DNA of 64,000 bases from positions 6,819,001 to 6,883,000 of the forward strand of contig NC_092579.1 of the NCBI RefSeq assembly GCF_037975245.1. Reading direction: 5' to 3'. The position numbers and the translations under genes were made by a program. This DNA is from Apostichopus japonicus (Eukaryota > Echinodermata > Holothuroidea > Aspidochirotida > Stichopodidae). The notes beneath the pieces are model-generated. The model was given only the letters and a program-made list of their open reading frames with translations, did no database searches and was not told the origin of the DNA. Shown in pieces: positions 1-64,000 of the stretch (the first letter of the stretch is position 1; each line of letters starts with the position of its first letter).

Positions 1-858
1 TATCCAATGCGCAAATTGGGAAACAAGGAACAAGTTTTCTTTTGAGACAAAATGAGGTGAAATCATGCTAGTTGCTAATGTAGGAATCTTCCGAATTAGA
101 GTTTTTTTCTTGTTAATATCTTAACAAATTTTTTCCATTCAAAATAGCTTTGAGTTTGACCCACAGAAATTCATTAAAAGTCACGGGCTTAGCCAGGATT
201 TGCAAAGTTGTATGCACGACTATCTGAGCGGAGCGCCACCATCGGTTGGCGCGGAGCGTACTAGAAAATTTTTGGTTTTTACAAACCCCTCAGATGGCCG
301 GAAACGGCCCTTCCCCAGTATTCATTCTGGTTCCCTGGCCTCTTGCTAACTTAAGGCACCTCAATTTTTATGTAGAAAAAAGGCACATTTTTAACCTGAG
401 GAAAAGTGGGGGGCCCCCCTGTTCCCCCCCCCGGTTCCGCCGCCGTTGGTCCAGGTATACAATTGACTAGTTAGATAAAAAATTGATCGTGCTAAAAGCG
501 TGGTAGCCCAGATGAACTGCTCTTACGATGGTGTTACACGGAAATATTCGGACAGCATGATGCTAAATAAAGAAAATCATGGAATTGTCGGGCAAAAATT
601 TGAAAAAAATTCGGGCAAGCTTCTGCATATTTATATATAAATATATATATATATTTCCAGAGGACAAGAAATTCGGGCAAAAGTCCTGAAAATTCGGGCA
701 GCCTAAGAGGAGAAAAAAAAAATATATATATATATATATTTTTTTTTTCTCCTCTTAGGCTGCCCGAATTTTTCAGGACTTTTGCCCGAATTTCTTGTCC
801 TCTGGAAATTTGGGGGGGCAGTCTGCCCCCCCCTGCCCCCCTGCCTCGTACGCCTATG
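1..858. mobile_element. hAT-like composite element, right part (left end outside window)
   Basis: The same composite as 32904-34457, in the opposite orientation: bases 1-858 match 33715-32904 reverse-complemented, including the inner GGCGGCGG-ended insertion (its border is near 453-465). The right terminus CGTACGCCTATG ends at 858. The candidate duplicated target (TGCTCGGG, 859-866) cannot be checked because the left end is cut off. The small ORF at 246-470 is repeat sequence, not a gene. Confidence 0.7.
653..810. repeat. Near-perfect ~158 bp palindrome centred on a short (TA)n
   Basis: Two ~75 bp arms, each carrying CAGAGGACAAGAAATTCGGG and GCAGCCTAAGAGGAGAAAA, face each other across ATATAT. 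In the sister copies at 33 kb and 51.5 kb this subterminal sequence occurs once, so the inverted doubling is specific to this copy. Confidence 0.85.
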
Positions 859-869
859 TGCTCGGGGAC

Positions 870-1084
870 TTCGATCGGCAGCGACGCGTCTCGGCCACCG
901 GGATCGTTTTACAATTCTTCTGCAAGGGGCTCAATTGATAGGGAAAAACACCGATATTATCTTCATCACCCTCGAAACTATTTCCTCCTCTTCTTCCTCA
1001 AGAAAATAATTTTCGTCAAAGCTTGCGAATGTCCTGAGAGATTTCCTCGGAATCGGAAGATTCGGGAGAAGACATTTTCAATTG
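870..1084 (-). pseudogene. Decayed acidic N-terminus, unassigned family
   Basis: Reading leftward from an ATG at 1084 gives MSSPESSDSEEISQDI, then after frameshifts SFDENYFLEEEEE, SFEGDEDNIG and VFPYQLSPL. An acidic Ser/Asp/Glu-rich start followed by a G-x-x-PYQ-x-x-P motif recalls the N-termini of invertebrate proteins carrying a P2X7-C-terminus-like zinc-binding domain, but the match is short. At least two frame changes and the hAT insertion at 858 break it. The assignment is weak. Confidence 0.3.
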
Positions 1085-1334
1085 ATGAGAAGAGTGTTGT
1101 GGTTACATGTAGTAAACTGTGTAACGCCGTATCGGTAAACAGCGGGGAGTCGGCTTTGGCTGAAATGGTTCCTTTAATGACGTCAGATGAACTGCGGTGG
1201 GCAGCTTTGCTTTTTTTACGAGTGGCAGCTCGAGAGGTCTCTAGGGAATACTTTAACAGCGAATTTCTGGCGTTTGAAGCCGTATTTACGGAAAGTTGTG
1301 CATGGATGGTGTTGTAGTAATGTACATAAACCAT

Positions 1335-2782
1335 TCTAAGACTTGAAAATTTTTCATTTCATAACCTCTTTAATAACATGCACATCTATATATTTTGTCA
1401 GAAAATTGATGAAATGATGGGCAATTTCAATAGCGATAGGCCTATTTGAGCAAATAATGATGCCATCACAATTCCTATGATCGTACAGTCTATATACATA
1501 AAAAGTTTGACACATGGATGAACTATCAAGAATTATTTACTATCTAATATATTAATACAAATGTAACAAATACATCCAGCCAAAAGTAATAAATTTAGGG
1601 ATATTTCTTCATTCTTTCTTTACTAGTTAGACACAGAGAAATAACCCTTGAATAATATAAGAAAAGTCTCTGATTCCTGATGATTTGGGCCTAGCTTGCA
1701 AATTTACTACTTCCACTCGTATAAAAGATGTTTTTGAGAGACTTTCTAGCACACTTCAAGTGGGCCTAGCAGCATTGCTTACTTTTTTTTTAATTCATAA
1801 AATCATCAAATTTCCAAAAGAATCATAAGTGGTACTGGGCCCACACAGCTACCCAGACTATACTATTGACTATATGTGTGTCAGCAAATGTTGCCATTTG
1901 TGATTATAATGTTAAATTGAACTTTGGTGTCACTGAAGCAATCAGCTAATATCCTTCAAACATGAAACATACCTGTACAGTATTTCACTGACACAGCTCT
2001 AGTATCTAAAATGCTAATAACTTGACTTAATTAGATACATTTTAAGTAAATTTAATAGTGTAGGTTTATAGTGAATGCGGTTGTTGACAAAATGGGTGAA
2101 ATATAAGGCAATTGAATTGGGATTTATCTCAGACTCTGTACCTAGCATGTTTGAACTATCAATCTAATCTAAACAAGATTACTCAACTCAGGAGTAAAAG
2201 ATAACCACAGTTGAGATTAGACAGTTTATTTGTGGAAGACCTGGCAGGGCTCTTAAAGCCTGAATCTGTGTAGGGGTGGGGGGGGGGCAAGGCATGACTA
2301 TGCAGTTTTGGGAATAGTTCAGATTACAATAGGATCAGCCTGGCATAGGAAATAGCACTAAATGGTTTTGCTTAGCAATGGTTTCCATTTTCCACCATCT
2401 TTAATTATCAAATTGTGAGAATCTGAGAGGAATAATGGGAGGAAAATAATTCTATGCTTTTACAGTCTCCAAGGAGATAATTAAAGATAATTAAACAGGG
2501 ACAATTTGGCATTTAGAAATAGCTCAGGCAGCACATTTCTTTTCAACAAAGAACATTTTCAGAGATTCATCACATTGTGAATGTCTCTTCCCAATGGTAC
2601 AGGATTGAGAGGAACCCCTCAATCTTTCTACATTCACCATGGGGAAAGTCTTTGTCATATGCACACATGTGTAACAACATAATGTTACAGTAGTTATACA
2701 AGTGCACTTATTGCTGAATGTTGCAGTCCAAAAATAAGGAATTACATCCTAAATTTGTTCAAATTTATTTTCTCCTCTGCAG
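1335..2782. other. Non-coding stretch upstream of ECHS1 exon 2
   Basis: AT-rich with no convincing ORF, a G-run near 2275-2287 and no recognised repeat. It is probably ECHS1 intron 1 or 5' flank. I looked for a transit-peptide exon with a phase-compatible donor and saw none I would defend. Confidence 0.5.
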
Positions 2783-2977
2783 AGAACTTCAAAAATATTG
2801 TGGTGGAGAGAGTCGGTAAGAATAGCAACGTTGGGCTGATAAAGTTGAACAGGCCAAGAGCGCTGAACGCTCTCTGCGATGAACTGATGACGGAAGTGAA
2901 CCAAGCTCTGGATGAGTTTGAGGGCGATACCAAAATTGGCTGTGTCATCCTTACTGGATCACAAAAAGCTTTTGCTG
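2783..2977 (+). CDS. ECHS1: ECHS1 exon 2 (N-terminal crotonase core)
   Basis: Acceptor CTCTGCAG before 2783 and donor G|GTAATT after 2977. The exon enters with two bases of a Glu codon and leaves with one base of an Ala codon. It encodes the first beta strands of the crotonase fold, with [16 protein letters not shown] and [12 protein letters not shown]. The one-base overhang fits both downstream exon 3 copies. Confidence 0.93.
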
Positions 2978-5900
2978 GTAATTGATATTAAAGTCTTTGT
3001 ATTTCTTCCTGTATGTTGACTTGATTTATTAATTAATCTCACCCTCTTTAGTGACTTGTACTGTTATTTAGACTTGTAGTACAAGTACAACAGCATGAGT
3101 TACACATACAACAACCTGAGTACGAGTAGAATTAGGGCATCGATCCGAATTGAAAACTGGAGAGGGGGGGTGGGTACATAAATGATTGAACACGGATAAA
3201 ACTGAAGGAAGGTGTGCCTTGGCGCAAAAGCTTTACCTTGGTGCAAATGCTTTATCGGGTGGGGTCCAGGGGCGAAGCCCCGGCTGGGTCCAGGGGGGCG
3301 GACTCATCATAATAGCTACTTATCTCATAACATTAAATCTGACTAGATGCCAACATTTTAGTAAAACAAAATGAACAATGGTCAATGCATATTCAGAGCT
3401 CTAGCTATATGAGGGTATCATGTAGTTTTGTGTGGGGTTATGACAAGGTAAGTTCTTGGTTGCATGCCAGTACATATCACTGACCTTAGCCCTTCTAGAG
3501 CCAGGTTTTGGACTTCTTCACTTTTCTTCTTACCCGCAAAATGCTCATCCCCAGCTGGGGGTGATATTAGCGAGATGATGAAACTGGATTTTCAGCAGAT
3601 GTTTACGGGAAACTTAGTCGCCAAACTCAGTCGATTCAGTAAGGCAAAGATTCCCACCATCGCTGTCGTGAAAGGTATCGCTGTAAGTTACTACCTACGA
3701 GTTCCGATTTTGTTTACTTTTTGATTAAATTTTCCCCTTTTTCTGCAATCTCTGTATTTGTTGCTCTGATTTAGCTGGTGCCGACATTAAGGAAATGCAG
3801 AATCAGGAATTTTCTGACGTTTTTGGGGGAATGTTCCTTTCTCATTGGGATCAGCTATCCAGAACAAAGATACCAACGATAGCTGTGGTGACAGGCTATG
3901 CTGTACGTATTGCCACTATGTTCAAACTTTACATTGCATCCTCACTTCAGCTTTCAGCTTGTAGATAGGAAATAACTTTTGCTCTTTTTTTGTGGGTTAG
4001 GGCGGGGGGAGGGGTTAATTTTCCTTCATCATAAAATAGTGGAAATATAATGCTTCTCTGTGAAAAATATGCTGTCATTTTTGTGCATTTGTGTTAGCAG
4101 TATTGAACATGTTGTTGCATTATACCACCTTAGTGAGTATTCTAGACAAAATCACTCATCACCGATAACAGCTCTTTGCCAAATTCATCGAAAAATCATT
4201 GGATTCTTTTCACTTCTTTGATTCTGCTTTCCATCGAAACCTAAGTAATTCTGGGGACTCACATCCTATGTCAAGGATGAATGAGTATCAGGTTGTTTTA
4301 CTTTTTTTTTTATAAAAACACTTTCTTTTACACATGTCCTGCTCTTTGCATACAGCTCAATAATCAAGATAAAAGAAAATTAACATGTGAAGTTGTGAAC
4401 CAAGGACATAGTCTTCCAAAATTGATACAAAATCCTGAATTATCCTACTTTGAGCTTTGTACTATCATTGCACTGGGCCCATAAAGTTTCTTTATTTTTT
4501 TTTTAACATTCTTTTCTTGCTTGCTTTGAAGTATGCTTTGTAATTAATATATTGGTTATCGTTAAAATGCATCTTGCTTTGGCCGCACTACTGGGGGGGG
4601 GGGGCATGCAGGAGCAATTTCCTTCCCCCAGAATTTCCGTTGCCCACCCCCACCTCAGTTGTCCCCCAATCAGATCTACTACTTATCCAAAATATCTAGA
4701 CAAGGCTAATCATTTGTATAAGAAACAGCTTCCAATTGATGCAAGGCATTAATGTGAAATATTGTCAAATGATAGCACCATTTTGCGTCTAAGTCACTTT
4801 ACTTCTCTCAAAGGGGAGGGGAAGCTCCTTCCCTTTGGACCCCTCCTCCATATCAGTGTAATATGTTTTCCCCCTCCCCATAGTATGCCTTGTCCCCTAG
4901 ATACTTCCCACCCCCCCCAGATTGCCATGGCTGGTGCCGACACTGGGCTTTCATATGTTGAAAATGTCTAAATGCCCAGCTCACCCTTGCTTATTCTGAC
5001 ACATAGGCCAAGAGAGCTCAAGCTGGTCATTCCATAACTTTAAAGTTTCATTTGCGACAGTTTTGGTTTCTCTGTTATACAGTTCATCAGCTCCACAGTG
5101 GCTGTGTAATAACAGTACATTTTACTAAAAAGAGAGAGACAAAGTAAATGTGTATCAGCATAACAGACACGTCGTCATGGAATCTCTCGTGATGATAGAT
5201 TCGCTGATTATTTTTTCTGACGATACAAAGATCACAGTAGTTGCTATGTGTGATGGAGACATAAAAACATGTCACCTAGTCTGACCCCTGATTTACGGAT
5301 TCATCCACAATGTTATGACTCCTGACCAAGATGGTGCCACTTTGCGGCTTGCATATTGACTGAACAAGAAGCAAAAAATGCCACAAAAGGAAAAATTGGC
5401 TAGAACAATAGTCTGTGCTCAGATGAGAGGTCCAGCTTTGTGACCTTCTTGGTGTCCTTGTATGCATGCAAAACCAGCCGTTATAACCATTCGATTTGAA
5501 GCAAAAAGAAAATAGCATTTAGGCGTGGCAATACTAAATTGATGAAGAACAGCATCTGTTAAACTAAAACACAAATACGTCGTCACTCATGGGTGACTGG
5601 CTGTTTGATGGAGAGTATTAGAATTACAGTGGAATTGTCTTCTCAGTTCGCAGTGTACAGTATACGCGTACACTAATAGTTCCAAAACTTCACAAATGGG
5701 GCCGATAATTTCAGTGATAACCCATTTGTGGGATGAAATGCTGTGGATGTAATTAGCTGCATTAAGAAAATTGTCATAGCATGGATGTTTTATCCTGTCA
5801 GGGTTTTATTTCCATACGGTGAGAGACTGGATGCTGTAGATGTAACTAGCTGCATTAAGAATACTATCATAGCTTGCAAGTATTATCCTGTCAGGGTTTT

Positions 5901-8900
5901 ACTTCCATACGGTGAGAGACCGGATGCTGTAGATGTAACCATCTGCGTTGAGATACTGTCATAGTGTGGAAATATTACCCTATCTGGGTAACCCTTCCAT
6001 GTTCATAGAGCTCTGATACTCACTACATGGTTTGTTATTCATTATCTTACAGCTGGGCGGTGGCTGCGAGGTAGCCATGATGTGCGACATCATTTATGCA
6101 GGAGACAACGCCTCTTTTGGTCAACCTGAAATACTCCTTGGGACCATTCCAGGTATTTAATGCAAAAAGAAATATCTCAAATGTAACAGTGCTGTTTGTT
6201 TGTTTGTTTGCTCGTTTTGGTACAAATTGTGACAACTGTCTTGGTGGTTGCTTGAATATCATAAGGCTACTTCACTCTACATCAGATTCCTTCATGGTGC
6301 CTGAGAACTGTCCTTTAACAATTCTATTGTTTTTCCTGTTTGGCCCAAATTTGAAATTAGCTGACAGGTTAACAGTAATGAAAGGGTTGAGCATTTGTGA
6401 CAAAAGTATGATATTTTAAATTACTGATGCAAATTATGTGTATTGTTAAGAAAAGATCACAACTAATCGGTTGTTGTTCAGTTTGAAAAGTTTCGTTAAA
6501 ATTGATAAATCTTCATTGCCAAATTACAAGATAGTGAAATGATGGTAGAGGATGTAAATTAATCTGTTATTTTATTTTTTATATTCTTTAAGAGACAGCC
6601 ATAGTATTTTTATGTAGCCTGGACTATATAGTTCTTTTGATGCTATGAGGCAAATTTGAAATGATGTATTAAAAGCAATTGAGTAAATTTGTAAATGAAA
6701 ACAGTTGCCATGAAAATTCATCACAGACTATCCCACAAAACCTTCAAATGGCAAAAAAAAGTTAAAAATCATCAATAATATAGGGTAAACTTGACAGGGA
6801 TGGCAAATATATCTGGAGGTAACCCCCGCTATTTTTCTACTGCAATTCAATAATTTAATAAACTGGGGCTGAGTAATAGTTTTAGCATATTATGGAGGGA
6901 ATAGGGAATTATTAGGGGGATCTGGTAAAGTTGAAGGACAATTGTAATAAACTGTTAATTAATAATATTATCAGTCACACCCGTCATTCTTAGGACAAAA
7001 ATATGCAAAGATATGATCTCTGTTTCCTCTTATAGGTGCTGGTGGCACTCAAAGGTTACCTAAGGCCATTGGTAAATCCAAAGCCATGGAAATGGTACTC
7101 ACAGGCGACAGAATTTCTGCTGAAGAGGCTCTAACTGCAGGTTTGACTTCTAAACCAATTTTTCTTTTATTGTTATTATTAGTAGTTTTTAATTTTTTTT
7201 ATAGTCTTCTTTCAAGTCCATTTGAACCAAAAGTTTGTGTAATGGTTAAAAGTCTTAACACTGAAAATTTGTCTTAGAAAAGATTGCAAATATAAGGGTG
7301 GTTCTCAGTTGGTGTCTACATGGGCCAGAGCATAGGGGGCTGGACAGAACCAAACTATACTTAGATTGAGCAATTTCCAGGGTTAGGCCGAAAGAGTGCT
7401 CAAGTTGAGCCCCTTGTGGGCCTGAATACCTGATTAGTGCCAGATTGTGGGGCAATTTGTATAGTTACTGCATTCCTCCTCTTACCTGTATTCTTTACAT
7501 ATGCACTCCAAGCTACCTAGCCTACACACTGGTAACATTCTTGAACTGCGCCCTCAATGACCCTCAGTGAGGTCACAACTCTCTTTTTTCTGAATCTACC
7601 ATTCTGAAGACACACAGCATGTGTTTGACCTACATCGTTCATCCGTCTTAATGCTCTTGTAACTAAGGAAGTTTTTGTTGCTAAGGACAGAGTTCCACTA
7701 CATCCAACTCATCCAACATCCAACGATTCCTATCTGCAGGCCCGGATTGAAAGTCTTTTGCGTGCCAAACGTGGCCAGCAGGCCACCTGTTGTGAACCCT
7801 AGTATACTGGTTTTAAGTCTCTCTCTCTCAATACAAGATCCACAATGGTTTATTCTGGTTATATATGTTTGTCTATTTACTGTCAGTATTTATGGTATAT
7901 GCATGCCATGGTATATATATGTATATGGTAGATTCCATGGTGAAATAAACATGTTTTTCATCCATCCATGATAAATACAACCGTGAAGGCAATTTGAAAT
8001 GTTGATGATTAAGCTGTCCATACTGATTTGCTTTCTATAAACTTAGAAAGGGCTCTGCAATAAATATGTGTTTTTGTAAAATTGCTGCCTTGAACAAACG
8101 TTGGTACTACATCATTCTTGCCTTTTGTGTGTACATTGGAAACTGTTTTATCTTTTCCCATGACACCAAAATATGTCACTTGGAACAAAACACTCTTTTC
8201 TTACAAATAATGTTTTCCTTTCTTGTTTCTTTCACATGTCACGCTGTCTTCCAGGATTAGTCAGTAAAGTGTATCCAAAGGAAGAGGTTTTCGACAAAGC
8301 CGTCGCTCTCGCCGAGAAGATCAGTCGTAACTCCAGGTTGATCAACTCGATAGCCAAGGAAGCTGTCAATAAATCTTACCAACTTAGCCTGGCTGAGGGA
8401 CTTCACTTGGAGAAGAGATTGTTCCATGCCAGTTTTGCTACAGTAAGTCTTCAGTTGATATACAGAGCGTTGCCGCCAGAGACATTGAGAGCCAGGGTTG
8501 ACCCTGGCGAAAAATATGTCACTGGCACCACTTCTTGGAATCTTCATGTTTGCTCGAGTATGTCATGAAAATGAGAATGAATTATTTCTCGTTCCATATT
8601 TCTCCAGGCCCCCCAATTGACTTGACTCGCACCCCTCTCGTGGGGCCTGATTGTTGCTTAGGGAAGCCTCGCAAATCTAACCGCCATGTCCGGGCCGGTG
8701 GATTTTTCCGCGGCTATAATGAGCACAGCCACAAGCAGATAATGAGTCACACTTGAGTGCACACTCTCTCCAAACCACCCTCCACGCTATACAGTTACAT
8801 TCACAGCCGCGGTCAAGTTTTTACTAAGCCGATTTGAACATAATAGTGAGTTGAACAAAACATCATAGCTAAGTCTAAAGGTATTCAAACGTTTCAAAAA

Positions 8901-11900
8901 GATAGTGTGTTTATACACCGTATTTTATCCTACCACAGAAGCAAAACTTCTCTGAAAATAAGTAAGGAAATGTGAATTTACACTGCAGGAATCTAAAATG
9001 CTATCTTTCTTATTTTCACAGTCGGCCAAGTAGGAACAAAAACTTTCGTTGCCTTTTTGCAAGGACAGGTTTCCTGAATTTTTAAGATTTAAAAATCTAA
9101 AAAACTTAAATCACAATCTCACTTCTTGTACACGTGCACATAAGCGTGAACCAGAGCCTAACATACGGGAAGACTTTTGCATAATCCTACTAAGTTGTAT
9201 AGAACAGGACCTAAACTACCTAGCTAGGTGAAAAAAATCGGTTGACTGTAGGGCATTTTTCGCACTCCAGCGAAGCTGTACTTTTTTTTAGCCAGCTAGA
9301 TCGTAGACATCCCTTTTGAATATCATGTATCACTGCATTGGGGGTATAGAGCAATTGGTCATGTTTTTATGGAAGGGTGGGGTGTAGGGTGGGGCGATAT
9401 ATCGAAAATTATTATTATTGCCAAAAAATTTTTTCAAGACGATATTTTTTGAGGATTGAACAAATGACGATAATTTCTTGTGAAATAAATGTGGAAAAAA
9501 CTGCGATTATCCTTTCTCCGTTTTATGTGTAAATGTTATTCTAGCATTCCATGGTTAAGAAAATTGAAAAGAAATAAAGTTTATCAACTTCATTTACTGA
9601 CTTTTGAACTTCGTAAAAAACCCATCCTTTACAACTCTGAAAATCAGTAGAGAAATTAGCAATTGTGTACAAACAGTAAGTTGGTACACCTTTCAAATTT
9701 TACGAAAGATCGAGCAAAATACTTTCGAAGAATTCACGCGAAACTGGCATATCGTGCTAAATGCAACTAATGTCATGTAGACAAGGCTCTAGTGCACCCA
9801 TTTATGAATAAACCATACGACCACATCTGGCGGGGGAAAAGAAAGTATTTTCTAGAATTTCCACAAAAAAAAAGGAAAAATTAATATCCTACCATAGTTA
9901 AGTGTATAGAAAATAGCCTAACCACTTCGTCGGTTACGGATCTCACGTAACAACAAAAACACAACTAATTGTATTTTGCGAAGTTGACGTTTTCTACAAG
10001 GACATGGAAACAATATTTAGCATTTGGTTAATCATGCAATGTGGCCTAAAACATGGGATTAAAAGGTTTACTTCCATAAAGATGGCCATACTGTAGCTAT
10101 TGGGGCCTTGATATCGTGCTATGTCTTTACGGTATAGACTGTGCCTCGTGTATCATGGGGAATAGATTGTTTTGTTCATGCGGAGGAGTCGGTTGGCTTG
10201 AGGTGTGTTTTACTTACCTTAATGTAACGGGGATATATACTTTTCTTGAACGTCTAAGATAATATTTCGCATAACTTTACCGATCCTTTACTGACTGACC
10301 TAATTAATTCTAGAGTGGAGCCAAAATAGTTTACTCCATGAAAAGTTTTTTGGAAACGTGCCAAAAATGTTAACAAACAGGTGTTAGACAGGGGGGTTGT
10401 TTGGCAAGGTACCTGGGAAAATTCACAGCCCATGTACAGTAGCCTACCGTGATATTTAAGTAGGGGTAAACACTGCAGTTGTAAACCGTGTACGTATAGT
10501 GCACGCTGTTCATTGTTAGGCAGTCTAGAAACGGGGCTTTGCCGAAAGTAGTTTGTTTCATAATATCGACAGTTTTGTAAGTTAAACTTTTTAAAGATTG
10601 TAAGACAGATTAAATCTCTTTTCATTTTATCACATAATATAGCTACTCTCACTTGTCATTTTCAAATTTGCATCAGTTTCGTGACAATTTAAATTCAAAA
10701 AGTTGTCAGTATTTTGAATCCTCAACTGCGAATTTTTTATCGCCAGACACGCAAAAATGCTTTGCGCCCTGGACCCCACACAAGGGGTTCCACCCCTTGA
10801 CCCCACTGGGGCCCTAAGGCGGGCCCCTGTACCCCACGCCATATGCTCGCACGCAACAGGGGTTGGTGGGAAATCGGCAGTTGTTTTTAGTGTGTTTGCG
10901 AACACACTAAAAACAACAAGGAAAAATTATCGTAATTATCGAAATATCACAGTATCTTTTGAACTATTTATCGTGACGTTAAAAAGCAAATATCGCCCAA
11001 CCCTAGTGGGGTGGGTGTATTACCATTACGTTTCTGGAAAATTTTGTCGAGTGCACATGTCATTATCATACCGGGGTTGAGCTATACAGCAGCTTGAAGG
11101 TTCTCTGCTTCAAACAATGCAATACGATGTGGAGAAATAAACTGAAACTGTATCGCAAATTATCTTGCATTAAAATTTTCACCGTATAGTACTTATATCT
11201 CTAACCACATGGCAGCCTAACACACTAAGTCAATGGGAAAATCTATCTGTTTATTCGCTGAAATTGTGTCGCAGTTAGCTTCAGAGATCAACGTTACGGT
11301 CGATGTTCTCTCTTTAACATACATATGTGGCATAGCTTAACTATTGTTTTGTTTAAATTTTGGTTTGTCAATATGGGTTTTCTGAAGTTCTTGGGGGCAT
11401 ATATTTAATGCAATGGCTGATTCAGTTTTTAATTCATAGTTACGTACCACTTGTTGAACAAGGCTCATAATGTATAGGCCCAGGTAAAGGCTGCTTTTAT
11501 CGAACTCTCGAGTAGCGGAGTTTCACAATTGTTTATAAGAGACCAAGAAATTTTATTTGTGAGGTTTGATAACGTAGAAGATTTGCAAGAATTATATAAA
11601 GTACTGAATCTTGGACATTTGGTAGTGGCGGATTTTAGTGTATAAGTCACTTTGCAACATAAACTACCGCTCTATATTGACTGTCAAAACCGCAAAAGTT
11701 AATCCGGTCACTTGGCCAAGTTTGCTCATTGTCTGTGAAGAATAACCAGCCTTGTGTTGTCAGGACGCTGTGCTCATTACTGCGGCTGGCAACCAGCTTG
11801 TGTGCATTCAACCATGGGACCAATATGCACATGCATAATGAGCAAGGGGTGCGAGATTTCTGCCGGCCCGGAACCGGCGGTTAGATTTGCGAGGCTTCCC

Positions 11901-12682
11901 TTATAATGCAAACCCTCCCTTTGCCAAACCTTAGACCCCAACACACGCAGTTTTCAAATCGATTATGAGTTCCTCCAGTATGAACTGCTCAGTAAGTTTA
12001 CTCAGTAGATAGTTTATTCACAAAATCACTTCTAGTAGGTAATGTGCGCCATTTGCTATTTAGCAGCCCACTGGTAATGCTAGAAGTGCCTAAATTTTAG
12101 ATGAAGAAAAATGAGGCAGCAGCAGAAAGAGGCTGTGTTGTTGATTTTAAAATTGTCCTCGTCATATTTCCAGATCACCAAAGAGTGATTCACGTCTGCG
12201 AAGGCCTTGAAATGATTCAGAATTTAATTGCTTTCGTAAAGATAAATACCATCTCCAGGAAATAGTAATAGTATTCAACAATTTTGAGTAGAAACGAAGG
12301 ATTGCAAATCTGTCCAAATCTAGAAAAACCAAAGAAGTCACTCTACGTACCTTAAGTTTGCCACCAGCTCTGGACTGTGTCTTTCAGTAGTATGAAAGCA
12401 ACATTTTTGTAAGTCCAGCCAAGAATACTTTGAAATATGAATTGCTGGAACTTGATGATCAATGTAATCATAGGATCGATGGCATAATAAACCATCGAAT
12501 GAGTGCACTTTATCTTTTACCCAAAGTGGCGCCCAACGTGAGGATATTTTTGGGGTCTCAAGGACTGTTGGTTAGACTTCCATTTTTCACCTTTTTTTTT
12601 CCCCTTCCTCTTACAGCATGACCGAAAGGAAGGAATGGACGCCTTTGTTGAAAAGAGGAAAGCAGAATTCAAGAACAAGTGA
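2783..12682 (+). CDS. ECHS1: Enoyl-CoA hydratase, short chain, mitochondrial (multi-exon, first exon missing)
   Basis: Catalyses hydration of trans-2-enoyl-CoA to L-3-hydroxyacyl-CoA in mitochondrial beta-oxidation and branched-chain amino acid breakdown. Coding exons by GT-AG boundaries: 2783-2977, then either 3555-3682 or 3775-3902, then 6053-6152, 7036-7140, 8255-8442, 12617-12682 (TGA). All phases agree. The joined product is about 260 residues, matching mature vertebrate ECHS1. Visible motifs are [22 protein letters not shown] (oxyanion loop), [17 protein letters not shown] with the first catalytic Glu, [20 protein letters not shown] with the second, the hallmark [15 protein letters not shown], and the C-terminal [17 protein letters not shown]. 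The exon encoding the mitochondrial transit peptide was not found between 859 and 2782 and may lie left of the window. The tandem exon 3 duplication is the striking oddity. Family assignment is secure. Confidence 0.95.
3555..3682 (+). CDS. ECHS1: ECHS1 exon 3a (upstream, variant copy of the duplicated exon)
   Basis: 128 nt between acceptor CATCCCCAG and donor GCT|GTAAGT. It encodes 43 residues beginning AGGDISEMM and ending [12 protein letters not shown]. It is collinear with exon 3b and with the AGADIKEMQ...NGYA segment of mammalian ECHS1, but diverged: AGAD becomes AGGD, the following Lys becomes Ser, and the HWD segment is replaced by AKLSR. The open frame, intact splice sites and shared frame argue against decay. 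Length and phase equal exon 3b, so either can join exon 2 to exon 4; including both shifts the frame. Alternative use is inferred, not shown. Confidence 0.85.
3775..3902 (+). CDS. ECHS1: ECHS1 exon 3b (downstream, canonical-like copy)
   Basis: 128 nt between acceptor CTGATTTAG and donor GCT|GTACGT. It encodes 43 residues with the standard ECHS1 sequence: [31 protein letters not shown]. It supplies the oxyanion-hole Ala of the AGAD loop and part of the acyl-CoA pocket. The intron separating it from exon 3a is only 92 nt (3683-3774). Confidence 0.93.
5741..6000 (+). repeat. 93-bp tandem repeat, about 2.8 copies
   Basis: GCTGTGGATGTAA (5741) recurs as GCTGTAGATGTAA at 5834 and 5927, with the unit body (TATCCTGTCAGGGTTTTA, CCATACGGTGAGAGAC) conserved between the first two copies and decaying in the third. 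The array lies in ECHS1 intron 3, ending about 50 bases before exon 4. The rest of that intron (3903-5740) has T- and C-rich tracts and no recognised gene. Confidence 0.85.
6053..6152 (+). CDS. ECHS1: ECHS1 exon 4 (catalytic Glu, GGGCE motif)
   Basis: Acceptor ATCTTACAG and donor CCAG|GTATTT. It encodes [17 protein letters not shown] and [12 protein letters not shown], covering the second oxyanion Gly and both catalytic glutamates of the crotonase family. The Phe usually found before GGGCE is Leu here. It joins in phase 0 to either exon 3 copy. Confidence 0.94.
7036..7140 (+). CDS. ECHS1: ECHS1 exon 5
   Basis: Acceptor CTCTTATAG and donor GCAG|GTTTGA. It encodes [20 protein letters not shown] and [16 protein letters not shown], the strongly conserved central part of ECHS1. 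Confidence 0.94.
8255..8442 (+). CDS. ECHS1: ECHS1 exon 6
   Basis: Acceptor GTCTTCCAG and donor ACA|GTAAGT. It encodes [20 protein letters not shown], then [19 protein letters not shown] and a helix ending [10 protein letters not shown], the C-terminal helical part that packs in the trimer/hexamer of this family. Confidence 0.93.
8661..8698 (+). repeat. Left arm of a 38-bp inverted repeat pair
   Basis: Starts GGGAAGCCTCGCAAATCTAA. The reverse complement lies at 11863-11900 with about 35 of 38 bases matching. The pair brackets ~3.2 kb of ECHS1 intron 6, including the hAT element at 9385-11005. Confidence 0.8.
9385..11005. mobile_element. Non-autonomous hAT-like element, 1.62 kb
   Basis: Imperfect terminal inverted repeats TAGGGTGGGGCGATAT and ATATCGCCCAACCCTA, flanked by the identical 8-bp duplication GTGGGGTG (9377-9384 and 11006-11013). 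An 8-bp duplication and these ends fit the hAT superfamily. No transposase ORF is present. It lies in ECHS1 intron 6. A perfect 17-bp-arm hairpin sits inside at 10880-10917. Confidence 0.85.
10880..10917. repeat. Perfect hairpin, 17-bp arms and 4-base loop
   Basis: GTTGTTTTTAGTGTGTT, loop TGCG, then the exact complement. It lies inside the 9385-11005 element next to a GC-rich CCCC/GGGG stretch, and is probably an internal structure of the element. Confidence 0.9.
11863..11900 (-). repeat. Right arm of the 38-bp inverted repeat pair
   Basis: Contains GGCGGTTAGATTTGCGAGG, the complement of the arm at 8661-8698. Possible termini of an old element later entered by the hAT copy; no matching target duplication was recognised outside the arms. 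Confidence 0.8.
12617..12682 (+). CDS. ECHS1: ECHS1 terminal coding exon
   Basis: Acceptor CCTCTTACAG; encodes [21 protein letters not shown] and a TGA at 12680-12682. [12 protein letters not shown] is the usual C-terminus of the enzyme. The preceding intron (8443-12616) is the longest of the gene because a 1.6 kb hAT-like element sits in it. Confidence 0.93.
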   Translation, partial: HDRKEGMDAFVEKRKAEFKNK

Positions 12683-12696
12683 ATGGATACAACATG

Positions 12697-12702
12697 AATA
12701 AA
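12697..12702 (+). terminator. ECHS1 candidate poly(A) signal 1
   Basis: AATAAA 15 bases after the stop codon. It would give a very short 3' UTR; a better placed hexamer lies at 12977. Confidence 0.3.
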
Positions 12703-12976
12703 ATAGCTCTATTATGGACTTGAAAACCTCAGATATATTAAATGGATCCAAACTTGCAATTTGCCCTACATTTCTATGTGGTTTGGTTTGCTATGGAATC
12801 GAATCATAAGTTTAAAATGCCATTATGCCATGTAAAACTTTCACATAAGTAATTATTTCACCATCAAATGATGTTTTAATTTTTGCTCATAGCACTTTTA
12901 TATTTACAAACAGATGAAGCACAAAGCAGCAGAAAGGAGGAATTGCTGTTGGTTTAAATTGATGACAGACTTAAAA

Positions 12977-12982
12977 AATAAA
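12977..12982 (+). terminator. ECHS1 candidate poly(A) signal 2
   Basis: AATAAA about 295 bases after the stop, followed by a GT/T-rich stretch (GTGATATAGCAGTTTTTTC), the usual layout of a cleavage site. No coding signal lies between 12683 and 13390, so this stretch is best read as 3' UTR and flank. Confidence 0.45.
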
Positions 12983-13389
12983 GTGATATAGCAGTTTTTT
13001 CTTGTCTTATCTTAAGAATATCAGAGAATTTGTTCATTTTCGTTATTGTCTTTTCAATTTCTCTTTTAAAGCATTCATTTTCGAGGTGGATCTGACTGAA
13101 GCAAAATTTATGTATTCTCTACAACATCAAGACTGATTTGTTTAAACTATTTGCCAATATGCTGACCATTTGTTGTTAACTTTCTTCCAATCAAAATGAC
13201 CAATCTAAATCAATCATTTCGATAAAAATATTCTTGATTCTGAAATTCTGCATATGGCCACCAATTTCCCAGTGTTCATTTAAGATTGTGAAAATAGTTG
13301 ATCAAATAAAATGCAAAGCTGACACAACTTTCTATCATGTTTGTGTAATTATTGGGTTCTCTTTGAGGTAGACTATGCAAGCAATAGGT

Positions 13390-13886
13390 TAAAGTAATGG
13401 CTGGAAGAGAGGGCTGGGGTATCTACTCAGAAGTGGAGGGATTTCCATTCTATCATGAGGGGAGGGACATTCCATATTATAGTGAGGGCAGGGTTATTCC
13501 ACGCTGTAGTGAGGGAAGGAATATTATATTCTATAGTGAGGGATGTTCCATTCTATTGCGATGGGAACTTGGGAGGGATATTCCATATTATAGTGAGGGG
13601 AGGGTTATCCCACTCTAGTGAGGTAAGGAATATTAGGCTCTATAGTGAGGGATATTCCATTCTATTGCGATGGGAAGGATATTCCATATTATAGTGAGGG
13701 AAGGGTTCTTTCACTCAGGTGAGTGAAGGAATATTACGCTCTATAGCGAGGGATGTTCCATTATTCTATTGCGATGGGAGGGATATCCCATTTTATAGTT
13801 AGGGGAGGGTTATTCCACTCGGTAGTGAGGGAAGGAATATTACGCTCTATAGTGAGGGATGTTCCATTATTCTGATGCCTTGGGAG
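13390..13886 (+). repeat. Minisatellite, left block
   Basis: Higher-order repeat of about 105-115 bp built from modules such as GATGTTCCATTCTATTGCG, GGGATATTCCATATTATAG and TATTCCACTC..GTAGTGAGGG. ORFs across it are repeat translations. It continues at 14225 after a LINE insertion. Confidence 0.9.
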
Positions 13887-13892
13887 GGATAT

Positions 13893-14224
13893 AATAATAA
13901 TAATAATAATAATAATTTATTTTGTAAAGCGTAAAATCCACAAAAGTGCTCTAAAACGCTATGTACCAGCAAAAAAGAAATATAAAAATATGACACAAAA
14001 TCTGTAGTAAAAAAATACAGAATTAAATACAATATAAATGAGTATGAAAAATGAGTATGAAAAATGAAAAAACATGCACGTTTGAGTATTGCACATGAAA
14101 GAAATTTAAATACACAGTTTAAAAATTGCAGTAATGCTGTCTAAAAAGGAAAGTTTTCAGCTTTGATTTAAAGGTCGTGAGAGTAGGAACAGTTTTCAGT
14201 TCAGCTGGCAGCTCATCCATTCCA
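13893..14224 (-). mobile_element. 5'-truncated LINE insertion, 332 bp
   Basis: On the minus strand it reads WNELPAELKTVPTLTTFKSK and LKTFLFRQH, the usual last residues of a CR1/Jockey-like reverse transcriptase ORF, then a 3' UTR containing a GCGTTTTAGAGCAC motif and an (ATT)n tail. The target duplication GGATAT (13887-13892 and 14225-14230) brackets it. It interrupts the minisatellite. Confidence 0.8.
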
Positions 14225-15150
14225 GGATATCAAATTTTATAGTTAGGAGAGTGTTATTCCACTCGTGTGAGAGATGGAATATTATGCTCTATAGCGAGGG
14301 ATGTTCCATTATTCTATTGCGATGGGGGAGATATCCCATTTTATAGTTAGGGGAGTGTTATTCCACTCGGTAGTGAGGGAAGGAATATTACGCTCTATAG
14401 TGAGGGATCTTCCATTATTCTATTGCGATGGGGGGGATATCCCATTTTATAGTTAGGGGAGTGTTATTCCACTCGGTAGTGAGGGAAGGAATATTACGCT
14501 CTATAGTGAGGGATGTTCCATTATTATATTGCGATGGGGGGGATATCCCATTTTATAGTTAGGGGAGTGTTATTCCACTCGGTAGTGAGGGAAGGAATAT
14601 TACGCTCTATAGTGAGGGATGTTCCATTATTCTGATGCGATGGAAGGGATATCAAATTTTATAGTTAGGGGAGTGTTATTCCACTCGGTAGTGAGGGAAG
14701 GAATATTACGCTCTATAGTGAAGGATGTTCAATTATTCGATTGCGATGGGGGGATATCCCATTTTATAGTTAGGGGAGGGTTATTCCAATCAGTAGTGAG
14801 GGAAGGAATATTACGTGCTACAGTGAGGGGATGTTCCATTCTATTGCGATGGGAGGGATATTCCATATTATAGTGAGGGGAGGCGATTCCAATCGGTAGT
14901 GAAGGAAGGAATATTACGCTCCATGGAAAGGGATGCTCCATTCTATTGCGACGGGAGGGATATTCCATTTGATAGTTAGGGGAGGGCTATTCCAATTAGT
15001 AAAGAGGGAAGGAATAATCCATTTTATGAACAGGGATGGATATTACATTCTAAAGTGAGGGGAGGGATATTCTATAGTGGGGGAGGAATATTAATAGTGA
15101 GGGGAGGGATGTTCCACTCTAATGTGGATTATTCCACTCCAGAGTGAGGG
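14225..15150 (+). repeat. Minisatellite, right block
   Basis: The same modules as 13390-13886, with several nearly identical ~110 bp units between 14330 and 14760, then more diverged units fading out by 15150. Confidence 0.9.
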
Positions 15151-17139
15151 AGGAGATGACTTAAATGATTTACATTTAATACAAAATTAAACAGTCACAA
15201 GAAAGTGAGGGTAATGTCATAGCATATATCTTTTTATTTACAGGCAAAAGCATGACGTTATATAGGTTTATTCATTGCAGTACATGAAATACAACTAAAT
15301 AAGCAAAGCAGCTCACTACTACAAATTAGATGCCTTTGATCACAATTAATAGCTTGCTTCGCCCATATACAAATGTGCAAGACCAGTGACAACACACTGC
15401 CCTTTCCTTCATAGAAAACAGTCAAATCAACGAGAAGTATTGTATAATAAGCTAATTATTTTAAGACCTAGAATATGAGTGTCTTTCCACATGGAATTAC
15501 TGAAATATCAGATTACTGAATTTTGAAACTTATATTATTGATTGAAACTATGTTAATGATCTCTCAATGCAACTCTGGTAGCCGATATTAAATTGTTTGC
15601 TATAAGAACAACACAATCATTCATTGTAAAAGAGAAGATTCATAGCGCCCCCAAAAAGCTAAGTAAAATAATCTGTTTATAAAATGCTGTTTTTCTTTAT
15701 ATTGTTAGATGGAGGACTTGATCAAGTCTAAAGCAAAATAAAAGGTTTAACAAGCAGGTAATCAAATAATTTGTATCACTGCTCACCATTTCACAGCCCA
15801 GATACTTTTGATAAGATTTACACACCCATAAGAAGTCATTTAATTTCAATGTTTCAAATCAAAGTTGATCGGTCGAGCTAACAAACTACTTTCTTTTTGG
15901 ATTTGAGAATGGTTAAATATTCTTTAAAATTGTTCAAAAGAAATGCAAAAAGCTGCCTATAGAGACTAGACATTTAAGCACCACAAGGGTTGCCTACTTT
16001 TTTGGTATGTTTTTGTTTTGTTTATTAAACAGCTACCATGTACTTCTATCCAAATAAGCAGACTACATATTTAGTAAAGTGAGAAGGCAGCGGATGCAAA
16101 ACTTTTCTAACAAAATGTGGTACGAGACTATGCATGACATGTTATAAAGGACTCCAGTACGAAAAGAATCACGTGGGAACTCATACCACATGAACGAACA
16201 TTGTATTGATGGTATAAAGGTATCCAGGGCACAAGTGATATGTCTGCTCCATAACTTAATATTTCTAAGTTTAAAAATTGAGCTTTGGCTGATGGTGCCA
16301 GAGTTGGTCACTAATGGAGATTCTTGGCCTCCCCCTCTGTTCCCTCCATTTGCCATATAAACCACCCTCTACAGCACCTTCTAATCAAAGCTTTTCTTCA
16401 AGTAGTTGTAATATCTTTTAAAAAAAAAGCAGCAGCATATACTGATGAGGGAATTGAAACATACAGAAAGCCACAGCTATGATCTGTTGTCTAATTAGTC
16501 AACAAAGTATTAAAAGTGCTGTCAGTAGAATGTAACAATGTAGATTTCATGCCGATGCCTGTTCTCTGGATGAAGATTACTTTCTTTAGATAATGACTAT
16601 TTACATACTGTACAAGTTAGGTTTCACAAAATATGCCAATTTATAGCACAATAAGTTGATTCATACACTCCAGTGGGTTTTTTTTTTTATCACAGTGAAA
16701 TAGTACTCTGGTGATATCTGTACTTTCCCAACACACTATCATAACAACAATATTGAAATAAAATAATAATAAACCATCAAATACCAAGAGATATATTTAG
16801 AAAGATACATATATATCATTTAAGCTATATCTGGCATTAGGTTGTAGCTAGTGTTACCATATATCAGGATGTGTCCTCGTTTTTGCACATCTTGCGTGAC
16901 CCATTAGTTTAGATGGACTTTTTTAAAAGTATTCAGACATTTAGGCAGTTCCAAGAAATTGTGATACATATATACCCGGACAACTTTCGCGATGGTGATT
17001 TGGCTATCTAGCTGCAACTATTGGAGTAAACACAGTAGGGCAAACTGTGGTATTAAACGCTCCTACGTACAAGTGTTTTATCTTCATATCAGACAGCATT
17101 GGCAATAGAGACACCCTTTAAAATGAACTTTGTTCCGGG

Positions 17140-17510
17140 AAGGGGAATCCCCTTACCCCTGGCCAACACAAGTTAGTCTTCTTCTTTGTCAGATTAAATA
17201 TGTTAACACCCTTGTTTTAAGTTTTGTGTAATTCTCACCACACCATGGTAAATCTATACATAATTTGATACCTGTCATTCTAATATACATTGGCATGTAC
17301 GTACCCCTCAAAAACAAAACAAATGTTCCCCCAGAAAGGGCATGAGGAACCCCTCAACTTAGACCTACCCCTGGCCGACATAACTTGTCCTCTCTTTCTC
17401 TTTCTTCAGATTAAATATTGTAACTCTGGTTTATGGCTTTGTTTAACTCTGACCACACCACGTAATATCTATAAATAATTAGATCCCCCTCATTCTAATA
17501 TATCGGTGCA
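17140..17510 (+). repeat. Diverged tandem duplication, offset about 225 bp
   Basis: Segments near 17140-17280 and 17340-17510 share TACCCCTGGCC, CAGATTAAATAT, CACCACACCA and CATTCTAATATA in the same order. It is old and non-coding. Confidence 0.6.
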
Positions 17511-18534
17511 GTTTAATACCTCTGGCTTAGCAAGTTAGTTCAATGTTTATTTCAACACAGAAAGAAAGAAAGTTTTACACAGAAAGTTTTGTGTCCCAAA
17601 AATTCAACGTATTTCTTTTTGCTATATTTGCAAAACTTTCTTTGAATTATAGTTAGCATATTACATCTGTAGATATGCTGATCCTTTCTTCAATTAGATC
17701 ATGCATGATACCAGCAGATTTGAACAATACTAAACCTTCCCACTAGAAAATGTTCTCCAACACATTAACAATTTCCAATGTCATTTGTGGGTAGAAGGAG
17801 CTACTTAATATCGATCAAGATGGATTATATTAAATCAAGTATTGATGCAAGCTGTGCTAAGTGAGGTTTAATTAGCAATATAATCATCATCACATTATAA
17901 ATCCTGAGCAGATAAAATCATCACCATAGCAATACAAGGACAACATATCATGATTTTGTGCTTCAAGGATGGTGTGAAAAATCAGTTAACTGGTATAGCT
18001 ACAGAATTATTCTATGAGTAGGCTGGCTGCGTTTTTCAGTCCGTCCATTTGTAAGAAATGACACTTTACCATAGCGACAAGATTGCTCTTTTGTAGATGC
18101 TGATACTATGCTTGCTTGAAAACAATTTAAATTACAGCAATAAAAAAAAACAAAAGAAGGAAACAATAGACCTATACAGTGGCTGATGATTAATTTTCAT
18201 TTAGTTCTTAACATTAATGTAAAGGGACCAATACTAAAAGTCTTAAACACAGATGAATGTTCCCACGATTCATGGTATGTCTCAGCTATATACAGACCTA
18301 CATACATGCCAATCTATAAATGTTGTTTGAAGACATATTTTTTTACTTATAGTTATTGAAGGTAATATTACCTTTTATAATCTCTTGCTTGTTATAACCT
18401 CTTATTGTACTTTTATAACCTCCTATTGTTTTTTTTTTTATATAACCTCCTATTATATTTTTAATAACCTCTTATAATTTTTACTTTTTTGGTGTGGGTA
18501 TTTAAGGATTATTTTTATTAGGTTATCATTTGTT

Positions 18535-18640
18535 TTCACTCTATTTATTTATCGTTTTTTCTTGTAAAGCGCTTTGATATTTTTTGTGATTTAGCGCTAT
18601 ATAAATGGCGTATTTATTTATTATTATACATGGTTCCTTG
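18535..18640 (+). mobile_element. Probable LINE/SINE 3' tail
   Basis: TTGTAAAGCGCTTTGAT followed by TTAGCGCTATATAAATGGCG and ATTTATTTATTATTAT. This short stem plus TA-rich tail is the common 3' end of CR1/L2-like retroelements and their SINEs in marine animals. The 5' part was not recognised. Confidence 0.45.
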
Positions 18641-20147
18641 CGCCATCATGTGAAGAATGCATAACCTTCATTATAGGGACTAGAGTACAGGCTTTCAAAA
18701 CACTGTGATCTTTTTGAAATGTATGTACTATCTTTACAGTGTCATGCATCTATGTTACCACACTGTCATCTTTTGGAGTATGTACTGGCATTTACAAGGC
18801 CCTACCATTCATGGTTCAACAGTCCACAATGACCTTTCCAATCAACTCTTTTGAAGAGTACAGGAAGGGTCAATGGATTGTTTTTGTAACTTCAGACTTC
18901 CTTCTCTAATTTCCTTCTGTTTTTTTTTTGTCTCTTTTCTCTCTTCGCTTTTATTTTCATAGTCTTTGTTTCAGTTACATATCTTAATTGTCACTTTCAA
19001 CTTTTTTTTCTCTACTTGCCCTAATGCCTTCCTGTCAGACTTTATGAGTTAATTACAAACATGCTTGAAGCTGTTGGTTTGACAAGCTGTAAAAAGCTTG
19101 ACAGGATATGAAAGCAGAAATTTAGAGAAAGAAAAAATAAATTAAATTAAAATATAAAGGTAGGCAAGAAGTAAGGTTGGCAGTATATTAACAAAGAGTC
19201 TTCACTCAAGAGTAAAGAAAGTAGAAACAACTACAGCAAATATCAGAGGGAAAAAAATATACCTAGGTAGAGATAGATGGTAAGGATGCCGTCACGTAAC
19301 AACAGAATTTGTGGGGGTATTATAGATGTATCGTGCGAGTGCAATGGCATGAGTATTGGTTGTCGAGTGTGGGTGCAATGGCATGATGAGTACCAGCACC
19401 TGAATGTAAGGGTAATCTGATGACTCAAGTCATGGTACTTGCAAGTGGACTAATGGCACATAAGTACCAAATACTTGAATCTGAGAATAAAACTGGTATG
19501 TGTTTATCTGGAACTTGCACTTATCTTTGGATACTCCTCAAACCCTTGGCCGACTTTTGGGACCGGCTTCTATAACTATCCATGGGATATTTTTGGTTGT
19601 GTGTTGGATGGTTGATGTGTTTACTGTTGTGCAGATGACTGTATGGGAAAGGAAATGATGTGTCAAGTGTAACATGGGAGCTTCTCGGAACAGAGAGCAT
19701 GTAGCTCAATTGCTTGAGGCTATGACGTGACCACCATCGGTACATTTTGTGCTTTGTCTGCAGTGGGATAACAGTTTAGGTACCAATAATGAAGTGTGGG
19801 GTCCAGTGGCATGGGTAACCATGTTGATTACAAGACTATGGGTACTTTTGTGGGTACAATAGTATTGTATGTGTAAAATGTACCTGAGTGTGGGTACAGT
19901 GGCATGGGTACCAGTGTTCGGTATTTGGTATAGCAAAATGATTGTTTTGATCGGCATGACTTCTAGACAACTATTTTGCTCTAGTACTATGCTTATACCT
20001 ATAGGAAGCCAAACTTGCACCTATATTAACAGAGGTAACTCATTACTCCAAGTTGGAACAACCTAAGACAAAAGAAGAGAGATACCTTTGAATTTAAGAT
20101 TTAAGTTATTTTCTGGATTAGATGACCAAGGACTTAAATGGACTTTT

Positions 20148-31236
<11,089 letters not shown>

Positions 31237-31515
31237 ATGCGCAAAATAATTCAGAATTGTGTGCCGACGTACCGTTTTCAGTGTTGGTCCCGACTTCGGT
31301 TGCACTTCGTAAAATCGTCACGATTTGCTACGAAAGAAGATTTGTTTTCTTATCGCATTCATACTTCCGTTACAAATCTTCTGTATTATTGTTTGCTTTT
31401 CATTCACTTCAATGTCCCAGTTTCAGCTGTGAATCCTAAGCATTTGCGAGGCATCATCACACAAATGGAGAGGATCGCGGAAGTTATTGACAAGGAGTTG
31501 GAGACAAATCAATGA
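31237..31515 (+). CDS. Hypothetical ORF divergent from ALKBH5
   Basis: 92 codons. The last 30 residues (VNPKHLRGIITQMERIAEVI, DKELETNQ) look like a genuine amphipathic helix and follow a possible acceptor (CAATGTCCCAG before 31422), so the real feature may be a terminal exon of about 90 nt rather than the whole ORF. No family was recognised. Confidence 0.25.
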   Translation: MRKIIQNCVPTYRFQCWSRLRLHFVKSSRFATKEDLFSYRIHTSVTNLLYYCLLFIHFNVPVSAVNPKHLRGIITQMERIAEVIDKELETNQ

Positions 31516-31618
31516 CGTGGGACGGTAAAAGAGAGCACATGGGTGGGAATTTGGAGAGTAGTATCGGCTTCGGCAGGGTGAAGAACTGAGATCAATAGTC
31601 TCGTGTATTGGACAATGG

Positions 31619-31730
31619 GATTTGTATGTATGTATGTATGTATGTATGTATATGTGATCTTCCCGCAAGCAGGAACTCGCGAAAGAAGCCATGCAGGCTT
31701 ATAGACTCGCAAGCTGACCGAAGATTTGAG
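31619..31730 (-). repeat. SINE-like repeat with (GTAT)n end, copy 1
   Basis: A (TATG)n run, then CGCAAGCAGGAACTCGCGAA and GACTCGCAAGCTGACCGAAG. The same unit occurs at 50571-50680 (opposite strand) and 57874-57990. Confidence 0.75.
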
Positions 31731-32903
31731 TACGAAAAATTAGTAATTTCAGTACTAAAACACCGTAAATGATCAGTTGGCGTATTAGAAAGGAGGAAGG
31801 GGTCGGACGGTACGCTTCACTTTTTTTGTATATTTTTTCATACCATTTTCCCAGTTACAATTGAGATAATGTCATTTCGTGACCGTGGTGGGGATATGAG
31901 GGTATGGAAGGTAGAGGACAATGGAAAAAGTAACAAAGGAAATTGTACAATAATCCTGAGTAATATGTATACTTCATTACACGCTTTCAGGAGTCGAAAA
32001 TGGAGATAAATTGAAAAAATGATGATGAAGATGGTGATCATGATGGCCATGTGTACCCTGTCCCGTGGCATCTACTTTTCTAGCAGACAGGGGGAGGAAA
32101 GCTATATAAGTTTGCCCTAACACTTTTGAAAACGGGAAGCATGAGTACGTTTCTGCTTGGCAAGTTTATTAAATTTCGGTTACATCCACAGCAGTGTTAG
32201 ATCAGCTAAATTCTTCGCATAACCTCGTACGAGTGTTCAACAATCAAATAATAAAACGTTCGGTTCATATGACCTCATCAGTGGCGTAGCTACGGGGGGG
32301 GGGGGGGCCTGGGGGGGGGGGCCGGGGCCCCCCCATGAAATCGGCTGGCCCCCCCACTGGCCCCCCCACTGGGAATGGGGTAAAAAAAATTGTAAAAAAA
32401 AAAAATTGTAAAAAAAAAAAAAAACTCATCAGTGGGATTCACTAATATTTTTTGTTCAATAATTTGGGAAATAGATTTACACAATTTTCTCGTCTGCATC
32501 TGGCAGAATAAGAATAATACAATATCTGTAGTAATCATGAGAATGGTCATACAGCATGGCATGGCAATGGTCGATGCGACGGTGGTTGCGACCATACACC
32601 ACGAACCTTGTGCATGTGCTGCGCGATATCGATATCTACCAATACATGTTATCGGTCATCGATTGGCACAAAAACCCAGATTCTGATGACAGCTGCCTCA
32701 AGAAACCCAATAAATGGCCTAATTAGCACCGAGCCACCAATGTGGACCATTACCGAAACATCGATGCGTGTTAGTCTTCCATCCCCTTCCTCTAATGTTA
32801 TTTAAGTCCACATGTGGGCATTTCCTGCAAACCTACCGGTAGCCCACAGGGGTTTGAGTTGGGAGAAAGGCCTTGACACCTTGAAACAACAAATGATGCC
32901 AAC

Positions 32904-33010
32904 CATAGGCGTACGAGGCGGGGGTGCAGGGGGGCAGACTGCCCCCTAAATTTCCAGAGGACAAGAAATTCGGGCAAAAGTCCTGAAAAATTCGGGCAGC
33001 CTAAGAGGAG

Positions 33011-33078
<68 letters not shown>

Positions 33079-34457
33079 TGCAGTAGCTTGCCCGAATCTT
33101 TTTCAAATTTTCGCCCGACAATTCCATGATTTTCTTTATTTAGCATCATGATGCCCGAATATTTCCGTGTAACACCACCGTAAGCGCAGTTCATCTGGGC
33201 TACCACGCTTTTTGCACGATCAATTTTTTTCTTCTAACTAGTCAATTGTATACCTGGACCAAGGGCGGCGGAACCGGGGGGCACAGGGGGCACGTGCCCC
33301 TCCCCCACTTTTCCTCAGGTTAGAAATGTGCCTTTTTTCTACATAAAACTTGAGGTGCCTCAAGTTAGCAAGAGGCCAGGGAACCAGAATGAACACTCGG
33401 GAAGGGCCGTTTCCGGCCATCTGAGGGGTTTGTAAAACCAAAACTTTTCTAAAAGCACGCTCCGCGCCAACCGATGGTGGCGCTCCGCTCAGATAGCCGT
33501 GCATACAACTTTGCAAATCCTGGCTAAGCCCGTGACTTTTAACGAATTTCTGTGAGTCAAACTCAAAGCATTTTCGAATGGAAAAAAATTTGTTAAGATA
33601 TTAACAAGAAAAAAACTCTAATTCGGAAGATTCCTACATTAGCAACTAGCATGATTTCACCTCATTTTGTCTCAAAAGAAAACTTGTTCCTTGTTTCCCA
33701 ATTTGCGCATTGGATATTGCAGTGCTAGTATGCATATTTTGCTTGAGGGGGGGGGGCGTTGATGGAGTGATGTGTATACACAAATAAGATAATACAATAA
33801 GAGTTATAAAGGGTACTGAATATAACGCTGCATCATTCCAATCGAATTTCTGCAAAGTGCCCTTTGATGTCGGTGCCCCCCCCCCCCAGATTAAAAGTGC
33901 TCCCGCCGCCCTTGACCTGGATATCCCCGACATGAGTGTATAAAAGAAACATTTTCTTTTTCATGGATGGTGGGGGGGGAGTGTCTATAAGCCTAGAAGT
34001 ACAGGTTTATCATATTCTTTGTTACATTTTATACTTTTTTGTGAGACAAATTGCAGTCTCACCCGACACAGCGACATTATCCCGCCTACGTGTCGTTGAA
34101 CAATGTTTTTCTGGAGGTAGCTGAGTACTGTGTTAAAATAATAAATAAGGTAACTAAATATAGCAGCTTCAAAAATATACTGTCCCATTTTTCCCCTTCA
34201 AAGTGATCTTACAATTTTTTCTTCTTCTAATTTACCAAATTTTTGGGGAACTGTAAATTTCTAAAACGTGAGATTATAAAATAAAGAATGTTTAGATGCA
34301 ACTTGCAAGGCCTCAGAAGTGCCGTTTCCGGCAATCTGAGAGGCATTGTGTGCCAAAAATGTTCTTGTTCGCTACGCGCCGCTTAGATAGTGTCACGGGA
34401 ACTTTCGGGCACAAAATGTTCTGCCCCCCCAAACTGAAATGGTCCCGTACGCCTTTG
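32904..34457. mobile_element. hAT-like element, middle level
   Basis: Termini CATAGGCGTACGAGG and GTCCCGTACGCCTTTG, with 8-bp duplications ATGCCAAC (32896-32903) and ATGTCAAC (34458-34465), one mismatch. It contains a (TA)n tract at 33029-33075 and matches 50708-51644 in reverse, except for the extra insertion at 33260-33914. Confidence 0.88.
33260..33914. mobile_element. hAT-like element, inner level, 655 bp
   Basis: Termini CAAGGGCGGCGGAACC and CTCCCGCCGCCCTTG, with near-identical duplications ACCTGGAC (33252-33259) and ACCTGGAT (33915-33922). The homologous site at 51272-51300 lacks it, a natural empty site. No ORF of its own. Confidence 0.88.
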
Positions 34458-34864
34458 ATGTCAACTTCACTCAAGTTAAAAGTGCATGAAAGAGAAATTT
34501 TTTTTTTGCATTTCTGTCACCAAAGTTGCACATCTTTTTGGATGCTATTTTGCCTCACAGGTGCCATCTCCTGCGATCTGGGGGGTGCTGAAATCTCAAA
34601 TTTTCTCTGTACGCTCCGCGCCAACCAAGGTGGCGCTCCGCTCAGATAGTAACCTCCGGCCCCCCCCCCACTAGAAAGAACAGCCCCCCATGGCCCCCCC
34701 ACTCAAAAAATCCTAGCTACGCCACTGGACCTCATATCCATCCACAATCCAGCAAAGTTTTGGAACTTGTTGAATTGTCGAAATTTGAGTGTTGACAAGA
34801 AGAGTCAAATGGTGTTGATGAAATCATGAAACTCCAAATATTGAATATTTCATGTGTAAATATC

Positions 34865-35848
34865 TGTCACAACTTCCGTGGGATAATACAAAATGGCACC
34901 CTCTAGCGCCCCTCTGTTGCGACCCCGGGTTTTTCCTTTGGCCTTCAAAGCCGATAAAAATAAAATTTTAGATAGATTCAGGGAAGTAAACTCAAAGGAC
35001 CAAAAGACTACTGAGATGTTTCTGAAAGTTAACAAAACGATATATTTACAATGATACGATCTCTACTGATTTGTACAAGGATTATTGGTACTTGAAATTT
35101 GGAATATTACAGACAGATTTTACAAGATTATACGGCCGTTAAATTTTTAAAAGATTACTTAACTTATCTTACGCGGCGCGTGCCGGCTCTCGGTTCCTTT
35201 CGTAGCTGTTCTGACCTCCTTGCGTCACCAACAACGATGTCGGGATTTCTCCCTCGTAGGCTGGTATCCCGTGACTTGGTCAGGAGCAAAACCGTTCCCC
35301 GCTGGTCCAATTCGACTCAACGTTTGTATCCCAAGGATGGCTTCCTCCTGGGTGAACTCCGAAAACTCTGCCGAAGTCACGCCTGTCCCGGTTAAACGAC
35401 GCACCAATCTAATAAACAAACAGTCCACCGGTTCCTCCGTCCGTCCCCTCGATTAATCTTTTATCTCAGATGAATTTCTTTTTACAATAGATCGGAAAAC
35501 TCTGAACTAAACTCTTCCTCACCGAAAATATCTCTTCTTATATATAGCCGGGTTTAATCTCCCGAAAGTTCTTTTCCAGGAATCCTGACAGAAAAACATC
35601 GAGAATCATCCATGTCTCGAAGATACGACTGATAGTGCATCGTTCATTGGTCGACGATATCCGGTCACCTGCTAAAAATTACTTCCCGTATGTTCTGGAA
35701 ATTTGCACTCGTTAATACCGAATAGCGCCATCATTTCTCGACGCTTCCAGAAAAAACGCACAAGTTGTCAGTCACGACGAGTGACCTACTTATCACCCTG
35801 ACCAGCATATACTGAATACACGTACAATGAATAAAGTCGTTCGTGACA
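34865..35848. mobile_element. Solo LTR, 984 bp
   Basis: Begins TGTCACAAC and ends TTCGTGACA (TG...CA with 6-bp inverted ends), flanked by the 5-bp duplication ATATC (34860-34864 and 35849-35853). A TATATATAG box lies near 35537 and an AATAAA at 35829-35834, consistent with plus-strand orientation. No internal retrovirus-like or Gypsy coding region is present, so the body was probably lost by LTR-LTR recombination. Confidence 0.8.
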
Positions 35849-36049
35849 ATATCGTCATACAAAGTCACAATTGGAAATGCAACATTATTTATTTGTTTAT
35901 ATCTGTAAAACTTCCAAATTTTGTGAAACAAATTCACTTGATTTGGAGGAAGTGGAAAATCTGAGTAAAATAGTAAAAAAAAATGCTAATAAAAGTTGGA
36001 TTTTCAACTTCCTGGAATTTTTTCTGGTTCGAGTTATTCTTAAGTCTTC

Positions 36050-36555
36050 CTAAAACAATGAACTAAAGCTTTTTTGAATGCAGCCCGATATGAGGCATTG
36101 GTCACACGCGTAAAATGAACGGATTGACAGCAGAATTCAGATAAAGTAAGGCTTGTCCAAGAAATATTACATTGTCATTTAACTCAATGATGATTCCAAA
36201 CAGTTGTAAGAAGGATAAACTCGTGAAATAAAATTGAATTGGAGAATTACAGAGAAAAGATACGAGCACATATATGAGCAACATTCTGGTTACTGCTCTC
36301 TGGTTTGCACGTTTCTTATTGATCAGTTTTTGCTTGTTAGACGACAGTGAATCACTCTGCCTTGATTTTCTTACTATCCAGAGAAATCCTAGGATGGATT
36401 GTTTGCCAGTGAGTCTTCTCTGCCGACATTGAGTAATCATCGGTAGAGGCAATCTCGTTTTCGCATAATAACGAATGATTACCAACATGTCTCATTGAAT
36501 CGGTCTTTCTAGTAAGTTGATGGATTAACAGCCCAATTGAATGTACCATATTCAA
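36050..36555 (-). pseudogene. Truncated class A GPCR, third member of the cluster
   Basis: The minus strand reads an ICL3-like stretch (YSMSAEKTHWQ), then in another frame SSNKQKLINKKRANQRAVTR, TM6 (LVSFLCNSPIQFYF) and TM7 (LLYLNSAVNPFIL), then a one-base insertion next to the NPxxY site that destroys the Tyr and shifts the frame before ASYRAAFKKA. TM1-TM5 are absent. The match to the intact gene at 37108 is very high, so the decay is recent. Confidence 0.9.
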
Positions 36556-37107
36556 TGGGTGTCTTTCCTCTAATGTACATGTATGGGTTTCGCTTCAAGT
36601 GCAGTTTTAGGTGAAGTATAAGTGTATATAACGGACCACTATGCTCACTATTGAACCCGTGCTCTTAAAACCCTATAACTACACGCCACTGCTCACAAGT
36701 CGACAAGGGTGAATTCAGTTTCACCTTCTCCCATATCTACTATACGTGTTTACTGAACATGATCAGACCTTACCAAGTAATAATAATAACATCCTTCACT
36801 CGTTGATTCAATAATAACTATGGATCTCACTTCAGTGAAAAACATAAACAGTCGTTTTTTGGTATTCTGAGTGATTGACTAATTCACAAATTATTGCACA
36901 GTACACTGGCCCATATATAAAACAACAGTTCAACAACAATAACAATAACAACATAAATGACAACAACGAACAAATAAAGGCTATGATACTATGGAAAGCT
37001 CTTCCACTATCTATTGTTAAAAGCTTCAGATTAATTGGCAACGCCCTTAAACTGAACGGTATGTTAAAAATGAATGTTAAAAACGAGTGACCGCATAACA
37101 TTGTTTT

Positions 37108-38388
37108 CTACTTCTTAAACATGCAAGGAAATACAGCTTTCTTGAAAGCAGCCCGATATGAGGCATTAGTCACACCGTAAATGAATGGATTGACAGCAGA
37201 ATTCAGATAAAGTAAGGCTTGGAAAATGACCAATAGAGTGGCATTAAGCTGGACGTAGATGCCAAATAATTGCAATATGGATAAACTCGTGAAATAGAAT
37301 TGGATAGGGGAATTGCAGAGAAAGAATACTAGCCCATTTATGAGCAACATTCTGGTCACTGCTCTCTGGGTTGAGCGATATTTGTCAATAAGTTTTGGCG
37401 TATTGGACGAAGATATTTTACCTCCGAGAGTTATTACACTTTCGCGGGGCATGTTAGACGAGATTGTAGTCATGTGAGATTCTTCGGCAGACAAAGAATA
37501 TAAACTTCCGGTGGTTTGGGTCGACGGTACAATCGTCACAGAAGTCGAGAAGTCGGTTTCTTCTACCGCCGCACCGCGATTATCATAGCAGACCATGTCA
37601 GGTTTATGGGTAGATTCCCATTTCCGTAGTTCGTAAATGATCCTGATATAAAAGAACAGATTTGCGAATAAGGCGATATAAAATGGCAACGCTTGGATGA
37701 TACGGCCCAATAAAGATGCCAATTCGCTCACGCTTGTACACACGGCGATTCTCTTTGGAAAAGTATCATATTTACCATTTTCGGGATATAGCAAACAATA
37801 CCATATCGGTATTCCCCGGTATGGTATTAAACTCAAGACAATGATCACGGCGATTGAAAATGCTACTAGGAATTGTCTTCTTGTTCTTTTGCCACCGATA
37901 AAAGAGCGATGCCGTAACGGTTTGCAAACGGCGTAGTACCGTTCAAGTGAGATCAAAGTCATGAATAACAAGGAACAATAGTACGTTAATTCAACAGATA
38001 CATTGATTGCACATCCAGCGGAACCAAATATTCTGGAGTTGCTATCAAGAGTCAGTGGCGAGATGTACCGTAAATACCGCTCACCGAGACCGAGAACGAA
38101 GACACTGATATCGACGGTCGCCAGAGCGCAGAGATACTTGTTAAGATTGGTCCTCATGGAGGGAGTCTTCCAAACAACAAACAGAAAACAACCATTAGCG
38201 AGAAGACCAATAGCTCCTAGAACTGGTAAAATGGCCATTTCAAACGGATCGAATGTCCGAACATAATTCTGTAGTAAATCTTCATTTCGAAAGTCTAATG
38301 TGACGTATGGACATGATTCTTCGTCGTATCCGATATTGTCACTGTTCACAGATGTCATAGCCGTCGTGAAGTTCGCAGCGGTCGCCAT
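37108..38388 (-). CDS. Class A (rhodopsin-like) GPCR, neuropeptide-receptor type, intronless
   Basis: 426 residues in one exon, plasma membrane. TM1 ~50-73 (GLLANGC, the conserved Asn), TM2 ~85-104 (TVDIS), Cys126 for the TM3-ECL2 disulphide with Cys198, TM3 ending LERYYAVCKPLRH (ERY in place of DRY), TM4 ~171-190, TM5 ~223-250, a long ICL3 of ~90 residues rich in Ser/Thr, TM6 ~345-367 and TM7 with NPFIY at 400-404. The usual TM6 CWxP is CNSP, losing the toggle Trp. A short C-tail holds Cys for possible palmitoylation. Overall layout is nearest to small-peptide receptors (TRH/neuromedin-U group), but the ligand cannot be read from sequence. Paralogue of 48279-49556. Confidence 0.9.
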   Translation of the reverse strand: MATAANFTTAMTSVNSDNIGYDEESCPYVTLDFRNEDLLQNYVRTFDPFEMAILPVLGAIGLLANGCFLFVVWKTPSMRTNLNKYLCALATVDISVFVLGLGERYLRYISPLTLDSNSRIFGSAGCAINVSVELTYYCSLLFMTLISLERYYAVCKPLRHRSFIGGKRTRRQFLVAFSIAVIIVLSLIPYRGIPIWYCLLYPENGKYDTFPKRIAVCTSVSELASLLGRIIQALPFYIALFANLFFYIRIIYELRKWESTHKPDMVCYDNRGAAVEETDFSTSVTIVPSTQTTGSLYSLSAEESHMTTISSNMPRESVITLGGKISSSNTPKLIDKYRSTQRAVTRMLLINGLVFFLCNSPIQFYFTSLSILQLFGIYVQLNATLLVIFQALLYLNSAVNPFIYGVTNASYRAAFKKAVFPCMFKK

Positions 38389-39045
38389 CTTGGTTGAAGA
38401 TACTTACAAAAATCCGTCAGCTAGAAAATTTGGATGAACATCCTTATTATAAGAATGATGTAATGATACACAAGTGAATTCAATACATCCGGTTCAACCG
38501 ATCGTAAACATGAACTACAAAAGCATATTTTTGTGCAGAAACTTTCAAGACGATACGTATGAATTGCCTGCAATTATAGAAACGAAATTGATGTTCTTCT
38601 AAAAATGATATTGGGCCAACATTCTACAGCACATGAAAGATTGCACCGAGTGTCCCTCGTCTCTTCCGTGGAATTAGGCCTCTATTAAAAACAGTGCAGA
38701 CGTTTGTACTGTTGTGTCCAATATAGCGGGTAGGCCTATGCCATTACAAAATCCATTTGTTATGGACCTTTGTTTGGCTTAGTAATGACAATCACTAACT
38801 AAGGCGACTTATCCGCTATCAGAATGTCACGTTTCTGCCACCTTCACAAACGTGCATAGCTATTCTTCTTAAGAATCACTTCAAAAGGATTTTACGGAGA
38901 GGGTGGGTCTCTTTTGATAGAATGTGCTTGTGGAACTGGCTTTTGTAACAACTTCTATTATATTCAGTTAATTCATTGTAATCCTGTTTGACGACCGGCT
39001 CCAACTATAGGATTTGGAGTGCTTTCATTTTCCTAGTAAAAAAAT
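38389..39045. other. Upstream region of the first GPCR
   Basis: AT-rich, no ORF or repeat recognised. It presumably contains the promoter. Confidence 0.35.
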
Positions 39046-39983
39046 CCGAACGCTGCTCATGAGAGGCTTAATGGGGTCTAAAATTGCCTCAATTGACCCA
39101 ATTTTTGCACCACATGAACTGCCATTAATGCTCTTCAACATGCAAGCCACAAAAAAAAAAAAAAAAACAGATCCTGATTGATAACATAATGAAAAAGATG
39201 TTCTCCTTCTGCATTTTGGCACTTTTCCTGAGATGGGAGAACACTCGGGCGGATATATTCTAATAGGAGTATATGCCACCGTATAACTGGTAAACAGTCA
39301 AAAGTTAACAACTCTTCCAGATCGTTGCTGCTAGAATGGTTATTGGATGATGAATGGGTAACATAACCACAATTTGAGTGAAAATATAGTCCTATACATT
39401 GATATATACATTGGCATATTTTGAGTCATCATCAGTCTTTTTTATGCTTGGAAGTTGTAGGGATTGCCATAAATTATGTATGGTCTAAAAATCTGGAGGA
39501 TTTAAGGCATTTAAGAAAATCCTGGGTGAAACAATAAGATTCCGCAGTGAGAGTTCAGATGGGTAAGGGAGCACTATATGCTAAAATTTGACATCTTCTG
39601 GCTCAATATGTAAACAGTCATGAATGTGCTGTGATAGCCCAAACCATTTCAGCTACCATAAGGTGACATGTCTGTCATGAAATCTATGCTCAGGTGGCTT
39701 TGAAAAGTGACGAATTTAGTGTGTAAGTCAATGAAACAAGTAATTGTGGTACGGCACCAATACGTTGAAAGGTGGCATACTCCTATTACAGTCTATATCC
39801 ATCCGCCCGATTGTTCTCCTATCTCAGGAAAAGTGCCAAAGAGCAGCAGGAGAACATCTTTTTTGACAGGATCTGGTTATTTGTGGCTTGCATGTTGAAG
39901 AGCGTTAATGGAAGTACATGTGGTGAAAAATGGGTAAATTGAGGCAATTTTAGACCCCTTTAGGCCTCCCAGGAGCAGCGTAA
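39046..39983. repeat. Inverted repeat, ~220-bp arms, 488-bp spacer
   Basis: The arm 39046-39280 is the reverse complement of 39769-39983 at roughly 80%: shared GGTCTAAAATTGCCTCAATT, CTCTTCAACATGCAAGCCAC and GGAGTATATGCCACC versus GGTGGCATACTCC. ORFs inside the arms are repeat translations. A foldback-type element is likely; no target duplication was found. Confidence 0.75.
39480..39762 (+). repeat. Dispersed repeat shared with 47690-47995, copy 1
   Basis: Shares GGTCTAAAAATCTGGAGGAT, TTTAAG-ATTTAAGAA, GGGAGCACTATA and GTGTGTAAGTCAATG in the same order with the segment downstream of the second GPCR. A third partial copy of the last ~55 bases is at 40168-40230. Confidence 0.75.
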
Positions 39984-40628
39984 GAAAAATGTTTACTATA
40001 CTGAGTGAAGAGGTTTGTTTACAAGTGGCGAAAACTTCAGGCTCTCTTAGCAAAAAATCTGCGCAGTCATGGTACGTAAAATTGATGGCGCCATGAAAAG
40101 CCAACCTGTCAGCTATCCAGTGATGGGTAGCGTTTAGCTAGTGAGAACTTTTATCTACCACATTGCTTTTGTGAATTAGTCTGTAAGTCAATTGAGCAAT
40201 TAATTGTGGTACGGCACTAATACGATGAAATCTTTGAAATGACGTTGCACAGATTATAGTGTAATATATCCATGTATCTCCCAAGCGCAGTGTGCGGGTA
40301 CTGTGGAAGTTAACGTTGATATGTTGTTGACTTTCACGATCGATACTTACGAGCCGCAACTCGAAGCTAATATACAGTGAACTAGAATGTACGTCACATT
40401 ACGTCAATCTTTAAAAAATAACTGCTGCGATACTGGTTAACAGTATGACATAATTACTTCTAGCAAACCTTATATATTACCATAGCACGAAGCTGCCGGA
40501 AAAATGTCAGTGTTTTCTAGTTTTGTATGGGTATCTTTGGTACCACATGTTATACCGATAAGAGTATTTGAAAAACGTGACATTTTGAAATAAATATAAG
40601 GGCTGTGTCTCAAAACGAAGACCTATAA

Positions 40629-42446
40629 CAGGCGCGTATCCAGGATTTTCTAACCCGGGGGGCGTGAATTACTATCTAAGCGGAGCGCCACCATCGGTTG
40701 GCGCGGAGCGTACAAGAAAATTTCTGGTTTTGATACCCCCCAGATCACCGGAAATGGCACTTCTCGGGCTTGAAAATGAGCAACCAGATGTACACTTTTG
40801 CCTGAGAACCAAGTATTTCCCAAAAGTTTTTTTTTCCATCCATAACCTTTTTAAAGATTGTCACCAGTCACACATCATGTTCGACCTCATTGCATGTCCT
40901 ATGGATCATTGCTTTTGTAGGTTATTCTACGTCACGGCCCACAATATCCGAAAGCCCCACTTTTCAAGGTTTTAAGCCCATTACTTGTTGAGAATTTGAA
41001 AATTCACTTTTCTCGTGAATAAAATCACTTGAAAACATACCCATAATGTTGCACAAAATTCAATCTATAGACAACCAATATAGAAAAACCTCCTTGAACC
41101 CCTAACAGACAGGTCAAAATTGAACGAGTAGAGGAAAGTATGATGAAGAATGTTGGTGAGGAAATTTTTGAAATTCCGACACAGGTAATTTTATTGGTGT
41201 AGAAATATTGCAACCTCTTATAATGGCTTTTACAAAACTTGGTTGAAGGAACAGAAAAATAGCAGATATTTCCGATATCAGGTATATCGAAACCGAACAC
41301 TTCACTCATAGGCGTAGGTCCCGTAGGAGGCGGGGGCTGCATCCCCCCCAATTGTTTTCCCTTTTTTGGGGGGCACCTACTGAAAGAAAAATAAATAGCA
41401 ATGAATAGCTTAAAATGATCTCCTTGGTAATTTAAATAAAGTTGTAAGCTTGGCCGACATTACTACTGTAAAAGAGAGTTTTGACATAAATGGATCAGTA
41501 TGCTTTTTCTCCATCTACATAAGACATTTGGTTGTTTACATTAGCATCCGGCGGTATACTGTGCAACTTTGACGGACCGTGCGGTACACGATGCCATACA
41601 ATGTAATGACCGATCTTGCCTATATGATATTGGCATCGACATGTTGAATGCGCGCTTCTCGCGCGAAAAATGTTGGCTTTTTTTTCGGGCAAGTCATTAC
41701 AGCCCCCAAATCCAATCTGGCTCCTACGCCTTTGACTACACACATTGACAGTTTTTGAGGCTGTACATCGTGGAACATGCATTTAAATGCTCATTGATAT
41801 GATGTTATATCTGCTCTTTGCTTTACAAATTCGAACAGGCGTGTAGCGAGTAATTGCCAAGGGAGGGCGAAGCCTGTAGGCAAACTATCTAAGCGAAGCG
41901 CCACCATGGGTTGGCGCGAAGCGTACAAGAAAAATTTTGGCCGAAAATGCCTCCCAGATCGCTGGAAATGACACTTCCCAGGCCTTGTAAGTTGCATCTA
42001 AGCATTGTCTATTTTGAAATTACTAGCGATGTCATAAAGAAAATTTGCTCGGGGAGGGGGCGACCGCCCCCTTCCCGAAATGCGTTATGTTCCCCGACGA
42101 CTCGGTCGAGTTCAAGTACATTAGTGAGAGAGGAAAAACGGAAACGTCAAAAATGGAGTTGTCGGGGTAAGGGGTAGGGTGAGGCGCACACCCCCTCCGT
42201 AATCCTTGATCTGTCACTGGCTACCCTGTGTATATAATAGGGATCTTTCTCTTCCCGAGGTCTTGGCTATCTTCTACTCCCTCCTTTTCTCCTTTTTCTC
42301 TCTTTTTTCTTTTTCTTTTCCCTTCCTTCCTCTCCTCCTTTTCTTTTTCCCCCTCCTTTTCCCTTTTTTCTTCTCTTTTTTTCTCTCCTCTTTTCCTTAC
42401 CCGGGGGGCGCGCGCCCCCAACGCCCCCCCCCTGGATACGCACCTG
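40629..42446. mobile_element. TIR element, 1.82 kb, 5-bp target duplication
   Basis: Termini CAGGCGCGTATCCAGG and CCTGGATACGCACCTG (15 of 16 paired), flanked by TATAA on both sides (40624-40628 and 42447-42451). The interior is a mosaic of other repeats: a GGCGGAGCGCCACCATCGG motif seen in most elements of this window, a CATAGGCGTA-ended piece near 41309, and a polypyrimidine tract at 42250-42400. No transposase. The superfamily is unclear; a 5-bp duplication is unlike the 8 bp of the hAT copies. Confidence 0.7.
42250..42400 (+). repeat. Polypyrimidine tract (CT-rich), copy 1
   Basis: Almost pure C/T over ~150 bases near the right end of the 1.82 kb element. A sister tract lies at 52850-53015. 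ORFs over it on either strand are composition artefacts. Confidence 0.9.
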
Positions 42447-42869
42447 TATAAGGTTTCATTTCTAGTTCGTTAGACATCATTTTCGGCATTTTGGCTAAGA
42501 TCATGTGACTACGTAATTGAAACAGTACAAAGTAGATCGCTCACCAAAAATTGACCTTTGCACTTGCTTACATTTTTGCAGTATAAATTCAGATCACGCC
42601 TGTGAGTATACTACCGATACGCTACTTTTACGCTACGGTAGTGTAACAGTAAGGTTGCACACCATTCTTTTGGTTTTTAATGTTATTGTTGATAGCCACG
42701 CGATGATGTTGGCATACCATCGTATTGTTACTTTCTTTGTATATGTTAATTTGCACGTGTTGTTGTAGCATGATGCATCTCAGTTATGTTGGTAATTGTG
42801 TTAGTGTAAGGTATTAGATAATTGCTTGCAACTGTTATACTGTTGCACCCAGTGAAATCATTTAGTCAC

Positions 42870-42952
42870 TAATCCCGCTGTTAATCCCGCTGTTAATCCC
42901 GCTGTTAATCCCGCTGTTAATCCCGCTGTTAATCCCGCTGTTAATCCCGCGT
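42870..42952 (+). repeat. 12-bp tandem repeat, seven copies
   Basis: Unit TAATCCCGCTGT repeated without variation. Flanked by AT-rich sequence with no gene. Confidence 0.95.
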
Positions 42953-45900
42953 ATGGCAAGTCATGTTTTGATTTTTGTTTTCCATTTAAAATATAATATT
43001 TTGTTATTTACGAGATCTTCAATTCAATTAATATAGTGATCTCTGATTTAAGGTATTTGTAATTCAAAGCCCTTTTCTTCAAATTAAAAGCATTTTGTAT
43101 TTCGAATTAGGTTTTTTTTTTTCTGACAGAGAAAGTCAAAGTCTTATGGCTAACTCTAATAGGAGATATATTATTTAATTCATGACTATATATGAGGGAC
43201 ATCTTCAATGTATTTAAAGATATCTTCAAAAGGACTTAATGTTAGCTACAACTTATAAAATATATGCTAATTCATTTGAATACATATTTCAGTCCATTGA
43301 GTCGAAATGAAGCTTATACTTGTTAAATATGCATATATCACTGGGGAACGTGGTAGTCACAACAAGTCTACGACCAATTTCTCCAAAACTGATATATAGG
43401 AATAGTCTTTCGTAACAAAATCATTTTGGAATGTAGGAGGCCTACATATGTCGAGACCTGCCGTGTGGGAGTTCATATATAAGTGTGATCGAGAGAACTG
43501 GAGAAAAACTTTCAAGCAAACCTCCCTTCCCAGGCCTTATCAAAAATTTTCCACCTATTACTGAAACCTGCAGACAAAACGAACCTTACAATGTTAGCAA
43601 GAGACTTTCATCTAACCTCACCAGTCAGTAGAGACAAGATGATTCGTCGTACGATCAATTCCATGTTTGTATATTACTATGGTGACGACAACGTCATGTT
43701 CAGGATGGGGTGGGGGTGGGGGGGGGGGGGTGGGCGTCAGAGTAGCGTAGGTGAAGCCTTACCGTGAGGAACACACCTCTGAACGTGAAACGTTTTCGCG
43801 TGTTTGCAATATAGTTAGGAATAAAACTTTGGAAAATTTCCAATCGATAGTGGGGATTACACGTTCCAACTCGTTGAGATATATAATAATAATAATAATA
43901 AGAAGAAGAAAATGTTGGTTCGTGGTTATGATCACGTCCGTATGAATATTATATGCTTTAACATCTAAAAACTAATGAGACCGCATATATCATTGATGTA
44001 ACGTTACTATTATTTGTTAATTACTAATTAGCTATTAGCACAAAATGACACACACGCCCATCTGCTTGCTACATGTGAGTAACGCATAACATATAGTGAT
44101 GTTTCCAAAGTCATTAATTCTGCAGGCATTAGACATTTTGGGACTCGCTCTTCGAAGTACTTTGACTTGACATGTTATAAATACTGTGATTGAGTTTAAA
44201 GCGCTCAAAACACGATCATGTTGAGACTCGATTCATCAACATTACTGCTTGATCAAATACCCGACCACCCCCCCCCCCCCCCCACCACCCTCCACCTCTC
44301 TCTCTCTCGCTCTCTCTCTCGGTTCCCATGCCCTGCTAAACATAGAGATAGGAAGTTTCACTATACATGCATGCATACACTTCAGGAAACGTCTGGTAAA
44401 AATGCATTCTCACTTTTTTTTAAAACAAATAACATATATTAATATAATAATTTATAAAAACAATCAATTTTTAGTGTATTTATCCGAAGAAATAAACACA
44501 AAAGTAGAAAGCAGAACCGTACAGGACATCACTTCTGAAATAAACGTTGTTACCAATTCACACGTTCACTGTATATCGTTCGGACTGTACAACATGCAAA
44601 TGAGCCCATTGCCCTGTTCGGGTTCTAATGTCAAGGTGTGGTCTGCGAACACTTCCAGGCATGACATACCAACTGTTAAGTTTCGCGTTGTGTCTGCAAA
44701 ACTTAATAAAGGGAAGGGGGGGGAGGGAAGGGTGGTGGGCTGGAAGGGGGGATGTGGTGTCATCTGATGCCACACAGAGCGGTAGTATTGTTCAGAAAAC
44801 TGAACACGCTCGCGTATCGACAATCAATTTATGGGAATAAATATTGTTACGGAAACGACATGTAAATAATTCGTATTCCGACGGAAGGATTTCCAAGGGT
44901 ATTAACGCATAAAAGAAAATATGTACGAGGTTTGGTATGGTATTTTGAATAATAATATTTCTATATTCTACGAGTAATCTGGATTATAATGGTGAATAGT
45001 ACAAATAGTTGAATAACAAAAAGTACAGTTAACTTATAAGGCGCTAGAATAGAAACAAAAATACCGGTAACGTTTCTATGGAGACTACATGGTCAGAAGT
45101 CGATCAAATCGATGGTGTAGTATAGAGCTGGGCTTTTGCGATGATCCGTGATAGAGAGTGCTTCATCAAAAGGCGCTGCGCGGAATTACTAAATTGATTT
45201 AAAGTTAATCCAAGGATATTTCAATTTGTTATATAGTGGGATGCACTTCAATTTGCTGGATTGATGTCGAATATGACATGGAAAATGGAAAGTCCATACC
45301 GTTGTAGAAGTTATGAGATATTTAGATTGTAAAAAGTCACATAGTAGGATTAATATTTGGAATAAGTTTTTTTTTTTTCTAATAGGGTTGTGATGAGTGG
45401 AACGGTTTGCCTGAGAAAGTTGTACTGCAAGTTGTGTCAATGGGTTTAAGAATGCTTTGGACAAGCACTTTAAGCATTGTAATCCGGTCTGAGTGTTTGT
45501 GTCTTCACGGTGTGTTTTCCTCTCTCTATAGGTTCTACTAAACTACTAAACTAAATTAAACTAAATGATGAAAAGAAATTCACTAAAGACTCGAAGATCC
45601 GTCAGTCGAAACTTGAACGGATGCACAAAACGTAGTAAAGATAGTAATAGAACAGTTAACGCACTGTAAAGGCAAACACAATAAGGAACCATGTTATTGG
45701 AACGGGATGAGAGGCGATGGTTCCCCCAACAACGGTGTCAATTAAACCTCTGACTGGTATTAGGTACACGGTTCTTGCGTGGAGGGTTACGAGGGCGATG
45801 ACGTAGAGATGACGTCATCAGTAAATGTAGCATTCTGAATATGCAAAAGGTAAAGCATGCCTATAACAATATTACAAATTAAGTGTTTTATTGAAAAATA

Positions 45901-47689
45901 TATAAGCGAGTAACAAACATCGAGTCTTTTCTATCAAATATTGTTAAAATACAGAGTTGAAAACTAAAACCTTATAGTGTCATTACGACATAACATATTG
46001 GTATACAATTATCCATCTTAGTAAAGGAAAAAACGTCTTATTGTGAAAAAAATATATACATAGAAATATTCATAATAATGTATCACATTGATCTAGAGCA
46101 GTCGTCGGGTGTTGGTGATGGCGGCGCTGGTAGTGGTACCATGTTTTCATATGGAGGTATAATTTCTCAATTGCTGCCTTTTAAAACTCTCATATGATCC
46201 CTCAATACCACTAAATTGAGCTCTTTAGCTATACCAGGCAGGTGAAAGTTTTGGTCAATTAAAAACAATCAAAATTCATACGAACGTCTTCCATCGATCA
46301 GAGGGAGATTTCTGAACTGTTTCCAGATGCTTGTTAATGGAATATTAAGTCGGTTTTAATTGCTCGATACGTTTGCTCAATTTGTACCCCGTTTTTAAGT
46401 CATGACGGAAATTTAGCATCAATAAATTAAAATTGCAAATAGACAAAAAAAGAAAAAAAATAGGCACACTCTTGAAAACTACTATCTTATACGATTAATA
46501 TTATATTAACTAATAACATATATACATGCATATGCGTGTTATATAATAACTTTCAGTCTTATATAAAGTAAAGTATATATGTACATAAAGAAAAGAACAA
46601 AATAAACTGAGACGCGAATTGCGTAAAAAGCTGTACATTAATACAGGGTGGAGCATGGTTGTATGTGTGTGTCGGGGGGGGGGGGGGTGGGGTGGATCAA
46701 GGTTATAAATTGCGATCAGCACTCTAACCGACGACTCGCCGAGGACTTGAAAAACGCGAATCATTTTTACGCCTCGGATGAAACCATGTCGTAACTATGG
46801 CGACTAAGAAGAAATCAGCGCATTTGGCACCACACCTGACCACATTTTCGCTACCTCGGGCCGATGCAGCGACAAATCGGTTTTAAGCTGTTAAAACCGG
46901 TTGGTTAATCCGCCGCCGGATGATATAAGTGTCTAGTATTGTTGAAACAACTGTGCACTGTAACATATATTATACGCATAAATGTTATATATGGTGATTT
47001 ATTTACAGGATAACTTTCAAAAATAAAAGTCATCAACGTTCCATAATACATGCGGCATTATATATAGATACATTTTGAAGATTGAACAGCATCAGAAATG
47101 ACAGTATACCATTGACTGTCACAATTAGAATCAAACCAATGTCTGCAGCGTTTGTCAAACAGCATAATCAGAAATGAAAATATGTGTTTTTTTTTTCAGG
47201 CTACACGCAGCTTCTTCTTCTACTTCTTCTTTTCACGTTTTGAAAATGAAAGATTGTATCTTATGCAAAAAAGAGATTTATACAAGTCTTCATGCGCAAA
47301 CAACTTAAGTATATATCAATAAGACATAGTAATATTTGACTTTTCTAAGTTTTGGTATTTCGATTACTTACATTTCTTGTCCCTCCCCATGCTCTCTTTC
47401 TCTGTCCCCCCCCCCCCCCCGCACCCCTTGTTTGTCTGCGGCTCTGGTCAACTTGGTTAGTTCCCTCTTATTCAATATCAATCTTGCAGGTTAGTTTTTT
47501 CCGGCTTTCTTGAAAAGGTTATCGGGCTTTTTGCCTGAAATTTCAAGTATATAGCATGGAGCTAAAATATTCGAAACATGCTGTCGGAAAATAGTCCTAA
47601 AATCACCTACTGTATTTTTGTGGCATTTTCTGAGTCATTACCATACTTTGTGATGATTAGATGTTGCAGAGGATGAAATAAACTACTGA
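42953..47689. other. Gene-free stretch between the GPCRs
   Basis: No ORF with family similarity. It holds G-runs (43700-43735, 46673-46690), a C-run (44270-44283), CT repeats (44296-44320), a (TAA)n run (43884-43900) and the LINE remnant listed at 45225. 38-46 kb is mostly unique-looking AT-rich DNA apart from the listed repeats. Confidence 0.5.
45225..45570 (+). mobile_element. LINE 3'-end remnant
   Basis: The plus strand around 45385-45480 reads CDEWNGLPEKVV and, after a frameshift, FKNALDKHFKH, the usual last residues of non-LTR reverse transcriptase ORFs (W-N-x-L-P ... F-K-x-x-L-D-K). It is followed by CTAAACTAAATTAAACTAAA, a possible simple-sequence tail. Confidence 0.5.
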
Positions 47690-47995
47690 TGAGGTCTAAA
47701 AATCTGGAGGATTTAAGGTATTTAAGAATATCATGGCTGAAAGAAAGAAGACCCCGCAGCGACGGCTTGCAGATATGTTGGGGGAGCACTATAATAAACT
47801 TGGAGCTCTTCAAGCTCGGAATCTAAACGGTCGTGATGGTGGCGAAAGTTGAATATGTTGTGATCAGCTATCATAATTATGTTGGGTAGAACATGTCAGT
47901 TGAAAACTTATATCTATATGCTTAATCGGCGGTGGAAAGTGACGAGTTTAGTGTGTAAGTCAATGGGAGCAATTAATTGTGCTGTGATATACCTA
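47690..47995 (+). repeat. Dispersed repeat, copy 2
   Basis: Counterpart of 39480-39762, ending AGTCAATGGGAGCAATTAAT. It lies 280 bases downstream of the second GPCR stop. Confidence 0.75.
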
Positions 47996-48278
47996 TACAG
48001 GACAGACGACAGTTGATGACCATAAAATAGCCGAATTGGCAGGCATGTATCATCAAATGTATTTAGTCAATGGCATTTCAGAGCCACATTTTGCGTTATT
48101 GTAGTTGCTTGAACGATTCAACTATTATTCACTCACAAAGTGGTGATGACATATTATATGACGACGCATTTGGGCATTTATATTCACTTAAGCTATAGCT
48201 ATACCTACAATGGTAATGTCTAATGTATACTACAAGAGCGCGAAAAGCTGACTTAGGTGTTATATACACTGATTTATG

Positions 48279-49556
48279 CTATTTCTTATCACGACATGGC
48301 AAAATAGCATTTGCGAAGGCAGCCCTATACGAGGCATTCATCACACCATAGATGAATGGATTCAAAGCAGAATTCAGGTAAAATAAACATTGACCAGCAT
48401 TGAACGCATAAGTAAGCAATTCATTAGAAATGACGATATCAAAATTGTTTAGAATGCTATAAACCGTATAAAAGATTGTGAATGGTGCATTACAGAGAAA
48501 ATACACCAATCCATTTATCATCAGCATTCTCGTCACAGCCCGCTGGTTTGACCGCTGTTTGTCGATAAGTTTTTGCTTGTTCGACGACAGCATGTCCTCT
48601 TTGTTGCTGACTGTCGTCAAACTATAGTTATGATGTGAATTTCCAGAAGAGATTGTCTTCACCGTGCTAGGCGATGCTGCCGTAGATGGGGTATGCGTGT
48701 CATCGGCGCCGGTTTGAGTCGCACTTACGCTAGTCACAGAAGTCGATAAATCAGTATCGTCAGTTTCGGATACACCGCGGTTTCTGTAACCCGTCGTAGC
48801 TGATTTCTTGGGAATATCCCACTTGCGCAGTTCTAGAATAATCCTGGTAGAAAACATCAGGTTTGCAAGTAAGGCGATATAAAATGCCATCGGTTCACAG
48901 ATTGCACTAATTATAGCTGCCAAGTCGCTAATGCTACCACAGAAGACGATTGCCTCTGGGAAATCATCGTATTTACCATTTTGCGGATATAGAAAACAAT
49001 ACCATGTTGGTATTGCGCGAGACGGTATCAACAAACTGAAAATGATGAAGGTGATCAAGAAGACGAATAATATTTGCCTTCTCGTTCTTTTGCCACCGAC
49101 GAAAGTGCGATGTTTGAGCGGTTTGCAAACGGCGTAGTACCGTTCAAGTGAGATCAGGCTGAGCATCAGTAGAGAAGCAAAATACGCAAACTCTGGCAAG
49201 ATCTGAATGACGCATCCGGCGGAACCAAATGTCTTGGAGTGAGCGTCGATAACGATCGGCGATAAATAAGCCAAATACCGCTCTCCGAGACCGACCACGA
49301 AAACACTGATATCGACGATCGCCAGAGTACAGAGGTACTTGTTGAGATTGGTCCTCATGGTAGGAGTCTTCCAAACAACAAACAGAAAGCAAAAATTAGC
49401 TGGTACTCCAATTAATGCGATGATTGGTAGAATAATCAGATCAATCGGATCAAACGAACGAGCAAGTTGAAGTACTAACGGTTCATTATTGGTAAGATCT
49501 AAGACGACACAGTTGCGATCTATTAAAGACATGTTCATCGTTGTTAATTCTGCCAT
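48279..49556 (-). CDS. Class A GPCR, paralogue of the 37.1-kb gene, intronless
   Basis: 425 residues, single exon. It shares with its neighbour FCFLFVVWKTPTMRTNLNKY, VDISVFVVGLGERYL, FGSAGC, SLERYYAVCKPLKHR, GGKRTRR, WYCFLYPQNGKYD, and a TM7 ending LNSALNPFIYGVMNASYRAA. ERY replaces DRY and the TM6 motif is CNAP. ICL3 is longer in Ser/Thr/Asp and poorly conserved, so G-protein coupling or desensitisation may differ. The N-terminus is short with an N-glycosylation sequon (NMSL). Same orientation as the other copies, consistent with tandem duplication. Confidence 0.9.
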   Translation of the reverse strand: MAELTTMNMSLIDRNCVVLDLTNNEPLVLQLARSFDPIDLIILPIIALIGVPANFCFLFVVWKTPTMRTNLNKYLCTLAIVDISVFVVGLGERYLAYLSPIVIDAHSKTFGSAGCVIQILPEFAYFASLLMLSLISLERYYAVCKPLKHRTFVGGKRTRRQILFVFLITFIIFSLLIPSRAIPTWYCFLYPQNGKYDDFPEAIVFCGSISDLAAIISAICEPMAFYIALLANLMFSTRIILELRKWDIPKKSATTGYRNRGVSETDDTDLSTSVTSVSATQTGADDTHTPSTAASPSTVKTISSGNSHHNYSLTTVSNKEDMLSSNKQKLIDKQRSNQRAVTRMLMINGLVYFLCNAPFTIFYTVYSILNNFDIVISNELLTYAFNAGQCLFYLNSALNPFIYGVMNASYRAAFANAILPCRDKK

Positions 49557-50277
49557 CTTGATTGAATTTAAAAGGCAGATCTTACAAAAAAAATTAAAAT
49601 CTCACAGTTTGTTTATTCTTCTAATACTAATGCACAACTAAGAGTGAGGTTTTATCTCAAAAAGAAGAAAGAAAAAATAACCCCTATGTCAGCAGAACAA
49701 TCGACCCGGTGCAGTGAAAAATTGTTGCTTCGTAAAACGGATCAAAATCATTTCTGCCAACTATCGAAACGCTCTGAACTACTTATTAACAATTTAATAT
49801 TATACAGCCGACGATTTGAAATAACGCATGCAAGCACATGAATGAGCTCGTCAATCATAATTTCATTCTACACAAAGGACTGTCAAGAAATGAAATGAAT
49901 TTGAGACAACTCCTAGCGAATCTGGTATATTAATATAGAAAATATATATGTTGTTAAACTATATTAACTCGATAGTGGTGTGCGGCCATATAAGGAATAT
50001 ATCGTCAATATATATAGCGAACGTAAAAAGATGGTTTCCTGGGGTATGGATTCCATGGACTCGAGTAATGCTATAAATAGATTAGCATATGCAGCCTGGA
50101 TCCAGTCTTTTTAGGCTACCAATTGTTGTTTAAGATATATTTGATAAGGCCTATTATGTCGCTGGCTAGTTGTTGGGGGAGGGGATGGGGGGGGTTGAAA
50201 AGATTGATGAAAAGTTTGAATGCCTACGACATGGCGGAGTTTACTAGTTTATAATAGGGCTATAGTGATGATTTATG

Positions 50278-50278
50278 G

Positions 50279-50346
<68 letters not shown>
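50278..50346. repeat. (TA)n microsatellite
   Basis: About 34 uninterrupted TA units. The preceding stretch 49557-50277 shows no gene. Confidence 0.98.
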
Positions 50347-50350
<4 letters not shown>

Positions 50351-50352
50351 TG

Positions 50353-50475
50353 CATTAACATAAAGTCTGTTCAAAGTATCTCTTTCGAGATCCGGCTTTA
50401 GGAATCACAAATGATTTCGAGTTGGTCAGCATCATGTTTGATCTCTAGAGTAAGGCAAAATATGTCACCAAAAAC
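50353..50475 (+). repeat. Left arm of a ~122-bp inverted repeat
   Basis: Contains ATCTCTTTCGAGATCC, AATGATTTCGAGTTGGT and TAAGGCAAAATATGTCACC. The reverse complement lies at 51647-51773. Confidence 0.9.
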
Positions 50476-50570
50476 AGAACTAGTATTGTTCGATACAGGT
50501 GACAAACGCCTACAGTGGAATTACGATTGACAATTGGCAATTCAAAACCATGGATGTTAAACATAAATCT

Positions 50571-50680
50571 AAGAGACTGACTTCGGCTTGCTTGCGGCTT
50601 TAAATAAGCCAATGAGGTTTCTTCGCGAGCTCCGGCTTGCAGGAGGATCTAAAAAATACATACATATATGCCTAGACCTA
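50571..50680 (+). repeat. SINE-like repeat, copy 2
   Basis: Reads GAGACTGACTTCGGCTTGC through CTTGCAGGAGGATCT and ends in a TACATACATA tail, the opposite strand to the copies at 31619 and 57874. The simple tail lies at the 3' end in this orientation, as expected of a retroposed unit. Confidence 0.75.
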
Positions 50681-50707
50681 TATATATTTTGTGTATATAT
50701 GTTTTGG

Positions 50708-51462
50708 CATAGGCGTACGGGACCATTTCAGTTTTGGGGGGGGGCAGAAATTTTTGTGCCCGAAAGTTCCCGTGACACTATCTAAGCGGAGCGCCACCAT
50801 CGGTTGGCGCGTAGCGCACAAGAAAATTTTTGGCAAAAAATGCCTCTCAGATTGCCGGAAACGGCACATCTGAGGCCTTGCAAGTTGCATCTAAACATTC
50901 TTTATTTTATAATCTCACGTTTTAGAAATTTACACTTCCCCAAAAATTTGGTAAATTAGAAGAAGAAAAAATGGTTACATCACTTTGAAGGGGAAAAGTA
51001 GGACAGTATATTTTTTAAGATCATATTTAGTTACCGTATTTATTATTTTAACACATTACTCAGCTACCTCCAGAAAAAAACATACATTGTTCAACGACAC
51101 GTAGGCGGGATAATGTCGCTGTGTCGGGTGAGACTGCAATTTGTCTCACAAAACAGTACCGTATAAAATGTAACAAAGAGCATGATAAACCTGTACTTCT
51201 AGGCTCGTAGGCACTCCCCCCCCCCACCATCCATTCCATCAAAAAGAAAATGTTTCTTATATACACTCCACTCATGTCGGAGATGTCCAGGTATACAGTT
51301 GACTAGTTAGAAAAAAAATTGATTGTGCAAAAAGCGCGGTAGCCCAGGTGAGCTGCGCTTACGGTGGTGTTACACAGAAATATTCGGGCATCATGATGCT
51401 AATAAAGAAAATCAGTGAATTGTCTGGCAAAAATTTGAAAAAGATTCGAGCAAGCTACTGCA

Positions 51463-51557
<95 letters not shown>

Positions 51558-51644
51558 TCCTCTTAGGCTGCCCGAATTTTTCAGGACTTTTGCCCGAATT
51601 TCTTGTTCTCTGGAAATTTGGGGCAGTCTGCCCGTACGCCTATG
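50708..51644. mobile_element. hAT-like element, 937 bp, without the inner insertion
   Basis: Termini CATAGGCGTACGGG and CCCGTACGCCTATG are perfect inverted repeats, with the identical 8-bp duplication TGTTTTGG (50700-50707 and 51645-51652). It is homologous to 32904-34457 in reverse but intact at 51272-51300, where that copy carries the 655-bp element. It contains (TA)n at 51470-51554. Confidence 0.94.
51470..51554. repeat. (TA)n microsatellite inside the hAT-like element
   Basis: About 40 TA units at the place where the 33-kb copy also has (TA)n, so the seed was present in the ancestor of both. Confidence 0.95.
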
Positions 51645-51646
51645 TG

Positions 51647-51773
51647 TTTTGGTGACATATTTGCCTTACTCTAGAGATCAAACATTATGCTAACCAACTC
51701 GAAATCATTTGTTATTCCTAAAGCTGGATCTCGAAAGAGATACTTTGAAGTTCGAACAGACTTTATGTTAATG
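51647..51773 (-). repeat. Right arm of the ~122-bp inverted repeat
   Basis: Complement of 50353-50475. The hAT-like element 50708-51644 inserted at the inner edge of this arm, and its target duplication overlaps it. Confidence 0.9.
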
Positions 51774-51932
51774 AAATGGAGGTAACGACAAATGCAAATG
51801 AATATATACATAATTGAAATCGTAATGAGTTGTAAAATCCAGAACAGTGAACAAACTGTCAGCCTTCGCCGGGATTCGACGAACCCGGGCCTCCCGCTTG
51901 ATATGCGGACATATAGCAGATATTTCCGAAAC

Positions 51933-53060
51933 CGAACACTACACACATAGGCATAGAAGGCGGGGGGGGGGGGGGGGCTGCGGCCCCTAATTTGCCATGT
52001 CTAATATTAAAGAGAGCTTTGACATAATCTGACCTCCGTGCTTTTTTCTCCATCTACATAAGACATTTCGTTGTTTACATTTGCATCCCGCGGTATACTA
52101 CGCAACTTTCACTGACCGTACGGTACACGATGGCATGCGATGTAATAACCGATGCTTGCTTATATGATATTGACATTAACATGGTGAACGCGCGCGGAGC
52201 GCGCAAAAATTGTTGATTACTTTTTTCGGGCAATTCGGGCAGTTTTGAGGCTGTTCATCCTGGAACGCCATTTTCATGCTCACTGATATGATGTGATATC
52301 TGCTGTTTGCTTTACAAATTCGAACAGGCGCGTAGCGAGGAATTTGCCAAGGGAGGAGCCCAGCCTGTAGGCAAATTATCTAAGCGTAGCTCCACCATGA
52401 GTTGACGCGAAGCGTACAAGCAAATTTTGGCCGAAAATGCCTTCCAGATCGCTGGAAATGACACTTCCCAGGCCTTGTAAGTTGCATCTATATTGAAATT
52501 ACTAGCGATATCATAAAGAAACATGCTGAAGGGGGGGGGGGCAGTCGCCCCCTTCCCGAAATGCGTCATGTTCCCGACGACACGGTCGAGTTCGAGACCA
52601 GCCACAGTTGGTTTCATAACACAATTCTACAATTGTTTAAGGCGTATATACACTCACACGCGTTATGATAGACCATATTAGTATATAGATCATTAGTGAG
52701 AGAGGAAAAATGGAAACGTCAAAAATGGAGTTGTCGGTGTAAAGGGTGGGGTGAGGCACACGCCCCTTCTGAAATCCTTGATCCTTCACTGGCTTCCCTG
52801 TGTATATAATAGGGATCAGCATTGTAATTTATGTCACTGTTCCTCCTTCTCTTCCCGGTGTCTTGGCGTTTTTCTTCTACTCCCTCCTTTTCTCCTTTTT
52901 CTCAGGCTCTTTCTTCTTTTTCTTTTCCCTTCCTTCCTCTCCTCCTCCTCTTTATCTCCTCTTTTTCCCCCTCTTTGTTCCCCTATTCTTCTCTTTTTTC
53001 TCTCCTCTTTTTCTTACCCGGGGGGCGCGCGCCCCCAACGCCCCCCTGGATACGCGCCTG
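51933..53060. repeat. Dispersed ~1.1 kb repeat, second copy of 41291-42446
   Basis: Same order of landmarks as the first copy: CATAGGC terminus, GGCGCGTAGCGAGG block, GATCGCTGGAAATGACACTT, polypyrimidine tract and the terminus CCTGGATACGCGCCTG at 53045-53060. The left CAGGCGCGTATCC terminus was not found, so this copy is truncated on the left. Confidence 0.75.
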
Positions 53061-53227
53061 ATACCAGTTTACTTTTGGTATTTACGAAACGGTTGGTTCC
53101 TGGGCCAGTAGACAACTTTTGACCGAAGTTACGTACTAACGAACTGGTAATTGATTTTTCCTCTAGCAACTGATTAATTGGCATATCTTATGTCCTTATT
53201 TTGGTCACTCTGTACTACAAACAGCTG

Positions 53228-54110
53228 ACATGTGTACCGGTGTGAAGTTAGATACTTATTCCCCGTTCCTCGTTCGACATTCGCGAATGAGTAACTGCTA
53301 CCTATTCAGTTACGTATTCGACAATGGTATCGACGTAACACCTCTGGCAAGACAAAAGCTTTCTTACAAGATGTTCAACATTTGGTCGTGGTAAGAGGTT
53401 TATCTATGGGTCATATACTCTAATCACAAGATGCATTATGGTACCCTTCTTAATAGTCATTAGACTCTAATGACTATTAAGAAGGGTACCATATGCATCT
53501 TGTCCGGTCCAAATAGTTCTTGACCAACTAAAATGACCACTAATTCATCAGTTCCTAAATTAATGTAACGGGAACTGAAAAAAATCACTTTAGGCCCTAA
53601 TCAATACCAGCACGCCTTGGACCACCTATCCAATGGGTCATATGAACTCTTAACACATTGTAGAAGGATACAGTAATGCGTCTTGCCCGGTCCAAAGAGT
53701 GCTTGACCAATTAAAATGACCACTAAATCAACAATTTTTTAAAATAAATGTAACAAAATGTAATAAATAAATGCTAGTCTTGATCAGGGCCTAAAGTGAT
53801 TTTTTCAGGTCCCGTTACATTAATTTAGGAACTGATGAAGTAGTGGTCATTTAAGTTGGTCAAGAACTATTTGGACCGGACAAGATGCATACTGGTACCC
53901 TTCTTAATAGTCATTAGAGTATATGACCCATAGATAAACCTCTTTCCACGACCAAATGTTGAACATCTTGTAAGAAAGCTTTTGTCATGCCAGAGGTGTT
54001 ACGTCGATACCATTGTCGAATACGTAACTGAATAGGTAGCAGTTACTCATTCGCGAATGTCGAACGAGGAACGGGGAATAAGTATCTAACTTCACACCGG
54101 TTGACATGTG
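53228..54110. repeat. Foldback, arms ~340-380 bp, just upstream of UBE2O
   Basis: 53228-53608 pairs with 53775-54110 at high identity (GAATGAGTAACTGCTACC, ACGTCGATACCATTGTCGAA and GGTTTATCTATGGGTCATAT words in both arms). The left arm carries an extra internal palindrome (53426-53503). The spacer (53609-53774) is itself a diverged direct copy of part of the left arm. A long-TIR MITE or foldback element is likely. Confidence 0.92.
53426..53503. repeat. 78-bp palindrome within the left foldback arm
   Basis: CCCTTCTTAATAGTCATTAG and its complement meet at TAGACTCTA, with ACAAGATGCAT outer ends. The right arm has this sequence only once, so the inverted doubling arose after the arms. Confidence 0.9.
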
Positions 54111-54318
54111 TGTGTTGTTAAAAGGCCATCCGTTGTTGTTTTCCTTGCGCTGTGCAGACTGTGCTTTGCTCAGCTAACGTGCAGAGTCCGTACTGTTTAG
54201 CGTAACTATCACAGAGGCGCAGAATAAGGGATAATACCACCTTATTCTTTGTGAAATAAATATCTTTGGTTGTTAGTTTGAGTTTGTCTAGTACTTGAGT
54301 TGGTTTGTCCTCCAAAGT

Positions 54319-54549
54319 ATGACAAGTTTGCTCTTCGACGAAGACGTGGTTCGCCGGGTTCAGGGATCGAGGCTACGACTAGGACTCGTTCTAGAAAACT
54401 ATGATAACACAACCGATGATGAGGAGAGCAATTCTGATTCTGACTCAGATGGAGAAAGTTCAGATGATGATGGTCCGAAAAATAAAAAGGGACACGTCCT
54501 GGTAGCATGGTACCCGAAAGGAAGAACAGAGGTTATATCCCAACAAGAG
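54319..54549 (+). CDS. UBE2O: UBE2O exon 1
   Basis: 77 codons, from ATG MTSLLFDEDVVRRVQG through SRLRLGLVLENYDN, an acidic linker (DSDSDGESSDDDG) and VAWYPKGRTEVISQQE. Donor GAG|GTGCTT. This is the first conserved region (CR1-like) of the family. Confidence 0.88.
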
Positions 54550-57500
54550 GTGCTTTAATTTACCAGTTTAAAATAACAACCAAACCACACGGGTTTAGCC
54601 TAGCTTTGTGGAAATTTATGCTGCATAACCTAACAAAGTAACAAGTTACATTGATAAAGCACTGAGTGTTACATACGGCGTAGGCTAATACAAAATCTTA
54701 CCAATGTCCACATAGACCTAGACATGAGAGTGCTGGATCAAAGATTCTGTTTGATATTTAGCAAATATCTGTTGTGACACCACAGGACAGTAGTTTTGGT
54801 ACAGGTCAATATTCTCATTAAGAACTATTGTTAAAGAATTTTCATACAGAATACTGTACAGTCATATAACATGATCATGCTGATCAAAATAGCTGGGAAA
54901 TCTTGGTGGTGAAAAAATGTAGTATCATTTGTAATGTACCGAAGACAGAGAGTTTGATGCAGTATTTCACCTGGGCAGTGTTTCAAGCATGCACTTTTCA
55001 TCACTTATAAATGCACTGCTCTGTTATGGTACCTAGGCACCTTGAGTAGGACATCATCAAAATGACAAGCAAAATTAAACAGTTTGCATGTGCAATAAGC
55101 AATTAAAAAGAATAACTCATTCCAACATGATGAAGAAAGGATCCTTCATTGCCGTGTTCTCTGTTTTCCTCTGAAATTAAGACTTTTTACATGCTAAGTT
55201 AATGTGATCTTTATCCACTATAAGTTGGAAATCTAAATGCCTCTTATTTCTTCTCCAAGAAATTCATATCAACAGCAACTACAAGCAGTTGAGTATGTAA
55301 GTTTAAAATGCCTTTGGTCAGATGCTCTTACACATTTGTTAATTGGTCTGTTTTGCCCTAAAAAAACAAGAATGAACAAGTTTAATAGGAAATTCATACA
55401 AATTGTATGAACATTATACTTTGTTTAAACTTTACCAAAGTTCATAGTGTTTTCAACAAGTATGAAGACTGTCACAATTGTGTAAAGGAAACCAACTGCA
55501 ATTAGGAATTCGTCTTAGCTGATTTGCAGGTTGCACCTTTCATCAATTTAATATGAAGAGAAGAACCTATCCTATATTTGCTGCATAAATAGCCCCTTCT
55601 TCCCTGCCCAACAGATTCCCCCTACAGCCTTACACCACAAATCCCCACCCTACTCAGAATAGACTCATGAACAAATAACATAATTTCAGTTTTGTCAGGG
55701 TTTGGCTTAGAAAGAAGTGAGACATCCAACTCTTGACAGTACAGTATGTAGGCAAGACAAAATATCAGTAGTTAGGACAGAAATTTGGCTTAGACAAGAA
55801 TTTTTTGTGTGTAAATATGATGGTCGTCAGCAAACCCTGCCACTCTAAACCCAATCCGTGTTACGTACAATAGAGTAAAAAGATCTCAGACCTTGAATAA
55901 TACTGGTCCGAACACAGAACCTTGTGGAACATCAAATCCTACATCAACTTTGTTAGAATTAATATTACTGATATGCACTTTCTTGTTGCAACCAGTAATG
56001 AGAGATATAAACCACCTCAGAGCAATACCTGTAAGATCAATTTCATGACAGAGTTGTGTGAATCAGCAATTGGTGGTCAACGGTGTCAAAGGTCGCACTT
56101 TAAATAGAGTATGAGAAGAACAGTAGCAGCATTATTGTCAGTGGCCATGCAAATATTATTGTGTAATCTCGATAGCAAAGTCTTGGTGCTGTGGCTTGTT
56201 TTGTAATCAGATTGTTGTGAGACATGAAGTTTATGCTTTAGCATACATGTACTAATTGAGACGAGTTAAGAACAACACGTTCAGTAAGCTTTGTGATATA
56301 TTTAAGATTTGGATATGGGTCTGTAGTTTTTCATTTGTTGAGATCAGATGCAAGATTTTTGAGCACATGTAGGTATAATGCCAGCTAATTTAATACTGAA
56401 CCACTTGATAACAGTTACCTATACAAGACATAATTTTTGCTGGTGTAGTAAGGTTTCTCATATTTATGGCAGCAATATATGTCACATTCCTTTCTCTCTT
56501 TTCTGCGGTGCTTTCGCAGATTTTTGTAATCTTTGTTGAACCAGGGGGCTTCAGTGGCAACCCTGAGTCTTTTTGTTATTAATAAGGGTGCATGTTTGTC
56601 TAGAATGGGTTTCAACTCTTTATATTTGAAGAACATAACAGCAGCTTAGCAGAGGGCAAATGACCGAGAGAACTTTCAATGTCAGATCTGGACACAGGTT
56701 GGTCGATACCCTGGATCTTTCTAAATGAGAACGTGGTAAATTCAATCAATGGTATTTTTGAATTATAGCAAATCAAAGGTTATAGGGTAATGGGTGTAGG
56801 GTAGGGTTATAGGGTAATAAGTACAATAAATGTTATCTGAACAATACAGTTATCATCAATATCTGGGAATAATATGGAGGGGAAGGGCAGGGGGGTTCAT
56901 AACCTCCAGGAAGGTTTTCAGAGGAAGGAGACTGTTCATTTCTCTCTTATTTTCGCTTCATTTCAGGTGGAGCTACACGATCGGTCACTTTTGGCAGGTG
57001 ACCTGGTTCAAAAGTCCAGCTCCAACAGCAGCTGTGGTCAACTTGGGACAGTGAGGATGGTTCACGTCACGTGTCACCTTCAAACACTGTCGACGAAACA
57101 GATCATTTATAACGTTCCCAGTACCAAAATTGAGCAGATAGCTGTAAGCAAATTAAGAAACTAATTTGAGAAACTTAAAAAACAAATGAAAACAAACAAG
57201 TTTTATAGTCTGTTTCAAAACAGAACTAATAAATTAATGGCAGATTATTGTGTAACTGTGTAAGTTATCAAAAATAAGAAGTGGGAACTTTTTTCTAATT
57301 TTGATAATGGTCGAGCTCTAGAAGTGGACTGGAATTAAGTGACCATTCCAAAGTATCAACATTCATAAGGGTAAGGGTAATACCTTTGTAATGACCAGGT
57401 TATCTGGTATGATGTTCTGGTAGGCTACTTGACTTCCAGGACACATTTTCCTCAGTTACTCTATCAATCAGGTGATTCCATATACAGTATAAACGTATAA

Positions 57501-60500
57501 GGCAAGGAATCACTATTTTAAAGCCTGCTGGCTTTCTGGTTATATAATAAAAAGGTCACAAAGTATCAAGATTCAGAAAGGTAATACCTTTTGCAAAGAC
57601 CAAGTTATCTAGTATTATGTTCTGGTACTTGATTTCAGGACACATTTTCCTCAGTTACTCTATCAATCAGGTGATTCCATATATATACAATATAAATGCA
57701 TAAGGCAAGGAATCACTAAGCCTGCTGGCTTTCTGGTTTTATAACTTATCAACGGTTTGCCTGATTATCTTTGCAGCCCATCTACCTAGGAACAGCTGTC
57801 ATGTTGGATAATTGGATCGGGGAAGTGGAGGACACAGTCACAGAAATTGTGGTTGTATTGAAAAATGGAGCAAGGTATGTATGTATGTATTGTATGTATG
57901 TATTTTAGATCCTCCTGCAAGCAGGAACTCGCGAAGAAGCGTCATTGTCTTATCAAAGCCGCAAGCTGACTGAAGTCAGTCTCTTACATTGTGTATGTTA
58001 AAACAGTCTGTGGATCCTAAGGAAAAAGGTGCATTGTGAATGGGCTCAATGATTCTAGTAGTAAGGCTGGGGCTGGTACATGTATTAATGTGCAGTCTGC
58101 TTTCTACCAGGTTTACAAAATGCATGTACAGGTTCCATGTTTCATGGCAAGATTGAAAATACACTGTCATTTAGCCAACAAATAGCCTGAATTTCGAGGC
58201 CTGCCTCTATGCAAAATGTTGTCTCGGAAGTATGCTATCCTTTGTATGCCTTTTAGTGAATGTATGAACTTTGTCATATAGAAGTAATGAAGTTTTTCTT
58301 ACAGTAGGTTTGATACATAAAACTAGAGAAACACTTCAGTTTCTTGCTTCCATCAGGTGTGCTCTTACAGAAGGGGCAGCCAGCAAACTTACAGACGTCC
58401 ATGATTTTGCTGTTGAGGTTAGTATTCGTTAGCTAATAAGTCTGTAAGTCATAAATAAAATTTATGACATAAAACCGGGGATCATGAGATGGATTGGCTT
58501 CTCCTGTAAAAACTGCTGTAAATGTAAAATAGCGACGAAAAAACAGCTTATTATGGATCATGTCTCAAATTAATTGCCACCTCAAGGTAAGCTGTCAAGC
58601 TATAAAACACTGTGGCAAAATTACACTGAGGAAGGCTGGGAGGGGTGGGGAAGAGGGGCAGTAAGTGTCAATATATGTCCACTTCAAAAGGAGCTACAGA
58701 CTTACAATTGATATGAAACTGCTGACTGAGAGAAAAAAAGAGAAAAGAGAAAAAACAATTGTTATCATGAACGACTAAGAGGTTTGTTGTATTGGGTTTG
58801 AAATTTAACCATAGAATTTTCATAATTGTCGCCACTTACTCTAAAATGCCAGTGCGTAGAAAATCTACTGGCTAAACTCAAATTGCCTACTTCCATTCTC
58901 CTCGAATTAATACGAAAGCAACATTAATTTTGCACTGGCAAGAAAAATGCAAGACAGTCTAATTTTTCCACTGGCACAGTGAAATCGACTGTGAATAGGC
59001 AGTGTAAGAAAAATCCAGAATTTTCAGGCATGCATCACTCTCAAGTGACCTGTCATTTGATACATTTGAGCCATCGAAATGCAAGGCACTGACCATCACA
59101 AGAAAGAGGAATCCAACCATACTGGATCTACTGTTTGGAAGCACAAAACTGACTGAAAAGCAGGAGCTGGAGATTCTGGGAATTACTATAGAGTTACCAA
59201 CAAACTGGATGTTAGAGGTAGAGCGACTGTCTACATGACTAGTCTACAAGGCTCAGGTTCGTAGTGTGATGGAGTACGCCTCACTCTCCTGGATGAGCGC
59301 CACACCACTCTAGGATGACTTGACTCAATCCAGAGGAAAGCCCTCCGTATCATAGGCACAAGCAAAGAGGAAGCAAGTTCAGAGCTGGACATCTCTACCC
59401 TCCATCGAAGACGCCTGGTGGCAGCAGCTACTGTTTTTTACAACATGCACACCAGCTTGTGCCCAACGGCGTTGCTACCACAGCCTTATGTACTTAGAAG
59501 AGCTACCTGCTCCAGCCTATCAATGCTCTGCCATGCTCTCACAATACCTGTTTCCATAACACTCTCCACAGGCAGGACCTTCATCCACACTGCAGTACAT
59601 GTCTGGAACAGCCTACCGGATAGCGTAGTTGGTGCTATTTCTGACAACGGCGCACAGACCATAAAGAGCAGGGTGCATGAGCATCTCATTAATTGTGCCT
59701 GATGCTTATCTGATCCCTTCACTTCAGTAGTTCCTAAGCTGCTGTGAACCACTGATTGGCCCATGTGGATTTCTCTTATAGTGCCTCACAGCCTATGTGA
59801 GCTCTTGACTTATGTCAATCTTCATGGACTATTGTTCACTCTAGCTTTCATTAAAAAAAAAAAAAAAGCACATGGCACTCTCATCTACAGAGCACGGTAG
59901 TTCATTCAGTGCTTTGAGCCCACATGGCTAACCAAAATTTGAAATTCTGCCGTGGTAAGAAAACATGTGCCTTTAGGTTATAAGGTAACCTTAAAGCCAT
60001 TCGTTAAAGATTTCTGGCAAAAGAGTTGATGGTTGTCTCTGCAGCAGGTACTACTGTAGAAAGAAGAGAGTTCATTTAGTTTTGTTCTTTCACTTAGATT
60101 GCAAAGACAAATGAAAATATAAAAAAACTTGATTTCCTTTGATTCAATAGGACTCCATATTCGGTGAGGGTGATGGGTTTTACCCTGGACAGACTCTGAG
60201 AGGGCGTGCTTCCACTTTCAAGAGTGCGAGATGGTTAAGTGGTCAACAGCCTATAATGTCAAGCAAGGCTCAGTTTCGAGTCCTCGTTGAAGAGGTAAAG
60301 AGAATAAAATGTTCAGAAATGTCAATTACAAGCAGATTGTTTTAAGCATATCACATGAACAATAGAGGAAAGCAGAAAGAAAGGTATTTTATTAAAGATG
60401 AAAATGGAATGATATGACATTACAAATATTGCTAGAATTGTATTAATTAGTAGAAATTTAAAGTGGGCTTCTAGTAGCCTTGTCAGAAATAAGTGTCGGG

Positions 60501-63500
60501 ACACAGAATGGGGATTTGTTACTGTTAGAAGGGTGACACAATTAGTTTCCTTGATAAGATAGAAGCATTTTCATAATATATTTTATTGACATGTTTAGTT
60601 CTATTCTTTATTTACCTGTCTCTACAAATTCTTTAATATTATCAATCTAAGTTTAGAGCTAATTTTTTGGCTATTAACTCCACTATGGTAAGTTTGTCTG
60701 GACATTTAATTACCTCTCAATTTTCCTGAAGAAACGTTTATTCCGGTAGAACATGGTTTAGATTGAGTGAAATTGCATTATTCATTAGTATTGTTTTTCT
60801 TAAAAATCAGCACAGAATCAGAACTAATAACCCATTCTGGCAAGTTATTCCATTCATTCACAACCCTTTGAGAGAAGCTAAATTGATAATTTCCAGACGA
60901 GAATTTTTTTAGCTAATTTGAGACTTAATACTACGAGTTCTAGAAACAGTTGAAACCTTCAAAATATCACAAGCACCTAAAGAATCACTAGTTGTTAGGA
61001 ACTTATAAACCTGTATCATGTGACCAAGAGGATGATAATAAGAGAAAATACATTTGCAACATAAAATGTTCACAAACACATATACATACACACACCCATA
61101 CAAACATAGACATAAACACATACATACATACACACATACACCTTAATATACTGTGTACAGTTTGGTAACAAAGTTGGTGTTTGTGTTGTTGTCATGGTGA
61201 AATAAACTGCTTCCATTGAATTTTGTTTCAAGATATTGTCTCTCTAATGAGCTAGCGTCTCACTTTTAACTCATGTTCTATACAGAAAATTGATTTAAAA
61301 TGAGGTTATAATGTACATCCAACTTGTCAGGAGCTTTCATATAACACTCTCTGGTCTAGACACCTCTGGATAAGGACTTGAGCTACATCTGTAAGAAAGA
61401 AAGTGTTGCAGACACATGTTTTTCTTGGATTTCTCATTTTGTTCAGATAGTTTTGGTTAAACTACAAGTAAGATGGCAGACTCGGGGCATAAGCGGAAGT
61501 AAAAGATTGGAAGAAGAGGATTCTCTGCCTCCCCCGGTTACCATATCTGGAAATCAATTAAAAAGGTGAGGCTAGCATGTTGGGGTTGATTTGCATATCA
61601 ATATAAAAAAATAATCCACAAATGCAAGGCCTGCAAAAGTCTCTTCACAATTCAAATTGCTAATTTTAACTTTCATAATGAAATGTAACCTAGTCAGTCA
61701 ATCCTGTGGAGTCTGTTGCCATACAGTGCAAGCTCTTTTGTTTTTAACATTCACCGTCCGAAAGTTCACATGATTGAATGATGGGAAGTTGTTTCCATGG
61801 GGATATTAAACATGCAGTCGTGTTTTTATCAAGGATTGCATGGTATGAAGTCAGTTGGAGTTTTACAGGTAGTTCTGCTTGATCACGATTACAGAAAACA
61901 AATCTTTTGGGGTAGTTTAATTTTGCCTGAACAAATGACTACAAATTGTAAATACTTGACATTAACATGTAATTTTACTTGGGGGTATTTAATCGACCTT
62001 GAACAAATAAACTAAATAAATTGAAAGTGCTTGGCACTGTCATGTATTTCTGCTCGATCTGATGGTAACATTACATAAAGTTGCTTGTGAGTCTGGCCTA
62101 TACATGTACTGGAATAAATGTAACATTATATGAAACCGCATGAAGATATTTATGCAATCGTTGCTTGATAGAATGATGACATAACAGGTGAGATGTCCTC
62201 TTTAAATTGCAAAAAATATTACAAAAGGAACGAATTGATTACAAACCTTCCTCTATTAACACTATTTATAGGAAGTGAAGACTCGGGCACAAAGAAACGT
62301 CTGATGCCGGTAATCTGACCAAGTTTCGAATGAGGTGTATCAAAAGTGTTAGACACTACCATCGATCCCAGAAATTACACACACAGCTTGCTACCATTGG
62401 TAATTAGACATTAGTGTACAGTCAATACATACAGCTACGGTCAATACCCACAACACATTGTACATAGCAGCGTGGACATCTCAGGTCTAGATAAAAGATA
62501 ACAAGGTATCACGATTCATTACTGTCTGCATATTGTAGGACAAGAAAAAAAGTTCACTTGCAAGCAACGGAAGTTTAACTTTTTCAAAGGGTGGCACGCG
62601 GTTTGGGGTGAGTCTTCAATGCCTTTGACTGTTCATGGTCACCTGAGTTTGTTTTTTTTGTTTGTTTTTCTGTCGTCAGAGTCAAGCCACTCAAGTTCTT
62701 CTCAGCAGACAAAGTACAGGTTGGAGACAAAGGCATCTACCAGATACAAGAGGGAGATGTGGTCTCACATGCAGCAGTACCCAAAGGCTCACACATGTGC
62801 TATACAAGACCAGAAAATGCACACAAAGTGAAAAAATCTTCCACGCCCACCGGCACACCCCCTCTGGATAGGAAGAGAGATACCAAAGAGGGAACGAAAA
62901 ATGCGACTTTGGACGAAGATCGCACAGAAGAGAAAACGTCCCTCAATCAGAAAGGAGAGACCTCTGAACTAACAGTAGGATCTGATGAAGATGACAAAGC
63001 TGCCAGTAAACAAGAGGCAGCGGGAAAGGCTTCATTATCTCGAAAGAAAAAATCCCACAGGAGCCGGGATGGGCAGATGCAAAGGGACCTCTTACGGGAG
63101 GTCAACGACAAAGAAGAATTAGTCGAAAAGGCTTATAAGGTCAAGTCCGATTTATCCAGAGATGTGGAGATGTTATGCGATCTGCACAAGGAGCTCTGCG
63201 AAGCATCGGACAGTATCGTGGAACTGACGAGGAGCTTCCAGCCGTTGGTGGCCAACTCGTCGGGAAAATCCGCAGAGGACGTGAAGCAGAGGATAAGAGG
63301 ATTGGAAGAGTCACACGCCAAACTCCAAGAACAGATATGCTTGACTCAGGACCTTCTCCGCGACAGCGAAAAGAGCCTCGGCGACTTGGAACTTGTGAAC
63401 TTACAGGCCGAGACGATACTAGACGACGCGAAGAAAGCGAGGCTTAAAGCCTTGCACAAGAGTGGGATATCGTTGCATCCCGGGAAATCCGAAAACTCCT

Positions 63501-63724
63501 GCGAAGGTCCGAGCGACGATAATAGGTACGAGAGCACTTCGGATGGTTCTTCTCACAGCTCTACGGAACACCAAGAGAAATCAAAGAGGACAGCCACCAG
63601 TCGTAGGAGAAAGAAGCAAGGACGTGGTGTCAACAGGAAGAGGGGCTCATCTCATCTGAAAGTCGGCAACAGGGAGTGTATCGAGGTAACCCACACTCAC
63701 ACGGTCGTGGATGTTGAATGGCAG
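54319..63724 (+). CDS. UBE2O: UBE2O, (E3-independent) E2 ubiquitin-conjugating enzyme, 5' part (7 exons; continues past the window)
   Basis: Large cytoplasmic E2/E3 hybrid that ubiquitinates unassembled basic proteins such as orphan ribosomal and histone subunits. Exons: 54319-54549, 56967-57143, 57777-57874, 58357-58417, 60151-60294, 61447-61565, 62680-63724; phases agree, giving about 625 residues. Matches to vertebrate UBE2O run in order: LLFDEDVV start, an acidic Asp/Ser stretch, HVLVAWYPKG, the HDRSLLAGDLV/CGQLGTV block, the WIGEVED/LKNGAR block, GFYPGQTLRG plus ARWLSGQQPIMSSKAQFRV, RVKPLKFFSADKVQVGDKGI, and ECIEVTHTHTVVDVEWQ. The active-site Cys and UBC fold lie beyond 64000. The start at 54319 gives the conserved LLF near the N-terminus and lacks the long Pro/Ala leader of mammals. 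Confidence 0.92.
54550..56966. other. UBE2O intron 1
   Basis: Left part (54550-55660) is AT-rich without a recognised feature. The right part is mostly the minus-strand LINE remnant. Confidence 0.6.
55680..56640 (-). mobile_element. Decayed non-LTR retrotransposon (RT domain), antisense to UBE2O
   Basis: The minus strand first reads ILDKHAPLLITKRLRVATEA and PWFNKDYKNLRKHRRKERKE (the linker before the RT of CR1/Jockey-like elements). Further on, with stops and frameshifts, it reads SATFDTVDHQLL (RT block A), a degraded GSVLGP-like segment and a DD motif region. It is clearly inactive. Confidence 0.75.
56967..57143 (+). CDS. UBE2O: UBE2O exon 2
   Basis: Acceptor CATTTCAG and donor GCT|GTAAGC. 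59 codons in phase 0, with VELHDRSLLAGDLVQKS, SCGQLGTVRMVHVTC and QIIYNVPSTKIEQIA. Confidence 0.9.
57777..57874 (+). CDS. UBE2O: UBE2O exon 3
   Basis: Acceptor ATCTTTGCAG and donor CAAG|GTATGT. Encodes PIYLGTAVMLDNWIGEVEDT and VTEIVVVLKNGA. A SINE-like repeat starts at its donor. Confidence 0.9.
57874..57990 (-). repeat. SINE-like repeat with (GTAT)n end, copy 3
   Basis: (GTAT)n directly after the exon 3 donor, then AGATCCTCCTGCAAGCAGG, AACTCGCGAAGAAGC and GCCGCAAGCTGACTGAAGTC. It shares its unit with 31619-31730 and 50571-50680. Confidence 0.75.
58357..58417 (+). CDS. UBE2O: UBE2O exon 4
   Basis: Only 61 nt. Acceptor CTTCCATCAG and donor GAG|GTTAGT. Encodes CALTEGAASKLTDVHDFAVE, matching the CSM..EDGAKLYDV region of mammalian UBE2O. 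Confidence 0.88.
59020..59866 (+). mobile_element. Non-LTR retrotransposon 3' fragment in UBE2O intron 4
   Basis: Plus strand: FEPSKCKALTITRKRNP and KQELEILGITIE (RT thumb region), VYKAQVRSVMEYASLSW, then in another frame STLHRRRLVAAATVFYNMHT and TAVHVWNSLPDSVV...IKSRVHEHL. It ends in a 15-A run at 59851-59866. It is 5'-truncated, with stops and frameshifts, and in the same orientation as UBE2O. The ORF 59418-59702 is part of it. Confidence 0.8.
60151..60294 (+). CDS. UBE2O: UBE2O exon 5
   Basis: Acceptor GATTCAATAG and donor GAG|GTAAAG. Encodes DSIFGEGDGFYPGQTLRG, ASTFKSARWLSGQQPIMSSK and AQFRVLVEE. Confidence 0.92.
61447..61565 (+). CDS. UBE2O: UBE2O exon 6
   Basis: Acceptor TTTGTTCAG and donor AAAAG|GTGAGG. 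Encodes IVLVKLQVRWQTRGISGS and LPPPVTISGNQLK, matching the family's VELKVTW and PPPSVI segment. Confidence 0.88.
61566..62679. other. UBE2O intron 6
   Basis: AT-rich, no recognised feature. The same holds for intron 5 (60295-61446) apart from a (CATA)n-rich patch near 61080-61138. Confidence 0.5.
62680..63724 (+). CDS. UBE2O: UBE2O exon 7 (long exon with charged and helical insert)
   Basis: 1045 nt. Acceptor CTGTCGTCAG and donor TGGCAG|GTCAGT. It opens with VKPLKFFSADKVQVGDKGIY, then a Lys/Glu/Ser-rich disordered part, a predicted coiled coil of ~100 residues (LLREVNDKEELVEKAYK to LGDLELVNLQAETILDDAKK), a basic cluster (SRRRKKQGRGVNRKRG), and returns to family sequence at ECIEVTHTHTVVDVEWQ. 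Mammals have a comparable acidic/basic linker here, so the position of the insert is conserved even if its sequence is not. Confidence 0.88.
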
Positions 63725-64000
63725 GTCAGTGCTAACATTGTCACTCTGTATAGTTTATATGTCAATGGCCTAGAGACTTTTAGGCCTACAACCCAGGATT
63801 TTCCATTTAGTCTGAGGCACAACTCACCAGAGCCCCCCCCCCCCCCATTCATTCCTCTGAATATTTTTCTGCTGTATATATCTCTTTAATATCAGAAGTG
63901 AAGCTTAAAGCAACAGTCAGTGTACAGCTAGGCATCATATGTTATGCAAAGAAGCACGTCCAATAATGACAATATTATCAAACAGGGACAATGTTTCTGT

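Follow-up and report, generated by a model that had tools for sequence, protein, structure and literature searches.

Does the mitochondrial enoyl-CoA hydratase gene ECHS1 of the sea cucumber Apostichopus japonicus carry a tandemly duplicated exon whose two copies are spliced as alternatives, and how would the two resulting enzymes differ? We examined this locus within a window of 64,000 nucleotides (contig NC_092579.1, positions 6,819,001 to 6,883,000 of the forward strand), in which all coordinates below are counted. On the plus strand, the gene model joins exon 2 (2783-2977), exon 3b (3775-3902), exon 4 (6053-6152), exon 5 (7036-7140), exon 6 (8255-8442) and the last exon, exon 7, with the stop codon (12617-12682). 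The joined exons encode 259 residues that are fully contained, with zero differences, in P0001, a 297-aa database protein that represents 3 sequences and carries the NCBI name 'enoyl-CoA hydratase, mitochondrial-like isoform X1 [Apostichopus japonicus]'; A. japonicus mitochondrial enoyl-CoA hydratase is likewise the strongest database match of the ECHS1 product. The crotonase family PF00378 matched P0001 at E 1.8e-91 and isoform a (238 aa) at E 7e-79, and isoform a aligned with the solved structure 1mj3_A at E 3.5e-92. Exon 4 carries Gly141, Glu144 and Glu164 in rat numbering, assigned by alignment with 9rgq_A. Family match, best database match and catalytic residues all agree with the earlier note, which had called the gene ECHS1. 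A tblastn search of the window found no exon 1 (transit peptide).

Between exons 2 and 4 lie two consecutive plus-strand exons of 128 nt each, the alternative exon 3a (3555-3682) and the ordinary exon 3b, 92 nt apart across a short intron (3683-3774). Both are open, with AG directly upstream and GT directly downstream, and both begin in phase 1 and end in phase 0; exon 2, which has AG/GT borders of its own, matches P0001 and ends in phase 1, provides base 1 of the first Ala codon of exon 3. The two exons encode versions of the same 43-residue segment; 20/43 residues and 73/128 nucleotides are identical, and their BLOSUM62 score of 96 compares with 23 for the best of 20,000 shuffles. The annotated A. 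japonicus protein carries exactly the 3b sequence. The acceptor of 3a has a modest pyrimidine tract (10/17, versus 12/17 for 3b), and G is absent from position -1 of both donors. When we scanned 1666 six-frame open stretches of at least 25 residues in the window with an exon 3 profile built from 119 ECHS1-type proteins, the two exons scored at E 3.4e-25 and 3.3e-12; neither strand of the window held a third copy, the next profile score being E 0.18.

The reading frame accepts exactly one of the two. With exons 2 to 7 joined, 3a alone or 3b alone gives 259 residues and a single stop at the end, including both gives a first stop after 142 codons, and including neither gives one after 89. The earlier note had described such a pair, with equal lengths, these borders and phases, a 92-nt intron and a frame that takes one exon only, and each of these points was borne out. 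On the strength of the sequence, 3a and 3b are very likely mutually exclusive. The predicted RefSeq isoforms may already include a 3a form, given the isoform X1 label of P0001 and the 3 sequences that it represents.

The earlier note also suggested that branch-point crowding could help to enforce exclusion. The 92-nt intron contains matches to the branch-point pattern yUnAy at +34 (A3716), +42 (A3724) and +87 from the 3a donor, the last being too close to the 3' splice site (6 nt) to be of likely use. In excerpts of PMC7969005, exclusion in human OGDH is enforced by branch points located between +25 and +41, with a steric threshold of about 50 nt; the predicted branch points at +34 and +42, which are unmapped pattern matches, fall below it. 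The pattern can miss branch points, the sole match of exon 5 lying 4 nt from its splice site. The 71 nt upstream of the intron's 3' splice site contain no AG; a Markov model of introns 2 and 3 assigns such a run P of about 0.013, and at the exon 6 acceptor the AG-free run reaches 202 nt. Crowding that blocks 3a-to-3b splicing is thus plausible, as a prediction from pattern matches.

Folding of the 92-nt intron revealed no stable hairpin (z -0.96; 29/200 shuffles fold equally well). A scan of 2978-6052 for inverted repeats identified arms at 3029-3068 and 5108-5147 (40 nt, 78% complementary). We rejected this pairing as a means of choosing an exon: it spans both exons and hence makes no choice between them. 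The arms lie in the flanking introns and could join exons 2 and 4, or be remnants of mobile elements. Intron 3 of ECHS1 also holds two head-to-tail 93-nt repeats, 88% identical, at 5738-5923.

Elsewhere in the window, a palindromic stretch with an AT-rich core at about 655-830 and a similar peptide at 32798-33139 on the minus strand perhaps represent a dispersed hairpin-type mobile element. Two long minus-strand open frames at 37108-38403 and 48279-49601 encode rhodopsin-family GPCRs (PF00001, E 3.9e-27 and 6.4e-29); together with a GPCR C-terminal fragment at 36102-36491 on the same strand (29.1 bits, just below the 30.5-bit cut-off), they are apparently a local tandem family. The minus-strand open frame at 30467-31108, without a Pfam match at E 0.001, presumably resembles the N-terminal part of ALKBH5, and the one at 27881-28204, also on the minus strand, weakly resembles an MSL3 chromodomain (21.6 bits against a cut-off of 28) and may be PHF20-like.

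To judge whether 3a is held by coding constraint, we compared the two exons codon by codon and found identity at 29, 29 and 16 of 43 sites for positions 1, 2 and 3. As a yardstick, in 20,000 runs we introduced random mutations into 3b until it differed at as many bases as 3a does, a rough model in which a single branch takes every change, indels are left aside and transitions have a 2-fold bias over each transversion. These neutral runs retained a mean amino-acid identity of 12.5 and acquired a mean of 1.4 stops; 10 had at least 20 identities, 4,636 were free of stops, and 0 had both. By this measure, 3a does not look decayed, and its substitution pattern appears to be of the coding type.

A second 3a-like sequence came from a protein database. 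Searching proteins of ~131-416 aa with the 3a segment, in a database of 5.8 billion clustered at 90% identity, yielded P0121 (E 2.4e-5) as the sole match among 3 candidates. P0121 is a 145-residue open frame on a 1129-nt contig with an unspliced 3a-like exon: a 43-residue 3a-type segment flanked on both sides by intron-like sequence. This segment is identical to 3a at 27/43 residues and to 3b at 20/43. The exon has the length of 3a and, as far as the protein shows, the same borders; the Val-Ser that follows fits a GTAAGT donor, these borders being read from the protein and not from DNA. Neither the 3a frame alone (18.8 bits) nor P0121 (11.3 bits) reaches the 27-bit cut-off of PF00378. Judged by its sequence, P0121 is not an allele of A. 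japonicus 3a, because 16/43 residues differ; it probably comes from another species, or alternatively could be a second locus of the same one. The earlier note had asked whether the pair exists in relatives. Exon 3b is conserved beyond this genome, and an intact 3a-like exon is present in one contig, that of P0121, probably from another species, with no adjoining 3b seen there. A 90-aa profile query found no further 3a orthologue beyond P0121 (1 match among 15 candidates of ~50-157 aa), the E-value being uninformative for P0121 since it is part of the query. The 3a-segment protein search, which gave P0121 alone, showed no spliced product bearing 3a; a full-length 3a isoform could hide in a 3b cluster because it would differ at 23/297 residues and the database is clustered at 90%.

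We then placed both 3a copies in an IQ-TREE phylogeny of 21 exon 3 segments (43 columns), the other 19 being chosen from the 119 proteins. P0121 and A. japonicus 3a were joined at 98% ultrafast bootstrap. The pair attaches beside the 3b segments of P0001-P0004, of which P0002-P0004 are, as we infer for P0121 too, holothurian. A grouping of those four without 3a has 78% support, and the split of 3a plus P0001-P0004 from the rest only 63%, with 43 columns, a long 3a branch and little signal. Residue 128 is Ile or Leu in 4 of the 119 proteins, namely P0001-P0004, and Ile in both 3a copies, which fits a duplication of exon 3 that probably arose in the sea cucumber lineage.

By alignment with 9rgq_A, in which residue 32 stands opposite query residue 1, exon 3 corresponds to rat residues 96-138 and covers both the oxyanion/CoA loop (loop-2) and the substrate-specificity loop. 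According to excerpts of PMC13126182, loop-2 of rat enoyl-CoA hydratase (ECH) runs from Ala96 to Lys101, the Ala98 NH contributes to the oxyanion hole, Lys101 pairs with the CoA 3'-phosphate, and residues 112-121 form the substrate specificity loop above the acyl-tail pocket. The catalytic Glu144 and Glu164 and the oxyanion residue Gly141 lie in exon 4 and hence are common to both isoforms. As a comparison set we used the best 120 of 8000 scored database matches, minus P0007; this protein contains an internal sequence repeat and has Phe116 and Trp120 as well. Across the remaining 119 ECHS1-type proteins, thirteen columns of exon 3 are invariant; 3a keeps 10 of them and P0121 keeps 9. F116L and W120L are the invariant-column losses common to 3a and P0121: Phe116 and Trp120 occur in 119/119 proteins and in 3b, and both 3a copies have Leu at both positions. 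L117V, N135K and F/Y137I are likewise common to the two copies and occur in 0/119 proteins. A98G and K101S are confined to A. japonicus 3a, P0121 keeping Ala98 and Lys101, and D99E and M103L are confined to P0121; either set could reduce activity. Exon 3a is a variant exon of ECHS1, the Phe116/Trp120 feature being an empirical one and not a published criterion.

Passages of PMC5715344 report that Trp120 of the monofunctional hydratase corresponds to Leu75 in the peroxisomal enzyme MFE1, that the bulky Trp excludes a ligand conformation found in MFE1, and that MFE1 acts as a hydratase on long-chain and on bulky substrates, its rate on short-chain substrates being lower than that of the monofunctional enzyme by a factor of at least 10. 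In a comparison of the 3a segment with solved structures (26 matches at E <= 0.01), mycobacterial EchA8 ranked first at 43.5 bits, slightly above rat ECHS1 at 41.9, and rat MFE1 did not appear; the best solved-structure match of the 3b segment was rat ECHS1 at 76 bits. At the sequence level, 3a bears no special resemblance to MFE1. A gain in substrate range from W120L is uncertain, because wild-type rat ECH already tolerates varied acyl tails (excerpts of PMC13126182).

The reading we favour, with a probability of about 0.75, is that exon 3 is a tandem duplicate pair under mutually exclusive splicing, giving two ECHS1 isoforms with different acyl pockets. Exon 3 would have been duplicated, probably in the sea cucumber lineage, to give 3a and 3b, and both would enter mature mRNA as alternatives. 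The two resulting mitochondrial enoyl-CoA hydratases would have the catalytic glutamates of exon 4 in common, the differences falling in loop-2 and in the substrate-specificity loop over the acyl-tail pocket. Exon 3b would supply the ordinary enzyme; in the 3a form, replacement of the bulky Trp120 and of Phe116 by Leu would probably widen or reshape the pocket, which most likely would suit bulkier, branched or longer enoyl-CoAs. Exclusion would be imposed by the frame, through a premature stop when both exons or neither are included, and probably also by branch points too near the 3a donor for 3a-to-3b splicing.

Three other accounts have to be set against this. Exon 3a might serve a low-activity or regulatory subunit, in mixed hexamers or as an unproductive-splicing switch through double inclusion, with no new substrate range. 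The premature stop that follows from double inclusion and the A98G and K101S changes that A. japonicus 3a has in its oxyanion/CoA loop point that way, but the catalytic glutamates and the oxyanion Gly141 are retained in exon 4, P0121 keeps Ala98 and Lys101, and a mere poison switch needs no conserved 3a residues; we regard this account as unlikely. We give a little less weight still to 3a being a dead or decaying duplicate, skipped in every mature mRNA while 3b alone is used. That would agree with the alteration of Ala98 and Lys101 and with the full-length proteins aligned (17 database rows, including P0001-P0004), which are all 3b-type. Yet 3a is open and indel-free, has its splice-site dinucleotides and has diverged by coding-type substitutions, and P0121 contains an intact 3a-like exon with common derived residues. 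A decayed exon was rejected as the main reading on the codon-position pattern, the simulation and P0121. It is very improbable that the arrangement is an assembly artefact or a collapse of two paralogous genes: the exons next to 3a occur as single copies, with 3a on its own between them; the exon 3 profile detects two copies across the window; and P0121, from a separate data set, has a 3a-like exon between intron-like sequence.

If the favoured reading of two isoforms holds, the swapped part comprises the oxyanion and substrate-specificity loops of a central metabolic enzyme and the catalytic glutamates remain the same, which makes the consequence testable with two recombinant proteins. The replacement of F116 and W120 alike in two sequences is a natural experiment on acyl specificity in crotonases, and the animal may be able to switch which substrates ECHS1 handles. 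More tentatively, and with somewhat less than even confidence, we suggest that sea cucumbers use 3a to switch the acyl-pocket gate of ECHS1: depending on tissue, stage or season, aestivation being one example, the single gene would serve either ordinary short-chain enoyl-CoAs or, through a roomier pocket with Leu at 116 and 120, those that are bulky, branched or longer.

For the most part, mutually exclusive exons modulate channels, receptors and muscle proteins. Excerpts of PMC7969005 likewise note an enrichment for muscle and ion channels. The earlier note knew of no such exons in ECHS1, and our search of the open-access literature found no report of one, nor any that treats ECHS1 together with holothuria; among the matches listed, none paired ECHS1 with exon duplication. 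The kind of arrangement is known, and it is its occurrence in ECHS1, at the acyl-pocket gate, for which we found no report. One close parallel is vertebrate OGDH, the 2-oxoglutarate dehydrogenase E1, whose exons 4a and 4b are also duplicated mutually exclusive exons of a mitochondrial enzyme. There, branch points in the intervening intron lie less than about 50 nt from the 5' splice site (passages of PMC7969005), a feature that in ECHS1 is only predicted. The OGDH exons switch Ca2+ sensitivity, whereas the ECHS1 exon encodes substrate- and CoA-binding loops, and gene, phylum and duplication are all different. The alternative oxidase of the oyster Crassostrea virginica offers a duplicated, alternatively spliced exon in a mitochondrial enzyme of a marine invertebrate (CvAOXA/CvAOXB); the gene is unrelated, and part of PMC5589949 reports two mRNAs, whereas the ECHS1 pair is known from genomic sequence. 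The hydratase domain of peroxisomal MFE1 shares with 3a the crotonase fold and a Leu at the position of ECHS1 Trp120 (excerpts of PMC5715344), but belongs to a separate gene fused to a dehydrogenase, and 3a shows no further special likeness to it. Mammalian ECHS1 (crotonase; rat 1MJ3, 1DUB, 9RGQ) is of the same family and has the same catalytic residues; from the Phe116 and Trp120 of the 119 aligned ECHS1-type proteins, 3a departs by having Leu at both.
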